NCBI RefSeq assembly: GCF_000233695.2
Contig: NZ_CM001488.1
Location: 2,250,053 to 2,314,052 of the forward strand
Direction of reading: 5' to 3'
DNA: 64,000 bases
From: Desulfobacter postgatei 2ac9
GTDB lineage: Bacteria > Desulfobacterota > Desulfobacteria > Desulfobacterales > Desulfobacteraceae
A program made the translations under genes and the position numbers. Of the stretch, positions 1 to 64,000 are shown piece after piece; within the stretch, counting starts at the first letter, position 1, and each line of letters starts with the position of its first letter. The notes under the pieces are model-generated. The model had not been told where the DNA came from and did not search any database. It saw only the letters and a list, made by a program, of their open reading frames with translations.

Positions 1-785
1 TTTGTTGAAGGTAAAGCCTGTTGCAGATGGGTTCAAATAATTCTTTGAGATTGTTCAAGCCGCCTGAAATTGTACCGGCTGAAAATGGGTAAACCAAGCT
101 CCTCATAATGATTTAAAAGACGATTGGTCGGCTGGCAATAACGAAATTTGTTCAACAAAACGTCTGCCCAGATTGAAATTCCGTATGGGCTTTTGGGCAT
201 CAGCTTTGGAGGCATTGGCGCAGTAATCGTTTGAGGCACCCCTTTGCACGAGCATATTTTTGTTCCTGTCTGACGGACAATTCTCCTTGTGTAGGCTTTG
301 ACGTCAACCTCAATAATTTGGGTTTCAGGTCCTGAACTCCCATCAAGTGTATAGGGCAACCCGCAACAAGGGCATACTGGATTTTGGGGAAAACAAGCTT
401 GTTCGTATACTACAGGAAGATCAGGACGCTCTGTCAGGCCGTGACCTTCACTTCCAGGTTGTTGACCACGAGGCCTTTTGTTTTCATTTGATTTTGGATT
501 GGCTTTTTCTGTTTTTGAAGGTCTCTTTTCGGTTTTTTTCCCAAATAATCGGTTTTTCAGATCCCGGATTTGGCCATCTTTTTCTTTTATTTCTTGCTTG
601 AGCCCTTCTTCCCGCAAAAGAGCTTTTTGGTGCATGCCTTTCCAATACCCCACCTGGTTTCTTAATTCCAGATATTCGCTCTCTGGGATTGAAATATATG
701 GCTGTGAATCAGCCTGCAGATCAATAGTCTGACCATCAATTTGATGCATGCACACTGCTGATATTTTTTGACAAGAAGATACCAT
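1..785 (-). pseudogene. IS66-family transposase (TnpC-like), frameshifted and cut by the window edge
   Basis: The frame from 785 down to 33 encodes a coiled-coil N-terminus (about residues 35-80), a linker with GQQPGSEGHG, and a CPCCG...CSCKG zinc-finger region, the order seen in IS66 TnpC proteins. That frame stops at 33. The sequence continues in another frame as LPI-SAGTISGGLNNL...ELFEPI, open to position 1. Removing one base from the A4 run at 82-85 (T4 on the coding strand) joins the frames, so I read this as a single-base indel pseudogene. The catalytic DDE core would lie left of the window. I saw no TnpA/TnpB partners and could not place the terminal repeat. Programmed frameshifting is an alternative but is not usual for IS66 TnpC. 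Confidence 0.8.
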
Positions 786-896
786 GCTTCTTCTTGTATC
801 AATATTTTATGATAGTGTCCCGCTTTTTTTGAGATGGGAGAAAAAATTATTACTAACCCGAATATTTACGTTTATGTGATATGAAAGGCCGGACAA

Positions 897-926
897 TTGA
901 AATACGCTGGCCAAATCCGGTACAAT
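897..926 (+). promoter_or_regulatory. Candidate sigma70-type promoter for the octaheme cytochrome
   Basis: TTGAAA (897-902), an 18-bp spacer and TACAAT (921-926), 30 bp before the cytochrome ATG. A good Shine-Dalgarno (GGAGAGG) follows just before the start. Inferred from consensus match only. Confidence 0.45.
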
Positions 927-956
927 CTGATATAACAGCTTTATTGGAGAGGGATC

Positions 957-1805
957 ATGAAACGATTATTTCTCATTGCAGTACCCTGGTTTGCTTTTGT
1001 TTTAATGGGCGTTGCCCTTGCTGAGGACACTGAGGCTACATTTAAGCTTCCCACTGGTACCATTACCTTGCAGGCCCCTCAGGATGCCGAATACAAGGCC
1101 ACGCTGTCCCCGGTTAGTTTCCCCCATTCCCTTCATTTTTCCTATTCCTGTCAAGCCTGCCATCACAATTGGGATGGAAACGGTCCCATAAAGAGTTGCG
1201 GGACAAGCGGCTGCCATGAAAATTTTTGGGTGCCTAAACCTGATCAGGTGGATGTATCGGAAAATGGCGTAAAATCAATGGTCGGGGCCTTTCATCAGGT
1301 ATGCCGGGACTGCCACAGAAAAGAGGCTGACCAGCAAAAAGCTGCCGGTTCCAAGAGCATTGCTACAGGCCCTGTTGCTTGCGCCGGGTGCCATCCTGAT
1401 CCCCACTCCCAGATTGAGAACAGTGATACAGCGCTCTCAATTCCCCTTGGTGTTATTAACATAGAGGCACCTGAAGGGGTCGAAGCTACAAGGGGTTCTG
1501 TTGGTTTTCCCCACGGACTTCATTTCCAGTTTGCCTGTAAATCGTGTCACCATGACTGGGACGGAGAAAGCGAAGTTGAGGCATGCTCTTCATGCCACAG
1601 TGAAACCGAGCCCTCGGGCACCAGAAATATAAAGGATGAGGCAAACCAGATGTACTATCTGGCTGCCTATCACAATGCCTGCGTTAGCTGCCACCGGGAT
1701 ACCGATAAAAAACGCAAGGCCGCCATGGCGCAGGGCAATATAGACAAAGCGGATCTTCCCAAAGCCGCCCCTGTGAATTGTAAGGGTTGCCACAGAGCAT
1801 CTTAA
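957..1805 (+). CDS. Octaheme cytochrome c3-type protein (two tetraheme repeats)
   Basis: Predicted periplasmic electron carrier of 282 aa. A signal peptide (MKRLFLIAVPWFAFVLMGVALA) is followed by two homologous halves. Each half starts with a PxG-ITL/INIEAP strand and an FPHxLHF motif that can supply distal haem histidines. Haem sites in repeat 1 are CQACH, CGTSGCH (CX4CH), CRDCH and CAGCH; in repeat 2 they are CKSCH, CSSCH, CVSCH and CKGCH. This is the class III (cytochrome c3) pattern, duplicated in tandem. Class III cytochromes shuttle low-potential electrons between hydrogenases or formate dehydrogenases and membrane complexes in sulfate reducers; the partner here is unknown, as no redox complex is adjacent. 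SD GGAGAGG lies 5-6 nt before the ATG. The gene stands alone, with a hairpin terminator downstream. Confidence 0.88.
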   Translation: MKRLFLIAVPWFAFVLMGVALAEDTEATFKLPTGTITLQAPQDAEYKATLSPVSFPHSLHFSYSCQACHHNWDGNGPIKSCGTSGCHENFWVPKPDQVDVSENGVKSMVGAFHQVCRDCHRKEADQQKAAGSKSIATGPVACAGCHPDPHSQIENSDTALSIPLGVINIEAPEGVEATRGSVGFPHGLHFQFACKSCHHDWDGESEVEACSSCHSETEPSGTRNIKDEANQMYYLAAYHNACVSCHRDTDKKRKAAMAQGNIDKADLPKAAPVNCKGCHRAS

Positions 1806-1836
1806 CCCTGATCCGTTCGGGGAGTTAAATAATCAG

Positions 1837-1880
1837 CCCGACAGGTCCCGGTTACCGGGAGCTGCCGGGTTTATTTTGTT
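1837..1880 (+). terminator. Rho-independent terminator after the cytochrome gene
   Basis: Stem CCCG-CAG-TCCCGG (1837-1851), loop TTA, and CCGGGA-CTG-CGGG (1855-1869), then a T-rich tail (1870-1880). It lies between the cytochrome stop and tmk, so tmk probably has its own promoter or depends on read-through. Confidence 0.6.
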
Positions 1881-1882
1881 GT

Positions 1883-2527
1883 ATGAAGGACGTAAGTTTG
1901 GAAAAAGCGAACAAAGGTCGGTTTGTGGTGTTTGAAGGGATTGACGGTTCGGGCAAAACCACACAGGTGGAACTGCTTTGCAAGCGCCTGGCATCAACAG
2001 GATTCCCGATTTATACCACATGCGAACCCACTGACGGGCCTGTGGGGCGTTTGATCCGCCGGATGCTGTCCGGCACTCTCCCGGCAGACCAGCGAACAAT
2101 TGCAAGTCTTTTTGCTGCAGACCGCACCGAACATCTGATGGACCCTGAAACCGGTATCCGGCAGATGGTGGATACCGGTACAATTGTGGTGTGTGACAGG
2201 TATTACTTTTCTTCCTATGCCTATCACAGCCAGTATATGGATATGGAGTGGGTGATCCAGGCCAATCGACTCAATGCCGACATTTTAAAACCGGATATCA
2301 CCCTGTTTATTGATGTTGACCCCCAAATCTGCCTGAAGCGGCTTCAAACCACCAGAAAACATCTTGAAATCTATGAAAAAATAGATATCATGAAGCAGGT
2401 ACGGGCGAATTATTTGGCGGCTTTTAAGCGCTTGGCGCACCAGGAGCATGTGGTTGTGATCGACGGAAATAATTCTGTGGACAACATAGCCAAAGCGGTC
2501 TGGGAGCAAGTCTGCCTTGTAATTTAA
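1883..2527 (+). CDS. tmk: Thymidylate kinase
   Basis: Phosphorylates dTMP to dTDP with ATP (cytosolic, dTTP synthesis). The Walker A loop GIDGSGKTT lies near residues 19-27, and the DR(Y) motif in CDRYYFSSYAY is typical of bacterial Tmk. The dTMP-site segment GPVGRLIRRML and a C-terminal lid region (KRLQTTRKHLEIYEK) are present. The length of 214 aa fits the family. The ATG at 1883 has no clear SD; a TTG at 1898, 7 nt after AAGGA, is an alternative that would shorten the protein by five residues. The downstream DUF3842 gene starts 11 nt after the stop and is probably co-transcribed. Confidence 0.93.
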   Translation: MKDVSLEKANKGRFVVFEGIDGSGKTTQVELLCKRLASTGFPIYTTCEPTDGPVGRLIRRMLSGTLPADQRTIASLFAADRTEHLMDPETGIRQMVDTGTIVVCDRYYFSSYAYHSQYMDMEWVIQANRLNADILKPDITLFIDVDPQICLKRLQTTRKHLEIYEKIDIMKQVRANYLAAFKRLAHQEHVVVIDGNNSVDNIAKAVWEQVCLVI

Positions 2528-2538
2528 CAGGAAAAAAC

Positions 2539-2949
2539 ATGAAAAAAGTGTGTGTTATCGATGGTCAGGGCGGCGGTATCGGATCAACCATAATCAAGCG
2601 GATCAAGGAACGGTTCGAGGAATCCGTTGAGGTGATTGCCCTTGGCACAAATGCCATTGCTACTGCCCAGATGCTTAAAGCCCGTGCCAACAAGGGTGCT
2701 TCCGGCACCAACGCCATTGTGCAGACGGTTAAGAATGCTGATATGATTATCGGCACCGTTGGGATTATCATGCCCCATTCCATGATGGGAGAGGTAACCC
2801 CCCAGATGGCCGAAGCCGTATCATGTTCCCCGGCAAAAAAGGTGCTTTTGCCCTTGTCTCAGGAGAATATTGCCATTGTCGGGATGGTGGGTTCGTCTTT
2901 ACCCCAGCTGGTAGATGAATTGCTGGACGTTTATTTCCCCCTGTCCTAG
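2539..2949 (+). CDS. DUF3842 family protein
   Basis: A 136-aa protein beginning VCVIDGQGGGIGSTII, a glycine-rich loop after a first beta strand as in Rossmann-like folds. A second conserved block is ALGTNAIATAQMLKARANKGASG, and the C-terminal half carries GTVGIIMPHSMMGE and PLSQENIAIVG. I recognise this as the DUF3842 family, common in anaerobes and of unknown function. No catalytic residue can be assigned. SD AGGA sits before the ATG. Its position directly behind tmk may only reflect transcription. Confidence 0.75.
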   Translation: MKKVCVIDGQGGGIGSTIIKRIKERFEESVEVIALGTNAIATAQMLKARANKGASGTNAIVQTVKNADMIIGTVGIIMPHSMMGEVTPQMAEAVSCSPAKKVLLPLSQENIAIVGMVGSSLPQLVDELLDVYFPLS

Positions 2950-3046
2950 CAACGGGTTTGGGTTGTAATTAATATATTTATTGTGGGTGTTTTCCTAAAG
3001 TCGGAATATGGCCCGTTAAAAGATCTAAAGATCAGGAGTGCATATT

Positions 3047-3238
3047 ATGTGTGAAGCAAATGCATATCTCGTGGACAAGAGTGGACAGGAATCGCTGTTT
3101 TTGGAGTCTGTGGACAAGGTGGAGCCCGAAGAAGAGGGTATCCGCCTGGTGTCCATTTTTGGTGAACAAAAATTTATAAAAGGAAAGATTCATTCCCTCT
3201 CCCTGGTGGAGCATAAGGTGTTTATTCAACCTGAATAG
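3047..3238 (+). CDS. CooT family nickel-binding protein
   Basis: A 63-aa protein starting MCEANAYLV. The conserved Cys2 followed by a small SH3-like beta-rich domain (DKVEPEEEGIRLVSIFGEQKF, KGKIHSLSL) matches the CooT family, whose founder binds Ni(II) through Cys2 for CO dehydrogenase maturation. I chose the ATG at 3047 because it follows AGGAG (3034-3038) by 8 nt; an in-frame GTG at 3038 overlaps that SD. No CODH genes are in the window, so a CODH role here is inference; related proteins exist in organisms without the coo operon. Confidence 0.72.
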   Translation: MCEANAYLVDKSGQESLFLESVDKVEPEEEGIRLVSIFGEQKFIKGKIHSLSLVEHKVFIQPE

Positions 3239-3396
3239 AGTCGTGCCTGAAAGGAAATTCGTGTGACGAGAAATTTGCCCGGATGCAACGCGCATAAAAA
3301 CTTAAAACAGAAGCAACCTCGGGGTTGTAAGGATTTTAAATTTTTATGCAACGCCGCAAAGGGGTTACTTTTTGTTCAAACACGATCTATCAAAAA

Positions 3397-4800
3397 TTAC
3401 CACCCAAGGGTCAGGTACGCATGGATGGAGGTGGCTGCAGCACGGCCTGCACCCATGGCAAGGATAACCGTGGCCGCACCCGTAACGATGTCGCCACCGG
3501 CCCAGACAGCTCTTTTGGAAGTCTTGCCGTTGACGGGATTTGCAACAATATTACCCCATTTGTTTAAATTCAGGTCCGGGGTGCTATTGGTGAGCAGCGG
3601 GTTGGCGTTGGATCCCGCAGCCACGACAACCAGATCACACTCTATTTTGAACTCGCTGCCTTCAATGGGCACAGGACGGCGGCGGCCGGAAGCATCAGGG
3701 TCCCCCAGTTCCATTTTCAGACATTCCATGCCGGTTAACCTTCCATTTTCATCTCCGAGGAATTGGGTGGGATTGGTTAAAAGCATAAATTCAATTTTTT
3801 CCTCTTCCGCATGGTGCAGTTCCTCGTTTCTTGCGGGCATCTCATCCCTGGATCGTCTGTAAACAACCTTGACCGACTCTGCCCCTAAACGCATGGCGGT
3901 TCTGGCAGAGTCCATGGCCACGTTGCCTGCGCCAAGCACCACGACATGCTTACCCCGGGCAATGGGGGTGTCATATTTCGGGAATAGATACCCTTTCATC
4001 AGGTTGGTCCGGGTCAGGTACTCATTGGCCGAATAAATACCTATGAGGTTTTCGCCGGGCAGGTTCATGAATTTGGGGAGCCCTGCACCTACGCCGATGT
4101 ATACCGCATCATAACCTTCATCAAACAGTTCGTCGACGGTGACGGTGGCACCGATGACCGTGTTGCATTCAATCTTTGCCCCCATTTTTTCAAGGGTGGC
4201 CACTTCCGATGCAACGATCTCCTTGGGCAGACGGAATTCGGGAATACCGTACACCAGAACCCCGCCGGGTTTGTGAAATGCTTCAAAGATAGTGACATCA
4301 TGGCCTTTGGCCAGAAGATCTCCGGCAACGGTCAGTCCGGAGGGGCCGGAACCGATAACCGCCACTTTTTTGCCGGTTTTTTTCGCTACAGCCGGTATTT
4401 CACCGGTACCGTGGTTACGTTCCCAGTCCGCAGCAAAGCGTTCAAGATAACCAATGGCAACAGGTTTTTCTTTTTTGCCGAGAAGGCATTTGCCTTCACA
4501 TTGTTCTTCCTGGGGACAGACCCTACCGCAGACTGCGGGAAGGGCATTACGTTCCCAAAGTTTTCGGGCGGCCGCAGAAAAATCACCCTCAGCTATGCAT
4601 TTTATAAACGCAGGAATGGATACGGAAACCGGGCATCCATCCATGCAGGCAGGTTTTTTGCACTGCAGGCAGCGTTTGGCTTCGGTTATTGCCATCTCTT
4701 CGGTAAGACCTAGGGGAACTTCTAAAAAATTTCTGCGCCTGACGTCCGGGTCTTGCTCCGGCATCACTACACGATCAACTTTATCTTTTTTATCAGTCAT
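3397..4800 (-). CDS. nfnB: NfnB: NADPH-binding subunit of NADH-dependent ferredoxin:NADP+ oxidoreductase (GltD-like)
   Basis: 467 aa. The N-terminal Fe-S domain has CLQC-KPACMDGCP and CGRVCPQEEQCEGKC, which ligate two [4Fe-4S] clusters. It is followed by the FAD Rossmann motif GSGPSGLTVAGDLL and a second nucleotide site, VVVLGAGNVAMDSA, with arginines (VVYRRSRDEMPAR) typical of NADP(H) binding. This is the GltD-like fold also found in glutamate synthase small subunits. The adjacent NfnA homologue and absence of gltB argue for the flavin-based bifurcating complex NfnAB, which couples ferredoxin and NADH to NADP+ in anaerobes. It lies 32 nt behind nfnA. Confidence 0.85.
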   Translation of the reverse strand: MTDKKDKVDRVVMPEQDPDVRRRNFLEVPLGLTEEMAITEAKRCLQCKKPACMDGCPVSVSIPAFIKCIAEGDFSAAARKLWERNALPAVCGRVCPQEEQCEGKCLLGKKEKPVAIGYLERFAADWERNHGTGEIPAVAKKTGKKVAVIGSGPSGLTVAGDLLAKGHDVTIFEAFHKPGGVLVYGIPEFRLPKEIVASEVATLEKMGAKIECNTVIGATVTVDELFDEGYDAVYIGVGAGLPKFMNLPGENLIGIYSANEYLTRTNLMKGYLFPKYDTPIARGKHVVVLGAGNVAMDSARTAMRLGAESVKVVYRRSRDEMPARNEELHHAEEEKIEFMLLTNPTQFLGDENGRLTGMECLKMELGDPDASGRRRPVPIEGSEFKIECDLVVVAAGSNANPLLTNSTPDLNLNKWGNIVANPVNGKTSKRAVWAGGDIVTGAATVILAMGAGRAAATSIHAYLTLGW

Positions 4801-4832
4801 TTATCTCTCCATATATCCCAGAAACGGGCGCA

Positions 4833-5672
4833 TTAATTTGCATCACATTTGCATTTGTTGTAAGCATCCATGGACTGTTTTTCAACCTCCCTATATGATG
4901 CAAGTCGTTTGGCTAGTCCATCAAAATCTACCTGGTGCCCGTCAAATTCAGGGCCGTCCACGCAGGCAAATTTAGTCTTCCCGCCTACTGATACTCGACA
5001 TCCGCCGCACATGCCTGTGCCGTCCACCATGATGGGGTTCAGGCTGACCATGGTCTTGACGCCTTTTTCCTTGGTGATCAGGCTGCAGAATTTCATCATG
5101 GGAATGGGACCAATGGCTACAACCAGGGCAATATCCTCTTTTTCAATGGTCTCCTTGAGCACATCCGTAACAAATCCGTGATGGCCCTTGGAACCGTCAT
5201 CGGTGCAAATATGCAGGGTATGGGAGGCTTCCCGCATCTTTTCTTCCAGGATGAGCAGATCATAAGTTCTGGAACCCAGAATGGCTATGACCTCGTTACC
5301 GGCTTCCTTCATTGCCCGTGCGATGGGATGCAGTACGGCAATACCGGTGCCGCCGCCTACGCAGACGACCTTTCCTATCTTTTCAATATGCGTAGGCGCA
5401 CCCAAGGGACCAATGAGGGCATAGTATTTTTCACCAACTTTAAGATCCTTGAACCGGGCTGTGGATTTGCCGACAACCATGTAAATAATTGTGATGGTTC
5501 CTTTTTCAGGGTTCGTGTCTGCCATGGTCAACGGGATACGTTCGCCGGTTTCGTCTGCCTGAAGAATGACAAACTGGCCGGGTTTGGCCTTTTTGGCTAT
5601 GCGGGGCGCTTCTATTTCGTTGAGGATAATGGTTCCCTGAGCCAATTCCTCACGATGCACTATTTTTGCCAT
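4833..5672 (-). CDS. nfnA: NfnA: FAD/NAD-binding subunit of the bifurcating transhydrogenase (sulfide dehydrogenase-like)
   Basis: 279 aa. Beta-barrel FAD domain (residues 1-100, with RIPLTMAD), NAD-binding domain with VCVGGGTGIAVLHPIA near residue 105, and a C-terminal [2Fe-2S] site MCGGCRVSVGG...FACVDGPEFDGH. This is the dihydroorotate dehydrogenase electron-transfer subunit fold, as in NfnA/SudB. The next gene is NfnB, so the pair forms the cytosolic complex that makes NADPH from NADH and reduced ferredoxin. The start is backed by AGGAGG about 7 nt upstream. The C-terminus adds a short Cys-rich tail (KCKCD) whose role is unclear. Confidence 0.85.
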   Translation of the reverse strand: MAKIVHREELAQGTIILNEIEAPRIAKKAKPGQFVILQADETGERIPLTMADTNPEKGTITIIYMVVGKSTARFKDLKVGEKYYALIGPLGAPTHIEKIGKVVCVGGGTGIAVLHPIARAMKEAGNEVIAILGSRTYDLLILEEKMREASHTLHICTDDGSKGHHGFVTDVLKETIEKEDIALVVAIGPIPMMKFCSLITKEKGVKTMVSLNPIMVDGTGMCGGCRVSVGGKTKFACVDGPEFDGHQVDFDGLAKRLASYREVEKQSMDAYNKCKCDAN

Positions 5673-6107
5673 TATTATCCTCCTGATTTGGGTGTTGAAT
5701 ATAATTTATAAAGGCAAATGTCATTAATAAATTAGGTAAATATTTATCTTATTGAACACTTTGTCTAAAATCAAGTAGAAACCCGGTATAGAATTGTACA
5801 TAATTATTTAAATCAAGAAAAAAAATGTAAAATTATGTTGTTTTTAGCGACTTTTTTGCGTAGAAAAAAAATTAGGAATAAGCACGAAATAAGACGCCCG
5901 ATTAGAATTTTTAAATGTATGGTCTATGATGGCCTTTTTTTAATGCTCAGGTGGTTTACGACTCATTCCTTGCAGTCATGACGCTGTTTGGCAGTTTCTT
6001 TCAGAGAAAGACAACAAACACCATTCTTGTGAAAGCAAAATGAAAAAATGTTAAGAGATGATCAAGTGAAGATGTTAATTTAACAAAAAACAAAAGGAGA
6101 TAAAACA
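5673..6107. other. AT-rich divergent intergenic region
   Basis: About 435 bp between nfnA (minus) and the rhodanese lipoprotein (plus), strongly AT-rich. It contains the candidate nfn promoter, a TAAATATTTA palindrome near 5737, and AAAGGAG before the plus-strand gene. I see no ORF or RNA gene in it. Confidence 0.6.
5746..5774 (-). promoter_or_regulatory. Candidate promoter for nfnAB
   Basis: On the minus strand TTGATT (5774-5769), 17-bp spacer, TAAGAT (5751-5746), about 75 bp before the nfnA start. Consensus match only. Confidence 0.4.
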
Positions 6108-6758
6108 ATGAAAAATTCTTTCAAGTTACTGCTTTTTTGCACGGTTGTTTTGTTTTTGTCGTGTACGGGATGCACAACAACTTCAAAAAATACAACTCAT
6201 CAAATTATCCAACATCAGCATAAAGACGTTAATTGCTCTGAATATTATCAGTACAAAACAAAATTAAATCATGAAGGATTCGATATTACACCATCTCAAG
6301 CTTATGAAATGGTAATGGATAATCCAAAACATACTTTTATCATTGATGCTAGAACTCCTGCCGAGTACGCATTCATAGGGCACCCAACAGGCTCTTATAA
6401 TATTCCTTTAAAATTTTCAACCAATGAAATAGAAGAAAAAAATGGACACCTTCAGCCCAAAATGACTACAAATAATAACTTTGGAAAGGATCTTTTAGCC
6501 AAATTTAATCCATCAACAGACACGCTCATATTTATGTGTCGTAGTGGAAAAAGAAGCTGTCTGGCTTGTGATGAAGCTATCAAGGTTGGTTTTTCTAAAG
6601 AAAAGCTTTTTAGTCTGCTGGGTGGATTTGAAGGCGATAAAGTAAAAAATAAAAACAGCGCATTTTATGGACAGAGAAAAGTTGGGGGATGGGTAAATGA
6701 AGGTCTGCCATGGGATGATAAGCTATATTCAAATTTAGCTTATATGCCGTCTAACTAG
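6108..6758 (+). CDS. Exported rhodanese-domain protein, probable lipoprotein
   Basis: 216 aa. The N-terminus is a signal sequence ending FLSCTGC, a somewhat non-canonical lipobox with Cys at two possible positions. The mature part is a single rhodanese domain: FIIDARTPAEYAFIGHPTGSYNIP and an active-site loop CRSGKRS (Cys followed by a six-residue loop), then the family's usual GGFEGD and GGWVNEGLPW ending. The predicted activity is sulfurtransfer or persulfide carriage on the outer face of the inner membrane. It is clearly more AT-rich than its neighbours, which suggests recent acquisition. SD AAAGGAG is well placed. The gene stands alone between an AT-rich spacer and a bidirectional terminator. 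Confidence 0.82.
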   Translation: MKNSFKLLLFCTVVLFLSCTGCTTTSKNTTHQIIQHQHKDVNCSEYYQYKTKLNHEGFDITPSQAYEMVMDNPKHTFIIDARTPAEYAFIGHPTGSYNIPLKFSTNEIEEKNGHLQPKMTTNNNFGKDLLAKFNPSTDTLIFMCRSGKRSCLACDEAIKVGFSKEKLFSLLGGFEGDKVKNKNSAFYGQRKVGGWVNEGLPWDDKLYSNLAYMPSN

Positions 6759-6801
6759 GCGTATGATAAAATAATAGCTTTCCGGCTGGTTGTCTTTCCA
6801 C

Positions 6802-6839
6802 AAAAAAAGCGCCTGATCAGTTATGATCAGGCGCTTTTT
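6802..6839. terminator. Bidirectional rho-independent terminator
   Basis: AGCGCCTGATCA (6808-6819), loop GTTA, TGATCAGGCGCT (6824-6835), flanked by A7 and T4 so that it can act on both strands. It separates the convergent rhodanese gene and pckG. Confidence 0.9.
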
Positions 6840-6906
6840 GATTACAGCCGATTCATCAATTGCCAAACAAGCGCCTACGCTTCAAAATATATTTATACTG
6901 TCAGTA

Positions 6907-8850
6907 TCAATGCAGGTTTTCAAAATAATCCGGCATAATGACATTCCCTGCTTTTTTCTTCAGATCCAGAAGGGCTGTTTTTTGAGTTGCCAGGATTTCA
7001 AACAGTTTTTTCGGAATATTCTCTTCCTTTGCATATGCCTTTTCCTGAAGTTCAATGCGCTGGATAATTTTTACCGTGTACAGAGCAAACTGCATGTCAT
7101 AAAGGGACCTGGGATAGTCCTTGTCAATGATTTGCTTAAACAGCTTAGCCAGATCATTGTAGGCGGGCAGGTTGCCGATGGGGGTGGGCAGGTATTCAAC
7201 TTCGTTATGGGCATATCTTTCCAGCCAGGCCAGCCACACTTTGACATCCCGTTTCTCTCCGAGAAGCTTGTCTGAATCGCCGCCCCTGGCCCGGTGGGTC
7301 AGAAAATAGTTCAGACCTGCCATAACCGGCTTGAAAGGTTTGCTGATGTCAGGGTTATTGAAGAATTTGAACTGGGCATCCATGTAATCACCTAACGCAC
7401 CGGGGATAAAGGGAGCGTTGGCCCATGGTGCGCGTTTAATGCCTGTGACCCCGACCTCTGTGGCCGTGGTCGCAGATACTATACATGCGCCGATGACCAC
7501 ACCGGCATCCGGGGTCTTTGCCACCCACACCGGCGGCATGGTGTCCTCGTCCCTGCCTGAATATGTAAATATCCGTGTGACCACGCCTTTCGGGTTGGCT
7601 GCTTCAGGCGAGTAGTTGTCAAGATTTTTCGAAGCCAGGGTGTATCTGGAATTGGGATGGGATATGGGGATGGGTTCTGCTTTCTCATTGGTTTTTCCCT
7701 GGTACCATTCACCCTGGAAGTTGATTCCTTTTTCAGGGGCAGGTTCCATATTGCCAATCCAGTGGGGTTTGGATTTTTCATCGACAAGGACATTTGACCA
7801 GATCACTTCGTATCCAGGCTGCCGCAATACTTTCATTAATAAAGGATCACCTTCAGCGTTCACACCTTCCACAATTCCAAATATCCCGTTTTCCGGGTTT
7901 ATGGTTCGGATGCTGCCGTCTTGGGCAATCCACATCTGGGCCAGGTCATCGCCTATAAACACATTTCCGGCCATGGCTGTGGTTGTTTTTCCGCATCCGG
8001 AAGGCGCTGCGCCTGCACACCAGGTGGTCCGGCCATCCGGTCCGCTGATGCCCGTAATAAACATATGTTCGGACAACTCCCTGCCCCGGTCCCGGTATAC
8101 GGCTTTGTCCACGGCAAATCTGTGATTGCCCTTTTTAAGCAGGAGGGTATTGCCGGCATAGGTACATTTCCAGGCATAGGTGGTCTGGTATTTCCGGTCC
8201 ATGAACACGCGCGCATGGGGAAGATCCTCGGTACGATTCAGGCCTTCGGAGTGTACATTTGTGAAAAAATATCCTTTTTGCTCAACTTCGTGGTCGAAAT
8301 CATTAAAGGCGTTTCGGTAAAGCAGCTCTGCACTGTGGGATATATAGGCTGAGGATGTCAGCTCTAAGGCGGGGTTGGATACAGGGGATCCCACAGGTCC
8401 TCTCATGTAAAATCCTACAATCATGGTCAGATTTTCCATGATGCCGGACATATTGCTTTCAATTTCTTTTACCGCTTGTTCGGGGGGCATGCGGTTGGCA
8501 AGGCTGGATACCAGGTCCTCGGGTTCGGCAATGTAATAGGTGCGGTCCACGATCCTTCCCTGTTCACCGGCCAGATCAAAATGGATGGTGTGCCCGTCCA
8601 TCGCAAGGGCGCGTTCCTCGCCCTTTTCAATGGAAATTTTCCGGATGGCATCCTTGTCTTCTTCCGATCCGGTATTGATAAATACTTTTGACGGCCTGCA
8701 AAGAACAATGGCGTTGGCGATACGGATCAGTACATCCGGGTGTTTGATCTTGGCAATTTTTGCCAATTGTGTACGGTCAAGTTTTGATGCAAACAGATTT
8801 AGGGCCTGATCGGGAGAACTGATTTTCCCAAGGGTATGTAAAGGGTCCAT
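6907..8850 (-). CDS. pckG: Phosphoenolpyruvate carboxykinase (GTP)
   Basis: 647 aa, within the range of GTP-dependent PEPCKs. The P-loop reads APSGCGKTTTAM, a variant of the usual FPSACGKTNLAM. The upstream hypervariable/Cys loop region is TTWCAGAAPSG, and the metal-binding motif is FIGDDLAQMW. The N-terminal PEP-binding part contains YYIAEPEDL and MRGPVGSP. The enzyme interconverts oxaloacetate and PEP; in an anaerobe with PPDK nearby it would serve gluconeogenesis or anaplerosis. The ATG has no strong SD. It shares a terminator with the convergent rhodanese gene and a divergent promoter region with the PHP gene. Confidence 0.93.
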   Translation of the reverse strand: MDPLHTLGKISSPDQALNLFASKLDRTQLAKIAKIKHPDVLIRIANAIVLCRPSKVFINTGSEEDKDAIRKISIEKGEERALAMDGHTIHFDLAGEQGRIVDRTYYIAEPEDLVSSLANRMPPEQAVKEIESNMSGIMENLTMIVGFYMRGPVGSPVSNPALELTSSAYISHSAELLYRNAFNDFDHEVEQKGYFFTNVHSEGLNRTEDLPHARVFMDRKYQTTYAWKCTYAGNTLLLKKGNHRFAVDKAVYRDRGRELSEHMFITGISGPDGRTTWCAGAAPSGCGKTTTAMAGNVFIGDDLAQMWIAQDGSIRTINPENGIFGIVEGVNAEGDPLLMKVLRQPGYEVIWSNVLVDEKSKPHWIGNMEPAPEKGINFQGEWYQGKTNEKAEPIPISHPNSRYTLASKNLDNYSPEAANPKGVVTRIFTYSGRDEDTMPPVWVAKTPDAGVVIGACIVSATTATEVGVTGIKRAPWANAPFIPGALGDYMDAQFKFFNNPDISKPFKPVMAGLNYFLTHRARGGDSDKLLGEKRDVKVWLAWLERYAHNEVEYLPTPIGNLPAYNDLAKLFKQIIDKDYPRSLYDMQFALYTVKIIQRIELQEKAYAKEENIPKKLFEILATQKTALLDLKKKAGNVIMPDYFENLH

Positions 8851-8990
8851 AAGTAATTAAGTCCAGATGGTTATGGAGTGTCAATGTTTAAATCCTCATT
8901 TCTATCATTTAATCTATCAAAAACAAATAAAATATTACAAATTGGTTAAAAAAAGAAAAGATGTCCGGGCAGGGATAAATTATGATAAAA

Positions 8991-9002
8991 CAATGAACAT
9001 TG
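8991..9002. promoter_or_regulatory. Palindromic operator-like site before the PHP gene
   Basis: CAATG-AA-CATTG abuts a TATAAT -10 element (9003-9008), which has a weak -35 (TTATGA, 8980-8985) at 17-bp spacing. The palindrome lies between the -35 and the -10, where a repressor or activator could act. Confidence 0.4.
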
Positions 9003-9040
9003 TATAATTTAGGTAACATGACATTAGCAGGAGGCCGTTG

Positions 9041-9967
9041 ATGGCACATATATTTGCAGATTTGCATAATCACACCACCGCATCTGACGGGGATTTTTCC
9101 CCTGGCGATCTTGTGGCCCTGGCCGCAGGTATGGGTATAAAGGTTTTAGGCGTGACCGACCATGACACTCTGGATGGACTTGAAGCTGCCCTGGATGCGG
9201 GGAAAATACAGGGCGTAGAGGTCTTTCCGGGTGTTGAGATCTCCGTGCGCTTCAAACGTGCGTTTTTCACGGGAACCCTTCACGTGCTGACCTATTTTTC
9301 AAGCGCGATGTTAAAAGATTCGGGGTTTGTCACACGGTTTAAAACCCTTCTGGCCGGAGGGCGGGGAGAGAGACTTGTCCGGGCAAGGATTGAGAAAATT
9401 AACGAGGTGTTCGGGCCTGGCGGAGAATCGCCTTTATTGTCAAGGGATCTTACCTTTGAAGAGATTGCCGCATATTCGGATAATGTCTCCCGCCGCCATT
9501 TTGCCATGGCCCTGGCCGAGAGACTGGGTATTTCAGACAAAGATACCATTACCCGGATCATCGGTAATAACAGTCCCGCCTATCTGCCTTCGGGGGTGGA
9601 CCTTGAACAGGTAAAAGGGTTTATAAAAAGTGAACCTGTGGTCGCTGTGCTGGCTCACCCGGCTGCCGGTTCTTTTCCCGGCGAGGGGCATTACAAGGAG
9701 GTGCTGCCGCCTCTGGAAATCGTGACGCGTCTGCTGTCCGAAGTGCTGGACGCCGGCGTCAAAGGCCTTGAGGTCCATTATCCGGGCCATTCACCGGAAC
9801 ATCAGGTGCTGCTTTTGTCCTGGGCTGAAAAATATGATCTGCTTGTCACCGGGGGGTCTGACTGCCATGACAGCGCCAAACGTCCTTTGGGAACAGCAGG
9901 TGTGAATGAACAGGAATTTAAACGATTAAGGCAGATGGTATTGTGCGAAGAAAAGAAAAACAGATAA
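9041..9967 (+). CDS. PHP-domain phosphoesterase
   Basis: 308 aa. The metal-binding motif DLHNHTTASDG (HxH) at the N-terminus, DHDTLDG and GVEIS are the standard PHP signatures; HPAAG and GGSDCHD lie further down, completing the metal site. This is the TrpH/YciV-like group of PHP proteins, several of which are 3',5'-nucleotide or RNase AM-type phosphoesterases; the substrate here is not known. I chose the ATG at 9041 because AGGAGG (9029-9034) is 6 nt upstream; an in-frame TTG at 9038 is less likely. Confidence 0.85.
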   Translation: MAHIFADLHNHTTASDGDFSPGDLVALAAGMGIKVLGVTDHDTLDGLEAALDAGKIQGVEVFPGVEISVRFKRAFFTGTLHVLTYFSSAMLKDSGFVTRFKTLLAGGRGERLVRARIEKINEVFGPGGESPLLSRDLTFEEIAAYSDNVSRRHFAMALAERLGISDKDTITRIIGNNSPAYLPSGVDLEQVKGFIKSEPVVAVLAHPAAGSFPGEGHYKEVLPPLEIVTRLLSEVLDAGVKGLEVHYPGHSPEHQVLLLSWAEKYDLLVTGGSDCHDSAKRPLGTAGVNEQEFKRLRQMVLCEEKKNR

Positions 9968-10019
9968 CCGATCAGGATCAGATTGACGGCATCATATTCA
10001 ATTGTATTATGGCTCAATA

Positions 10020-10056
10020 CAGCTCCTGCACCTTTGAATTTGAGGCGCAGGAGCTG
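10020..10056. terminator. Strong hairpin between convergent genes
   Basis: CAGCTCCTGC (10020-10029) pairs with GCAGGAGCTG (10047-10056), with CCT/AGG extending into the loop. There is no clear T-tract, so it may be a transcript-end stabiliser more than a classical terminator. Confidence 0.5.
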
Positions 10057-10180
10057 AGGGAAACGCCGTAATTGAGGTCAAAATTTTAAGGATGACTGCC
10101 AAGCGGTCCGGGTAAAAACAGCCCCTAAGACATCCTTTTTAATCGCTTTTGTAGCTGCCGTGACCATGATGCCGGTCTCT

Positions 10181-10957
10181 TCAGCGACGCTTAAATTGAC
10201 GTGCATCGGGGTTTATTGCCTCTTCCTCTCCAGTGCGGTTTTTGTCGTTCTGGGGGTTTCTATTATTCTGGAGAGGATGCCTCTTGCGTTGATTGTACTC
10301 ATTTTGTTCCTGTTTCATTTTGTTGCGATCATGTTGACGTGGATCCATGGTCCGCTTTCCTGGATGCTGTTTCCGCGGGTCTATTTTATCACGTCGTCCC
10401 TCTTTTGGCATTTTATCTTTTTGTAACCGAGGAGGATACTCTCGTTGTAACCGACGAGAATCCTCTCGACGCCGGTCTTTGTTGTGTGGATATCTTTTGG
10501 GCTGGTTCTTTTCATTATACCATGGGTCCCTGCGGAGAAAGTCGTTTTTATGTTTGTTTTTGTCGTTCCAACGTGGATTCTCTTGGGGCCGATGTTTTGG
10601 GTTTTTTGGCGGCCGCCTGTCGTGTTGATCGTATTTATGATTGCGGTGATCATTATGGTAATGGCGGCCCTTCCATCTGGTGTCACGTGGCCAGTGCGTA
10701 CGCGGCAACGCGGTCCAGTTTCCGCCTCTGCTCCTGCTGTAGTACCAACGTTGATTGTTATAGAAATAGTAATAGCCATTGTGGCTGTAGTAGGGCCGTT
10801 CGTACAGGTTTACCGTGTAAGGCAACGCCGGCACGACCACCACACTGGAACTGTAATAGGGATCAGAATGGTAGCCGTCAGCCGGAACCACACACCCCGA
10901 AAGGAGGAATGCGCTGCCGACAAGCATAAGCAGAGCGAGTATTGTTGATCTGTTCAT
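10181..10957 (-). CDS. Highly basic low-complexity lipoprotein
   Basis: 258 aa. Signal peptide with a clear lipobox LLSGC (Cys22), then a Tyr-rich segment (PYTVNLYERPYYSHNGYYYFYNNQRWYY region, about residues 45-75), then about 170 residues dominated by Arg, Lys, His, Asp, Asn, Pro and Gln. The Tyr/Trp-rich part resembles short YXY beta repeats seen in small Gram-negative envelope lipoproteins. The extreme positive charge suggests interaction with LPS, nucleic acid or acidic polysaccharide, but that is inference. SD AAGGTGA is well placed. The opposite strand is open for long stretches, a by-product of the biased composition. Function unknown. Confidence 0.75.
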   Translation of the reverse strand: MNRSTILALLMLVGSAFLLSGCVVPADGYHSDPYYSSSVVVVPALPYTVNLYERPYYSHNGYYYFYNNQRWYYSRSRGGNWTALPRTHWPRDTRWKGRHYHNDHRNHKYDQHDRRPPKNPKHRPQENPRWNDKNKHKNDFLRRDPWYNEKNQPKRYPHNKDRRREDSRRLQREYPPRLQKDKMPKEGRRDKIDPRKQHPGKRTMDPRQHDRNKMKQEQNEYNQRKRHPLQNNRNPQNDKNRTGEEEAINPDARQFKRR

Positions 10958-11078
10958 ACATCACCTTAGTTTGTAGTTTAGATATAGGAATTTTTTTTCT
11001 TACACGTGAAGTATAGCCAAGAATGGAAAGATGATCAAGGATTTGAAATCTGGTCCGGCGAGATACGGTCGTTGGGTT

Positions 11079-13559
11079 TTAATCATCCAGGTGCCTTCCA
11101 AACCGGTTGAGCAGGAGGGAGTTGCCCACAACGGAGAGGGATGAAAACCACATGGCGATACTGGCCGCTTCCGGGGTTAATGATAGTCTGAATGCCGGAT
11201 ACAGGATGCCTGCAGCCACCGGAATCATTAAAATATTGTAGAAAAAGGCCCAGAAAAAATTGCGTTTTATGGTGGAAAGGGTTTTTTTCCCCAATCGTAC
11301 GGCCCGGTAGACATCTTTTAGATTATTTTTTACCAGCACCACCTCACAGGTCTCCTTAGCCACATCCGTGCCCGAACCAATGGCAATGCCGATGTCTGCC
11401 TGGGCAAGGGCCGGGGCGTCATTGATGCCGTCTCCCACCATGCCCACCTTTAATCCCTTTTCCTGCCATTTTTTCACCTGGTTGATTTTATCTTCGGGCA
11501 TGACCTCGGCAGCCACTTCCCGGATGCCTGCCTGTCGGCCTGCCCAAAGGGCTGCAGCTTTATTGTCCCCGGACACCAGGGCGGTCTGAATGCCTGCGGT
11601 ATTCAATTGCTCAATGGCGTCCTTTGCTTCGGGTTTGATCCGGTCTTCCAGGGCAATCACCCCCTTAACCTGGTGATCCAGGCTGATGAAGACAAGGCTC
11701 TTCCCCTGGTTTGACAACTCCCGACCCTTGGCGCGGATATCATCGGGGATTTTCTCATCTGCGACCAAAGCCATGTTGCCGGCCCTGAGCAGTTGGCCGT
11801 CAAGGCGGCATTCTATGCCCCGGCCCGAGATCTCTTTTGAATTCGATGTGGCTTCAGGCTCGATTCCCTTTTCCCGGGCAAAGCCTGTAACCGCCGGTGC
11901 CAGGGGGTGGGTGGAATTGATTTCCGCACTGGCGGCCCAGGACAGCAATTGTTCTTCCGTAATCCCTTTGGCAGGAAATACACCTGTGACAGAAGGTTTT
12001 CCCGTGGTCAGGGTGCCTGTTTTATCAAACAGGATTATATCCAGGTGGGAGATGTTTTCCAAAGCAGAGCCCTTTTTAAACAGGATACCCCGGTTAAGAC
12101 CCAGGCCCGATCCCACCATGATGGCTGTGGGCGTCGCAAGCCCTAGGGCGCAGGGGCAGGCAATGACAAGAACGGCAATCATGCGTTCAAAGGCAAATAA
12201 AAACGGGGTGGAACCGGACGGGATAAACGTTGGGGCTGTAATGTACCAGACGGCAAATGTGATCAGGGATACAACCGTCACCACAGGTACAAAAATGTTG
12301 GAGATCGTGTCGGCCACTCTCTGGATCGGAGCCTTGTCTGCCTGGGCATCCTCTACCATTTTAATGATGCCGGACAACACCGTGTCGCTGCCGGTGCGCG
12401 TGGTGGCCATTGTGATCGCCGCGGAGAGGTTGATGGTGGCTCCTGTGACGGCATCTGCGACCGATTTCTCAACCGGAAAGGATTCACCGGTGAGCATGGA
12501 TTCATCCACGGCGGTTTCTCCGCTGAGGATTTCGCCATCCACGGGGATTTTTTCTCCGGCCAATACCCGGACCGTATCGCCGGGTACGACCATGGAAACA
12601 TCCACAACACGTTCCTTGCCGTCCTTGATAACCCTGGCCGTATCTGCATTCAACGCCAGCAGGGTTTTGAGTGCCTGGCCGGTTTTTCCCTTGGCTCTTG
12701 CCTCAAGCATTTTGCCGATCATGATAAAGGTGATGAGCATGGCCGCACTGTCAAAAAACAGCATCTGGGAAGCATCTATAAAAATCAGGGAAAAAAGACT
12801 GTAAAAATATGCGGCGCTGACCCCTAAGCTGATAAGCACATCCATGTTGGCCAGCCGGTTTTTCAGGGAATAATAGGCCCCTTCAAAAAAGGTTCGGCCG
12901 GAAACCGCCATGACAGCCGTAGCCATGATGCAAAGGATAATATTTGTGACCGCAGTCCCAAAGGGCATAACATGCATGATGACCATCATGGGCACGGTGA
13001 CACATAGTGCAAACAGGAATCTGAATCTTTCCCGGCGGTCGGCCGTCTCGCCCTGATTCATTTCAAGGGATGCGCTGTAGCCCGCATTTTTAACCACATC
13101 CAGGACCTTTTGATCATCCATCAGGGCCGGATTATATGAAACAAAACCCTTTTCAAGGGGCAGGTTGATGGTTGTCTCTGCGATGCCTTCTGTTTTTGCA
13201 AATGCCTTTTCAATGGCCAGGGCACAGTTGGCACAATGCATGCCCTGGATAGAGAAGGTGAGGTTGCGAAGAGCAGCTCTTTCATCCGGTCTTTCGGTAT
13301 TTGTATTGGCCTGGTCTGCCGGTTTATCATCATCCTCGGCAGCCGCTTCCCGGGTCAGGGCATAGCCTTCGTTTACAATTGCGGCCTTGAGTTCATCCAA
13401 TGATGTTGTGCCTTTTTCCAGTTTCAGGATGACGATTTCCTGTTCAAATGACGCCGATACATCACTGACCCCGTCAAATCTTTCCAGGACTTTTTTGACC
13501 GTATTTTCACAGTGCATGCACATCATGCCGTATACTTCTATTTCATGGGTAGTGGTCAT
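11079..13559 (-). CDS. copA: Copper-exporting P1B-type ATPase
   Basis: 826 aa. Two N-terminal heavy-metal-associated domains carry MCMHC (Cys14/17) and MHCANC (Cys109/112). They are followed by eight predicted membrane helices, the transmembrane CPC motif (ACPCALG), the phosphorylation site DKTGTLTTG, the TGES actuator loop (LTGESFPV), and GDGINDAP with the trailing MxxSS-like end ([12 protein letters not shown]). CPC plus NPxx/YN and MxxSS are diagnostic for Cu(I)-exporting P1B-1 ATPases. It starts 6 nt after the copZ stop, so chaperone and pump are co-expressed; a promoter is predicted before copZ. Confidence 0.92.
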
Positions 13560-13565
13560 GGCACC

Positions 13566-13766
13566 TCAGATTTCCTTAACCGTGAACCCAAATTCAGAGA
13601 TCTCCTTGATCACTGTGGCCATATCCACATCGCTTTCGGCATTGAAATCGGCCTTTTTCCCTTCAAGGTCCACAGATACATTGGTGCCAACGGTTTCCAG
13701 ATATTTTTTAACCCGGTTCACGCAGTGTTTGCAGGACATTCCTTCGACACTTAAATGCTTTATCAT
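13566..13766 (-). CDS. copZ: CopZ-like copper chaperone
   Basis: 66 aa, a single heavy-metal-associated (ferredoxin-like) domain with GMSCKHC (Cys12/15). It hands Cu(I) to the CopA N-terminal domains. I prefer the ATG at 13766 because AAGGA is 7 nt upstream; an ATG at 13784 would add six residues (MEKDNK). Translationally close to copA. Confidence 0.85.
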   Translation of the reverse strand: MIKHLSVEGMSCKHCVNRVKKYLETVGTNVSVDLEGKKADFNAESDVDMATVIKEISEFGFTVKEI

Positions 13767-13831
13767 TTTATTATCCTTTTCCATGGGTTGACGTTCTTAA
13801 TTGTTAGCCAGACTTTGGGCTTACTTATATT

Positions 13832-13859
13832 AGGATAAAAACGATCAGGCGTATGTCAA
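13832..13859 (-). promoter_or_regulatory. Candidate promoter for copZ-copA
   Basis: Perfect -35 TTGACA (13859-13854), 16-bp spacer, TATCCT (13837-13832) on the minus strand, about 65 bp before the copZ start. The spacing is not the 19 bp expected of a MerR/CueR-controlled promoter. Confidence 0.4.
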
Positions 13860-13870
13860 CATGAGTTCGG

Positions 13871-14569
13871 TTAAAAGGCCGCCAGAAGCCGGAACTTGTC
13901 AAAGATCAAAAGCAGACCAATGATAATGAGAAGCCCGCCTGCGCATTTATTGATAATGCCCATGGCCCGGGTGGCCTTTTTCATGAAATTGAGCATGGAG
14001 TTGATGAAGATGGATATGACAATAAAAGGCAGCGCCATACCTGCAGAATAGGTTGCCAGCAGCAGCACCCCTTGAAGGATGGTGTCCTGACTGCCCGCCA
14101 CAATGAGAATGCTGCCCAGCATGGGGCCGATGCATGGGCTCCATCCCGCGCCAAATGCCATGCCGATCAAAAATGTGCCGAACAGATGAAAAGGTGTCTC
14201 CTTGAAATGAAATTTACGTTCGAACTGAAAACTTTTAATATTGATGATACCGAGCAGATGCAACCCGAAAATCAGGATGATGCCGCCCCCCACATAACGC
14301 ACAGCCCAGGAATACCGCGAGGCAAGCCCGCCAAGAAACGAGGCGGATGCCCCGAACAGGATAAAAATAAAGGAGAATCCGGCCACGTAGGCCAGGGTGG
14401 AGAGGATTACCTTTTTGCGTACTTCTTTGTTGTCGGCGGTCAGTTCATCTAAAGAGAGTCCTGTGATAAAGCTGAAATAAGCCGGGATCAGCGGCAGCAC
14501 ACAAGGGGAGAGAAACGACAGAAGGCCTGCCGCAAAAGCTGCAGGAAATGTAATGGTCTGTGTCAGCAT
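13871..14569 (-). CDS. CcdA/DsbD-like cytochrome c biogenesis transmembrane protein
   Basis: 232 aa, six predicted helices. Two conserved cysteines sit in helix-associated motifs, LLSFLSPCVLPLIPAY near the N-terminus and GWSPCIGPMLGS in the middle, the pair that carries reducing equivalents across the membrane in CcdA/DsbD proteins. The frame is open upstream to 14827, but family length and the SD (AAGGAA) favour the ATG at 14569. It could serve haem ligation for the c-type cytochromes, or redox maintenance of copper proteins given the neighbouring cop genes. Confidence 0.82.
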   Translation of the reverse strand: MLTQTITFPAAFAAGLLSFLSPCVLPLIPAYFSFITGLSLDELTADNKEVRKKVILSTLAYVAGFSFIFILFGASASFLGGLASRYSWAVRYVGGGIILIFGLHLLGIINIKSFQFERKFHFKETPFHLFGTFLIGMAFGAGWSPCIGPMLGSILIVAGSQDTILQGVLLLATYSAGMALPFIVISIFINSMLNFMKKATRAMGIINKCAGGLLIIIGLLLIFDKFRLLAAF

Positions 14570-15033
14570 GGCATGGTTTCCTTTGACAGTAGGGGAATAC
14601 CGATATTGAACCCGGGAACCGGTTTTTTTATTTCCATCTGTTTCAGGGTCGAGTCTGCTAATACTTTGTCTGATTTTGTCCGTATCATAAAAACAATAGT
14701 TGAATGTTAAGCACAGTTTTTGTCGTGGGTCGGGTCCAGGCGTTGATAGACCAGGTCCACCCACGGCTGTTATATGGTATACCTGTTTATTTATCAAGGA
14801 AGACAGAAGAAATAATCTGGAGATCATCTTTACCCTGGTTCTAAAGTCTGGTAAAATTTCGCCCCATAGATAATTGATATTCCAATAGGATAGCTATATG
14901 AAAGTCCCAATCAAAACGGAATAAATATTGTTACTTGCTATCTAAAAGTATCTGATTGACCCTTACTTAGAAGGTGTGTTTTGATTAGTCCCATAACCCG
15001 TTAAACCGTGTGAAGGTTTTTATAGAATAATTT
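14570..15033. other. Intergenic region between ccdA-like gene and draT
   Basis: About 464 bp with no convincing gene. The minus frame is open into it but has no family-like sequence. I looked for a sigma54 (-24/-12) promoter for draT and did not find a good one; TTGACC at 14956 is a weak -35. Confidence 0.5.
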
Positions 15034-15834
15034 ATGTCCCATTATCATTATCAATACAGCTTGTGCAGTGTGCCGTCGTGGGTCATTGGCTCCCGGGAAT
15101 TCAACGCCAATCCTACGTCGTTAAGTGTTCATGGTGTACGGGCTACCCATGCCCATTTTTTCAAACAGCTGGATGCCCTCTCCAGCTGGGAAGAAAGGGC
15201 AAGAATATTTCAAGATTATATGGAGGTTGCGTTTCATCTTCACCAATGGCGGGAAAAAGGTAATGTGGGTCAGCTGCTCAGTATAAAACACAGTTACTTA
15301 AGATTTCTTCGGGGCTGGCTCTTTGATGCCGATTCCGTTGAAGGGGCCGTCTTGAAGGGGTGGGTGCAGACCAGGATGGGGTTGCCCCCAATTTATCATG
15401 GCGGCCGGATCAACGGGAGAGAGAGTAAAGAGTATTTATCATACATGAAAGACCGCATGAAAGGCTCAGCGAGAACCAACGGTATTTTCAACCAACTGGA
15501 TCTTCTCTATGAATTTGTTCAGTACGAGATGAAACGTCGCGATCCGGATACTATCCACATCACCCTTTTCAGAGGCGTTCATGGGTTTTACGACCATGAA
15601 CTGCTTGAATGGGACAAGAAGACGGGTAAAGGTGTGGTCCGGCTCAATAATTTAAACTCCTTTACCCATGATTTTGAGCGGGCTTGGGAATTTGGAACAT
15701 TTGTTATTGAAGCCAGGGTGCCTGTTTCAAAAATTTTTTTTGATGGTGCTTTTCTTCATGCCGGGATACTAAAGGGGGAGGAGGAAGTGTTGGTCATTGG
15801 TGGTGTGTACGATATTTCCAGACGGATCATATAA
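15034..15834 (+). CDS. draT: NAD+-dinitrogen-reductase ADP-ribosyltransferase (DraT)
   Basis: 266 aa. The NAD-binding arginine segment HITLFRGVHGF, the LNSFTHDFERAWEFG stretch and the catalytic acidic motif KGEEEVLVIGG near the C-terminus match DraT, which ADP-ribosylates nitrogenase reductase (NifH) on arginine to switch off nitrogen fixation in response to ammonium or energy limitation. draG follows 17 nt downstream, as in known drat-drag pairs. No nif genes are in the window; the pair implies that nitrogenase is encoded elsewhere. No obvious SD precedes the ATG. Confidence 0.88.
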   Translation: MSHYHYQYSLCSVPSWVIGSREFNANPTSLSVHGVRATHAHFFKQLDALSSWEERARIFQDYMEVAFHLHQWREKGNVGQLLSIKHSYLRFLRGWLFDADSVEGAVLKGWVQTRMGLPPIYHGGRINGRESKEYLSYMKDRMKGSARTNGIFNQLDLLYEFVQYEMKRRDPDTIHITLFRGVHGFYDHELLEWDKKTGKGVVRLNNLNSFTHDFERAWEFGTFVIEARVPVSKIFFDGAFLHAGILKGEEEVLVIGGVYDISRRII

Positions 15835-15851
15835 TAGGGAAAGCATCATTC

Positions 15852-16757
15852 ATGCAATCGGTTCGAATACCTGACAGAAAGCAAATTGTGGGGAGGGCAA
15901 AGGGGGCCTTTGTCGGTCTTGCCATTGGAGATGCCTTGGGAGCGACAACCGAATTCATGACACCCCAGGAGATCAAATTACAATATGGTGTACATAAACA
16001 GATCATTGGTAAAGGGTGGCTGTATCTCAAAGCCGGTCAAGTGACCGATGACACCCAAATGTCGATTTGTATCGGACGGGCCATTCGAGATTCCCAGGGA
16101 TGGAATCTTACCGCCGTTGCAGATGAATTTGCCGATTGGGTGAAAGGCCGCCCGATTGATGTCGGCTCCACATGTGCAAGAGGAATCAGAAACTACATTC
16201 TGCACCAAACCCTTGAAGCGCCACCGAGCCGTTGGAGTGCCGGAAACGGGGCCTTGATGCGTATGCTTCCCGTTGCGCTCTATACACTGGGAAATGAAGA
16301 ATCCCTTGCACAATATGTGGTGGAACAGGCCCACCTGACCCACAATAACCCTTTGTCTGATACGGCATGTATCTTTTTTGGCCGTCTACTTCACGAGGCC
16401 ATGATGGGTGGTCAATTGGGTCCGCTTCTGATGCAGACCAAAGGTTTTGTGAATGAATATCCGGATTTTTGTTATGATCCGTATCCAGGTAAAAGTTCAG
16501 CCTTTGTTGTTGATACGGTGCAGACCGTTTTCCATTTTTTATTTTCAACGGACAACTTTGAAGATTGCCTCATCGGCACGGTAAACCAGGGGGGGGATGC
16601 GGATACGACCGGCGCACTGGCCGGGATGCTTGCCGGTGCTCTTTATGGGGTCGAGGGCATACCGAAACGCTGGTTGAAACGGCTGGATTCTCGTGTTTAT
16701 TCAGAGGTCGATACGCTTGCAGAATATTTGGTGGATCACTCTCCGGCACTTTTATGA
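15852..16757 (+). CDS. draG: ADP-ribosyl-[dinitrogen reductase] hydrolase (DraG)
   Basis: 301 aa ADP-ribosylglycohydrolase. The family signatures are AFVGLAIGDALGATTEF, the metal-binding VTDDTQMS and the C-terminal VNQGGDADTTGALAGML, whose aspartates bind the dinuclear Mn/Mg centre. It removes ADP-ribose from NifH and restores nitrogenase. The GGD motif is written in a run of eight G (16589-16596), a possible slippage site. SD GGGAAAG is 8 nt before the ATG. Co-transcribed with draT and probably with the FAH-family gene 36 nt downstream. Confidence 0.9.
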   Translation: MQSVRIPDRKQIVGRAKGAFVGLAIGDALGATTEFMTPQEIKLQYGVHKQIIGKGWLYLKAGQVTDDTQMSICIGRAIRDSQGWNLTAVADEFADWVKGRPIDVGSTCARGIRNYILHQTLEAPPSRWSAGNGALMRMLPVALYTLGNEESLAQYVVEQAHLTHNNPLSDTACIFFGRLLHEAMMGGQLGPLLMQTKGFVNEYPDFCYDPYPGKSSAFVVDTVQTVFHFLFSTDNFEDCLIGTVNQGGDADTTGALAGMLAGALYGVEGIPKRWLKRLDSRVYSEVDTLAEYLVDHSPALL

Positions 16758-16793
16758 TTGAAAAATTGATAACATTAAGCACAAAAGGAAATT

Positions 16794-17456
16794 ATGAACT
16801 ATCAGCATGTATTTAACGACGGATCGGTGTGCGAACTGCCGGTGGGAAAGGTGGTTTGTGTCGGTCGCAACTATGTGGATCATATCAGGGAACTGGACAA
16901 TCCCATGCCCACGGAACCTATTTTGTTTATGAAACCGGCAACATCGCTGCAACCCATCAGCCAGCCCATTGTCATTCCTGACTTTACCAAGGATTGCCAC
17001 AATGAGACGGAGTTGGCGGTGTTGATCGGCAAAAAGATCAGCAGGGCAGGGCGGGAAGCGGTTGAGGCTGCGGTTGAAGGTTATGGGATTGCATTGGATT
17101 TGACATTGCGGGATATACAGAAATCCCTCAAGGAGAAAGGCCTGCCCTGGGAGAAGGCAAAAGCATTCGACGGTTCCTGTCCGATCTCTCCATTTATTAG
17201 ACCTGATGACCTTCCAAACCCCCAGGATACGCGCTTGAAACTGGAAGTAAATGGCCAGGTGCGCCAGGATGAGAGTACAAAGTTGATGATTAACAAAATA
17301 TTTGACTTGATCGTCTACATGTCCGGTTTTTTTACGCTGTTGCCGGGCGATGTCGTACTTACCGGAACCCCGGCCGGTGTGGCCGCGTTGAAATCAGGTG
17401 ACCAGCTGGCGTTGGAGCTTGACGGCCGGTTTGCCTTTTCTGCATCTGTTGCATGA
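16794..17456 (+). CDS. Fumarylacetoacetate hydrolase family protein (acylpyruvase-like)
   Basis: 220 aa, the short single-domain form. Metal ligands are visible in ETELAVLIGK (E..E) and ALDLTLRDIQ (D), with the catalytic loop GRNYVDHIRELDNPMP and a conserved TGTPAGV near the C-terminus. Such proteins hydrolyse acylpyruvates or decarboxylate oxaloacetate (YcgM/FAHD1-like); I cannot pick between them. SD AAAGGAAA precedes the ATG. It sits behind draTG without an obvious functional link. Confidence 0.85.
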   Translation: MNYQHVFNDGSVCELPVGKVVCVGRNYVDHIRELDNPMPTEPILFMKPATSLQPISQPIVIPDFTKDCHNETELAVLIGKKISRAGREAVEAAVEGYGIALDLTLRDIQKSLKEKGLPWEKAKAFDGSCPISPFIRPDDLPNPQDTRLKLEVNGQVRQDESTKLMINKIFDLIVYMSGFFTLLPGDVVLTGTPAGVAALKSGDQLALELDGRFAFSASVA

Positions 17457-17607
17457 GGCGGTTTCGTATGTAGGAGTAAGTTGCGTTTGCAAACCGGCCA
17501 TAGATGCTTTATTGGCAAAAAATATCATTAGTGCTCAGTGAACTATGTTATCTGAATTAATTGAAAAATTTTGCAAGTATTCTAAATATATAAGGAGAAA
17601 ACGGAGT

Positions 17608-18297
17608 ATGAATAACAGCAAAATTTCATTTAAGATTGGCGATTCGGTTAGGGTAAAACCGGATGTACTTGATCCTGATACCGAAGCCTTCAGCCTTGAA
17701 GGATGGCAAGGGAGAATTCTTGACATCAGACCCCAGGAAGATGGGCCAACGATCATTGATATTGAGTGGGATAGTATCACGCTTCGAGAGATGCCAGCGT
17801 CATCCATTGAAGCCTCTGAGGAAGAGGGTTTAGACTGGACACAAATGGGATTGTATCCTGATGACGTTGAGGTGACAACAGCAAGAGATACTGAACAAGA
17901 CGTGAAGAATGCCCAAGAAGAGCTTGAGCGGATTTCGTACAAAAGCTATAGCTGGTTAGGTGACCCAGGTAAACGGATTCACCAGATCTTAAGCGGCGTT
18001 GATGATGGAGACGAGATGGCGGCGATGAAACGATGGGGTGCCTATCTTGAAGAGCATTTGAATTTTCCTTTTGACGCTGAGGTTGATGAATGGCAGGAAC
18101 GAGGACCATTGCGGTCAGGAGATCGGGTGAGTGTCAAAAAAATTACGTTAATTGACGACTTGTATGGTGTTATTGTGGCACTGCGGTTGGGTCGCAGAAA
18201 ATATGATTTTCCGCTTTGTGAATTAGCGGTAATTGACAAGCAATCAGCCAACACTCAACTTATCGAAGATTATCGGGTGTGGTTTGCGAATCGCTGA
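17608..18297 (+). CDS. CcbP-like calcium-binding-domain protein with an N-terminal SH3-like extension
   Basis: 229 aa. The C-terminal half (about residues 140-229: RWGAYLEEHLNFPF, GPLRSGDRVSVKKI, PLCELAVIDKQS, DYRVWFANR) resembles the CcbP 'calcium binding' family first described in cyanobacteria, a small acidic Ca2+-binding fold. The N-terminal half (residues 5-95) looks like a small beta-barrel (IGDSVRVKPDV, LEGWQGRILDI, TIIDIEWDSITL) of the KOW/SH3 kind. I chose the ATG at 17608 with AAGGAG 10 nt upstream over the ATG at 17545. The family match is from memory; the function (Ca2+ buffering) is inference. Confidence 0.62.
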   Translation: MNNSKISFKIGDSVRVKPDVLDPDTEAFSLEGWQGRILDIRPQEDGPTIIDIEWDSITLREMPASSIEASEEEGLDWTQMGLYPDDVEVTTARDTEQDVKNAQEELERISYKSYSWLGDPGKRIHQILSGVDDGDEMAAMKRWGAYLEEHLNFPFDAEVDEWQERGPLRSGDRVSVKKITLIDDLYGVIVALRLGRRKYDFPLCELAVIDKQSANTQLIEDYRVWFANR

Positions 18298-18316
18298 AAG
18301 AGTCCATAAAATTTGG

Positions 18317-19307
18317 GTAGAGTAGAGCACTGATTCGGCCGGTTTCTTCAGCCCTTTTTATATTCGAGACGCCTTGCCGCACGCGGCTACTACGTGTTCC
18401 AAAGGCCTTGCATCCTCAATGCTCCCTCATCAAACCGTGCATACGGTTCTCCCGTACACGGCTTTCCGATGTTCTTCGCTGTAAGGCTTGCGCCCTTTTC
18501 CACTTTGCGTAAGTTGGGATTCCAACTTTTGCACAAATTTGATTTCCCCTCCATCCTTCTCTATGGACTTAAAGCTGACACCATCTATTCCAGGTGCACC
18601 TTTGTTTGCCCGGGCAAGGCGATAGGCATGACCAAGGATGTCAGCCCGGTAGACCTTGTCATATAAAGAATAGAAACGAAAATCCGGTTCCTGCTTGGCC
18701 TTACAATAGAGCTTCCTCTGAAGCGTCCTGATCCTATCCGGAGTTAGTAGCATATTGCAATCTCCTGATCCTCCGCTCGTTAGTTACGTGAACAAAGTAG
18801 GGTCCCTTTCCTTGGCCGGGGTTATGTTGTCCCTCAGCCTCAATCGGTACTATGAACCCCTCCGACTCCCAATACAGCCCCATGGAATTTCGGATCTCCT
18901 TATATCCATCAGTTAACGGCCCTTCACCGTAACCGCATTGGGTCTCCCGCACTGCACTGCAATTCTTCCGATACATGCCATCCCTGCTACCCCGGAAGAT
19001 CACCTGAAAGGATTTCCGTTTTCTACTCCCAGGCACTACGGCCTTCCCTTGATGTCCAAAAGGTCGGCATCTTCAATTAGTTGACGAGGCTACATATAGG
19101 TTCACTTTCGTTACGGCCTGCATCTTTGCCCATAAGAAACTTACAACCTCTGGTTACCCAGACGCTGCTTCCCGGTGCTAAGAAGGCGTACGGATAATTC
19201 CTCCTTCAGGACTTTAACCTGTTAGAACTACAGTTGTTACGGCATACGGACATCTTACTTATTGGTTAACAGGAATTAGAATGTTTGTTTAAATCCCTTC
19301 ATGGCAC
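18317..19307 (-). mobile_element. Group II intron with collapsed reverse-transcriptase ORF
   Basis: On the minus strand a 5' end GTGCCATGAAGGG (from 19307) leads into a structured region (domains I-III). A short ORF follows (18753 down to about 18480) that starts like Ltr[29 protein letters not shown] and [13 protein letters not shown]. After about 90 codons it runs straight into domain V (18463-18431). Domain V shows AGCCGTG-TACGG-loop-CCGTA-TG-CACGGTT, a 33-nt hairpin with the AGC triad and two-base bulge. Domain VI is marked by the 9-bp stem GAGCATTGA/TCAGTGCTC, and the intron would end ...CTCTAC at 18317. RT palm, maturase and endonuclease domains are missing, so it cannot move alone but might be spliced in trans. 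The exact 5' end is my best guess. Confidence 0.7.
18431..18463 (-). ncRNA. Group II intron domain V
   Basis: Hairpin AGCCGTG / CACGGTT with inner stem TACGG / CCGTA closed by GAGAA and a TG bulge on the 3' side. It carries the catalytic AGC triad of group II intron domain V and is intact despite loss of most of the ORF. Confidence 0.72.
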
Positions 19308-19414
19308 GAAGGGCAAGGGCAGTGGCGCCGGGTTTTCCCCATCACATTACACAAAGGGGGAAGGGAAGCTTGGCGCTGTCATTTATGACAGGGGGGGTGT
19401 CATTTACCATGTAA

Positions 19415-19659
19415 GAGAGGTGGTTATTGGCGTGTACCCATTATATTGAGTACAATTCGGTCCGTGCCGGTCTTGCAAAATGTTCTGAGGATTGGAAATG
19501 GAGCAGTGCCGGGGCACACATATGGATAAAAAGGATGAGATTCTTGTCAAAACACCCCCCTTGCTTGAGATTGTCAATATCCCCTGGAGAGATTTTTTAT
19601 TTTCTGATATTCATAAATCTGAAATTGAATTATTCAGAAAACATGAACGGACCGACTGA
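19415..19659 (+). pseudogene. REP-associated tyrosine (RAYT/Y1) transposase C-terminal remnant, frameshifted
   Basis: THYIEYNSVRAGLAKCSEDWKWSSAGAH is the signature of the IS200-like Y1 transposases linked to REP sequences. The matching C-terminal tail (DKKDEILVKTPPLLEIVNIPW and ELFRKHERTD) follows in the next frame, so one base is missing or extra near 19520. The N-terminal half, with HUH and catalytic Tyr, is absent. Upstream is stopped at 19412. It abuts the ISKra4 remnant. Confidence 0.7.
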
Positions 19660-19748
19660 CCGTTCAAACGACTTTTGTAAAACATTTGGAAGCTATTTTA
19701 GACAGGCGGCTGAGGCGCAAAAAAACTGGTCGAAATAACAATGAGTAA

Positions 19749-20501
19749 GGTGTCCCCAAAATTACTCGCCCGGAACAAAAACGTGTTTGGGCAAGCCTTG
19801 AAAAATCAACCGAACAGGTCATTGAATCTGCCTTTTCAGAGGCATCACATCGTGATCCCACGCAGGAAAAGCATTGGGTAGCTCTGGTGGATGGTGAAAA
19901 TCAACAATTGAGAATCCTGAAGAGTATGGCCAAAAAACAAGGTGTGGATCTTACAATCATCGTCGATATTATCCATGTCATTGAATATCTGTGGAAAGCC
20001 GGCAGAGCCTTCCATCCCAAATCCGGCCCTGAACTTGAAAAATGGGTTCAGTATCGGATTCTTAAAATACTTGAAGGCAAAGCCGGATTGATGGCAGGCG
20101 GAATGCGTAGGAGCGCCACAGTGAAAAAGCTCACAGAAAAACAACGAGAACCCGTCGAAACTTGTGCAACTTATCTGAAAAACAAGGCACCTTACCTTAA
20201 ATATAATCGATATCTTGATCTGGGATTCCCCATTGCCACAGGGGTCATTGAGGGTGCATGCCGTCATCTTGTCAAGGATCGTATGGATATAACCGGGGCC
20301 AAATGGAGGTTGACAAGTGCCGAAGCGGTGCTGCGCCTGCGCGCTCTACGGAGTAGTAACGATTTTGATGAGTACTGGGCCTTCCATGAGTCTTGTGAAT
20401 ACAAGCGGAATCACCAGAATCTTTATCAAGACGGTGAAGTTCCCCCCACAACGCATCCTAAATCTTCGTCTAACCGAGTTCATCTCAGAGTAATCAAGTA
20501 A
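19749..20501 (+). pseudogene. ISKra4-family transposase, 5'-truncated
   Basis: About 250 C-terminal residues remain of a transposase that is normally near twice that length. Recognisable blocks are RPEQKRVWASLEKS, WVALVDGENQQLRILK (with a DDE aspartate), IIVDIIHVIEYLWKAG (second acidic/His block) and GFPIATGVIEGACRHLVKDRMDITGAKW (the E-containing motif), ending in a DEYWAFH tail. The frame is stopped at 19746 and has no ATG before the conserved part; the first start-like codon is GTG 19887. Fused side by side with the RAYT remnant, it marks a nested insertion site. Confidence 0.78.
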
Positions 20502-21033
20502 TCACGATAGAAAATGAGGAATATTTTGACTAACAAAAAATTGTTGTTAGGCATGTTTCAAAAGAGCCGCACCCTTATCATTTCTTTACAATAAGGTTCT
20601 CAGTATTCCTCATCCGCCTATTTGAGCTCTTTTGCCAACCGATATTTTTTCAGCTGGACCGGGCTATTATAAATTTCAGGAATAAGGGGGTGGCTAATCG
20701 GGGACTTGAACTATCATCTGCAAAAACAGAGATGTTACAGAATTCCTTGAGCTCTATCCCCCAACCTAAAGACCGTTTTCCTCTTTAATAAAGTTGAACA
20801 CGATGCTTAAGGCCTGAGATATTTATGAATTATTCTTTATGTAATCCTTTCCAGTGATGTCCGGTTAGGTAATTTCAAAGAACCAATAAAATCACGTGAT
20901 GCAAAAACCTAACCGGACATCACTGAGATGAAATGAAAGTTCAATGCACAGCTTAAACTCGGTGGATTTTTGTCTTGACTTTGGGGTCCACCATAATGTG
21001 ATTGTTAGCCAAAGTTTTGTTCTATATTTACGA
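20502..21033. other. Gene-free spacer with a MITE-like palindrome
   Basis: About 530 bp between the ISKra4 remnant and the giant gene's 3' end. Apart from the 20852-20925 palindrome I see no ORF, tRNA or known RNA. Confidence 0.55.
20852..20925. repeat. 74-bp MITE-like element with 19-bp perfect terminal inverted repeats
   Basis: Left end CAGTGATGTCCGGTTAGGT (20852-20870) and right end ACCTAACCGGACATCACTG (20907-20925) are perfect inverted copies around a 36-bp centre with no coding capacity. The same end sequence (CAGTAGTGTCCGGTTAGGTT) recurs at 30959-30978, so it is a dispersed insertion-element end. Confidence 0.7.
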
Positions 21034-24000
21034 CTATACGTTAACAACATTTACAGCCTCTGAGCCCGATGGAACAAAGCAAGTGTCACCTATATACCTT
21101 AGTTTTAAAATATCTATCCACCCATCGAGTTTTCTGCCCTCCAATTTTACTTCCGCTCCGTTTTCTATCCATTTCCTTGAACGTTCTTTAATCGCCTGTA
21201 AACCTTTTACTCCCACTTGCCCTCCGTCAATGCTAATGAGCATGTCATCTTCACCCCATCCAATGCACGTTAAAACATGTTCACCACCTAAGATATGTAC
21301 ATAATCACCCTTTTTAGGACGTCGACCCTCACCCGGCGTAACCCAAGCACCTATATCGTCTCGTTTCGCAAAATCTATCGCACGCTTAATCGCGGTACCT
21401 GGAATATATGGGATATATAGAGAGTCTAAATCCACTCTCATCCTTCTCCAAATGCCTTCTGCCACAACTCCACAAGTGGATATGCCTTGCCATTGAGTGC
21501 ATTTTGGTGGATCTTCATCGTTGTATTTTGCGCAACCAAATGGCCGATCGAGATCCCATTGACCGTTAATGGAGCCAAGTATTTCATTCCATCTTTTTCT
21601 GTGGGCAGGAATTCCCGCTTCGAGACCGACAACCGAATATAGGTTTGCAACAAAGGCTTGTCGAAGTCCTTCTTCATCTGTCGGCCTTACTATTTCTGTT
21701 AACAAAATAGGTGATAAATCGCTTTCATAAGAGGCAAGCATGTAAGGCGAGCCAGGCGTATATGAATAATCATATTCGATAGACGAACCATCCGTTTTAT
21801 GTTCCTTCATCTTTACTTGGCTACTACCAGTTGGATCAGATTTCATTTCCTTTAATGCTTCAGTATCCACCTTATTCTTGTCTTGTATTTCTTGTTCGTT
21901 GGCGTCGAATGGAGTACCAATAAGCGTTCCAACGGCTTTGTTACGAGCTGCTTTAGCATCTTCTGATGACATCTTCCCTTCGCTCTCAAGCTCGTCAATG
22001 ATCTTAAGAGTTTTGCCAATGTCTTTCTTCATAGCTGCTTGCTTTTGCAAATCAGCAGCTATGCTCGCCAGATCGGTTACACTCTTAGATGTTGTCTGCA
22101 ATGCACCAAGTGCATTGGCCTGAGTTCCTGCCAAGCCAGTCATATCCTTAAAGACATCGCTCTTACCAAGGAGATTAAAGGCGGCCGCCAAACCCGTTGG
22201 ATCTGGGGCGGCAGGGCCATTTTGCATATTGATAATGCTGGAAGGTAAATTTTTAACCTGTAGGTTACCTACATCGGACTGTCGACTTGCAGTCGACACT
22301 GCTTCAATCGGGGTTGCCTGAGTACCGCACGGCGCTTCATCAAACCGCCAATGACGAGTTTCGTCGATCTCTTCGCAACTATTGCATTTACCCATGACTG
22401 ATTCCGCATAAACGCCTTTGGTTGGCACGCTTACTCGGAAGGGGTCAGGCTTGGTCGTCGGCTGGTAAAAAGCTAATAAATCATCCACCTTTCTGAACAC
22501 TGGATCGAGGCGTTCTCCCGGTACTACCTTTAATACCAAATTGTTGCCGACGATACCCACGACCTTGTTCTCGACAACGCTGGCCACGCTCTTACCACCC
22601 GCGTTTGGCGCGATATAGCCATCAAGTAGCCCAAACAGTCGACTGCTGTCCATGCTCGACCAAATGGCCTTGTGCGACATTTCGAGATTTTCGTTCAAAA
22701 AGCTGACTAATGCGGAGGCAGCTTCACGATCTTCTTTGCGTGGTTCTCTTAGTTCCTTGTCAGAGAGCGGTGTATACATCAAAGCAGCATCAGTCTTGAT
22801 CTTGAGAACAGGCGGAAAATTTTCGGGAATCTCTATCGAATTGATGATATCGTTGTTAACGTTGCCGTTTTGAATGATAGCTTCATTCAGATGCTTCGTC
22901 TGATAATGCAAGTACGTTGCGCGTAAGATGATTTTTGAAGACGGATGGACAAATGTGTTGGCCCGAAATCTTAGATACTTTATTTGCCGCCGCGTTATAG
23001 TTTGCGGTTCTCGAGTAGCGATATTCACTTGAAGCGGTATGCCGCGCCGATAATTAGAAAGTAGTGTAAAATCCAAATCCAGTCGTTTTTCAAAACCGTC
23101 TTCTGCAACACCATAAATGTGGATTGTATCGATAAAGTCACGCACGATATTGGGGACATAATCAGCCTCGAAAATAGCATCCTTCTCGGCCTCAGTAAGT
23201 GGTCTTTCCTTGGTGTATGTGAATTTTAAGATACCAGTAAACCAGGGATGCCATTTATTGAGATCGATGGTTTCTACAATCATGGTTTCTACAGTCTGAT
23301 TATCAATTTCATCGATAGGAGGACGTTTAAGTTCGAAAGAAATAGAAAAATTACCGCTAAAATATTGGATTACTTCATCCGCATAGCTGCCTGTTGGAAA
23401 ATCTGAGTCAGCATAATTGTTGGTAATCCGTTCAATGGCATCAAAACCCCTTCTTAGCTTTGTTCCATATACGGTCCGACGTAGCGTATTTCTCCAACGA
23501 AGGATCTTCGCATGATCGAACAGGCTCATCGGTAGAGGTACAAACAGACACTCCTGAACATCCACCAGGTTTTGTTCGATTGCATAATGACGGAGTACTT
23601 CAAAATACTCGATGGTGATGGCATGGCAATGATTGTTATTCTTTACCACCTCTGTTTGCACGGAAACGGTTTCGTTTTGTCCAACCGTTTGTATTACCGT
23701 GCTGCGCTGTGTTCTAAGTGATGAGGCAGATTGGGAAATGTTATCTTGAAGACGATTCAAAGTACTACCGGACAGATTGCGGGCTGAATTCTGATCAGCA
23801 GTCGAACGTGAGGAGGCGCCGGAATGTGACACTCCTCCTCCCAAACCTAATGAAAAGCCCCCGATGCTTCCGCCAAACCCCAACCCACCACCTCCGCTAG
23901 TAGAACTCGTTTTATTGGTTGAAACAGCGTGGATTTCCTCCGTAAGCGATGAATTGATAATCTCGCTAATATCCCGGTTTCGGGATAGATCTGCTGACAG

Positions 24001-26229
24001 AGACTCAGCCACGGTCTGATTTTCTGTACGGACTGCGCGCTCTTCTCGATCCCAATCTACAATGGCGATTTGCTTTTCCTGACAAGGTGCCAGCGGCAGG
24101 CTGTACAATAAATCCCCAAGTGAATATCCATCGGCCTTCCACTGCTGCTTAAAATGAAGGATATGACCATGTGCAATCGTGGTGTTTTCGTAGATCGTTG
24201 GCGTTTCGTCCCAATCAACGCTGTTTTCTACTGTCAATTCCTTACGACCGGGATGATCGGAAATATAAGCCCTCTCTATGGCCTCAATCTTGTTTATTGC
24301 CGCATATATTTGTCTCTTCAAGGCATTCAAGGATGCTCGAATCGCGTCATAATTCTTTACAAAATAGTCGTCTTCCAGTGAAATCAGAAAATTCGAGCCA
24401 GCGTTGTAAAAAGCATGGAATTTCTCCAATAAATGTAAAAACGCCGTTATACTTGTGATATAGGTATCGTAATTGGCGCGAATAGTCAGGATTTCTCCAA
24501 GCGATAACACTGATTTATTGCGCAGTGTGTCTCGCGTATCCTCAAATTGTTGCTGCAGACACATAATGCCCATAGTCTGAGTTTCTCGAATAGGGCAAGG
24601 CTCGAAATTGTACAAGCCGCCTTCACCAGCTTGCGCCAGTTCACTGACTAAGCGGCGTAAATAGCCTAACAACTCCTCTTGGTCCTGACTTTCGACGGTT
24701 TGTTTATCAACGGCTTCTATCAGTTTCTCCGTGCGATTTTGAACAACTGAAATTGATGAGATATCCACATACGGTTGTTGTACCAACTTTTTGATATTCT
24801 GCACATAAGCTGCCAACTGTTTTGGCAACGAGGCATTTTGGAACAAATTCTCGGAAGGCTGGTCGATGTATTGCTCGATATGACCAAGCAATGATTCTAC
24901 GGTGGCTCGATTTAGGGAGTCTTGTGCAATCAGTGACTCACAATATGTCTTGGTTTGAGGTGCCCCTTGTTTGCCACAATAAGCGGCAGCCAATTCATAA
25001 TGTAATTGCTGTAATTTTGCCTTTCGTCTAGCCTGTTCAGCCAGCAATTTCAAGATAACACTAAAATTATACTTCAATTGCTGGGTGCTAAATTTCAGTT
25101 TCCCTGCCAACGTATCCAGCTTCAATTGATACACAGGATCAGCCGAAACTGTTGCCGTACTCATGTTATAAGCTCTCACATTAGCAACATTTTCAATCGA
25201 TGGTTGTGTTGTTGCATCACTGTCTTCATCAACCGAATAGGCCACCAAGCTCAAGGTATTCATAGAACTATTGATACGACCAAAAATCGCAAACAAATCA
25301 TCCGAAAGTGTTAACAACTCTGCCTTTAGACGTTTGCTTTCAAGGGGGGTAATCGTCAAACCTCGGATTTCAGGCTCTGTGGTCCGAACCGTATGATAAA
25401 AACTAAATTCCTCCAAGGTGCGATTTGGGATGGTAAAATCGACGCACTTGCCGCCAATATCTTGTGAAAATGACGAATTACCCACAAGTTCGCTGGCATC
25501 GGGCAATGCCGGTACTGTGCTGGCTGCGGAACTTGCGTTTGCGGGCAAGGGCGATAAATCGGTCATCAATAATATATCTTTCGGGATTTTCTTGTTTTCT
25601 AAATTAATCCGAATTGGCTCTTCACTCAGTCCGGCAATTAAACCATACGCGTGCTCATAGTCCTTATTGTCGATTCGGCCAAAGAAAAAACCATCCTTAT
25701 TAGTTTGAGCACTAAAAATAGGTCGACAGCTATCGCTATCCGGTGCTGCGGCGGGATCGCTACTAGCAACAATTACTACTTGAACGCCTGAAGCTCGGCG
25801 TTCACCTGAAATGTCAACCAATTTACCCGATATTTTTCTGGGAATATTTAGGATCGGGCCTTCTTCGTAGATGATCTCAATGACTTTAGGATTGACTTTA
25901 ATCTCGAAAGGTTTTGTTTTATCTGGAGCATTTTCAGAGATGTTCGCTGAGTACAAGTATCCGAAGCTGTATATTTGTTTTAGCTGAAGATCGCCATCTG
26001 GGGCAAAGACCTCTATGGTCACATTTTGACCGCTTAACAAGTCTTCTTTGGGTAAGAAAAAACGGAAAGCACCGTTTTCCTCTACATCAACGCGATCCTT
26101 ACTGTAAATCGGATTCCCACTTATCTCTTGGATGTAGCTGACCTTTAAAAAATGCCCAAGGTATTGATCCGTGATTTCAACTTCACTTGTGGTAGGTTTT
26201 AACAAACCATTGATACTTACTCTATTCAT
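21034..26229 (-). CDS. Giant multidomain protein of unknown function with C-terminal papain-fold-like (NlpC/P60- or CHAP-type) domain
   Basis: 1731 aa from the ATG at 26229 (SD GGAGGA 7 nt upstream; the frame is open to 26265). No signal peptide. Order seen: a beta-rich N-terminus; a carboxypeptidase-regulatory-like domain (about 120-225, ISGKLVDISGERRASG..QTNKDGFFFGRI); long helical coiled-coil-like regions (about 300-700); a conserved-looking segment PLAPCQEKQIAIVDWDRE and RDISEII; a Gly-rich stretch (about 773-803, GGGGLGFGGSIGGFSLGLGGG); a second beta-rich block (about 850-1250); a CNSCEE motif near 1280; an Ala/Lys-rich helical linker. It ends in a domain with Cys1586 (STCGVVAE), His1651 (GGEHVLTCIGW) and Asp1668, spaced as in papain-fold amidases. 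No neighbours share its strand at its 5' end. Function not known to me; a secreted or delivered hydrolase is inference. Confidence 0.8.
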   Translation of the reverse strand: MNRVSINGLLKPTTSEVEITDQYLGHFLKVSYIQEISGNPIYSKDRVDVEENGAFRFFLPKEDLLSGQNVTIEVFAPDGDLQLKQIYSFGYLYSANISENAPDKTKPFEIKVNPKVIEIIYEEGPILNIPRKISGKLVDISGERRASGVQVVIVASSDPAAAPDSDSCRPIFSAQTNKDGFFFGRIDNKDYEHAYGLIAGLSEEPIRINLENKKIPKDILLMTDLSPLPANASSAASTVPALPDASELVGNSSFSQDIGGKCVDFTIPNRTLEEFSFYHTVRTTEPEIRGLTITPLESKRLKAELLTLSDDLFAIFGRINSSMNTLSLVAYSVDEDSDATTQPSIENVANVRAYNMSTATVSADPVYQLKLDTLAGKLKFSTQQLKYNFSVILKLLAEQARRKAKLQQLHYELAAAYCGKQGAPQTKTYCESLIAQDSLNRATVESLLGHIEQYIDQPSENLFQNASLPKQLAAYVQNIKKLVQQPYVDISSISVVQNRTEKLIEAVDKQTVESQDQEELLGYLRRLVSELAQAGEGGLYNFEPCPIRETQTMGIMCLQQQFEDTRDTLRNKSVLSLGEILTIRANYDTYITSITAFLHLLEKFHAFYNAGSNFLISLEDDYFVKNYDAIRASLNALKRQIYAAINKIEAIERAYISDHPGRKELTVENSVDWDETPTIYENTTIAHGHILHFKQQWKADGYSLGDLLYSLPLAPCQEKQIAIVDWDREERAVRTENQTVAESLSADLSRNRDISEIINSSLTEEIHAVSTNKTSSTSGGGGLGFGGSIGGFSLGLGGGVSHSGASSRSTADQNSARNLSGSTLNRLQDNISQSASSLRTQRSTVIQTVGQNETVSVQTEVVKNNNHCHAITIEYFEVLRHYAIEQNLVDVQECLFVPLPMSLFDHAKILRWRNTLRRTVYGTKLRRGFDAIERITNNYADSDFPTGSYADEVIQYFSGNFSISFELKRPPIDEIDNQTVETMIVETIDLNKWHPWFTGILKFTYTKERPLTEAEKDAIFEADYVPNIVRDFIDTIHIYGVAEDGFEKRLDLDFTLLSNYRRGIPLQVNIATREPQTITRRQIKYLRFRANTFVHPSSKIILRATYLHYQTKHLNEAIIQNGNVNNDIINSIEIPENFPPVLKIKTDAALMYTPLSDKELREPRKEDREAASALVSFLNENLEMSHKAIWSSMDSSRLFGLLDGYIAPNAGGKSVASVVENKVVGIVGNNLVLKVVPGERLDPVFRKVDDLLAFYQPTTKPDPFRVSVPTKGVYAESVMGKCNSCEEIDETRHWRFDEAPCGTQATPIEAVSTASRQSDVGNLQVKNLPSSIINMQNGPAAPDPTGLAAAFNLLGKSDVFKDMTGLAGTQANALGALQTTSKSVTDLASIAADLQKQAAMKKDIGKTLKIIDELESEGKMSSEDAKAARNKAVGTLIGTPFDANEQEIQDKNKVDTEALKEMKSDPTGSSQVKMKEHKTDGSSIEYDYSYTPGSPYMLASYESDLSPILLTEIVRPTDEEGLRQAFVANLYSVVGLEAGIPAHRKRWNEILGSINGQWDLDRPFGCAKYNDEDPPKCTQWQGISTCGVVAEGIWRRMRVDLDSLYIPYIPGTAIKRAIDFAKRDDIGAWVTPGEGRRPKKGDYVHILGGEHVLTCIGWGEDDMLISIDGGQVGVKGLQAIKERSRKWIENGAEVKLEGRKLDGWIDILKLRYIGDTCFVPSGSEAVNVVNV

Positions 26230-26603
26230 TTTTAATTCCTCCATCATATTTGGTGACGGTATCAATCTGATGTGCGTGTAGTAACTTGGCTAATATTTAA
26301 ATCACTGGCTTGTTCAGTGCAGTGGTTTGTTCAATGGCCACGGGGTAGTGGGGTGGGAAATTCTCCTTAAATAACATGTATAAATCCTGTATCAATAAAG
26401 AACGAAATTAACAATCATTTTGTGCCCGTGTTAAAAATTTTCGCCTACCGTTTTAAGCCGGGATACCCTTTAAAATAAGGCTTGTCAGAAACCCCCGGTT
26501 CATGAGGTTCAGGTACTGCAAAACGCTCATCACCAGGTCAAACGGTCCCGCGTTATGTCGGTAGCCAAATTTTCTAACCGGATAACATTCGGAAGCTGTT
26601 TGT
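26230..26603. other. Intergenic region with a possible gene tail
   Basis: About 374 bp between the giant gene and the glycosyltransferase operon end. On the minus strand, from about 26610 to the TAA at 26453, one frame reads SECYPVRKFGYRHNAGPFDL and continues to LILKGIPA, with coding-like composition but no start codon before a GTG/ATG midway. It may be the 3' remnant of a lost gene of the operon. The rest shows nothing. Confidence 0.35.
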
Positions 26604-27296
26604 TTAGTGATAGTAGGTTTTTAACGTTTCAGGACGGACCCCGATATAAAAGAGCAGCTGAAGCATCCAGTTGCGCAGGGTTGTATATATCATGCCTTCT
26701 TTTTTCCAGCGCCGGGCCGAGGTAACCACCGGATCTGAAATGAAGTGAATTTTATACCCCTTTTTTCTGAGTCTGAGCATGATCTCCACATCTTCCATCA
26801 GTGCAATTGGTTTATATCCTCCCAAGTCCCAAAAGCATTTTGATTTAATGAATATTGCCTGGTCGCCAAAGGGAATCCGGGTGATCCGGGAACGCAACGT
26901 TGCCACCTTTTCGATGATACGAAAACCTAATTGCTTTGCGCCAATGGCCAGATCAAATGCACCGGCGGCAACTTCCTTGTCCCGGCAGGCATGAAGAATT
27001 GTTTTGAGTGCATTTGCAGGCAAAACAGTATCTGCATGAAGAAACAGCAGCAGATCTGCGGTTGCGGTCCGGGCCCCATGGTTCATCTGCACGCCCCGGC
27101 CGGCCGGTGATGCTGTTTTTATAACATCCGGGTCATTGATCGCTTGAAGGGTGCGTTTTTCAGGGTCTCCATCCACCACAATAATTTGGGTCGCCCACAA
27201 CATTTGCGATGCCGATGATTTAAGGTCGTCAATGGTTCGGTTAATACGGTCCGATTCGCCGTATACCGGTATAATAACGGAGATCACAGGGTTCAT
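26604..27296 (-). CDS. Glycosyltransferase family 2, rSAM/selenodomain-associated type (TIGR04283-like)
   Basis: 230 aa GT-A fold. VISVIIPVYGE at the N-terminus, VVDGDPEKRT, the PAGRGVQMNHGA block and FLHADTVLP (DxD-like HAD) are the marks of this GT2 subfamily, and the length fits. It commonly co-occurs with the TIGR04282 glycosyltransferase, as here. Those pairs have been linked to arsenosugar or related modified-sugar synthesis, but the ArsM and ArsS partners are not in this window. Its ATG overlaps the stop of the DUF3047 gene by 4 nt, so it is translationally coupled. Confidence 0.8.
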   Translation of the reverse strand: MNPVISVIIPVYGESDRINRTIDDLKSSASQMLWATQIIVVDGDPEKRTLQAINDPDVIKTASPAGRGVQMNHGARTATADLLLFLHADTVLPANALKTILHACRDKEVAAGAFDLAIGAKQLGFRIIEKVATLRSRITRIPFGDQAIFIKSKCFWDLGGYKPIALMEDVEIMLRLRKKGYKIHFISDPVVTSARRWKKEGMIYTTLRNWMLQLLFYIGVRPETLKTYYH

Positions 27297-28051
27297 TGGA
27301 TTGAGGTTCCGGAAGTTGATTTGAAAATAATATCCCCGTAAAAGGCCGTTGACGTCCCCTCCGTATTGTCCGAGTCCGTCATGATCGCCACACCCGAAGT
27401 CATGGGGGGCGGGTGTCCGAAACTATCCACATAGTCCTGATAAATATTACGTTCTTCGGTGACCCAGGTGCCCACCTTGTCGTCACCGCTTTGCACGGCG
27501 ATCATCATAACCTGATTGATGTAGGGGTTGGGTATCCGGGTCCCTTTAGGGACGCGGTTGGCCCAGATATAGGTCACCACTGTTGCAGGTGGATACTGGC
27601 CGTATATCAGGCGGGCGGTTTCAAATCGGGTTTTTTCCCAGACCCCTGCCTCATCAGGGTTATATTCAAAAGCCACATAAATTCGTGCCGGATAATCATC
27701 CCCGCTTTTTTGGGTGACATCGGTTTTCTTATTAATGTCCGTGATTTTCCATTGCCATTGAATAATGGGATATTTTTTCACATCAATGCCGATTTTGCGG
27801 ATCAGTCCCGAAGCGGATGCCTTGCTATAGGCTTTGATTACAGTTCGCCCCTGGTCTTCAACCATATTGTATGTGGTATGTGCCTTTATTTTTTTAAATG
27901 TCAAAGGCTCCCAGTGCCTGGGCAAGGTTTCCCCGGTATTCGCCTGGGAAAAGTCCCCTACGGTCAATATCGGCTCGGCGCAAAGCGCAACAGCGAGGTG
28001 CAAAACCATGATAAAGCTGACCGCCATCCAAATTTGTTTTTGTCGACTCAA
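27293..28051 (-). CDS. DUF3047 family exported protein
   Basis: 252 aa with a signal peptide (VSFIMVLHLAVALCAEP). The mature part has ILTVGDFSQANTGETLPRHWEP, YPIIQWQWKI, DDYPARIYVAFEY, VTYIWANRVPKGT and AIMTDSDNTEGTSTAFYGDI, the conserved blocks of DUF3047, a beta-sandwich-like periplasmic family of unknown role. It overlaps its operon neighbours by 4 nt on each side (TIGR04282 upstream, TIGR04283 downstream), which suggests a shared pathway at the envelope. Confidence 0.82.
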   Translation of the reverse strand: MSRQKQIWMAVSFIMVLHLAVALCAEPILTVGDFSQANTGETLPRHWEPLTFKKIKAHTTYNMVEDQGRTVIKAYSKASASGLIRKIGIDVKKYPIIQWQWKITDINKKTDVTQKSGDDYPARIYVAFEYNPDEAGVWEKTRFETARLIYGQYPPATVVTYIWANRVPKGTRIPNPYINQVMMIAVQSGDDKVGTWVTEERNIYQDYVDSFGHPPPMTSGVAIMTDSDNTEGTSTAFYGDIIFKSTSGTSIQ

Positions 28052-28758
28052 AATTTAACTCCTTGTTTTAAAAGATAATTGGTTGTGTGTACGGCCGTTT
28101 TGCCGACTGGATCAAGATTGAGAAAGGCTAAGTCCTTTTGGGTATCAATGTCCCGCCACACGGGCAGAGTACAGTGTGACACATGATGATCTTTACATCT
28201 GTTCAGGGTCAGATCAAATACCTGGTCGGTTCCCCAGGGGATACCGTGAAATATCCGGGGGGTAAATCCTTTGGCCGTAAACCCGATCAGATAATATCCG
28301 CCATCATGACTTGGGCCGATGGCCGCACTGCACTGCTCCAGAGCCTTAAAGGCCGTATCAAGTATCTGAGATGGCAGATCCGGTAAATCAGACCCGATGA
28401 GAACGGCCCTTTCATATCCGGCGGTAAAGGTGTCGGCAAGGGCATTTTCCATTTTTTTTCCCAGGGTGGTGCCCTTTTGGGGGAAAAGATCCAAATCCTC
28501 TCCCAGCCAATCCCTGATATGATGAATGGCGTTTTCCGGGTAATAGTAGACCCGCAACGCCCAGGGAGTTGATCGAACCATATCCAGAATATCCATCACA
28601 AAGCAGCGGTATAACGCCAGGGCTGCTGTGTCTCCCACACCCTTTGCAAGGCGCGTCTTGACCCGGCCTTTTTCCGGGGATCTGATGAAAATGATGACAG
28701 CGTTATTTTTTGTCATCTTCACACAGGGTTGTCCTCTATGATATCGATCTGTATCCAT
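28048..28758 (-). CDS. Glycosyltransferase/nucleotidyltransferase-like protein, TIGR04282 family (rSAM/selenodomain-associated 1)
   Basis: About 236 aa. IIFIRSPEKGRVKTRLAKGVGD is the family's nucleotide-binding start, followed by LIGSDLPDLP (the DxD-like metal site) and IGPSHDGGYYLIGF, then IPWGTDQVFDLTL. These proteins have the CofC/MobA-type fold. The start is uncertain: the ATG at 28758 follows GGGAG by 8 nt, while the ATG at 28716 is closer to the usual family N-terminus; the frame opens at 28842, inside the upstream gene's 3' end. First gene of the three-gene overlapping set. Confidence 0.78.
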   Translation of the reverse strand: MDTDRYHRGQPCVKMTKNNAVIIFIRSPEKGRVKTRLAKGVGDTAALALYRCFVMDILDMVRSTPWALRVYYYPENAIHHIRDWLGEDLDLFPQKGTTLGKKMENALADTFTAGYERAVLIGSDLPDLPSQILDTAFKALEQCSAAIGPSHDGGYYLIGFTAKGFTPRIFHGIPWGTDQVFDLTLNRCKDHHVSHCTLPVWRDIDTQKDLAFLNLDPVGKTAVHTTNYLLKQGVKF

Positions 28759-28807
28759 GGTGTGTACTCCCATTGTGATTGTGCAAGTATCAAGATTCAA
28801 AAAATAA

Positions 28808-30955
28808 TTATTTACGCTGCCAGGCCAAAAACCGTTCAACAATCCCTATCGCGGTTTTCGGCATCCGGGATCTTTTCCAGACACCCGCAGCAAATCGGCC
28901 GGACTCTGCCAGGGTCGGGTAAATATGGATGGTGCCAAGGATTTTATTAAGTCCGATATTGTATTTCATGGCCAAAATAAATTCATGGATCAAATCTCCG
29001 GCATGGGACCCCACAATGGTCACCCCCAGGATTTTGTCTTTTTGGGGAACGGTCAGCACTTTGACAAATCCCCGGGCTTCGGAGTCGGCAATGGCCCGGT
29101 CCAGATCGTCAATCCCGTAGCGGGTCATCTCGTAGGGAATATGGGCGGCAAGACAATCTTTTTCGTTCATTCCTACCCGGGCCACTTCGGGATCGGTAAA
29201 CGTACACCAGGGGATCACCCTGTAGTCTGCCGTGAATTTTTTAAAAGACCCGAACAATGCGTTTACAGAGGCATACCAGGCCTGATGAGCGGCCACATGG
29301 GTGAATTGATAAGGGCCGGCAACATCACCGGCCGCATAAATATTGGGCATGGTGGTCTGCAGCCATTTATTGGTTTTAATGGTACCATTGGGGTTGAGCG
29401 CCACCCCCAGTTTTTCCAGCCCAAACCCTTGGGAATTGGCCACACGGCCCAAGGCAATCAAAAGGGCGTCAAACCGAACGGGCACTTCTTGTCCATCCGA
29501 ATTTCGGGTACAGATCAGTTTTTTTTCGTCATTGTCCACCCGGATCTCCTTTGTCGTGTGCCCGGTGAGGACCCGAATGCCCTCCTGGATGAAGGTCTCT
29601 TGGATGAAATCGGACACATCGTCATCTTCCCGGCCCATGATCCGGACAGCTCTGCCTACCAGGGTAACCTGGGCACCTAAACGGGCAAAGGCCTGGCTGA
29701 TTTCGCACCCGATGGGACCGCCCCCCAGCACCACCAGCCGTTGGGGTAAATCTCTCAAAGACCAGACCGTATCAGAGGTGAGATACTGCACCTGGTCAAG
29801 GCCGGGGATGGCCGGAACCATCGGCCGGGCGCCCGTTGCCACGACAATGCTGCGGGTGGTGATGACTTTACCGTTCACCTCAATTTTATATGGGGAGATA
29901 ATATGGGCCTCGCCCCGGATGCAATCGACCCCGAGTTGGGTATACCGCTCCACAGAATCATGGGGTTCTATTTTTTTGATGATCTGTTCCACCCGCTCCA
30001 TGACCGTTTTAAAATGGAAGTCAATATGGGTATGTTCAAAACCAAACTCCTTGGCCCTTTTGGCATACGAGAGCATTTTTGCGCTGCGCAGCAAGGCTTT
30101 GCTGGGCACACACCCGGTGTTCAGGCAATCTCCCCCCATTTTGTCCTTTTCCACCAATGCCACACCCGCCTTCACAGCCGCTGCAATATAAGAGGTCACA
30201 AGACCTGCGGAACCGGCACCGATAACCACCAGGTTGTAGTCAAATTTTGAAGGCTTGGAAAATTTTGCCATGACCCGCCGGTTTTTCAAAAAGCCTGTGA
30301 ACGCCCTTGCCATCCAGGGGAAAAGTCCCAAAATGGCAAAGGAAGCGAGCAATGGAAAGGAGAGAATCCCGGATGCGCTTTCCACCTGGGATAACCGGGT
30401 GCCGGCATTGATGTAAGCAAGGGTCCCTGGAAGCATGCCCAGCTGACTTACGATGTAGAATATGCCCGTTTTAATGGGGGTCAGTCCCATGAGAAGGTTG
30501 ATGACAAAAAAGGGAAACACCGGCACCAGGCGCAGGGTGAAAAGATAAAAGGGACCGTCGGTTTCAATTCCCTCATTTATTTTTTTGAGCCGGTCGGAAA
30601 ATCGATCCTGGATGTACGCCCTTAACAGAAATCGGGACGCAAGAAAGGCCAGGGTCGCACCGATGGTGCTGGCAAAGGAGACAATGATTGTGCCGGTCCA
30701 AAGCCCAAACACGGCACCGCCTGCCAGGGTCATCACCACGGCTCCCGGAAGTGAGAGGGCCGTTATAACGATATAGACCGCCGCATAGATGAAGATGGTT
30801 AGAGTTGTGTTTTCGACATAAACATGTTCCATGGCGGCCTGTTGGGATTTAAGAGCCTCGAAGGTCAGGTGCCGGTGAAGATCCAATGAAAAAAACAGGA
30901 TAACGCCCAGGATAAATGTTCCAAGAATGAGTACCTTAAAGAATTTTTGATTCAT
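28808..30955 (-). CDS. Fusion of TVP38/TMEM64 (VTT) membrane domain with FAD-dependent pyridine nucleotide-disulfide oxidoreductase
   Basis: 715 aa. Residues 1-220 form a polytopic VTT/DedA-like domain (VITALSLPGAVVMTLAGGAVFG, RLVPVFPFFVINLLMG). After a short linker, about residues 240-715 are a complete mercuric/lipoamide-reductase-like flavoprotein: VVIGAGSAGLVTSYIA, redox-active GGDCLNTGCVPSKALL, NAD site VVLGGGPIGCEISQAF, AAGDVAG and the dimerisation domain ending THIYPTLAES. Such fusions are known, and a membrane-tethered reductase of unknown substrate is the usual reading. The ATG at 30955 is the native-looking start; an insertion-element end (30959-30978) sits a few bases upstream and leaves no SD. 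In-frame reading continues through that element to 31021. Confidence 0.85.
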   Translation of the reverse strand: MNQKFFKVLILGTFILGVILFFSLDLHRHLTFEALKSQQAAMEHVYVENTTLTIFIYAAVYIVITALSLPGAVVMTLAGGAVFGLWTGTIIVSFASTIGATLAFLASRFLLRAYIQDRFSDRLKKINEGIETDGPFYLFTLRLVPVFPFFVINLLMGLTPIKTGIFYIVSQLGMLPGTLAYINAGTRLSQVESASGILSFPLLASFAILGLFPWMARAFTGFLKNRRVMAKFSKPSKFDYNLVVIGAGSAGLVTSYIAAAVKAGVALVEKDKMGGDCLNTGCVPSKALLRSAKMLSYAKRAKEFGFEHTHIDFHFKTVMERVEQIIKKIEPHDSVERYTQLGVDCIRGEAHIISPYKIEVNGKVITTRSIVVATGARPMVPAIPGLDQVQYLTSDTVWSLRDLPQRLVVLGGGPIGCEISQAFARLGAQVTLVGRAVRIMGREDDDVSDFIQETFIQEGIRVLTGHTTKEIRVDNDEKKLICTRNSDGQEVPVRFDALLIALGRVANSQGFGLEKLGVALNPNGTIKTNKWLQTTMPNIYAAGDVAGPYQFTHVAAHQAWYASVNALFGSFKKFTADYRVIPWCTFTDPEVARVGMNEKDCLAAHIPYEMTRYGIDDLDRAIADSEARGFVKVLTVPQKDKILGVTIVGSHAGDLIHEFILAMKYNIGLNKILGTIHIYPTLAESGRFAAGVWKRSRMPKTAIGIVERFLAWQRK

Positions 30956-30958
30956 TTT

Positions 30959-30987
30959 CAGTAGTGTCCGGTTAGGTTTCTGAATGT
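30959..30987. repeat. Solo insertion-element end at the start of the VTT-reductase gene
   Basis: CAGTAGTGTCCGGTTAGGTT followed by TCTGAATG matches the MITE right end at 20.9 kb (reading inward) at nearly every base. It begins about 4 bp upstream of the ATG at 30955, so the element has replaced the native 5' leader. No matching second end was found within a few hundred bases. Confidence 0.6.
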
Positions 30988-31150
30988 AGCCATTTTTAGT
31001 CAAACATAACACCAAGGTCACTGGGTCTGACTCCTTTGGGGCCGGTTTTCTTTTTTTCAGTACCCGATCCGTTTGGCTTCAAGGCTCGTGATAAAGCTCT
31101 TTTCACCAAGGGGACGGGCAGTTATCCCATGCTTTTGTAGTGGAGTTATC

Positions 31151-33076
31151 TTATTTAAGAATGAAAAAACCAGCCCTGGGTACTTTAATATGGACAGCTA
31201 ATCCATTCTTGGCGTGAATCGGCATCTGTCTGCCGATCTGGCCTGCATCAGTCGAGTAAAGACATGTCAGTGCCGTATTTCCCTCATGAATAGCGCTGTC
31301 GATGGTTATCCACACGGAAATATCTTTATTGGGATCTGTATTTATTCCGCACACGAACTCCTGTTCGGAAAAAATTCTTGACCAGGCGACAACCCATTTG
31401 AGCTCGTTGTTAATGGGTTGCGGGTAAAAGAAATCAACGCCGGTATGGGAAACCTGACGCAGGAACTGCCTTCCCCGACGTAAAGCGATGTTTTCCTTTT
31501 TGCCGCGTATTGCACAGACACGTTGGATAAAGGCAAATATTTCGTGGGTTTCATTGAAAAAGTGTTTGCCGGTGCTTTGCAGTGAACCAAAGTTACCGCC
31601 AAACATACATTCCCGCAAAAAGACGTCACTGAAGTTTTTATCGTCCTTTCTTTGATCCGCACCGTTGAATCCCTGTTCGGTGCCATAATAGAGACAAGGG
31701 ATACCGATGCTGGTAAGGTTGAGTCCGAGAGCCGGCCGGAGCAATTGATAACTTTCCATCGAATCACCGCAAAACCGGTATTTATGATCTACGCCAACCT
31801 GATCGTGATCGTCGAACATGGTTACCACGTGTTTGGCATACCACTGGTGGGTGTTCTTGTCGTCCTGAAGACTGTTCCTGAACAAATCGAAATATCCTTC
31901 CTGATCAAGGGTTTCCGGGTTGCCTGGGCTTCGTTTTCCTTTTGCCAGGTTTTCGAGTTTGTCAGGAATATCATTGATCCCCAGTGCGGCGTCGAGGCCT
32001 GTATAATTGATAATATTGAAGGCGTTGGATCGTCCGCCAGTCACCTCACCAATCAAGTAAAAATTCTCCTTGCCCAGTGATTGGGCATATTCGTGAATTA
32101 CATTGGCGAATATACGAACCGCGCCGGGTTCCATGTGTTTTACTGTGTCGATCCGGTAGCCGTCAATATCGGCATAGCCGATCCAGAATTTATAGATATC
32201 ACACAGGTAGTTGAAGCCCGGAGCGCCTTGAAAGGAATCAATTCGTTTTTTCAGATCCCAGGCCATTGCCGGGTCCTTGATTGCGGAACCATGTTCGATC
32301 TCCTTCAATTCACAAAAATCGCCTTCAATATATTCCGGAAAAGCATCCCAGGATCTAATTTCTCCTTTACGGGTCCAAATCTTTTGATCCTGGAATTCTA
32401 TGGGCCAGACCGCTGAGGTCGGCCATTCAGATTCATGGGATGATGCCATATCAAGATAACCGCCGCCATCTTTGCGATAGCCTTCCACAGGCCATACCTG
32501 CCCCTGGTAATAATAATAGCGGTCTCCTCCTTTGTAGGCAAAAATATCCCCGGCATGGTTGAGGATGATATCGAGTATGATCCTGATGCCCTTATCATGG
32601 GCTGCCTCAACTAACTCCTTAAGATCCTCTCTGCTGCCATAGCGGGGATCTATATTGAGGAAATTAAATGTTCCGTAGCCATGATAGCTTCCGCTTTGGG
32701 GAAGCTGTTCAAATATGGGGTTGAGCCATAAGGCGGTTATCCCCATGCGTTTCAAATAGCCGAGTTTATCCTCAATTCCCTTGATATGTCCGCCGCACCA
32801 GGTTTTTCCGGCATTGAACCAAGTTTCCCGATCAGCTTTCCAGGCATCGTTCTGGAGATTGAACAGAGGGGTTGTTCTTAAAGCGGACTTTTGAACCGGA
32901 TTTCCATCTATATCGTTAAACCCCCCAAATTCTTTGCCATTGGAAAATCGATCGACAAAGAGAAAATAGAGTACCTCGTCTTCCCATGCAATTGGAGACG
33001 GATAGTAAGTTCTACCTTGTTTCAATGTATTCCAATTGATTTCTCCCAGACTTTTTTCAATATGCGTATTAATCAT
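31151..33076 (-). CDS. GH13 alpha-amylase family glycoside hydrolase
   Basis: 641 aa, no signal peptide. The TIM-barrel signatures appear in order: YFLFVDRFSNG, GITALWLNPIFEQLP, GIRIILDIILNHAGD (region I), DGYRIDTVKHM with nucleophile Asp near residue 309, LIGEVTGG with the acid/base Glu near 342, and MFDDHDQVG near 424. A C-terminal beta domain ends KVPRAGFFIL. It acts on alpha-1,4 glucans or related sugars; the subfamily (maltodextrinase, trehalose-type or other) is not clear. SD AAAGGAGG is strong. Monocistronic, next to a remnant-rich region. Confidence 0.88.
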   Translation of the reverse strand: MINTHIEKSLGEINWNTLKQGRTYYPSPIAWEDEVLYFLFVDRFSNGKEFGGFNDIDGNPVQKSALRTTPLFNLQNDAWKADRETWFNAGKTWCGGHIKGIEDKLGYLKRMGITALWLNPIFEQLPQSGSYHGYGTFNFLNIDPRYGSREDLKELVEAAHDKGIRIILDIILNHAGDIFAYKGGDRYYYYQGQVWPVEGYRKDGGGYLDMASSHESEWPTSAVWPIEFQDQKIWTRKGEIRSWDAFPEYIEGDFCELKEIEHGSAIKDPAMAWDLKKRIDSFQGAPGFNYLCDIYKFWIGYADIDGYRIDTVKHMEPGAVRIFANVIHEYAQSLGKENFYLIGEVTGGRSNAFNIINYTGLDAALGINDIPDKLENLAKGKRSPGNPETLDQEGYFDLFRNSLQDDKNTHQWYAKHVVTMFDDHDQVGVDHKYRFCGDSMESYQLLRPALGLNLTSIGIPCLYYGTEQGFNGADQRKDDKNFSDVFLRECMFGGNFGSLQSTGKHFFNETHEIFAFIQRVCAIRGKKENIALRRGRQFLRQVSHTGVDFFYPQPINNELKWVVAWSRIFSEQEFVCGINTDPNKDISVWITIDSAIHEGNTALTCLYSTDAGQIGRQMPIHAKNGLAVHIKVPRAGFFILK

Positions 33077-33518
33077 ACTCGCCTCCTTTGATAGGTGATT
33101 ACAATGACAATCCTATTATTAAAATTTTTCGGATACTTTCGCCCTGGTCTTGCAGGTTTAATAGTTGTACACAGTTCTGCCTTAGGTGAATGACATTGAC
33201 TGATAGAGAGGACAAATATGATTTAGCCAAATTCAGTTATGTTGTTTGGGGACTTTTTTATAGATTATTGATGTTTTTGTCCTCAAAAAAAGAATTATAA
33301 CCTTGATCTGGAATGTTTGGGGTCAGATGTTTGGGGGTCAGACCCTGATTATCGCTCTTGAAAAGCATTTAAAGTCAATAATTAAGGTCTGACCTCATCA
33401 TGTCGATAAATAAGTGAGCTGTCCCCCCCCCCCCCCCCCGATTCATAAGCCAATTTAAAAAATTAAAAAGGCCACTCTGGATTCCCGGTCGAGTGTGAAA
33501 CAAATGGTCGGCATTTTT
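33077..33518. other. Repeat-rich intergenic region with a 17-C tract
   Basis: About 440 bp. It holds an inverted repeat GGTCAGACC (33336-33344) / GGTCTGACC (33386-33394), a nearby partial copy GGGGTCAGA, and a pure run of 17 C (33423-33439). No ORF of note. The repeats resemble REP-type palindromes mobilised by RAYT transposases, a remnant of which is present at 19.4 kb. Confidence 0.5.
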
Positions 33519-33863
33519 TTACTCGTATCCACCGCTTTCATTTGTAATTTTTGGATGTTGTCCTTGTCTCGGGTATACATGAAGTTTTAACCCGCTTGAG
33601 CATTTAATGCAAAAATATCCATCAGAGTTCAATTCGTCTTTTGAAACCACCTCTTCGCAGTCCCACCCATAAGTATTAACAGCATGCCAAGCTAAATCAG
33701 CTTTCGTTAAATTTACGCTTGTCGTCGCTTTTCGGATGTCAATGTCATATGATGATTCAATTGCTTTTGTTGGTTCTTTTATTTTCTCTACATGATCTTC
33801 ACAAGATGTTAATAACAAAATCATTGTGAGTATAAATAAGATTCTAATTGACATGATGATCAT
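33519..33863 (-). CDS. Small lipoprotein of unknown function
   Basis: 114 aa from the ATG at 33863 (SD GGAGG 5 nt upstream). Signal sequence with lipobox LLLTSC, then a small domain with WHAVNTYGWDCEEVV, YFCIKCSSG (a CxxC pair) and a conserved-looking HVYPRQGQHP. AT-rich like the gene behind it. The two small genes are separated by an imperfect hairpin resembling an integron attC site. I do not recognise the family. Confidence 0.55.
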   Translation of the reverse strand: MIIMSIRILFILTMILLLTSCEDHVEKIKEPTKAIESSYDIDIRKATTSVNLTKADLAWHAVNTYGWDCEEVVSKDELNSDGYFCIKCSSGLKLHVYPRQGQHPKITNESGGYE

Positions 33864-33883
33864 ATTCTCCTCCACTTTGAATA

Positions 33884-33955
33884 CCAACGGACTGCTCTCT
33901 TGCAGGTGTGTAGCGGCAGCGGAGCACCTGTTCGCGTAAAGCATGATGTTGGGTA
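33884..33955. repeat. attC-like imperfect hairpin
   Basis: ACCAAC (33884-33889) and GTTGGGT (33949-33955) are outer complementary ends. Inside them are GCT/AGC and a CAGGTG/CACCTG stem around an 18-nt centre, with unpaired spacers. GTTGGGT matches the integron core GTTRRRY. It starts 5 bp after the stop of the 33961 gene, where a cassette attC would be. I call it attC-like only: one core is imperfect and no integrase is in the window. Confidence 0.35.
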
Positions 33956-33960
33956 ATCAG

Positions 33961-34239
33961 TTATTTTACTTGGCTCACAACGCCATTTTTAATCGTAATA
34001 AGCCCATCCATTGATTCTGATTTTGTGGAGCCTATGCAGATTACCCGTATATTTACAGTCCCGTCATCTGATGCGTATGCATAGCTTCCAGAGCAGGGTT
34101 TAGGTAAATCCCTAAGAAATTTTTCGGCCCGCGCTACATCTGAAGAATTTGCTTTATGAGCATCCAGAAATTTGGTCGAAGCAAATACACTCGTAGCTGT
34201 AAACAATACCAAACAAAAAATCAAAATTTTGAAACGCAT
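33961..34239 (-). CDS. Small exported protein of unknown function
   Basis: 92 aa with a signal peptide (ILIFCLVLFTATSVFA). The mature 73 residues include DVARAEKFLRDLPKPC, SYAYASDDGTVNIRVICIG (two Cys that could pair) and a C-terminal GLITIKNGVVSQVK. SD AGAGGTGA precedes the ATG. AT-rich and surrounded by repeats, consistent with acquired DNA. I do not recognise the family. Confidence 0.55.
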   Translation of the reverse strand: MRFKILIFCLVLFTATSVFASTKFLDAHKANSSDVARAEKFLRDLPKPCSGSYAYASDDGTVNIRVICIGSTKSESMDGLITIKNGVVSQVK

Positions 34240-34674
34240 TTCTCACCTCTCTTAATTTTAAAAGCCCAATAGTTAATTAGGCATAATGGGGGCCAATATG
34301 GTAATGTGCGGATTCTGTTTATTCCTTTTATAATTTACAATTCAGTCTTCATTTTTCCAAAGTAAAATGGGCTCCCGGTTTTAAAATTAGAACGATTTAA
34401 GCGATTACACCCGGTCATTACAAAAACAGAATCAAGATAAAATAGAGATTACCCCCCCCCAATTGATTTCGTATCACTAACCAGGATAAATGTCTATCAG
34501 GGAAACCCCTATTTTTTGATGTTTTTAGGATAAATGGGGTGAGAGCAAAATTAAATAGGTGGGGACTTCGCGATTATTAATGGAGATTTCCGAAGTGTAG
34601 AAGACTAATGACCTTGCAAGCGTTTTACACAAATTTTACACAGCTGTCTTGCAATCTTTTTCCGGGTCAACTAT
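34240..34674. other. Leader region of the pfaC-like/ole operon
   Basis: About 435 bp without a gene. It contains a run of nine C (34452-34460) and a direct repeat TTTTACACA (34623-34631 and 34634-34642) about 35 bp before the operon start, a possible regulator site. No convincing -35/-10 was found. Confidence 0.45.
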
Positions 34675-37600
34675 ATGGGCTCCATGAGTTTAAAACGTGT
34701 AGATATTGCCGTGGTCGGCATGTCCGGTATTTTCCCCGGTGCCCGTGATATTCGGCAGTTCATTGCCAATGTCATGGCAAAAAAATCAAGTGTAATCCAG
34801 GTTCCCCCAGACCGGTGGGGTGTGTCCGCTGACATCATGGTGGACAACCGCGCCGGCACGCCGTTGCCGGATAAGGCCCGCAGCAGGTTTGCAGGGCTGA
34901 TTTCCCAATCGGTGTTTAATCCTTCCGATTTTGATTTTTGCGGGGCGGATATGGGCGGGCATGGTCTGGATAATGATTTTTTCCATGCCCTGGACCCGGT
35001 TCACCATTTAGCCCTTGCCGCCGGCATTGATCTTATGGCCAATGCCCGGCTTTCCAAAGCAAACCGGGCGCGCACAGGGATTGTGCTGGCTGCCATTGCC
35101 CTGCCCACACCGGGCGCATCGCGGCTGACCCGAGATCTTTTTTTGGCGCCAAATCCTGCAATGCCCTCCCGGGAACAAGCCTGGGGCGCCGGCATGCTGT
35201 CGGCGCCTGCGTCAATTCTGGCAAGGCTGTTGGGCTTGGCCGGCGGCAGTTTTACCCTGGATGCCGCCTGTGCATCTTCTTTGTTTTCCATAAAGCTTGC
35301 CTGCGAACAACTGCTCTCCGGAAGGGTGGACGCCATGGTGGCCGGCGGGGTATCCCGGCCCCAGTCCCTCTACACCCAGGTGGGATTTACCCAGCTCCAG
35401 GCCCTGTCGCCCACGGGCCGGTGCGCTCCCTTTGACCGGGATGCCGATGGTCTGGTGGTGGGGGAGGGTGCAGGCCTGGTCCTGCTTAAACGCCTGAACG
35501 ATGCCCTGGCCTGCCAGGACACCATCCACGCCGTGATTAAAGGATGGGGGGTGAGCAACGATATTGAAGGCAACCTGGTGGCTCCGGCCAGTGAAGGTCA
35601 GGTCCGGGCCATGACCGGTGCCTTTGACATGGCCGGTTGGTCTTTTGATGATATCCAGTACATGGAGTGCCACGGTTCCGGAACCCCCAAGGGGGATCAG
35701 GTGGAAGTCCACAGTATCATGCAGATGCGTCAAAAATATCAGTGCATGGATACCGCCTTATCCATTGGTTCGGTAAAGTCCAATATCGGCCATCTGCTGA
35801 CCGGTGCCGGCGCTGCCGGATTCATTAAAACGATTATGGCCATGAACCAGCTGCTGCTGCCGCCATCCAACAATTTCAATGCGCTGCCTGATGACTCCCC
35901 TTTTAAGAATAGCGGTGTCAGGGTCCAGGATCACCCTTCTGCCTGGATACCTGCCCGCGACGGCCGGCCTTTGCGGGCCGCAGTATCCGCCTTTGGGTTT
36001 GGCGGCATCAATGCCCAGATTCTTGTGGAATCTTTTAAGGCTCAATCACGTCCTCATGCGGTGGGTGTTACACCTGCCTCGGCCCCAAAAAGCGTTCCCT
36101 GTGCCATTGTGGGTATGGGGCTGATATCAGGTGGTGCGGAGTGCCTTGGGGATTTTTCCAAGCTTATTTTGGGCGAAAAATCCACTGTAGGCCGATCTGG
36201 AGAAAGCCGATGGCGCAGGTTTGATCATCTGCCCCCTGAAGTCCGCAGGGGGTTAACGTTGTTCATGGATGATCTGAGCATTGATCTCAAAGATTTTAAT
36301 ATCCCCCCCAACCAGATGAGCCAGATTTTGCCCCAGCATCTGATGATGCTCAAAGCAGCCCTGGCAGCCCTGGCAGATGCCGGTATCTCTGCCAAACCGG
36401 ATGCGTCACAACCACCCCGGGTAAACATGGGCTGTGCCGTGGGCATTGAATTTGATTTCGGGGCTACGGACTACCATTTAAGGTGGCAAATTCAGGGGCA
36501 AAAAAAAGGTGTATCCAGTGACCTGCTGGACACCGTCGGGCCGTCACTCAATTTTGGTTCAACACTGGGTGCCCTTGGGGGCATTGTGGCCTCCCGCCTG
36601 GCCCGGGCATTTAAACTGGGCGGCCCCTGCTTTACCCTCTCTGCGGATGCAGCTTCGGGAGTAACGGCCATTGATATTGCCGTTAAATCCCTGTCCACAG
36701 GCGAGACTGACACCTTTTTATGTGCAGCCGTGGATCTTGCCGCTGACATCAGAAGCTTTACCCGGGATCTGGTTTTGAGCGGCACGGACCCCATGGCCCT
36801 GCCTTCGGAAGGGGCTGTGGCCATGGTACTCAAACCCCTGGATGCGGCGCAAAGGGATAATGATCGGATTTATGCCGTGATCAATGGTGTGGCAGGTGCC
36901 GGCGGCGCTGCACTTGCCGGGGAAACCGGTGAGCAGGCCCATGTCTCACGGTCAACGGCTGTCCAAAATTCTTTACAAAAGGCTCTGGATCATGCCGGTA
37001 TGGATTTAAAGGATATCGGGCTTGGTGCAGTGACGCACAGTGCGTCTCACTTTCTGGGGGCAGGGGAGGTCTGCCCACTTGACAATGCTTTGCCGATTTT
37101 CTGTCCGTCTGCTTTGTCCGGGCATACCGGGGCTGCCGCAGGCCTTTTTACCGTTACGGCTGCAGCATTGTGTCTTTACACCCGAAAATTTCCCGCGCCT
37201 TTGCACAAGTTACCCGGCGTTCCCAAGACAGCTGTGGCAGGATGCCTGACCCGGGATGGTATTGCAGGGCATGTTATCTTGTCAGGCTGCCATCATTCAG
37301 GGCCAGGTGCCGACACCTGTCAGGCTGCGCAGACCCGGGAGAAAAACGGGCATACATCCACCTGCATAAGGATTCCTGTGACCCGTCCGCCTTTTCCCAG
37401 GGCCTTGATTGCCAACGAGGCTTTTGAACCCGCCCGGCAGGAAACTTCTTTTGATCTCTGCACTGAGCCGCCCAATATGCCACTGCCATTTCCCTGTGAC
37501 ACACTCCCGGGACTGCTGGCCCATACCCAGGAGATTACGGCCAGAGCCCATGAGCGCTTCCTGGAATTATCCGCCCAAAACACCCAGGCCATGGCTGAAC

Positions 37601-38904
37601 AGCTTGCCGCTATTGCCGGTGCAATGCCAAATGGCCGGAATCCGTCAATGGATCTGGAACCGGTCTTTGCGCCCCAGGATATTTCCAAGATTCCCGACCT
37701 GTTTATGGACCGGGACCAATGCCTTGAATTTGCCGTGGGAAAAGCCGGAAACGTGCTGGGTCCCGATTTCGATATCATTGACACCTACCCGGTCCGGGTG
37801 AGGTTGCCGGATGAACCGTTGATGCTGGTGGACCGGATTATATCCGTGCATGGCGAAAAACTCTCCTTAACGTCCGGAAAAGTGGTCACCCAGCATGATG
37901 TGCATGAAAATGCCTGGTACCTGGACGGTGGCAAAGCCCCGGTCTCCATCTCCATTGAAGCGGGCCAGGCCGATCTTTTCCTTTGCTCCTGGCTGGGCAT
38001 AGACCATGTGGTCAAAGGAAAACGCAAATACAGGCTGCTTGATGCCAAGGTGACCTTTCACCGCAGCCTGCCCGTGCCTGGTGAAACCATTGAATACCAC
38101 ATTGAGATAGACCGCTTCTTAAGGCAGGGGGAGATCTATCTTTTCTTTTTTCACTACCAGGGATATATTAATCAGCTGCCTTTTATCTCCATGCGGGATG
38201 GATGCGCAGGCTTTTTTACCGAACAGGAGGTGGAAAATTCCGGGGGCATTATCCTGAAAAAAGAAGATAAGGAAATGAATCTGCCGGGACCGCCGCCTGC
38301 ATGGTTTGCCCCGGTGAAAAGGTTAAGCCTGAATGATTCGCAGGTGGATGCACTTCGCACAGGGGATCTTGAAGCAGCGTTCGGCACGGATTTTAAAGGA
38401 AAGCGCACCGGAAGAGACCAATGGCTGCCCGGCGGGCCCATGCGCCTGATCCACCGGGTGCTTGATTTGGACCCCGGAGGCGGTCGGTTCGGTATGGGCC
38501 GGATTATTGCCCAGGCGGATATCCATCCCGATGACTGGTTTCTGACCTGCCATTTCATTGATGACATGGTGATGCCGGGCACCCTGATGTATGAGTGTTG
38601 TGCGCATACCCTGCGGGTCTTTGTCCAGCGAATGGGCTGGGTGCTGCCCCATGACCACGTCTGTTATAATGTGCTGGAGAAAAACGAGAGTGATTTGAAG
38701 TGCCGGGGGCCTGTGATCCGTGCCACGAAAAAAGCCCTTTACGATATTGAAATAAAAACAATCGGGTATGAACCCCAGCCTTTTGTGACGGCGGATGCTC
38801 ATATGTTTTCAGATGATCTTGAGATTGTATTTTACAAGGATATGGGAATGAAACTTGAAGGGGCGACTCGCCTGGATCTTGGGGCGTACTGGAGGAAAGC
38901 ATGA
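34675..38904 (+). CDS. PfaC-type polyketide/PUFA synthase-like protein: KS, chain-length-factor KS, two FabA-like dehydratases
   Basis: 1409 aa. KS1 (about 1-460) has the full triad: DAACASS (Cys199), ECHGSGTPKGD and SNIGHLLTGAG. KS2 (about 475-880) keeps the fold and SGHTGAAAG, but the nucleophile position reads ADAASG, so Cys is Ala, as expected of a chain length factor. DH1 (about 1020-1190: NAWYLDGG, SIEAGQADL, YRLLDAKVTFH) and DH2 (about 1230-1400: CHFIDDMVMPGTLMYE with catalytic His) are hotdog domains in the order of PUFA synthase subunit C. ACP, KR, AT and ER domains are absent. Its TGA overlaps the oleA ATG. I infer it elongates and dehydrates acyl chains used by OleA. Confidence 0.85.
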   Translation: MGSMSLKRVDIAVVGMSGIFPGARDIRQFIANVMAKKSSVIQVPPDRWGVSADIMVDNRAGTPLPDKARSRFAGLISQSVFNPSDFDFCGADMGGHGLDNDFFHALDPVHHLALAAGIDLMANARLSKANRARTGIVLAAIALPTPGASRLTRDLFLAPNPAMPSREQAWGAGMLSAPASILARLLGLAGGSFTLDAACASSLFSIKLACEQLLSGRVDAMVAGGVSRPQSLYTQVGFTQLQALSPTGRCAPFDRDADGLVVGEGAGLVLLKRLNDALACQDTIHAVIKGWGVSNDIEGNLVAPASEGQVRAMTGAFDMAGWSFDDIQYMECHGSGTPKGDQVEVHSIMQMRQKYQCMDTALSIGSVKSNIGHLLTGAGAAGFIKTIMAMNQLLLPPSNNFNALPDDSPFKNSGVRVQDHPSAWIPARDGRPLRAAVSAFGFGGINAQILVESFKAQSRPHAVGVTPASAPKSVPCAIVGMGLISGGAECLGDFSKLILGEKSTVGRSGESRWRRFDHLPPEVRRGLTLFMDDLSIDLKDFNIPPNQMSQILPQHLMMLKAALAALADAGISAKPDASQPPRVNMGCAVGIEFDFGATDYHLRWQIQGQKKGVSSDLLDTVGPSLNFGSTLGALGGIVASRLARAFKLGGPCFTLSADAASGVTAIDIAVKSLSTGETDTFLCAAVDLAADIRSFTRDLVLSGTDPMALPSEGAVAMVLKPLDAAQRDNDRIYAVINGVAGAGGAALAGETGEQAHVSRSTAVQNSLQKALDHAGMDLKDIGLGAVTHSASHFLGAGEVCPLDNALPIFCPSALSGHTGAAAGLFTVTAAALCLYTRKFPAPLHKLPGVPKTAVAGCLTRDGIAGHVILSGCHHSGPGADTCQAAQTREKNGHTSTCIRIPVTRPPFPRALIANEAFEPARQETSFDLCTEPPNMPLPFPCDTLPGLLAHTQEITARAHERFLELSAQNTQAMAEQLAAIAGAMPNGRNPSMDLEPVFAPQDISKIPDLFMDRDQCLEFAVGKAGNVLGPDFDIIDTYPVRVRLPDEPLMLVDRIISVHGEKLSLTSGKVVTQHDVHENAWYLDGGKAPVSISIEAGQADLFLCSWLGIDHVVKGKRKYRLLDAKVTFHRSLPVPGETIEYHIEIDRFLRQGEIYLFFFHYQGYINQLPFISMRDGCAGFFTEQEVENSGGIILKKEDKEMNLPGPPPAWFAPVKRLSLNDSQVDALRTGDLEAAFGTDFKGKRTGRDQWLPGGPMRLIHRVLDLDPGGGRFGMGRIIAQADIHPDDWFLTCHFIDDMVMPGTLMYECCAHTLRVFVQRMGWVLPHDHVCYNVLEKNESDLKCRGPVIRATKKALYDIEIKTIGYEPQPFVTADAHMFSDDLEIVFYKDMGMKLEGATRLDLGAYWRKA

Positions 38905-39953
38905 AGTACGACAAGGTGTTTATTGAATCCTTTGGATATGAGCTGGCACCCCACATCGTGACCAGTCGGGAAATTGATGAAAAACTCGCCCCTTTTTTTG
39001 AGGCTGTGGGATTTGTGCCGGGCCAGCTGGAGGCTTTAACCGGCATCCGGGAGCGCCGGTACTGGGATGAGGACCATACCCTGGCCGAACATGCGGCTGT
39101 GGCAGGGAAGCGGGCCCTGGATGAAGCAGGTATCAGTCCCAAAGAACTGGGGGCCCTGTGTTTCTGCGGGGTGTGCCAGGACGGGTTTGAACCGGCTACA
39201 TCCTGTGCGGTGGCAGACAAGATCGGGGTGGGGCCGCGGACCCATGTATATGATGTAAAATCTGCCTGCCTTGGCATGATTACGGGCATGGTTCATGTGG
39301 CCAATGAGATTCAGCTCGGGCATATTAAAGCAGGACTGGTGGTCTCCTGCGAGTCGGCCCGGCAGATTGTGGACGCCACCATTGAAGAGATTAACACCCA
39401 TAAAAGCATTGATTTTTACAGAGAAGCTGTGGCTACCATGACCGGCGGCTCCGGGGCTGCGGCAATTCTGCTCACCGACGGAACCCTGGGCAAATCCTCG
39501 ACCCAGCGCCATGCGGTCAAAGGCGGGGTGGTGAACAATGCCATCCGTCACTGGGCGCTTTGTTCCTGGGGATTTGAAGATAAGGGGATGCCTACGGATT
39601 CAAGGGTGATCATGCGTACCAATGCCCAGAAAGTGCTTGACCACGGCGTGGAACTGGTCGTGGAAACTTATGAATTGTTCCGCAAAGAGTTCAATTTGCC
39701 TGCGGATAAACCGGATAAAATAGTTGGTCACCAGGTGGGGGAGGGCCATCACAATAGATTTTATACGGCCATGAATATTGACCGGAAAAAGGATTTTTCA
39801 ACCTTTCCTTTCCTGGGAAATGTGGGCTCCGTGTCCCTGCCGATTTCGGCGGCCATTGCCGATGAACGCGGGTTTTTTGTGCCAGGAGATTTTGTGGTAT
39901 TTGTGGGGGTTGGGTCCGGACTTAACTGCTATTTTCTGGGGGTGGAATGGTAA
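38901..39953 (+). CDS. oleA: OleA: head-to-head acyl-CoA condensing enzyme (3-oxoacyl-ACP synthase III family)
   Basis: 350 aa thiolase-fold protein. The active-site Cys123 lies in DVKSACLGM, His in GHQVGEGHHNRF and Asn in FPFLGNVGSVSLP, giving the Cys-His-Asn triad of FabH-like enzymes. The upstream FEPATS glutamate (Glu97) corresponds to the OleA-specific base. OleA makes 2-alkyl-3-ketoacids from two acyl chains. Alternatives are other KASIII enzymes, but adjacency to OleB and OleC fixes the reading. The ATG overlaps the PfaC-like stop by 4 nt and its stop overlaps oleB. Confidence 0.85.
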   Translation: MKYDKVFIESFGYELAPHIVTSREIDEKLAPFFEAVGFVPGQLEALTGIRERRYWDEDHTLAEHAAVAGKRALDEAGISPKELGALCFCGVCQDGFEPATSCAVADKIGVGPRTHVYDVKSACLGMITGMVHVANEIQLGHIKAGLVVSCESARQIVDATIEEINTHKSIDFYREAVATMTGGSGAAAILLTDGTLGKSSTQRHAVKGGVVNNAIRHWALCSWGFEDKGMPTDSRVIMRTNAQKVLDHGVELVVETYELFRKEFNLPADKPDKIVGHQVGEGHHNRFYTAMNIDRKKDFSTFPFLGNVGSVSLPISAAIADERGFFVPGDFVVFVGVGSGLNCYFLGVEW

Positions 39954-40858
39954 CAAGAATTATCAACGGGCAGCGGACTTCCACCACAGGGTTTGAGCGC
40001 CTTTATCCATTTGGACCCCATTATGCCAGGATTAACGGGCATCAAATGCATTATGTGGATCAGGGAAAAGGCAGGCCTGTACTCATGGTCCACGGCAACC
40101 CCACCTGGTCCTTTTATTTTCGTCATCTGATCAGAGGATTGTCCGGCCGTTTCAGGACCATTGCCCCGGACCACATCGGGTGCGGATTTTCAGATAAGCC
40201 TTCGGCGAAAACTTATGATTACACCCTGGATCAACGGGTGTCGGATCTGGATGCCCTGATCCGCCGGCTGGATATCAATGAAAAAATATCGCTGATCGTC
40301 CATGATTGGGGTGGGATGATCGGGCTTTCCTGGGCCCTGGACAATCTGGAACGGGTGGACAAAATTGTTATCACCAATACCTCGGGATTTTTTCTGCCGG
40401 CTTCCAAACGCTTGCCGGCAGCGCTTTGGATCATTAAATATCTTTTTCCCTTTGCCGTGCCTGCTGTTTTAGGCGCCAACATATTTGCCCGGGGTGCCTT
40501 ATATCTTGCCGCCGAAACCCGGCTGTCCCAATCCGTGAAAAAAGGTCTTGTTGCCCCATACAACAGTTGGCAAAATCGCATTGCCACCTTAAAATTTGTC
40601 CAGGATATACCGATAACAGCAAAAGACAGAAGTTATGCCAGGGTTCAAAAAGTCGATCAAGGCCTTTGCGCCCTTGACCCGGATCGGTTAATGTTTTTAT
40701 GGGGAACCCGGGATTTTGTTTTTGATATTCACTTTCTTGAGGAATTTAAAAACAGATTTCCCCGAACCTCTGCCCATGTATTTGAGGATGCCGGTCATTA
40801 CCTGTTCGAAGATAAGCCCGGTCCATGCCTTAAATTGATTCAAAAATTTTTGTCCTGA
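39947..40858 (+). CDS. oleB: OleB: alpha/beta hydrolase, beta-lactone decarboxylase
   Basis: 303 aa, haloalkane-dehalogenase-like hydrolase. Oxyanion motif HGNPTWSFYFRH, nucleophile elbow VHDWGGMIG with Asp120 in place of Ser, and a C-terminal His in EDAGHYLFED. Asp-nucleophile hydrolases next to OleA/OleC are OleB, which turns the cis-beta-lactone into an olefin with CO2 loss. The gene overlaps oleA by 7 nt. It is a separate gene here, unlike the OleBC fusions of some bacteria. Confidence 0.85.
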   Translation: MVTRIINGQRTSTTGFERLYPFGPHYARINGHQMHYVDQGKGRPVLMVHGNPTWSFYFRHLIRGLSGRFRTIAPDHIGCGFSDKPSAKTYDYTLDQRVSDLDALIRRLDINEKISLIVHDWGGMIGLSWALDNLERVDKIVITNTSGFFLPASKRLPAALWIIKYLFPFAVPAVLGANIFARGALYLAAETRLSQSVKKGLVAPYNSWQNRIATLKFVQDIPITAKDRSYARVQKVDQGLCALDPDRLMFLWGTRDFVFDIHFLEEFKNRFPRTSAHVFEDAGHYLFEDKPGPCLKLIQKFLS

Positions 40859-40932
40859 CATTTTCTTCTTTTTTAGATTTTGACTTTCAGCCCCATTCCG
40901 GATAAATTGGGACCGGGTAAATATTAGGTGCT

Positions 40933-41616
40933 ATGGGACTATTAAAAAAGAAAAAAAAAGATGAGTCGTCGGAACCGATCGAACAGGCCCAGGGCAAAGA
41001 TGGCGGTGATCCCAAGGCCGCTAAAGCCAAACCTAAAAATAAAGGTTTGTTCAAAAAGCTGATTATTCTTCTGCTCATTTTGGGAATACTTGGCGGGGGC
41101 GGATTCTTTGTGTACACCAAATTTTTAAGTTCTGATAACCAAAACGACCTGGGTTATCAACCTGGAACCCTTACCCATGTCTCCCTGCCCGGGGAGATAC
41201 TCGCCTTTTGTTTTGCCCGTATGCCCGACCTTTACGATGCCCTGGTGGCATTTAACGGTGAAATGGATTTGTTTGAGGCTGAAATTGCCCGTATTGATGC
41301 AGTGGCCACCAAATATCCGGATCAAAAGAAAATTGCCGACGGCCAAAAAAAAATATGGGAAAAGGGAAAGGATTCTTTAAAAAAAACTTTTGAAAAGTTG
41401 GAAAAACCCATTAAAGAAACCTTTGTATTGTTCCAGGTCAACCAGGCTGCGGGACAGGAAAAAATTGATCAAACTGCTGAACAGATGATTCTGGACGCCG
41501 GTGACGCCCTGAAAAAAGCCCAAGAACAGACAGCCCCGCTGAAGAACGCCATGCCCAAGGCCCCCGAAGGCATGGTCAAAGGAACCCTGTATAAAATAAA
41601 AAAAATGTTCTTATGA
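40933..41616 (+). CDS. Single-pass membrane protein with basic N-terminus and helical domain, unknown function
   Basis: 227 aa. A Lys-rich cytosolic tail (MGLLKKKKKDE, then KAAKAKPKNKGLFKK), one membrane helix (LIILLLILGILGGGGFFVY, about residues 38-57) and a mostly helical, Lys/Glu/Gln-rich domain predicted to be coiled coil. It lies between oleB and oleC, 74 nt behind oleB, and its TGA overlaps the oleC ATG (ATGA). The place in the operon would usually hold oleD, but this is no reductase: there is no Rossmann motif. I infer a scaffold or membrane anchor for the Ole enzymes. Confidence 0.75.
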   Translation: MGLLKKKKKDESSEPIEQAQGKDGGDPKAAKAKPKNKGLFKKLIILLLILGILGGGGFFVYTKFLSSDNQNDLGYQPGTLTHVSLPGEILAFCFARMPDLYDALVAFNGEMDLFEAEIARIDAVATKYPDQKKIADGQKKIWEKGKDSLKKTFEKLEKPIKETFVLFQVNQAAGQEKIDQTAEQMILDAGDALKKAQEQTAPLKNAMPKAPEGMVKGTLYKIKKMFL

Positions 41617-43265
41617 CACGCTATACAAATATTGCCCAAAGCCTGAAACACTCCGCGCAAATCTATCCATTCAAACGGGCCGTGGTCTACCCGGCCTCAC
41701 GGGATAGCTCCGGGCGCGTCCTTTACAGCCAACTGACTTTTTCCCAGCTTGACCGGCAGTCCGACAGCCTTGCCGCAGGGCTTGACAGCATCGGCATTGG
41801 CCGGGGAACCCGTACCATTTTAATGGTACCCCCGGGTATGGAGTTTTTTCTTACGGTGTTTGCCATGTTCAAAGTCGGGGCTGTGCCGGTGGTGGTGGAT
41901 CCCGGCATGGGGATTGACCGGATGTTGCAATGCCTTGTCCAAAGTCGACCCAAGGCATTTATCGGTATTGAAAAGGCCCATGTGCTTAGAACCCTGCGCC
42001 CCGGTTTTTTTAAGACCGTGAAACGATGGGTGACCGTGGGCAGAAAGTGGTTCTGGGGCGGCTACACCCTGAACCAGTTGATGAACAGGTTCCCGGGCGC
42101 GCCTTTCAAATCGGTACAGACCACGGAGAACGAAACCGCTGCCATTGTATTTACCACCGGCTCCACAGGGCCTGCCAAGGGCGTTATTTATACCCATGGA
42201 AATTTTGAGGCCCAGATTCGTCAAATCCAATCCCATTTTAAGATTTCAGCCGATGAGATTGACCTGCCCACCTTTCCGCTTTTTGCACTGTTTGATCCTG
42301 CCTTGGGGATGACGGCGGTGATTCCGGACATGGATCCCACAAAACCGGCCCTGGTGAATCCCGTAAAAATTGTCGAAGCCATAGAAAATCATGGCGTGAC
42401 CAATATGTTTGCATCCCCGGCCCTTTTGAACCGGGTGGGAAAATACGGTAAGGAAAACGGCATCAAACTGCCCTCATTGCGCCGGGTGGTCTCTGCCGGC
42501 GCACCTGTCAATCCGGCCAATATTGAACAGTTTTCATCCATGCTCTCCGATGATACCCAGATTCATACACCTTACGGGGCCACGGAAGCGGTTCCTATCA
42601 TATCCATCGGCTCCCATGAAATCCTTTCGGAAACGAAAAAACTTTCGGAATATGGTTTTGGCATGTGCGTGGGCCGGCCCATTGGAGATACACAGGTGAA
42701 ATTGATCAAGATTTCAGATGAGCCCATCACCCGGATCCAGGATCTCATAGAGGTGCCTGAAAACAATGTGGGGGAAATCGCGGTAAAAGGAGATCTTGTG
42801 ACTGAGCATTATTTTAACGATGCCAATGCCGATCTTCTGGCGAAAATACCGGATACGGACGGCAAAATATGGCACAGGATGGGAGATTTGGGCTGGAAGG
42901 ATTCAAAGGGCAGAATCTGGTTTTGCGGCAGAAAGGCCCACCGGGTTGAAACCGGAAAAGAGACCTTGTTCTCCATCCCCGTCGAAGCCATATTCAACAA
43001 TCATGAAAAGGTCTACCGCAGTGCGCTCGCAGGCGTCGGCCCTAAAAATTGTCAGATTCCGGTGGTTTTTGTGGAGCCTTTTGAAAAAATATCCGATGAA
43101 AAGCAATTTATCCGGGAGCTCTCCTATCTTGCCCATAAAAATCCTTTGACCGCCGGGATTAAATACATTTTCATTGAATATAAATTCCCGGTGGATATTC
43201 GACACAACTCCAAAATTTTCAGGGAAAAACTGGCAATCAAGGCCCAGGAGCTAATCAGTGGATAA
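41613..43265 (+). CDS. oleC: OleC: beta-lactone synthetase (acyl-CoA ligase-like)
   Basis: 550 aa ANL-superfamily enzyme. AMP-binding loop VFTTGSTGPAKGVIYTHGNFEAQ, the A5-type PYGATEAVP, and the C-terminal hinge WHRMGDLGWKDSKGRIWFCGRKAHRVE are present. OleC converts the 2-alkyl-3-hydroxyacid to a cis-beta-lactone using ATP. The GRKxHRVET hinge differs from ordinary acyl-CoA ligases and is shared by OleC proteins. Last gene of the operon. The immediate partner OleD (2-alkyl-3-ketoacid reductase) is not encoded within this window. Confidence 0.85.
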   Translation: MTRYTNIAQSLKHSAQIYPFKRAVVYPASRDSSGRVLYSQLTFSQLDRQSDSLAAGLDSIGIGRGTRTILMVPPGMEFFLTVFAMFKVGAVPVVVDPGMGIDRMLQCLVQSRPKAFIGIEKAHVLRTLRPGFFKTVKRWVTVGRKWFWGGYTLNQLMNRFPGAPFKSVQTTENETAAIVFTTGSTGPAKGVIYTHGNFEAQIRQIQSHFKISADEIDLPTFPLFALFDPALGMTAVIPDMDPTKPALVNPVKIVEAIENHGVTNMFASPALLNRVGKYGKENGIKLPSLRRVVSAGAPVNPANIEQFSSMLSDDTQIHTPYGATEAVPIISIGSHEILSETKKLSEYGFGMCVGRPIGDTQVKLIKISDEPITRIQDLIEVPENNVGEIAVKGDLVTEHYFNDANADLLAKIPDTDGKIWHRMGDLGWKDSKGRIWFCGRKAHRVETGKETLFSIPVEAIFNNHEKVYRSALAGVGPKNCQIPVVFVEPFEKISDEKQFIRELSYLAHKNPLTAGIKYIFIEYKFPVDIRHNSKIFREKLAIKAQELISG

Positions 43266-43399
43266 GATTCAAACCATGAAACGATGAAATAGAAAATTCC
43301 CTGTGACCGCGTAATCGGCAAAAACGCAAAATTAACCGGATTTGCCGGTACTCTTGATATTAAGCAGGCGCTTCTGGATCTGGAACGGTTCTGAAACCG

Positions 43400-43693
43400 T
43401 CATGTTATGTTGTGGGTGGAAAGTGCATCAGCGGCTGCCATGCACACGGCCACCGATGACCGGGGGGCTTCGGCTGAAAATACTGCATCTTCTTTTAAAA
43501 ACGTCGCACGCCAATGGGTTTCGGTCAGACTTTTGGGGCACATATCTTTTAACTGAAAGGTAAAGCCTTGGGTTTCAAGAATCCCGGCAAGTTCCATGGC
43601 CGCATTAATGTTATAGACGGCCTGATCGGGAACTGACTCGCCAAGAAGCTGTTTGAGTTGTTTTTCTAAACGTTCAATTGCTGATTCGGACAT
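43400..43693 (-). CDS. Hypothetical protein
   Basis: 97 aa, cytosolic. An N-terminal amphipathic helix (SAIERLEKQLKQLLGE), then FQLKDMCPKSLTETHWRATFLKED and SVAVCMAAADALS, a layout reminiscent of small alpha-beta sandwich (phage ABA-like) domains. I do not recognise the family. SD GGGAGAA precedes the ATG. It lies convergent to oleC. Confidence 0.5.
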   Translation of the reverse strand: MSESAIERLEKQLKQLLGESVPDQAVYNINAAMELAGILETQGFTFQLKDMCPKSLTETHWRATFLKEDAVFSAEAPRSSVAVCMAAADALSTHNIT

Positions 43694-43905
43694 TATGTTC
43701 TCCCATACAAAGGTGGTTCTATTTTCTCAATTCATTGCTCATAGCTGTTTACCAACTTCTGGAGTGTACGCCGAATCAGGTGACGGTGAAAAGGAATTTT
43801 TAATTTTGGAATGAATAAAAATTGATATGCGATAGTATCGGTTCTGTGAAAGGGGTGAGACCGAATTAATTAGCCGACCTCACCCCACTCAATTTACTTT
43901 GCCAA

Positions 43906-44115
43906 TTACCCTTCAAGTTTGAATGAGACTTTTAATTTTACCCGGTATCCCACAATCCGGTTGTCTTCAAGCCGCATATCCATTTCTGTCACCTGGGCCA
44001 CCCGCATATCCCTCAAGGTTTTATCGGCGGTTGACACAGCTGCCTTGGCGGCATCCTCCCAGGATTTTTCGGAAAACCCAACTAATTCGATGATTTTGTA
44101 AACGCTATTTTCCAT
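43906..44115 (-). CDS. Dodecin family flavin-binding protein
   Basis: 69 aa. VYKIIELVGFSEKSWEDAAKAAVSTADKTLRD, VTEMDMRLEDNRIVGYRVKLKVSF is the dodecin fold, a dodecameric store for riboflavin/FMN; the Trp that stacks on flavin is in KSWEDA. SD AGGAGG is well placed. Monocistronic in an AT-rich stretch. Its function here may be flavin buffering. Confidence 0.85.
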   Translation of the reverse strand: MENSVYKIIELVGFSEKSWEDAAKAAVSTADKTLRDMRVAQVTEMDMRLEDNRIVGYRVKLKVSFKLEG

Positions 44116-44426
44116 GATAACCTCCTAAAAATTAAAAGTTCGGGTTTACTAACGATAAAATAGCACATAAGAGACTTTAATAAGCTGCCTGAACGCATTT
44201 GAATTTGAGATTTGAATGTGCCAATTCCACATTAGCTTTATAACAACGGAAGTCTTTGTTTGAGCTTTATCCAGCACGACCTGCAATTAACAACTGATGC
44301 GATTTTCCCAGCAGGAACAATAAAACGTCACGGTATTGCGAAAAACAGATGTGTGCATTTTGAGGTAGAGAAGCAACTTATTAATACTATTATACAGACA
44401 GTATATTAATTTGTGTAGACTTTTTT
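44116..44426. other. Intergenic region without features
   Basis: About 311 bp of AT-rich sequence between the dodecin and radical-SAM genes. I see no ORF, RNA gene or clear terminator. Confidence 0.5.
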
Positions 44427-46085
44427 TCAAACGCCTGCTGGAAGGAGAACAAGCTCTTGAATGAATTTTCTACATAAATCGATACTGTGGGGATGATGGT
44501 AAATGCCGCCCTCATGATCCATTCCTCTGGGAATGCCGTCTGTTAAGAACATCCGGATTAAAAGGATGCTGGCCTTGTATCTGTCCATTTTCCCATGGCA
44601 GCTGTTTTCAATGTCTAAAACTTCGCCGGCACTTAACGCCTCAGGCAAAACACCATTTGGCTCCACACAGAATTTAAGAAAATTTAAAATTCTTGCCAGG
44701 CGTAAAAGCGTGACCGCTTCAAGCCTGGAAGTCCTATCCGGCACTGGAAAGGCTGTGGAGCGCATTAAGGTAAACTCATTGGGCAGCAACTGCTGTTGTT
44801 CACACAGGGTATAATCCGCACTGCCCGGGGCCGGATAATAAATGGAGAGGCCGGCAATGGTTCTTCTGGCCGCAAGTGCCAAAAGATCATTTAAGGTGGT
44901 TTCTGCTGTCTGAGCTGGAGCGGCCCCAATGAGATAAGAGACACAATCCATATCCAGTTCTTTGGCGATCTCCAGCACCCTGTCATGGGCATCTCTGACG
45001 TCAGGGCGTTTAAAGCGCTTTAACTGGGTTGCACTGAAAGAGCCCACGGACAGGTTCAGGGTTTTGAAGCCGGATGCTTTCATGGCCGTCAGGATCTCGG
45101 TGTCAAGGGATGGGGGAAAAAGCCCGTTCATGGCCCGAAGTTCAATATCCTCTCCCTTGAATATTTGCCGGATGCCGTGTAAAAGCTCCAGTACCCATGA
45201 TTTTTTAAGGGTTAGGTTTTCATCCTCAAAATCAATGAAGCCAATCTGTTTAGACCTGGCCTGCAATTTGATTTCATCAAGAACATCATTAACCGGGCGC
45301 ATCCGAAAATTCGCGTAATTGCTGGATGCAGACACCGCGCAATATGAACAGGAAAAAGGACACCCTCTTGACGCCACAATGGTGATGGCTGCTTTTTTAT
45401 TGCGCCGGTAAAAGTGCCAGTCGATTTTATCCAAAGCATTCTGGTCAAGCCCATGGGGAGAATCTGCCCAGGCCGGCGGATTGAGTACAATACCATTGCC
45501 CAGCCTGAAACCGATGCCGTTGATTTGTCTTAAATCATCTGCGTCAGGTAAGCTGCCTGGGGGGTGGCTTTTTAACAGTTGTGCAAGCTGTACCATGGGC
45601 GTCTCGCCTTCTCCCTGGATGACAAAATCAATCTCGTCGTTTTCGAGGCAGTTTTTGGGAAACTGGGTGGCATGATGCCCCCCAAGAACAATAAAGGCGT
45701 TGGGCCAGAATCGTTTCACGGCCCGTGCCGTGTCCAGGGCCTGGTCCCAATAAGGGGTGAACAAGGCAGATATGCCCACTAAAAAAGGCTTTTCCTGTTT
45801 GACCAGATTTGCAATATGCTCAAAACTGTAGCCAAAGTGTCTGTAATGGTGGAACAAGGAGAACAAGGTAATATCGGTTTTCCCGTAATAGGGAACCAGG
45901 TGATCAAACCCTTTCGGGTATTCAATAATCTTTGATTTATCCCTGGCAAGCGCATCAATGACGGTGCATGAAAATCCGGCCTGTTCCAGCTCCTTGGCAA
46001 TACAGGCCAGTCCGTAGGGAATGGTGCGTTTCTTTGTCAGGTAAAATTCCCGGATGGGCGGGGCGATTAATATAACATCCGGCAT
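44427..46085 (-). CDS. B12-binding-domain radical SAM protein
   Basis: 552 aa from the ATG at 46085. N-terminal cobalamin-binding-like domain (DVILIAPP, GISALFTPYWDQALDTARAV, VLGGHHATQFPK), then a radical SAM core with CPFSCSYC (three Cys for [4Fe-4S]) and the usual GFIDFEDENLTLKK. The C-terminus is helical. This class makes C-C or C-S bonds or methylates unactivated carbons; the substrate is unknown. The frame extends upstream to 46160 into the MFS gene, and 46085 fits the family start with a weak SD that overlaps the MFS stop. Probably co-transcribed with the MFS gene. Confidence 0.8.
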   Translation of the reverse strand: MPDVILIAPPIREFYLTKKRTIPYGLACIAKELEQAGFSCTVIDALARDKSKIIEYPKGFDHLVPYYGKTDITLFSLFHHYRHFGYSFEHIANLVKQEKPFLVGISALFTPYWDQALDTARAVKRFWPNAFIVLGGHHATQFPKNCLENDEIDFVIQGEGETPMVQLAQLLKSHPPGSLPDADDLRQINGIGFRLGNGIVLNPPAWADSPHGLDQNALDKIDWHFYRRNKKAAITIVASRGCPFSCSYCAVSASSNYANFRMRPVNDVLDEIKLQARSKQIGFIDFEDENLTLKKSWVLELLHGIRQIFKGEDIELRAMNGLFPPSLDTEILTAMKASGFKTLNLSVGSFSATQLKRFKRPDVRDAHDRVLEIAKELDMDCVSYLIGAAPAQTAETTLNDLLALAARRTIAGLSIYYPAPGSADYTLCEQQQLLPNEFTLMRSTAFPVPDRTSRLEAVTLLRLARILNFLKFCVEPNGVLPEALSAGEVLDIENSCHGKMDRYKASILLIRMFLTDGIPRGMDHEGGIYHHPHSIDLCRKFIQELVLLPAGV

Positions 46086-46096
46086 GGGCTGTGTGC

Positions 46097-47281
46097 CTAC
46101 TTTATTTTGGGAAACAGAGCAATGGGTACAAGGCAGGCCAGCGGGATAAATGCCGTACATTTAAGAACGATGGTCAGTCCGAAAATATCTGCCAGCCGGC
46201 CTATTCCCGGGGCAATGACCCCGCCAAGCCCATAGGCCAGTCCCATCATGAGGCTGGCTGCCATGGCCCGGGATCCCGGCGCAAGCTTCTGGGCCATGAC
46301 CACGCCTAAGGGCATGGGGGCCAGCACAAAAAAACCGGAAAGAAAGGCACCGGTGTATGCCCCCAATCCCGGCATGTATAAAAACATCAAAAGAGTCGGG
46401 GGCATGAGCAGGTATGACAGCAAAAAAACAGGCTTAAACCCGAACCGGTCTGCGCAATAGCCTGCGGTCAGTCCGGACAGGGTCCCGGCAATGGTGAAAA
46501 GCGCAATGATTACCCCCACAGAGGGCAGGGTATGGTCCTGACGGGTCAGGTAAATGGGCATGAAGGTTAAAAATGTCTGGCCTACAACAGCTCGCAGCAC
46601 CATGACCAGCCATATTAAAAAAATCGTTTTATACACCTTTCCAAAGGTGTGCTTCAAACTGTTGATAAATCCTAACCCTGCCATGTTCTCGGATACGGGT
46701 TTGGGCATATACTTCAGGCAGAATATAAAGGATACGAGACCCAATATCATGGTCCAGGGCATGGCAGATAAGCCAAACCGGCTCACATACGAGGTAATGA
46801 ATACAGGACCCAAAGCAAAGGCCAGAGTTCCGCCGGTATTGAAAATAGACTGTGCAAACCCTGCCCGGTTTCCGGCATACAGATTCACCATACCCGAAGT
46901 GGATGGATGAAACATGGAGGAACCCACAGAGCCCAGACACAGCGTGGTTAGCAATATCCAATAATTGGGTGCGATACCGGAAAAGGGAATGACAAAAAAA
47001 ACCAAAAACAATCCGGTGAGTACAAACCATCGGGTTTCGTACCTGTCAGCCATATACCCCACCACCGGCTGAACCACAAAAGCTAAGAAACGCACGGCAC
47101 CGGTAATCAGGCCCACCTGGGTCAGGGTAAGAGACAGCTTGGCTTGGAATGCCGGCAGCAAAGGGGTGAAAAAGGATGAATAGAAATCTCCGGTAAAATG
47201 AACCAGGCTTAGAACCAGGACAATTTTATAATCAATTCTCTCCCCCCGGGGCAACGGTCCCGGAGTTTGGGCGGTACTCAT
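46097..47281 (-). CDS. MFS transporter, Fsr (fosmidomycin resistance)-like
   Basis: 394 aa, about 12 transmembrane helices. HFTGDFYSSFFTPLLPAFQ in helix 1 and GYMADRYETRW (the A-type motif after helix 2) are typical, as is SMFHPSTSGMV, which resembles the Fsr subgroup. Predicted inner-membrane exporter of a small molecule. It lies between rpe and the radical SAM gene on the same strand and is the likely first half of a transporter/rSAM pair. Confidence 0.78.
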   Translation of the reverse strand: MSTAQTPGPLPRGERIDYKIVLVLSLVHFTGDFYSSFFTPLLPAFQAKLSLTLTQVGLITGAVRFLAFVVQPVVGYMADRYETRWFVLTGLFLVFFVIPFSGIAPNYWILLTTLCLGSVGSSMFHPSTSGMVNLYAGNRAGFAQSIFNTGGTLAFALGPVFITSYVSRFGLSAMPWTMILGLVSFIFCLKYMPKPVSENMAGLGFINSLKHTFGKVYKTIFLIWLVMVLRAVVGQTFLTFMPIYLTRQDHTLPSVGVIIALFTIAGTLSGLTAGYCADRFGFKPVFLLSYLLMPPTLLMFLYMPGLGAYTGAFLSGFFVLAPMPLGVVMAQKLAPGSRAMAASLMMGLAYGLGGVIAPGIGRLADIFGLTIVLKCTAFIPLACLVPIALFPKIK

Positions 47282-47317
47282 GTGTGGGCGTCCTAACTCT
47301 TTAGGCGTTGGTTTTGT

Positions 47318-47983
47318 TCATATCTTGCCTTTGTCGGAAAGCGTGCGAAGCTCGGCTATGGTTTTTCCATAGTCAGGCGTGTTAAAAATGGCGGAACCCG
47401 CCACAAAACAAAGGGCACCGGCCCGGGTAACAGCTTCCATGGTATCATTGTTTACGCCGCCGTCCACCTGGATAATGGCATCGGAGCATGCATCAGAGAG
47501 CATTTCGGACAACGCGGTAATTTTATTTAAGCTCGAATCAATAAACTTCTGGCCGCCGAAACCGGGATTGACACTCATGATAAGGACAAGATCAAGCAGA
47601 TCAATGACATATTCAATGGCGGACAACGGCGTGGCCGGATTCAGGGCAACGCCGGCCTTCACGCCTAAACTTTTTATCAGCTGCAGACTGCGATGCAGAT
47701 GGGGGCATGCCTCGGCATGGACGCTGATGTAGTCGGCCCCGGCTTTGGCAAAATCCGGAATTCTGGCATCCGGGGTTTCAATCATCAGGTGTACGTCCAG
47801 CACCAGATCTGTGGCGCGTTTACACGCCTCCACAACAATGGGGCCGTAGGAAATGTTGGGCACAAACTGTCCGTCCATGACATCAATGTGAATCCAGTCT
47901 GCGCCGGCTTTTTCAACCGCTTTGACCTCTTCCCCCAAACGGGTGAAGTCAGCAGAGAGAACAGAAGGGGCGATCAGTGTCAT
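47318..47983 (-). CDS. rpe: Ribulose-phosphate 3-epimerase
   Basis: 221 aa TIM barrel. APSVLSADF at the N-terminus, the metal-ligand motif DWIHIDVMDGQFVPN, LDVHLMIE, MSVNPGFGGQKF and the C-terminal IQVDGGVN complete the family signature, including the catalytic aspartates. Interconverts ribulose-5-P and xylulose-5-P (pentose phosphate pathway). It starts 15 nt behind the rsmB stop in the same operon. Confidence 0.95.
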   Translation of the reverse strand: MTLIAPSVLSADFTRLGEEVKAVEKAGADWIHIDVMDGQFVPNISYGPIVVEACKRATDLVLDVHLMIETPDARIPDFAKAGADYISVHAEACPHLHRSLQLIKSLGVKAGVALNPATPLSAIEYVIDLLDLVLIMSVNPGFGGQKFIDSSLNKITALSEMLSDACSDAIIQVDGGVNNDTMEAVTRAGALCFVAGSAIFNTPDYGKTIAELRTLSDKGKI

Positions 47984-47997
47984 AATAGTCTCCTATT

Positions 47998-49371
47998 TTA
48001 ATTTTTCCTATTGCGTCTCATCCTGGCTATAAAAAATCCGTCCATTTCAAGATGGTCAGGAAAGGTTGTTTTATAAAATGTTTTAATCCCGGATTCGCAG
48101 AAAAAGGGCAGACGCGCTTCAAAACCTGAAGGGTCCGGGGAAAAATCCTTCCTCTTGTCCAAAAACCGTTGAATCACCTGGGTTGTCTCTTCAGGTTCAC
48201 AGGAACAGACTGCGTATACCAGCACACCACCAGGTTTCACCAGATTGGCCGAGCCGTTAAGGATTTTTTGCTGCAGGGCTGCCATGCGGATAAGGTCGTT
48301 TGGTTTTCGTTTCCATCGGCTGTCCGGGTTTCTGGCAAGGACACCTAAACCTGTGCATGGCGCATCCACAAGCACCCGGTCAAAATAGGATGAAAAATCA
48401 TTGAACCCGGCCTTTGCCATGTCTACATGGGTGGTGCGAATAATATCAATGTTCAAACGTTTGGCTTCGGTGTTCAAACGTTCGGCTTTTCTTTCACCGG
48501 TATCGTTGGCCGTGATGTTGCCTTTGTTTCCCATTTCAAGGGCCATATGGCAGGTTTTGGTGCCAAGGCCTGCACAGGCATCCAGAATGTTTTCGCAGGG
48601 TTTGGGGGCTAAAACCTGTACGGCAAGTTGGGCCGCTTCATCCTGAATCTGGAACAGGCCTTCATTAAATCCGGGCAGATCCGGTATGGCGATGCCGGGT
48701 GTCCGGACCTGAAGACCTAAGGGGCTGAACCGTGTTATTTGGGATTTGATCCCTGCTCGTTCGAAATTTGCAATCAACTCTTCCCGACTGTTTTTGCGTG
48801 GATTAACCCTGAGTGTCAGCGGGGGTAAATCCATCAAAGCGCCCGCAAGGGTCAGCGTTTTTTCTTTGCCATATCTTGCAGCCCAGCGTTTACCAAGCCA
48901 GGATGGTATGGAAAAGGCCGCAGCAAGGTGTCCGGGTAGGTTTTTATCTAAACAGGGCAGGGCAATCTTTTTGTGGGATCTGGATATATTGCGCAAAACC
49001 GCATTGATGAAGCCGGAAGCCTTTTTGCCGCAGATAGCTTTTGCAAGTTCAATACTGGTATCGATGGCTGCAAAATCAGGGACCCTGTCCAGGAAAACAA
49101 TCTGGAATACCCCAAGCCGCAATATGGTTTTTACCTTGGGATCAATCCGGTCAAAGGCAAGTTTAGAGCAGTGGCCAATCAATTGATCAATGCGTCCCCT
49201 GTGTCTGAACACCCCGAATACAATGGCATGGCAAAGCCCTCTATTCTTTTGACTTAAGCGTTCAAGCGACAGCGCCGCATCATCAACGGCACGGTCAAGG
49301 GGCAGGAAGGGCTTTTGCCCTGCTTCAATCAGGGTAAAGGCGAGATAACGTGGATCAGTGGTCATGCTCAT
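47998..49371 (-). CDS. rsmB: 16S rRNA (cytosine-967-C5)-methyltransferase RsmB
   Basis: 457 aa. N-terminal NusB-like RNA-binding domain (about 1-140, LPLDRAVDDAALSLERLSQ), then a SAM-dependent m5C methyltransferase domain with LDACAGLGTKTCH, DRVLVDAPCTGLGVL (the PCTGLG cysteine) and the catalytic AVCSCEPEE cysteine. The gene is coupled to fmt by an ATGA overlap (49368-49371), the classic def-fmt-rsmB order, here extended to rpe. Confidence 0.93.
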   Translation of the reverse strand: MSMTTDPRYLAFTLIEAGQKPFLPLDRAVDDAALSLERLSQKNRGLCHAIVFGVFRHRGRIDQLIGHCSKLAFDRIDPKVKTILRLGVFQIVFLDRVPDFAAIDTSIELAKAICGKKASGFINAVLRNISRSHKKIALPCLDKNLPGHLAAAFSIPSWLGKRWAARYGKEKTLTLAGALMDLPPLTLRVNPRKNSREELIANFERAGIKSQITRFSPLGLQVRTPGIAIPDLPGFNEGLFQIQDEAAQLAVQVLAPKPCENILDACAGLGTKTCHMALEMGNKGNITANDTGERKAERLNTEAKRLNIDIIRTTHVDMAKAGFNDFSSYFDRVLVDAPCTGLGVLARNPDSRWKRKPNDLIRMAALQQKILNGSANLVKPGGVLVYAVCSCEPEETTQVIQRFLDKRKDFSPDPSGFEARLPFFCESGIKTFYKTTFPDHLEMDGFFIARMRRNRKN

Positions 49372-50315
49372 TCAAAACAGGCCGGCAGATCAATTTTATT
49401 TCCACAAAGAAATGCGGCTGCATCAAGGCGCTTTCCTGAACTTCCCATCAGTTCAAGCACCTGGACCACACCGTTTCCCGCAGCCACAAACAAGCCCTTG
49501 TCATTGCAGCAGACAATGGTGCCGGGCAACGCGGATGACGGAATGGATAAGGATGACAAAACAGCCTTGAAAATTTTAAGGCGTTTCCCGCAAAGTTCCG
49601 TAAAGGCCCCGGGCCAGGGTGTCATGGCGTTGATGTGAGCGCAGACAGACCTTGCACTGCCGTTCCAGTTAATGCGGCCGTCTGATTTTTTAAGCATGGT
49701 CACATAAGTGGCGTTTGAATGATCCTGGGGAACAGGGGTAACCTGATTGTGTTCAATGCCGTGGATGGTTTTAATAATAAGGTCGGCACCCATCAGCGAT
49801 AGTCTGTCGTGCAGCATTGACGCGGTCTCTTCAGGATCCACAGGCGTTGTGTCCATCAACAGAATATCCCCTGCATCCATTTTTTCAGCCATGACCATGG
49901 TGGTCACGCCGGTATGTTCATCCATGTTTAAAATTGCCGCCTGGATGGGGGAAGCCCCTCGGTATTTTGGCAAAAGGGAGGCGTGGATATTTATGGGGTA
50001 TTTTTGCGGGATATCCAGCATCTGCCGTGAAAGGATCTGTCCAAAGGCAACCACGACAAAATAGTCGGGTTTAAGACCGGAAATCAGCGATATTCCTTCC
50101 GGGGTATTTATTTTTTCCGGCTGGTACACCTCAATGCCAAGGTTCAATGCGGCCTGTTTGACTGGGGAAGGGCTAAGTTTTTTTCCGCGGCCTTTGGGCC
50201 GGTCCGGCTGGGTTACTGCCAGTAAAATGTCAAACCCCGGATCTTTTGCCAGGGCCTCTAACGCCGGGACAGAGAATTCCGGGGTTCCCATAAAAACAAT
50301 GCGGGTCTTTTTCAT
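49368..50315 (-). CDS. fmt: Methionyl-tRNA formyltransferase
   Basis: 315 aa. Catalytic NIHASLLPKYRGASPIQAAIL and the HAGDILLMD-type loop are standard for Fmt, and the N-terminus is IVFMGTPEFSVPAL. It formylates initiator Met-tRNA with 10-formyl-THF. It overlaps def and rsmB by 4 nt (ATGA) on either side, so synthesis of the processing enzymes is translationally coupled. Confidence 0.95.
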   Translation of the reverse strand: MKKTRIVFMGTPEFSVPALEALAKDPGFDILLAVTQPDRPKGRGKKLSPSPVKQAALNLGIEVYQPEKINTPEGISLISGLKPDYFVVVAFGQILSRQMLDIPQKYPINIHASLLPKYRGASPIQAAILNMDEHTGVTTMVMAEKMDAGDILLMDTTPVDPEETASMLHDRLSLMGADLIIKTIHGIEHNQVTPVPQDHSNATYVTMLKKSDGRINWNGSARSVCAHINAMTPWPGAFTELCGKRLKIFKAVLSSLSIPSSALPGTIVCCNDKGLFVAAGNGVVQVLELMGSSGKRLDAAAFLCGNKIDLPACFE

Positions 50316-50842
50316 TTTTCGTTTTTCAATTGTTTTAACCGTTTTTTCTTATACATGGCCCTTTTCAATGCAGAAATCCTGTCAATAAACAGGATACCGT
50401 CAAGATGGTCAATTTCATGCTGCATGATAACGGACATAAGCCCGTGGGCCTCAAACTCAATGGTTTCGCCGTCAATATTCATGGCCCGTACCGTGACGCT
50501 TGCATGCCGCCTGACATCGGCCCGGTAGTCAACAACACTTAAGCACCCTTCTTGTTCAGAGATAAAAGTCTCTTTGGATTTGGACAGGATTTCAGGATTA
50601 ATCAGTGCGATAAATGTTTTGTCTTCAGGGTCTTTTTGTTCATCTGCTGCATGGGGGTCATAAACGATAACCCGCCGGTTTACGCCGACCTGGGGGGCGG
50701 CAAGGCCTACCCCCGAATCATGGAACATGGTCTCACCCATATCCTCAACAAATGTTTTCAGCTCCTCATCAATGGTCTCAACAGGCACTGAGACCATTTT
50801 TAAGGAGGGTTCAGGAAAAGTGACAATATCAAGAGTAGCCAT
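50312..50842 (-). CDS. def: Peptide deformylase
   Basis: 176 aa. Three deformylase motifs: GVGLAAPQVG, EGCLSV (metal-binding Cys) and MQHEIDHLDGILF (metal-binding His pair). Removes the N-formyl group from nascent proteins. The start directly abuts the ribF stop (50843), and its stop overlaps fmt. Confidence 0.95.
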   Translation of the reverse strand: MATLDIVTFPEPSLKMVSVPVETIDEELKTFVEDMGETMFHDSGVGLAAPQVGVNRRVIVYDPHAADEQKDPEDKTFIALINPEILSKSKETFISEQEGCLSVVDYRADVRRHASVTVRAMNIDGETIEFEAHGLMSVIMQHEIDHLDGILFIDRISALKRAMYKKKRLKQLKNEK

Positions 50843-51772
50843 TTATTTTAAAATTTCCTTTGCTTTTTCAATGTCCTTTCTGATCTGGTCGGACAACTGT
50901 GCAATACTTGAAAATTTAATTTCATCCCGAAGTCGTTTCACCATATTAACGCGTATCCGAGATTCGTATATATCTTCTTTAAAATCAAGGATATGAACCT
51001 CAATGGTGAACATCCCATCCCCAAAGGTAGGGGAAAAACCAATATTGGCCACACCCTTGAAGTTACCGTGAATGGTTTCAACAGTTACCGCATAGACCCC
51101 GAACTTGGGACACAGTTCATCATGAAGTTTTATATTGGCCGTGGGAAAGCCAAGCTGACTGCCGCCGCGCTTGCGGCCCTTTATCACCTTGCCCCGGATC
51201 TGGTAAAATCGTCCAAGATAGTTCTTTGCCCGGTCCACATGGCCGTCCATGACAAGTTCTCTGATTCTTGTGCTGGAAATGCGCTCCGTGTCAGTTTCAA
51301 CATCCCGTATCCAGTCCGGTACAATGGTCTCATACCCAAGTTCTCCACCCTTTGCTTTGAGCAGCGCAACATTACCGGCCCTGTTTTTTCCAAAGCTATA
51401 ATCAGGGCCGATAACTATGGTTTTCATGCCGATTTTTTTTACAAGAATATCTTCGATGAATTCCTGGGCTGATATCTGTGCAAAGGATTTGTCAAAGGGT
51501 AGACAGATCAGCACGTCTATGCCCGAGGCTTTTATCAGTTCGATTTTCTGGTCCCGCCGGGTGATTAACGGGGGGGTGGAAATTCCCAGAGCTCTTAACG
51601 GGTGGGGTTCAAATGTCATGGCTATGCAGGTGCCGCCAATTCGGCGCCCCGTTTCAATCACCTGGTTCAACAGGGCCTGGTGACCTTTGTGCACACCGTC
51701 AAAATTACCAATGGTAATAACGGCGTTGTTAAAGGGGGCCTTAATCTGATTCAAGTCTTCAATTAATTCCAT
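50843..51772 (-). CDS. ribF: Bifunctional riboflavin kinase/FMN adenylyltransferase
   Basis: 309 aa. The N-terminal FAD synthetase domain has ITIGNFDGVHKGHQALL and the second FIEDILVKK/GPDYSFGKNR block; the C-terminal kinase domain has GRFYQIRGKVIKGRKRGGSQLGFPTANI. Makes FMN and FAD. It heads the ribF-def-fmt-rsmB-rpe operon. Confidence 0.94.
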   Translation of the reverse strand: MELIEDLNQIKAPFNNAVITIGNFDGVHKGHQALLNQVIETGRRIGGTCIAMTFEPHPLRALGISTPPLITRRDQKIELIKASGIDVLICLPFDKSFAQISAQEFIEDILVKKIGMKTIVIGPDYSFGKNRAGNVALLKAKGGELGYETIVPDWIRDVETDTERISSTRIRELVMDGHVDRAKNYLGRFYQIRGKVIKGRKRGGSQLGFPTANIKLHDELCPKFGVYAVTVETIHGNFKGVANIGFSPTFGDGMFTIEVHILDFKEDIYESRIRVNMVKRLRDEIKFSSIAQLSDQIRKDIEKAKEILK

Positions 51773-51802
51773 GTCGTCCTTTAAAATTCAAACAAAATAC
51801 TA

Positions 51803-51831
51803 TTGACAAACCAAACAAACGCATATATATA
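51803..51831 (+). promoter_or_regulatory. Promoter of the tRNA-Leu gene
   Basis: Perfect -35 TTGACA (51803-51808), 17-bp spacer and TATATA (51826-51831), about 60 bp before the mature tRNA. Confidence 0.55.
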
Positions 51832-51891
51832 TCTCAACCATCGCTTTTACGCAATCTTTAAATGGGCTGTCTACAAAGCGATCCTGAGTGT

Positions 51892-51978
<87 letters not shown>

Positions 51979-51989
51979 CCTCAATAAAG

Positions 51990-52022
51990 ATCCCGGAAGG
52001 ATAAGCCTTCTTGGGATTTTTT
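51990..52022 (+). terminator. Rho-independent terminator after tRNA-Leu
   Basis: ATCCC-GAAGG...CCTTC-GGGAT hairpin (51990-52016) followed by T6. Confidence 0.75.
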
Positions 52023-52110
52023 AGTTTTGGAATCCTCTCTCTTCTATCGTTCGATTTTATATGCCTGCTATTATGTACAATATGAGATGAAAATTAACTA
52101 CATTGAGGTG

Positions 52111-53451
52111 TCAGGAAACAATCCGGCCAACAAGGCAGTTGCCGTTGCTGCATTGATCATATTTAAGATTAACGATTTGTCCTTTAAGGCTGTCCGGATT
52201 GCCATGTGTATCCTTTTCATTCTTAATAAAGACGGTCAGGTAGTTGGTGGTGACTGCCTTAAGCATGCCTGTCTGCCGATCCCCTTGATTCTGTATCAGG
52301 CCCTTTAGGATTCGACCTTGGTTTGACTTGATAAAATCCGAACGTTTCTGTTCACCAAGTTCGCGCATCAGCGCTGCTCTTTTTTTTGCCGTGTTCGATG
52401 GCACCTTTGGGGTAAAATGCCATGCGGGCGTCCCTTTTCTTGGTGAATAGGGGAATACATGAAGGTAGGATACGGGTAGAGCCGCTACAAGCTTATATGT
52501 ATTTTCAAACGCCTTGTCGGTTTCACCGGGAAATCCCATGATCAAATCAAGACCAATACCGGCATGGGGCAGGATTTCATGAATTTTGTGGATCACTTCT
52601 GAAAATTGTTCAACTGAATAAGGCCGCTTCATGCGGGACAGAACACCATCGTCTCCGGCCTGGAGAGGGATATGGAAGTGATCGCACAAAATATGGCCGG
52701 GTCGGGCCATATTAATGAGATCATCCGTTATTTCATTGGGCTCAATGGAGGAGATCCTTATTTGATCCACCGTTTTTTTGTCATCAAGGGTTTTTACAAG
52801 TTGTGTCAAAGATGTTTCAGGCTTTAAATCAAGACCATACAACCCCGTGTGGATACCCGTCAGAATTATCTCTTTGAACCCCTGTCCATTTAAGCCTGAA
52901 ATGTGGGCCATGACCTGTTCAAAAGGCATGGATACCGATGCCCCTCTGGCATAGGGGATAATGCAATAGGTGCAGAACTGGTTACATCCGTCCTGGATTT
53001 TTAAATAGGCCCGGGTCATTGTTCCGTATACGGGCTGATCAAATCCTACAAAGCATGCCTTTTTTCCGTATTCAGGTTTTCTGAATTCAAATAAATCTTT
53101 TTCAGGCGCTTTCCGGGCAAGGTATGCAGGGATAAGATTTTTATCCTGGTGGCAGACAATGAGATTTACCCCTGAAATTTTCTTAAACTGTTCCGGATCT
53201 GTCTGTGCATGGCACCCGGTGACAATCACTGTTGCATCGGGATGTTCACGGATCAGCTTTCTGGTTTCCTGGCGGGACTGCATCCCGGCCCTGGCGGTTA
53301 CTGCACAGGTGTTGACAATGCAAATATCAGCGGTGCGGCCCTGACCCGCCCTTGAAAATCCCTGGGCTTCAAGCTGGGCTGCAATGCCGTCTGACTCATA
53401 TTGATTGACTTTACAGCCAAGGCTTTCGATGTAAAATGTTTTTTTTTTCAT
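52111..53451 (-). CDS. mtaB: tRNA t6A37 methylthiotransferase (MtaB-type radical SAM)
   Basis: 446 aa. N-terminal UPF0004 domain with three Cys (ESLGCKVNQYES, VNTCAVT, VTGCHAQ) that hold an auxiliary cluster, radical SAM core with GCNQFCTYCIIPYARG, and a C-terminal TRAM-like end. The family adds a methylthio group to t6A37 of tRNA; MtaB, not MiaB, is suggested by the HIPLQAGDDGVLSRMKRPY layout and lack of the full MiaB tail. It overlaps mnmA by 4 nt, so two tRNA-sulfur enzymes are coupled. Confidence 0.87.
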   Translation of the reverse strand: MKKKTFYIESLGCKVNQYESDGIAAQLEAQGFSRAGQGRTADICIVNTCAVTARAGMQSRQETRKLIREHPDATVIVTGCHAQTDPEQFKKISGVNLIVCHQDKNLIPAYLARKAPEKDLFEFRKPEYGKKACFVGFDQPVYGTMTRAYLKIQDGCNQFCTYCIIPYARGASVSMPFEQVMAHISGLNGQGFKEIILTGIHTGLYGLDLKPETSLTQLVKTLDDKKTVDQIRISSIEPNEITDDLINMARPGHILCDHFHIPLQAGDDGVLSRMKRPYSVEQFSEVIHKIHEILPHAGIGLDLIMGFPGETDKAFENTYKLVAALPVSYLHVFPYSPRKGTPAWHFTPKVPSNTAKKRAALMRELGEQKRSDFIKSNQGRILKGLIQNQGDRQTGMLKAVTTNYLTVFIKNEKDTHGNPDSLKGQIVNLKYDQCSNGNCLVGRIVS

Positions 53452-54506
53452 TGGATTACTGAAATCAGCCCTGCACCTAATACGCGGTTTCCTTTATAGA
53501 ATACTGCTGCCTGTCCAGGCGTTACCGCATTTTGAGGGGTGTCAAATGTTACAATGGCATCTGTATCATCCCAGTCAAGTCGGGCAGGGGCTGCCTTGTG
53601 GCCGTACCGGATCTGAACCGTCAGATTCCTGATGTTTTTCTTTTCGGGATAATTCCAGGTTATCTCTTCAACCGTCATCCGTTTTTGGGCAAGATCTGAT
53701 TTAAAACACAGATGAAGGGTATTGGTGTTCATATCAATTTTTTTTACATAATAGGGCGCAGGACCCGGAATGTTGATGCCCTTGCGCTGGCCAACCGTAA
53801 ACTTGTGAAGCCCCTGATGGTATCCCACGATCTTGCCTTGGCTGTCAAGCACCGGCCCGGGCTTAGGGGGAACTTTGGTTTTGGCGATAATGAACGCCCC
53901 ATGATTTTTATCCGGCAAAAAGCAGATATCCTGGCTTTCACCCGGCACAATCGGTACAAGGTTGTGTTGTCCGGCAACTTTGCGAACCTGGCTTTTGGTA
54001 AGACCGGCCAGGGGAAACACCAATCTGTCTAAAATTTTATGGGAAAGCATGGATAGAAAATAGGACTGATCTTTATGAAGATCAACACCCCTTTCAAGCC
54101 ATGCGGGTCCAATATTTTGTCTGTCAGAGGTATGTCTGTTGATCACTGTTGCATAATGGCCGGTTGCCAAAAGATCCGCCCCCAGCTTTTGCGCATGGTC
54201 AAACAACGTCTTAAATTTTATCTGTATATTGCAGACAAGACATGGATTAGGTGTTTTTCCGGCCATGTAGGTTGACACAAAATAATCAACTACGCTGGCT
54301 TCAAATTCCCGTGACAGGTCTATGGTATGCACGGCAAATCCAAAAACAGACGCCAGGGCAGATACATCCGGCATGCTCTTTTCATAGCCTGTGGTGAAAT
54401 GAATGCCGAAAACTTTTTTAAAACGCTGTTTGATAAGAAACCCTGCTACAAGGGAGTCTATTCCGCCGCTCAGGGCAACGGCCACAACCGGTGAATCAGG
54501 CATCAA
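53448..54506 (-). CDS. mnmA: tRNA-specific 2-thiouridylase MnmA
   Basis: 352 aa. The PP-loop ALSGGIDS, catalytic Cys pairs NPCLVCN and GESQDICF and the C-terminal ATP/tRNA binding parts are present. MnmA installs s2U34 on Glu, Gln and Lys tRNAs. The two conserved Cys in the usual positions argue for the persulfide mechanism. Coupled to the upstream NIL-ferredoxin by an ATGA overlap (54503-54506) and to mtaB downstream. Confidence 0.9.
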   Translation of the reverse strand: MMPDSPVVAVALSGGIDSLVAGFLIKQRFKKVFGIHFTTGYEKSMPDVSALASVFGFAVHTIDLSREFEASVVDYFVSTYMAGKTPNPCLVCNIQIKFKTLFDHAQKLGADLLATGHYATVINRHTSDRQNIGPAWLERGVDLHKDQSYFLSMLSHKILDRLVFPLAGLTKSQVRKVAGQHNLVPIVPGESQDICFLPDKNHGAFIIAKTKVPPKPGPVLDSQGKIVGYHQGLHKFTVGQRKGINIPGPAPYYVKKIDMNTNTLHLCFKSDLAQKRMTVEEITWNYPEKKNIRNLTVQIRYGHKAAPARLDWDDTDAIVTFDTPQNAVTPGQAAVFYKGNRVLGAGLISVIQ

Positions 54507-54949
54507 ACCGTTTCTTTTAAATCCTCACTGAATAGGCCCATGGCCCGGACTGGGCAGGTGAGAAGACAGCGCTCGCACAAACTGCATTTTTCCCGGTCAA
54601 ATATCACTTCCATTTCAGGGCGTTTGATGTGCAGAGCGCTTGTGGGGCAGACCGCGGTACATGCGCCGCAATGGGTACATATCTCTTCATCCTTGTAAAT
54701 TTTATGTTCAGGCGTGGATACACGGGCACCCTGTTCCTTTAAATAAGTAATCCCCTCGTTAAACGCAGCTTTCCCGGCGGAAGAGATTTCAAGCACCATG
54801 TGGCCTTCACTTTTTGAAGATATTCGTGCCTTTAGAATATTAAACATCAGGTCATATTTTTTAACCAGCTGACAGACAATGGGCCTTTGGGCCGATTGCG
54901 GGGGGAAATCTAAAATTACAATTTTTGAGTACAACGCGGTAACCTCCAT
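54503..54949 (-). CDS. NIL-domain ferredoxin (2x[4Fe-4S])
   Basis: 148 aa. The N-terminal NIL domain (about 1-75) is followed by two CxxCxxCxxxCP motifs (CTHCGACTAVCP, CSLCERCLLTCP). NIL-4Fe4S proteins occur in methanogens and sulfate reducers with sulfur-amino-acid and sulfur-transfer genes. Here it is the first gene of the mnmA-mtaB operon, with translation overlap. I infer an electron or sulfide donor role in tRNA thiolation. Confidence 0.82.
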   Translation of the reverse strand: MEVTALYSKIVILDFPPQSAQRPIVCQLVKKYDLMFNILKARISSKSEGHMVLEISSAGKAAFNEGITYLKEQGARVSTPEHKIYKDEEICTHCGACTAVCPTSALHIKRPEMEVIFDREKCSLCERCLLTCPVRAMGLFSEDLKETV

Positions 54950-55108
54950 ATCTTTTGTTAGGTTGCAAAAAGGTTGGGCAATCAGATGTTAAATCCATAC
55001 ACACCGATTCGCAACCGAATTTAATATCATATACTATTCATTGCGATCATATCAATAATTTTACCGAATCCTTAAATCGCTTAAATAAGCAATTTTGTGA
55101 AAAATTTC

Positions 55109-55136
55109 TTGTCAATCATTTATATTTTCATATACA
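55109..55136 (+). promoter_or_regulatory. Candidate promoter for the hybrid histidine kinase
   Basis: TTGTCA (55109-55114), 16-bp spacer and TATACA (55131-55136), about 70 bp before the kinase start in an AT-rich divergent spacer. Confidence 0.35.
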
Positions 55137-55206
55137 GAGTATATAAAAATTATCCAAGATTTTACTGAATTGCTTAACAATCGCTGTTTGTTTTTCCAGG
55201 AGGAGC

Positions 55207-56913
55207 ATGTTTCAAAAGGCGTCATACAAAAGTTTAGAACAACGGATTAAATCGCTTGAACTTGAAAATGCCGCCCTGAAAAAAAATATTTTTTCATTTA
55301 AAGATTGCCGGAGCAACGACACAGATTTTGGCTCTACACATGCTGACTTCGCGGTTGTAATCAATGAAAAAATTGAAAAAGAAAGAGGATTGCTGCTCGC
55401 CGTAGTTGAGCAATTTTCTGAAATGGTTTACATTACAAATTCCGAAGGGATCATTGAGTATCTCAATCCTGCCTTTGAGTACCTAACCGGGTTCGCCAGG
55501 AAGGAGTGTATCGGCAAGGATATCAGCATGTTTAGAAGCAGCAAGCATGACAGCCAGTTTAACATCAACCTGCGGGCCACCATCAGTTGCGGGCGGGTGT
55601 GGAGCGGCCCTGCTGAGTTTAAAAGAAAAGACAACTCTTTTTATACAATAGATATTGCCATATCTTCGGTCAGGGATGAAAATGGTGAGATTACCAACTA
55701 TGTCGGTGTACAGCAGAATATTTCCAATGAGACCAAGATCAATGAAAAAATGGCCCAGATTCAGAAACTCGAATCCCTTGGTACCCTGGCCGGTGGAATA
55801 GCCCATGATTTCAACAATATGCTGTTTCCCATTTTAGGAAACATAGAACTTTTGCTTCTTAAAAGTTCTGCTTATGACAATGAAACAAAAGAAAGCTTGA
55901 CACAGGTTTATGAAAGTGCTTTGCAGGCAAAAGAACTTGTCAGGCAGATCTTAAATTTTTCCCGTCACAAAAAAATTGAACGACAGCCGTTAGAGATACA
56001 AAACTGTATAAACACCGTACTCAAGCTGATGCAGTCCGGTATTCCACGCAATATTTCAATAAAAAAAGAGATTGACCCAAGCTCTTCTCCTGTTATTGCG
56101 GATCCTACCCAACTACACCAGACCATAATGAATTTGGTTAGCAATGGCGTGCATGCCATGGGTAAGACAGGAGGTGTAATTAAAATTTCATTGATGCCTG
56201 TAAATGTCTCTCAATTCGGCTCCAACGGCAGGATAAAGCCCGGAGATTATATCTGTTTAAGTGTTTCAGATACAGGAATGGGTATGTCAAAGGATGTGAT
56301 GAACCGTATTTTTGAACCGTTTTATACCACCAAAGGCGATGAGGATGGAACCGGCATGGGCCTGTCTGTTGTTTATGGTATCGTCAAAGATATGGATGGC
56401 GCCATAAAGGTACACAGCGAGTTAGGCAAGGGAAGTGAGTTTAAATTATATTTTCCAAAACCGATGAAAAAAATGATTGCCTCACAGGTTCACACGCCTG
56501 ATTTAAATGAGAGGCGCGACATGAATAAGGATCAAAGTCATCTCCTTTTTGTGGATGATGAAGATATGATTCTCAAAGTAGCAAAGTCTATGCTGGACCG
56601 TTTAGGGTATCTCTCCACAACCCTGACCGATCCTTTGGCCGCCCTGGCGGATTTCAGAAAAGAGCCTTTTAAGTATGAACTTGTGATTACGGATCTGTAT
56701 ATGCCGCATATGAATGGTAATTGTCTGGCAGAAAATATAAAAGAAATCCGTCCGGATATCCCTATTTTGCTTTGTACGGGATTCAGCGACGACATTACTT
56801 TGGATTTGATGGCACAAACAGGTATCAGTGATGTGCTGTCCAAACCGCTTTCCATAAAAGAGATTTCTGATAAAATTGGAAAAATTTTGAAGCCGAAGAT
56901 GTCTATCATTTAA
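55207..56913 (+). CDS. Hybrid histidine kinase (PAS - HisKA - HATPase - REC)
   Basis: 568 aa, soluble. N-terminal coiled coil (SLEQRIKSLELENAALKKN), a PAS domain (about 60-180; VVEQFSEMVYITNSEGIIEYLN), HisKA with GGIAHDFNNML (His), HATPase with NGVHAMG (N box), DTGMGM and GTGMGLSVVYG, then a C-terminal REC with FVDDEDMI, ITDLYMPHMNG (phospho-Asp) and SKP (Lys). A complete signal kinase of the HFN subfamily. SD AGGAGGAGC is strong. No dedicated response regulator is adjacent. Confidence 0.88.
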   Translation: MFQKASYKSLEQRIKSLELENAALKKNIFSFKDCRSNDTDFGSTHADFAVVINEKIEKERGLLLAVVEQFSEMVYITNSEGIIEYLNPAFEYLTGFARKECIGKDISMFRSSKHDSQFNINLRATISCGRVWSGPAEFKRKDNSFYTIDIAISSVRDENGEITNYVGVQQNISNETKINEKMAQIQKLESLGTLAGGIAHDFNNMLFPILGNIELLLLKSSAYDNETKESLTQVYESALQAKELVRQILNFSRHKKIERQPLEIQNCINTVLKLMQSGIPRNISIKKEIDPSSSPVIADPTQLHQTIMNLVSNGVHAMGKTGGVIKISLMPVNVSQFGSNGRIKPGDYICLSVSDTGMGMSKDVMNRIFEPFYTTKGDEDGTGMGLSVVYGIVKDMDGAIKVHSELGKGSEFKLYFPKPMKKMIASQVHTPDLNERRDMNKDQSHLLFVDDEDMILKVAKSMLDRLGYLSTTLTDPLAALADFRKEPFKYELVITDLYMPHMNGNCLAENIKEIRPDIPILLCTGFSDDITLDLMAQTGISDVLSKPLSIKEISDKIGKILKPKMSII

Positions 56914-56933
56914 AAATAGCCATATGAATTCCC

Positions 56934-57299
56934 ATGCCCGGTCCTAATATAGAAAAAATAAGAGATCTTGAAAAGAAAATGGATTATCTGGGTATTTACA
57001 AAAAAGATATCCTGGAAAAATTTATAAAATCTTCAGGCCGTGGCGGCCAAAAGGTCAATAAATCATCCTCTGCCGTATTTTTGACTCACCTGCCGACCCA
57101 AATAAGCGTAAAATTCGGGAAATATAGATCTCAGCATCTGAACCGGTTTATGGCCCTGCGATACCTGGTGGAAAAAATTGAACAGCTAAAATCCGGAATC
57201 CCGGATGCCACAGCCCGAAAATCAGCCCGGCTGAAAAAACAGAAGCTGCGGCGAAGAAAAAAGGCCCTTAACAAACTCCCGGACCCCAAGGAAACTTGA
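56934..57299 (+). CDS. Release-factor-like GGQ protein (RF-1 domain only)
   Basis: 121 aa. Contains the peptidyl-tRNA hydrolysis motif in SSGRGGQKVNKSSSAV and a basic C-terminal tail (RLKKQKLRRRKKALNK), but no codon-recognition domains. This is the class of stalled-ribosome release proteins (ArfB/YaeJ- or C12orf65-like); the short basic tail supports ribosome rescue. Starts 20 nt after the kinase stop and may be co-transcribed. Confidence 0.83.
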   Translation: MPGPNIEKIRDLEKKMDYLGIYKKDILEKFIKSSGRGGQKVNKSSSAVFLTHLPTQISVKFGKYRSQHLNRFMALRYLVEKIEQLKSGIPDATARKSARLKKQKLRRRKKALNKLPDPKET

Positions 57300-57378
57300 T
57301 CATTAATTGACTCTTATTTCAGGTTCATGTATGGGTGTTTTATAACGTAAATTTCTCAGAGGATAAAGGTCTTATTTT

Positions 57379-58236
57379 ATGAAAGACTTGCTTGGATCAA
57401 GCAAATTCCAGATGATATATATCGCCTCCTGCGGTGAGGGTGTCAATGCCTTTCATCTCGTGGAATCCACCCTTGTACAGTTTCCTGATTCCAACATCAC
57501 TGTTGTAAAAGTTCCCAGAATACGAACGGAAAGCCAGGTTGATGATCTCATCGCTAAGGTCAAGGATATTGAAAGTATTATTGTTCATACCATTGTTGAT
57601 TCAAACCTTCGCAGGTACCTCACGCGTCAGGGTATGGATAATCATATTGTCACCATTGATCTGATGGGCCCCATTATTTCAAAAATAGAAACATTTCTTG
57701 ACCGTAAGCCGCTGGAGACCCCGGGGCTTTATAGGGAGATTCATCTGGTGAATTTAGAACAGGTCTCTGCCATTGATTTTGCCCTGGCCCATGATGACGG
57801 TTTGAATCCGGAGAGTATCACTGAATCCGAAATTGTGTTGATAGGACTGTCCAGAGCCGGGAAAACGCCTTTATCAATGTACATGAGTGTTATGGGATGG
57901 AAAGTGGCCAATATCCCTTTTGTTCCCGGCGTTCCCATGCCCCAGAGCCTGGATCGCGTGGACCGGCGCCGGGTGTTTGCACTGAATATTAATCCGGACC
58001 AGCTTCAGGCACACCGGAGAATGCGCCAGGAGAGCCTTGGGGCAAAAGATATCTACGCCTATTCCGGGAAGGATGAAATTGAAAAGGAGATTGAGCACGC
58101 CCAGAGATATTATATTACCAAAGGTTTTTCCATGATCAATGTGAGCAATAAGCCCATAGAGACCAGTGCCGAGGAGATCATTGAAATGATTACGCGCAGG
58201 TTCAAGTCCAAGGCCCATATAAGGGATTTCATGTAA
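57379..58236 (+). CDS. Kinase/pyrophosphorylase: PPDK (or PEP synthase) regulatory protein
   Basis: 285 aa, DUF299 family. The P-loop-like GLSRAGKTPLSMYM and the PFVPGVPMPQSLD block are the family's catalytic signatures, and FHLVESTLVQFP lies near the N-terminus. Members reversibly phosphorylate PPDK or PEP synthase on Thr using ADP or inorganic phosphate. The presence of ppdK 2.3 kb away argues for the PPDK regulatory type (PDRP1). Confidence 0.87.
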   Translation: MKDLLGSSKFQMIYIASCGEGVNAFHLVESTLVQFPDSNITVVKVPRIRTESQVDDLIAKVKDIESIIVHTIVDSNLRRYLTRQGMDNHIVTIDLMGPIISKIETFLDRKPLETPGLYREIHLVNLEQVSAIDFALAHDDGLNPESITESEIVLIGLSRAGKTPLSMYMSVMGWKVANIPFVPGVPMPQSLDRVDRRRVFALNINPDQLQAHRRMRQESLGAKDIYAYSGKDEIEKEIEHAQRYYITKGFSMINVSNKPIETSAEEIIEMITRRFKSKAHIRDFM

Positions 58237-58288
58237 ATGCACCCGCAAATCGGTTTGAATTTGTGATTAAGGTTCATCTTTGACGGTG

Positions 58289-58651
58289 ATGGCAGAAAAA
58301 AGAAAACAACCAAACAGACGAAAATCCACCGACTTTTTCGGTATTGTTTTTATCTGGATGAATATCGCTGCCTGTGCAGGATTGATTGCTGCCATTCTGA
58401 TTTTTCACAGGGCCAAGCCCGAATTTGAAACTGTTTTTGACCGTTTCTACAATCTGCAATTAAGGCGTTACTGGGATCAGAATTATGTCCGGTTTCTTGT
58501 TGACGTGCTGGGTACAGGGACGCTTATCAATGCTGCAGCTCTTTTGCTTTCCCGGTACCGGGGGCGGCGCAGCACTGATCACCGGAATCTTGTGTTGTTT
58601 TTAACCATTCTTTACAGTCTGCTGTTTGTTCTATCAAAAACATTGCTATAA
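58289..58651 (+). CDS. Small membrane protein (three predicted helices), unknown function
   Basis: About 120 aa. A basic N-terminus (AEKRKQPNRRKSTDF), helix 1 (FGIVFIWMNIAACAGLIAAI), a cytoplasmic/periplasmic loop with the aromatic run FDRFYNLQLRRYWDQNY, helix 2 (FLVDVLGTGTLINAAALLL) and helix 3 (LVLFLTILYSLLFVLS). I do not recognise the family. The ATG at 58289 was chosen; a TTG at 58280 has better SD spacing (AAGG 7 nt upstream), so the start is uncertain. Confidence 0.6.
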   Translation: MAEKRKQPNRRKSTDFFGIVFIWMNIAACAGLIAAILIFHRAKPEFETVFDRFYNLQLRRYWDQNYVRFLVDVLGTGTLINAAALLLSRYRGRRSTDHRNLVLFLTILYSLLFVLSKTLL

Positions 58652-58753
58652 AATCAGGAATGAAATAGTCATGTTCGTCTTTAATCAAGGATTCTTGCTT
58701 ATATGCCGATAACCTTGTTATCTGAACCCACAAGAATATTAGGAAAGACGGCT

Positions 58754-59575
58754 ATGACACGTTATTTTATCCTGGTGTTTGTTTTGATTGCAATGTCACT
58801 GCCCTGCCGGGCCAGGGATTTTATGGTGGAATTTGTAGAGGAAAACTACATGGAAAATCAGGAGGACGATAGCGGCACCCCCATGATTTACCATTCCTTT
58901 CAGGTACGCTCCCATGCGGGCTTAAAGATGCTGGTGCTCACCGGGGAACATCCTGAATACCGCAAATGGCTGCGCCGGTATGTTGCCCAGGATAAAGGGT
59001 TCATTGTCAAGGTTCCTGATAATGAAAACGATTTGTTTATTGCGTCAAAAGTCTATGAAATTGATGTGACAAATGTCCATCCCTATAATCCCACAAGCTG
59101 GTCAATGAAAGGCAGACATGTTTTTGACGCCGCAGATTTGTCGGATACACAGGCCTGGATTAGCGCTGGTCAGGGACATATTCTTGTACTTGATCAAAAT
59201 AAAAAACGCAGTGAACTTATAGATACTGTGGTCAAGCGTATGGGCTATATCGGTATGATTGCAGGAGATCCTAAAGCCGCATTGGGAATATTCAGGAATC
59301 AGCCTGAAAAATTCAAAATGATCATTGTGAATTATGATATACCCGGTATGGGTTCCGAGACCTTTGTTGATGAACTGCTCAAGCTTGATCACAAAATACC
59401 CATAATTGTGGAAACCGGCTATAATAACGAAGCGCTCAAGCGCAAATATCTGTCAAAATTTTCAGGGGCAGGGACAGTTACGGTTACACCCGTTGCGTTG
59501 AATCGTCTTCAACAGACCATAAAAACCTTGATAAAGCCTGACAAGGAAACTGTGGCACAACCTGTGAATGGATAA
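58754..59575 (+). CDS. Exported protein with a degenerate response-regulator receiver domain
   Basis: 273 aa from the ATG at 58754 (AGGA 9 nt upstream; the frame opens at 58703). Signal peptide RYFILVFVLIAMSLPCRA, then an N-terminal domain of about 115 residues. Residues 140-260 read as a CheY-like fold: GHILVLDQNKKRSELI, GYIGMIAGDPKAALGIF, MIIVNYDIPGM and IPIIVETGYNN. The phospho-acceptor Asp is Asn193 and the Lys before Pro is Thr (VTVTPVAL), so it cannot be phosphorylated in the usual way. A receiver-like domain behind a signal peptide is odd. The next gene overlaps its stop by 8 nt. Confidence 0.7.
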   Translation: MTRYFILVFVLIAMSLPCRARDFMVEFVEENYMENQEDDSGTPMIYHSFQVRSHAGLKMLVLTGEHPEYRKWLRRYVAQDKGFIVKVPDNENDLFIASKVYEIDVTNVHPYNPTSWSMKGRHVFDAADLSDTQAWISAGQGHILVLDQNKKRSELIDTVVKRMGYIGMIAGDPKAALGIFRNQPEKFKMIIVNYDIPGMGSETFVDELLKLDHKIPIIVETGYNNEALKRKYLSKFSGAGTVTVTPVALNRLQQTIKTLIKPDKETVAQPVNG

Positions 59576-60008
59576 AATGGATAAGATAACAAAAATATGC
59601 AGTATCATATTTATACTTTTTCTAACGGTTCCCGGCAGCGGCCGAAGCGAAGGCCTGGAGTTTTATGAACTGGAGGCCGGATTCAAAAATTTTATTCAAT
59701 GCGAACTCACCCGGACAGATGCTGAAAACCATTTTAAGGGGAAAAATTTTGACGTTACCATGGTGAGTCTTTTTGATGTTACCAGGGAACTGGATATCAC
59801 CATTCTTACCGGAACGGTTAAATGCGATGTTCAAGGGCAATCCCGGACTTTGTATGTTGCCATGGGATTAAGAGAGTTAGCAGGAAAAAAGGTGGTTTCT
59901 TATTTCACCGTCAGATACAAGGACTTTCGCATTCTTGCCACTGAACTGATTCGCTATCCATACAAGGAACGATGCCCGTGGACCCGATACTGGATCAACC
60001 CGGCGTAA
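59568..60008 (+). CDS. Small exported protein, unknown function
   Basis: 146 aa with a signal peptide (ICSIIFILFLTVPGSGRS). The mature part has FYELEAGFKNFIQCELTRTDAENHF, ITILTGTVKCDVQGQSRTLYVAMG and a C-terminal RYPYKERCPWTRYW; three Cys. Translationally overlapped with the receiver-domain protein (start 59568, or the ATG at 59577). The pair probably acts together in the periplasm. I do not recognise the family. Confidence 0.6.
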   Translation: MDKMDKITKICSIIFILFLTVPGSGRSEGLEFYELEAGFKNFIQCELTRTDAENHFKGKNFDVTMVSLFDVTRELDITILTGTVKCDVQGQSRTLYVAMGLRELAGKKVVSYFTVRYKDFRILATELIRYPYKERCPWTRYWINPA

Positions 60009-60062
60009 TTCAATTTCATCTCCATTTTTTTTATAAGAAAGTCTGGGTAAGTTACTCAGATT

Positions 60063-60428
60063 GTGATTCCGGCAGCACTGGAAGATGAGAAAAGCACAAA
60101 AGCGTTGATTTCTCCCGGAGGAAGAATTTATGAGCAAAGGGAAGCGACAATCAAAGCTTTAGATCAAATTGAGGGAATCACATACGTTAAAAATTCGGCA
60201 GCGTTTTATCTTTTTCCAAAAATTGATATCCAGAAATTTAATATTACAAATGACAAAAAATTTGTACTCGATTTACTGGAAAGCAAGCATATTTTGATTG
60301 TTGCGGGAAGTGGATTTGACTGGCCGGAACCGGATCATTTTAGAATGGTCATGTTGCCGGAATCAAAGGTTCTGTCAAGCGCAATCCAGAAAATAGGTGA
60401 TTTCCTCAGTACGTATCGCCAAGAATAA
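60063..60428 (+). pseudogene. Class I/II aminotransferase C-terminal fragment
   Basis: About 121 codons match the C-terminal third of AlaA-type (alanine/aspartate) aminotransferases: ISPGGRIYEQREATIKALDQIEG, SAAFYLFPKID, GSGFDWPEPDHFRMVMLPE. The PLP-lysine and N-terminal two thirds are missing, and the reading begins at a GTG with no SD. A 5' deletion fragment, not expected to be active. Confidence 0.72.
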
Positions 60429-60463
60429 TCCTTATGTAGGTTACAATCAATTGCCGTGAAGAA

Positions 60464-60492
60464 TAAGCCTGGTCACGTTAGGTAACCAGGCT
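60464..60492. terminator. Hairpin between the aminotransferase fragment and ppdK
   Basis: AAGCCTGGT (60464-60472) and ACCAGGCTT (60484-60492), 9-bp stem with an 11-nt loop. The T-run is weak on either strand. Confidence 0.45.
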
Positions 60493-60514
60493 TGCAATGT
60501 TTACAATCGTTTTT

Positions 60515-63235
60515 TTATCGGCAGTCAGGATACATAATGGCAGCCTGGGCTGCGGCCAGTCGGGCAATGGGTACCCGGTAGGGTGAACACGATACATAGT
60601 TCAATCCTGCTTTGTGGCAGAATACCACGGATTCCGGATCCCCGCCGTGCTCTCCGCAAATACCCAGTTTGATTTCGGGCCGGGTCTTGCGTCCACGTTC
60701 CACCGCCGTTGTAACCAGGCATCCCACAGCTTCCTGGTCCAGGGTCTCAAAGGGGTCTGAACTGAGGATGGCATTATCAATGTAGTCGTTCATGAAAGAA
60801 CCGATATCGTCCCTTGAAAATCCAAAAGTCATCTGGGTTAAGTCATTGGTGCCAAAGGAGAAAAATTGGGCATATTCTGCCATTTTATCGGCAATCAAAG
60901 CAGCCCTTGGGATTTCGATCATGGTGCCGTATAGATATGGAAGTGCGTCTATTTCGTAAGTTTTAAGCGTCTGATCATGGCACTGGGTAACAATGTCCCG
61001 GACAAAAGCCAGCTCTTTTTCATTGCAGGTCACGGGTACCATAATTTCAGGCATGGGCTTTTTACCCGCTTTAATCAGTTCTGCACAGGCCTCAAATATG
61101 GCTTTTACCTGCATGTGGGAGATTTCAGGATAGGTGATGCCAAGCCTCACCCCCCTGTGCCCGATCATGGGATTGGATTCTAAAAGCTGCTCGCTGCGTT
61201 TGAATACCTCTTCTATGTCTATATGCAGGGCATCGGCAATTTCCTGCTGATTTTCCCGTGACTGGGGCACAAATTCATGCAGGGGCGGATCCAGCAGGCG
61301 GATGGTTACGGGCAGATTATCCATGATCTGCAGAGTGGTTTTGATCTCCTCTTTGACAAAGGGGAACAGTTCTTCAAGGGCCGCTTCTCTCTCTTCGTGG
61401 GTTTTGCTCAAAATCATTTTGCGCAAAAGGAAAAGGGCTTTATCCGAATCCGCACCGTAGAACATGTGTTCTGTTCTGAAAAGTCCGATGCCCTGGGCCC
61501 CAAAATCAAGGGCTGTCATGGCATCTGCCGGGGTGTCCGCATTGGTGCGGACCTGCATGGCCCGGTATTTATCCGCAATCGCCATGAACGCTTTGAATCT
61601 GACATTCTCCGATGCGTCCTTCATTTTGAGCTGGCCTTGGTATACCATACCTTTGGTGCCGTTAAGGGTGAAGATATCCCCTTCCTTGAACACCCGGGTT
61701 CCCACACGAAGTTCTTTGGTTGCAAGATTTATTTTAAGGGCACCGGCACCCACAATACAGCATTTGCCCCATCCCCTGGCCACTAAGGCCGCATGGGAGG
61801 TCATGCCGCCTCTTGCCGTGAGAACGGCTGCGGCAGCCCGCATGCCTTCAATGTCTTCGGGATTGGTCTCTTCACGGACCAGAATAACATTTTTATCTGA
61901 CTTGGCCCATTGAACCGCGTCTTCGGCTGTGAACACAATCTGTCCCCATGCACCGCCGGGTCCTGCAGGCAGGCCTTCAGCGACCTTGACAGCTGTTTTT
62001 TCCGCATCCGGGTCCACAATGGGGTGAAGCATGTCATCCAGAATTTTAGGATCAAGACGGCATACCATGGTTCTTTCATCAATGGTGCCTTCTTCAAGCA
62101 TATCCATGGCCATGTTCAGGGCAGCGGTGGCAGTGCGTTTGCCCACCCGGCACTGGAGCATGTAAAGCCTGCCTTCCTGGATGGTGAATTCAATGTCCTG
62201 CATATCCTTGTAATGGGCTTCTAAAAGATTCCTGATGTCGAACAACTGCTTGTAAAGCTGGGGCATGGATTCTTCCAGGGAGGGCAGGTGTTTATTCTGT
62301 GAGTTTTTGGTATCGGTGTTCAAAGGATTAGGGGTTCTGGTGCCTGCCACCACATCCTCGCCCTGGGCATTGACCAGCCATTCTCCATAAAATTTATTGT
62401 CCCCTGTGGCCGGGTCCCTGGTAAAGGCAACGCCTGTGGCGGAGGTGTCTCCCATGTTGCCGAAAACCATGGTCTGGACATTGACGGCCGTGCCCCAGTT
62501 ATCGGGAATATGTTCAATGCGGCGGTAGGATACTGCCCGTTTGCCGTTCCAGCTTTTAAATACGGCACCGATGGAACCCATAAGTTGCTCTTTGGGATCA
62601 TCGGGGAAATCGGCACCCAGATTTTCCCGGATTTTTTTCTTAAACCGTTCACAAAGGGCCTTTAAATCTTCGGTGGAAATATCCGTGTCATTGTCATAGC
62701 CCTTGTCGTTTTTCAGGTTGTTCATCATCATTTCAAGATTCAGTCGTATACCCATGCCGTCCTTGGGATGGATCTGTTCCGCCTTTTCCATAACCACATC
62801 TGAATACATCATGATCAGCCGGCGGTAGGCATCATAGACAAACCATTCATTATTGGTTTTTTTGATCAGTCCCGGGATTGTGGTTGTACACAGGCCGACA
62901 TTCAATATGGTTTCCATCATTCCGGGCATTGAGCTTCTTGCTCCGGATCGGCAGGATACCAGTAATGGATTTTTCGGATCACCAAAAATCATGCCTGTAT
63001 GGGATTCAATATTGGCCATGGCTTTAAGGATTTCTTCTTCAAGGGTATCGGGAAAGCGTCCGTTTAAATCAAAATAGTGATTGCAGCATTCCGTTGATAT
63101 GGTAAATCCTGGCGGAACAGGCAGTTTCAGCTTTGCCATTTCTGCAAGGTTGGCGCCTTTGCCGCCCAAAAGGTTTTTCTGACTTGCATCGCCCTCCGTT
63201 TTATCAGGGCCGAACTCATAAATGTATTTGGTCAT
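60515..63235 (-). CDS. ppdK: Pyruvate, phosphate dikinase
   Basis: 906 aa, full length. N-terminal ATP-grasp domain (LLGGKGANLAEM), swivelling phospho-histidine domain with ARGGMTSHAALVARGWGK (the catalytic His and the regulatory Thr beside it), and the PEP-binding TIM barrel with GLFRTEHMF and the C-terminal GICGEHGGDPES. Interconverts pyruvate + ATP + Pi and PEP + AMP + PPi. The Thr next to His is the target of the regulatory protein encoded nearby (57379). It probably serves gluconeogenesis or PEP cycling with pckG. Confidence 0.96.
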   Translation of the reverse strand: MTKYIYEFGPDKTEGDASQKNLLGGKGANLAEMAKLKLPVPPGFTISTECCNHYFDLNGRFPDTLEEEILKAMANIESHTGMIFGDPKNPLLVSCRSGARSSMPGMMETILNVGLCTTTIPGLIKKTNNEWFVYDAYRRLIMMYSDVVMEKAEQIHPKDGMGIRLNLEMMMNNLKNDKGYDNDTDISTEDLKALCERFKKKIRENLGADFPDDPKEQLMGSIGAVFKSWNGKRAVSYRRIEHIPDNWGTAVNVQTMVFGNMGDTSATGVAFTRDPATGDNKFYGEWLVNAQGEDVVAGTRTPNPLNTDTKNSQNKHLPSLEESMPQLYKQLFDIRNLLEAHYKDMQDIEFTIQEGRLYMLQCRVGKRTATAALNMAMDMLEEGTIDERTMVCRLDPKILDDMLHPIVDPDAEKTAVKVAEGLPAGPGGAWGQIVFTAEDAVQWAKSDKNVILVREETNPEDIEGMRAAAAVLTARGGMTSHAALVARGWGKCCIVGAGALKINLATKELRVGTRVFKEGDIFTLNGTKGMVYQGQLKMKDASENVRFKAFMAIADKYRAMQVRTNADTPADAMTALDFGAQGIGLFRTEHMFYGADSDKALFLLRKMILSKTHEEREAALEELFPFVKEEIKTTLQIMDNLPVTIRLLDPPLHEFVPQSRENQQEIADALHIDIEEVFKRSEQLLESNPMIGHRGVRLGITYPEISHMQVKAIFEACAELIKAGKKPMPEIMVPVTCNEKELAFVRDIVTQCHDQTLKTYEIDALPYLYGTMIEIPRAALIADKMAEYAQFFSFGTNDLTQMTFGFSRDDIGSFMNDYIDNAILSSDPFETLDQEAVGCLVTTAVERGRKTRPEIKLGICGEHGGDPESVVFCHKAGLNYVSCSPYRVPIARLAAAQAAIMYPDCR

Positions 63236-63487
63236 TTTAACTCACCGTTTATATGTTTAAGGACATATTGATATTTAGCTTGCCCAAGCCGTGGAACCAG
63301 CCGGAATTCGATTTTTTTTACTAAAGCCTGCCAAATGTTAACGTCTACTATTAAAAATTTGGAAAATCAAGTCAACATTGAAATCTAATGTTTATAAATT
63401 ACCGCGTCGATGATAATATTGCTATTTTTTAAAATGGTGTGCCTTGGCACGTTATCGCCGCTTGACAGGCGCAAACAGGAGGAATAA

Positions 63488-64000
63488 ATGCTGAATATAG
63501 AATCCATAACCAAAGGATTCGCAGATCATGTACTGCTTGACAATACCGGCATGCAGATCAATTCCGGTGAACGGGTGGGCCTGGTGGGAAGAAATGGCCA
63601 TGGTAAAACCACGCTTTTAAATATCATAGCAGGTATGGATCACCCCGATGACGGGCGTATTATTATACCCAGTGGGTATCGGATCGGTGTGCTTTCCCAG
63701 CATATAGAATTCAGCCGACCCACTGTTCTTGGAGAGGCCATGCTTGGTCTGCCTGATCATGAACGGGATCATTTCTGGAAAGCTGAAAAAATTTTGTCGG
63801 GCCTTGGGTTTTCAGAACAGGATATGCAAAAGGATCCCATGCAGTTTTCCGGTGGCTATCAGGTGCGTTTAAACCTTGCCAAGGTACTGGTGTCTGAACC
63901 GGATCTGTTAATCCTTGACGAGCCCACCAACTATCTGGATATTACATCCATCCGCTGGATTACAGGGTTTCTTATTTCCTGGCCAAGGGAGATGCTTCTG
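63488..64000 (+). CDS. ABC-F family ATPase, N-terminal part (cut by the window end)
   Basis: 171 codons are present and run off the right edge. Walker A GRNGHGKTT, the signature FSGGYQVRL and Walker B LLILDEPTNYLD are in order, and there are no membrane helices. The DEPTNYLD/LDxxS form, with a short Q-loop region (LSQHIEF), is that of ABC-F proteins, cytosolic translation-factor-like ATPases (EttA/Uup/antibiotic resistance types). Start ATG 63488 with AGGAGG 5 nt upstream. The subtype cannot be told from the N-terminus. Confidence 0.85.
   Translation, partial: MLNIESITKGFADHVLLDNTGMQINSGERVGLVGRNGHGKTTLLNIIAGMDHPDDGRIIIPSGYRIGVLSQHIEFSRPTVLGEAMLGLPDHERDHFWKAEKILSGLGFSEQDMQKDPMQFSGGYQVRLNLAKVLVSEPDLLILDEPTNYLDITSIRWITGFLISWPREMLL

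What the first reader, a model, noticed from the sequence alone, without database searches (positions are those of the whole stretch)
34675..43265. PfaC-type PUFA-synthase subunit fused into an ole (head-to-head olefin) operon without oleD
Seen: a KS-CLF-DH-DH protein overlaps oleA by 4 nt, oleA overlaps oleB, then a membrane protein and oleC follow with overlap. Known: OleABCD makes long-chain olefins and beta-lactones, and in Shewanella polyunsaturated hydrocarbons depend on a separate Pfa synthase. Inferred: here one Pfa-type subunit is hard-wired to the Ole machinery, suggesting dehydration-rich acyl chains are made next to OleA, possibly giving a polyene olefin. OleD, ACP, KR and AT must come from elsewhere.
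Basis: partly seen in the sequence, partly recalled or inferred. Interest (0 to 1): 0.78.

Follow-up and report, generated by a model that had tools for sequence, protein, structure and literature searches.

The report
Split polyene-hydrocarbon synthase in Desulfobacter
A strictly anaerobic sulfate-reducing bacterium keeps one piece of a polyunsaturated-fat factory in the same operon as enzymes that join two fatty chains into a hydrocarbon; the pairing recurs across its bacterial order, but here the factory has been split and rearranged.

Summary
In detail: pfaC–oleA–oleB–membrane protein–oleC, tightly packed, at 34675-43265, in a Desulfobacter genome. (1) The pairing is no one-off: in 45 of 60 oleA loci fetched across the order a PfaC-type gene lies directly upstream, and 144 of 149 OleA-positive genomes have a PfaC match. 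The pairing is in print for Geobacter, which makes the C31:9 polyene. (2) Missing parts exist: oleD stands alone 1.15 Mb away; pfaD and pfaA lie 0.95 Mb away, and in D. latus pfaD and the start of pfaA follow oleC. (3) "DH-DH" is one pseudo-DH/DH unit, half a normal PfaC set; the other half is fused to PfaA. (4) No PfaB-type terminal acyltransferase was found in the genome. Best reading: a split Pfa-type synthase whose KS-CLF-DH1 subunit is made with OleA and feeds polyene chains into OleABCD, giving a long polyunsaturated olefin. I found no lipid data for this organism. New variant of a known kind. Side finding: pfaA in two Desulfobacter genomes looks recoded by −1 slippage at a shared A9 run.

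The parts
34675..38904 (+). pfaC-type gene, 1409 aa: KS (10-455) - CLF (about 475-880) - linker with TARAHERFL (955) - one pseudo-DH/DH unit (FabA match 1251-1385); no AT domain found, no second DH unit
38901..39953 (+). oleA, head-to-head condensing thiolase; Cys123, Glu97, His277, Asn307 kept
39947..40858 (+). oleB, beta-lactone decarboxylase of the haloalkane-dehalogenase-like fold
   Evidence: position between oleA and oleC in relatives
40933..41616 (+). unnamed Ole-associated protein, 227 aa: basic tail, one hydrophobic helix, helical coil; 11 relatives, each between oleB and oleC
41613..43265 (+). oleC, beta-lactone synthetase (AMP-binding)

Best explanation
The operon encodes the KS-CLF-DH1 subunit of a Pfa-type (PUFA-synthase-like) polyene synthase together with OleA, OleB, OleC and a probably membrane-anchored accessory protein. 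The rest of the synthase, pfaD (enoyl reductase) and pfaA (KS-MAT-ACP2 followed by KR-pseudoDH-DH unit 2), lies 0.95 Mb away, and oleD stands alone 1.15 Mb away. Proposed working: PfaA loads malonate on its tandem ACPs and does the early cycles; PfaC's KS-CLF and DH1 do later condensations and dehydration/isomerisation; OleA takes two polyene acyl chains from the synthase and joins them head to head; OleD, OleC and OleB turn the beta-keto acid into a long polyunsaturated olefin of the C31:9 type. Shown: gene content, domains, catalytic motifs, linkage and co-occurrence. Inferred: transfer from Pfa ACP to OleA in this organism (supported in Shewanella by others), the division of work between the two condensing subunits, the chain length and the number of double bonds.
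For: PfaC-type gene directly upstream of oleA on the same strand in 45 of 60 oleA-anchored loci (14 not, 1 at a contig end), 41 of the 45 within 220 nt. 144 of 149 OleA-positive genomes among 242 of the order have a PfaC match; 134 have PfaC, OleA and PfaD. KS groups with PfaC. Rest of the synthase found: pfaD passes TIGR02814 (613 vs 449 bits); PfaA matches TIGR02813 at 3.7e-295 (983 bits, under its 1010 cut-off). In D. latus the order is pfaC-oleA-oleB-TM-oleC-pfaD-pfaA, contig end inside pfaA. oleD: NF042422 2.2e-112, and 49-60% identical to the oleD found in 32 of 45 linked loci. OleD in 10 of 10 family genomes searched. Published: Geobacter bemidjiensis has pfaD,A,B,C-oleA-D-pfaE in tandem and makes C31:9 (PMC4882568, passages); OleA plus Pfa gives a 31:8 ketone in a fadD-minus E. 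coli (PMC6463001, first part and passages).
Against: No lipid or expression data. pfaC is not next to oleA in 14 of 60 loci, and 38 of 182 PfaC-positive genomes have no OleA at E<=1e-60 (some of these matches may be other KS-CLF proteins, some genomes are incomplete), so PfaC may work without Ole. OleC, OleD and PfaA score under the curated cut-offs of their exact families. OleA could also take chains from the ordinary fatty-acid synthase, as in Xanthomonas (PMC6463001).
Confidence: 0.8

Rival explanations
1. The Pfa synthase makes free or lipid-bound PUFA, and OleABCD condenses ordinary fatty acyl chains; the shared operon only co-regulates two membrane-lipid pathways.
For: Ole pathways fed by type II FAS are known (PMC6463001). 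AT-bearing PfaC proteins are the majority form in the linked loci with full architecture (27 of 37), so in many relatives PUFA release is possible.
Against: In the window genome no PfaB-type AT was found, and PfaC-OleA linkage and co-occurrence are strong. PMC6463001 says that OleA of PUFA producers condenses only the Pfa-derived chain.
Confidence: 0.12
2. PfaC partners the 3812-aa megasynthase at G000:C1:3876638-3888076 rather than the unlinked PfaA/PfaD.
For: It is another KS/AT/ACP/KR/DH/ER synthase with a PPTase gene next to it.
Against: It has three KS-like stretches, AT, KR, DH and an ER-like domain of its own. PfaA+PfaD lacks a KS-CLF, which PfaC would supply, and in D. latus pfaD-pfaA sits behind pfaC-ole.
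Confidence: 0.05
3. The operon is a decaying remnant: the synthase was broken up and the part left by ole no longer works.
For: Rearranged, no AT found, one DH unit fewer, oleD displaced; pfaA is in two frames.
Against: Catalytic motifs intact. D. latus keeps the gene with 83-89% identity across its three parts. The pfaA frame break is shared with D. latus at the same A9 run, and the stretch behind it is under purifying selection (dN/dS 0.25).
Confidence: 0.05

Closest known systems
Geobacter bemidjiensis pfaD-A-B-C-oleA-B-C-D-pfaE cluster (Type I secondary lipid synthase; PMC4882568, PMC3098273)
   Same: Pfa-type synthase genes directly followed by ole genes in a strict anaerobe; product there is C31:9
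   Different: Window: synthase split into two loci, no AT found in PfaC, one DH unit on PfaA, oleD elsewhere, extra protein between oleB and oleC
Shewanella/Photobacterium PfaABCD + OleABCD (PMC6463001)
   Same: PfaC KS-CLF-DH set; OleA takes chains from the Pfa synthase
   Different: There PfaC carries both DH units and PfaB is present; pfa and ole are two operons, adjacent in Photobacterium profundum SS9
Type C/K/S clusters of Desulfatibacillum, Desulfococcus, Desulfobacterium (PMC3098273)
   Same: Pfa-like synthases in sulfate reducers; the paper says ole genes are often linked to such clusters
   Different: Type C is described as a KS-CLF-AT-DH2 fusion; an ole-embedded, AT-less form is not in section 7 or the passages that I read

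Membership tests
PfaC subunit of PUFA synthase | active KS followed by Cys-less CLF | tested here: met
   motifs
PfaC subunit of PUFA synthase | KS groups with PfaC KS, not PfaA KS or FabF | tested here: met
   34 PfaC rows on one side of a branch, 97/95; the own-genome outgroups have very long branches
PfaC subunit of PUFA synthase | two pseudo-DH/DH units (four hotdog folds) | tested here: not met
   one unit in PfaC; a second is fused to PfaA
Pfa synthase, whole | PfaA (KS-MAT-ACP-KR-DH) and PfaD in the genome | tested here: met
   L017; unlinked, and pfaA is in two frames
Pfa synthase, whole | PfaB-type terminal acyltransferase | tested here: not met
   two PF00698 domains in the genome (E<=0.001), neither in PfaC nor free-standing
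Pfa synthase, whole | phosphopantetheinyl transferase | tested here: inconclusive
   a PF01648 protein lies next to the 3812-aa synthase; its specificity is not known
OleABCD pathway | OleA thiolase with Cys/Glu/His/Asn set (set recalled) | tested here: met
OleABCD pathway | OleB, OleC, OleD all present in the genome | tested here: met
   OleB, OleC in the window; OleD at G000:C1:1137063-1138055; OleC and OleD under the exact-family cut-offs
OleABCD pathway | makes olefin | not testable with these tools
   needs lipid analysis
Shulse-Allen Type I/C (pfaBC fusion) | KS-CLF-AT-DH fusion protein | tested here: not met
   no AT match; 2 aa between the CLF and DH1 matches in the D. latus orthologue, against 513-756 aa in AT-bearing relatives

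The most novel reading that the evidence does not exclude
In Desulfobacter and in 7 of the 8 family genomes whose PfaC was seen, the Pfa synthase has lost its exit acyltransferase and one dehydratase unit sits on PfaA instead of PfaC, so OleA, translated together with PfaC, is the only exit for the polyene chain: a dedicated polyene-hydrocarbon synthase that makes no PUFA for phospholipids. In Desulfobacter PfaA is in addition made in a short and a long form by programmed −1 slippage at a conserved A9 run, which sets the ratio of ACP/MAT to KR/DH2 domains.
Probability: 0.3. Interest if true: 0.68.

Novelty: new variant of a known kind. Interest (0 to 1): 0.5.

Why it matters
It suggests that a large group of strictly anaerobic sulfate reducers and their relatives makes polyunsaturated long-chain hydrocarbons, and that PfaC-OleA is the stable core of the system while the rest of the synthase moves about. 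The AT-less, domain-shuffled form is a natural experiment on how a Pfa synthase decides between releasing PUFA and feeding OleA. The products would also be a possible lipid marker for sediments.

Tried and rejected
Structure of the PfaC DH unit: AlphaFold with three sequences failed (pLDDT 32), not used. Structure of the accessory protein: helical, pLDDT 66.5; best PDB fold match E 0.78; nothing claimed from it. AT loss as a rule tied to OleA: not supported. In linked loci with full architecture 27 have AT and 10 do not (one search gives 26 and 11; I moved L102 to AT for its 581-aa linker; 8 of the 45 linked loci with cut or split PfaC were left out). Among OleA-negative genomes in the displayed, capped rows, read by eye, ORF length suggests 8 with AT (G091, G103, G112, G120, G166, G175, G189, G217) and 2 without (G071, G085); rows that looked like fragments were dropped. 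So the share without AT is much the same, and the commitment idea rests on the window's family only. Partnership of PfaC with the 3812-aa synthase considered and given low weight. Named relatives: the genome-contig scan gave only three loci, all Desulfobacter. Literature; in the rows listed I saw no title on this operon in Desulfobacter; long hit lists were capped, and subscription journals and bioRxiv are not held.
Full report
WHAT IS THERE. The window lies in a one-contig 3.97-Mb genome. Five genes on + run from 34675 to 43265 with overlaps of 4, 7 and 4 nt and one 74-nt gap. Pfam, NCBIfam and PDB comparisons give PfaC-type KS-CLF-DH, OleA, OleB, an unnamed protein with one hydrophobic helix, and OleC.

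THE PfaC PROTEIN. The KS has its Cys and two His; the second KS-like stretch lacks the Cys. Two hotdog-like stretches follow. Pfam on the whole protein sees the second; a genome scan sees the first weakly (6e-5). The second aligns with FabA structures with its His. A review states that the DH part of PfaC is four contiguous hotdog folds, each DH with a pseudo-DH in front (PMC4882568, passages). The window protein therefore has one unit of two. In 53 ORFs of relatives that carry both units, unit 1 matches the window's DH part at 48-58% and unit 2 matches the DH part of the window genome's PfaA at 40-52%; those that also have the KS are 1735-2532 aa. In the window's family unit 2 sits at the end of PfaA: five of five family genomes of genera g3 and g4 show one ORF of 2477-2741 aa, KS-MAT-ACP-KR-pseudoDH-DH2, while six of six PfaA ORFs from outside the family that were not cut by the stretch end without a DH unit (two more were cut, three further stretches showed only pfaD). 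Two genomes of family f18, which also have one-unit PfaC, carry unit 2 on ORFs of 2816 and 2859 aa whose other domains I did not check; G107, the third one-unit case, gave no unit-2 match at E<=1e-30; genus g2 of the family has it on ORFs of 1018-1044 aa. So the move is either older than the family or happened more than once.

THE MISSING PARTS. pfaD and pfaA lie at G000:C1:3232046-3241527, minus strand, about 0.95 Mb from the window operon. OleD is a single gene at 1137063-1138055; its best matches are the two 2-alkyl-3-oxoalkanoate reductase (OleD) models at 3.5e-114 and 2.2e-112, 381 and 376 bits under cut-offs of 580; it is 49-60% identical to the oleD found in 32 of 45 linked loci. AT domains: two in the genome, the MAT in PfaA and the AT of the 3812-aa synthase. 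A 2026 paper reports that PfaB, the AT not found here, acts as terminal acyltransferase and appears to be required for flux beyond C18 (PMC12895367, passages). The Ole route of PUFA producers is predicted to use a C16:4 chain (PMC6463001), so a synthase without PfaB could still serve OleA; that step is inference. Of the 8 family genomes whose PfaC I saw, 7 (G000, G092, G176, G206, G218, G228, G237) show no AT in it and G035 does (G218 is cut at the front).

LINKAGE. From 242 genomes of the order: PfaC match in 182, OleA in 149, PfaD in 177 (E limits 1e-60, 1e-60, 1e-80). Both PfaC and OleA in 144; all three in 134; OleA without PfaC in 5; PfaC without OleA in 38 (Fisher p 2e-23, which ignores kinship). 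I fetched 60 oleA-anchored loci, chosen to spread over families from the 149, besides 20 loci chosen for their PfaC match. PfaC lies directly upstream in 45 of the 60, not in 14, contig end in 1; oleB is in 42, oleC in 38 and oleD in 32 of the 45, some of the rest being cut by contig ends. In the window's family (10 genomes): pfaC and oleA lie within 10 nt in 6 (G000, G092, G176, G206, G218, G228), about 0.15 kb apart in G035 and 1.6 kb apart in G237; G154 and G192 have oleA without pfaC in the fetched stretch. pfaD lies over 0.9 Mb away in the two one-contig genomes (G000, G237) and on another contig in G176, G206, G218 and G228, but 0.6 kb behind oleC in D. latus. Other families have pfaA in front of pfaC (for example L066, L091, L092, L135, L141), so the D. 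latus order looks like a re-joining; this is inference. One D. postgatei MAG contig has pfaC-oleA-oleB-oleC, 26 nt between the oleB and oleC frames, no match to the accessory protein and none to pfaD on its 11.5 kb.

TREE. KS domains: 34 PfaC rows on one side of one branch and 15 PfaA rows on one side (97/95 each); the window's PfaC KS is sister to D. latus inside a family clade (98/90), and its PfaA KS likewise (family clade 100/100). I thinned 79 rows to 54 by taking every second PfaC row and keeping nine by choice. Branches of the own-genome outgroups are very long, so rooting is unsafe.

THE ACCESSORY PROTEIN. 11 relatives in the 80 loci scanned, all between oleB and oleC: 7 in the 20 PfaC-chosen loci, 4 in the 60 oleA-anchored loci, of which 1 is among the 45 linked ones. 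Nine invariant columns in the 12-row alignment. The model is a helical coil; the hydrophobic stretch and both ends have low confidence, and no PDB fold match is significant. A role as membrane anchor of the OleBCD complex is a guess. It is missing between oleB and oleC in most loci, in G176 and G218 of the family and in the MAG, so it is not essential.

THE pfaA FRAME BREAK. In the window genome PfaA is in two overlapping frames, 1369 and 1215 codons open, which match one continuous ORF in five family genomes. They meet at GCT-A9-CTT. D. latus has the same A9 at the same place with changes around it. The 113 codons behind it in the −1 frame have no ATG, GTG or TTG in the window genome (D. latus has GTG at codons 23 and 79), yet dN/dS between the two species is 0.25 (dS 0.44), against 0.18 for the rest. 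That argues for translation by −1 slippage, ribosomal or transcriptional, rather than for a sequencing error or a dead gene; an unusual start codon is not excluded. Among the 20 rows listed none was about such recoding in a PUFA synthase; a weak test.

WHAT IT MOST LIKELY DOES. See Best explanation. The pairing pfa-ole is in print (PMC3098273, section 7 and passages; PMC4882568, passages; PMC6463001, first part and passages). PMC3098273 already says that ole genes are often linked to such clusters and suggests that the Type I synthases supply olefin precursors. A 2009 paper reports polyunsaturated hydrocarbons in the sulfate reducer Desulfotalea psychrophila and connects them with other fatty-acid gene clusters (PMC2649909, passages). 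New here, as far as the capped listings reach: the PfaC-OleA linkage counted over an order, the AT-less half-DH PfaC, unit DH2 on PfaA, the displaced oleD, the accessory protein family and the A9 recoding.

Noticed in passing
L017:9640-9720 (G000:C1:3235639-3235719, minus strand) and L177: pfaA is split in two frames at an A9 run kept in Desulfobacter latus; the following 113 codons lack ATG/GTG/TTG in the window genome but dN/dS is 0.25, which points to −1 slippage. A short inverted repeat (GGTTTC-CAAA-GAAACC) lies just before the run in both.
   Followed up: yes
window 40933-41616; L062, L063, L064, L067, L068, L075, L081, L111, L126, L130, L133: Unnamed helical protein family with one hydrophobic helix, in the loci scanned always between oleB and oleC; no Pfam or NCBIfam match for the window member.
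   Followed up: partly
L018:6639-18811 (G000:C1:3876638-3888810): A 3812-aa synthase (ER-like, three KS-like, AT, ACP, KR, DH domains) with a PPTase gene behind it; AT-bearing ORFs of 3729-4212 aa occur in all ten family genomes searched.
   Followed up: partly
whole genome G000: Only two PF00698 domains, both in megasynthases: no free-standing FabD was found, although type II-like KS genes exist. The 3812-aa protein may serve as a main fatty-acid synthase, as PMC3098273 proposed for the Type S cluster of Desulfobacterium autotrophicum.
   Followed up: no
G000:C1:1486000-1514000 (L019, L020): Four KS matches, a FabA/FabZ-like match and a DAK2/DegV/B12-radical-SAM protein of 1125 aa; recalls the multi-FabF clusters that PMC2649909 compares between anammox bacteria and Desulfotalea.
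   Followed up: no
window PfaC residue 955; PfaA proteins before the ACPs: Shared motif T-A-x-A-H-x-x-F/Y-L in 44 of 57 PfaC-type and 9 of 16 PfaA-type proteins, in PfaC in front of DH1: maybe a docking helix.
   Followed up: partly
L136 (G054:C1:1460800-1480700) and L143: In G054 a DH-only protein (1076 aa, both DH units) sits next to oleA while a KS-CLF match lies about 0.19 Mb away; in L143 KS-CLF and DH parts are two overlapping ORFs.
   Followed up: no
G035, G154, G192 (genus g2 of the family): This sister genus keeps an AT in PfaC (G035) or has oleA away from pfaC (G154, G192), and no clear oleC was seen within the fetched stretches.
   Followed up: no
window 28808-31021 (-) and 44427-46160 (-): A VTT-domain/pyridine-nucleotide oxidoreductase fusion (737 aa) and a B12-binding radical SAM protein (577 aa) lie on either side of the operon on the other strand.
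   Followed up: no
L084 and L086 (D. postgatei MAG SZUA-453): Two contigs of one MAG carry overlapping parts of pfaC that differ (CLF part 90 and 82% identical to the window): mixed strains or two copies.
   Followed up: no
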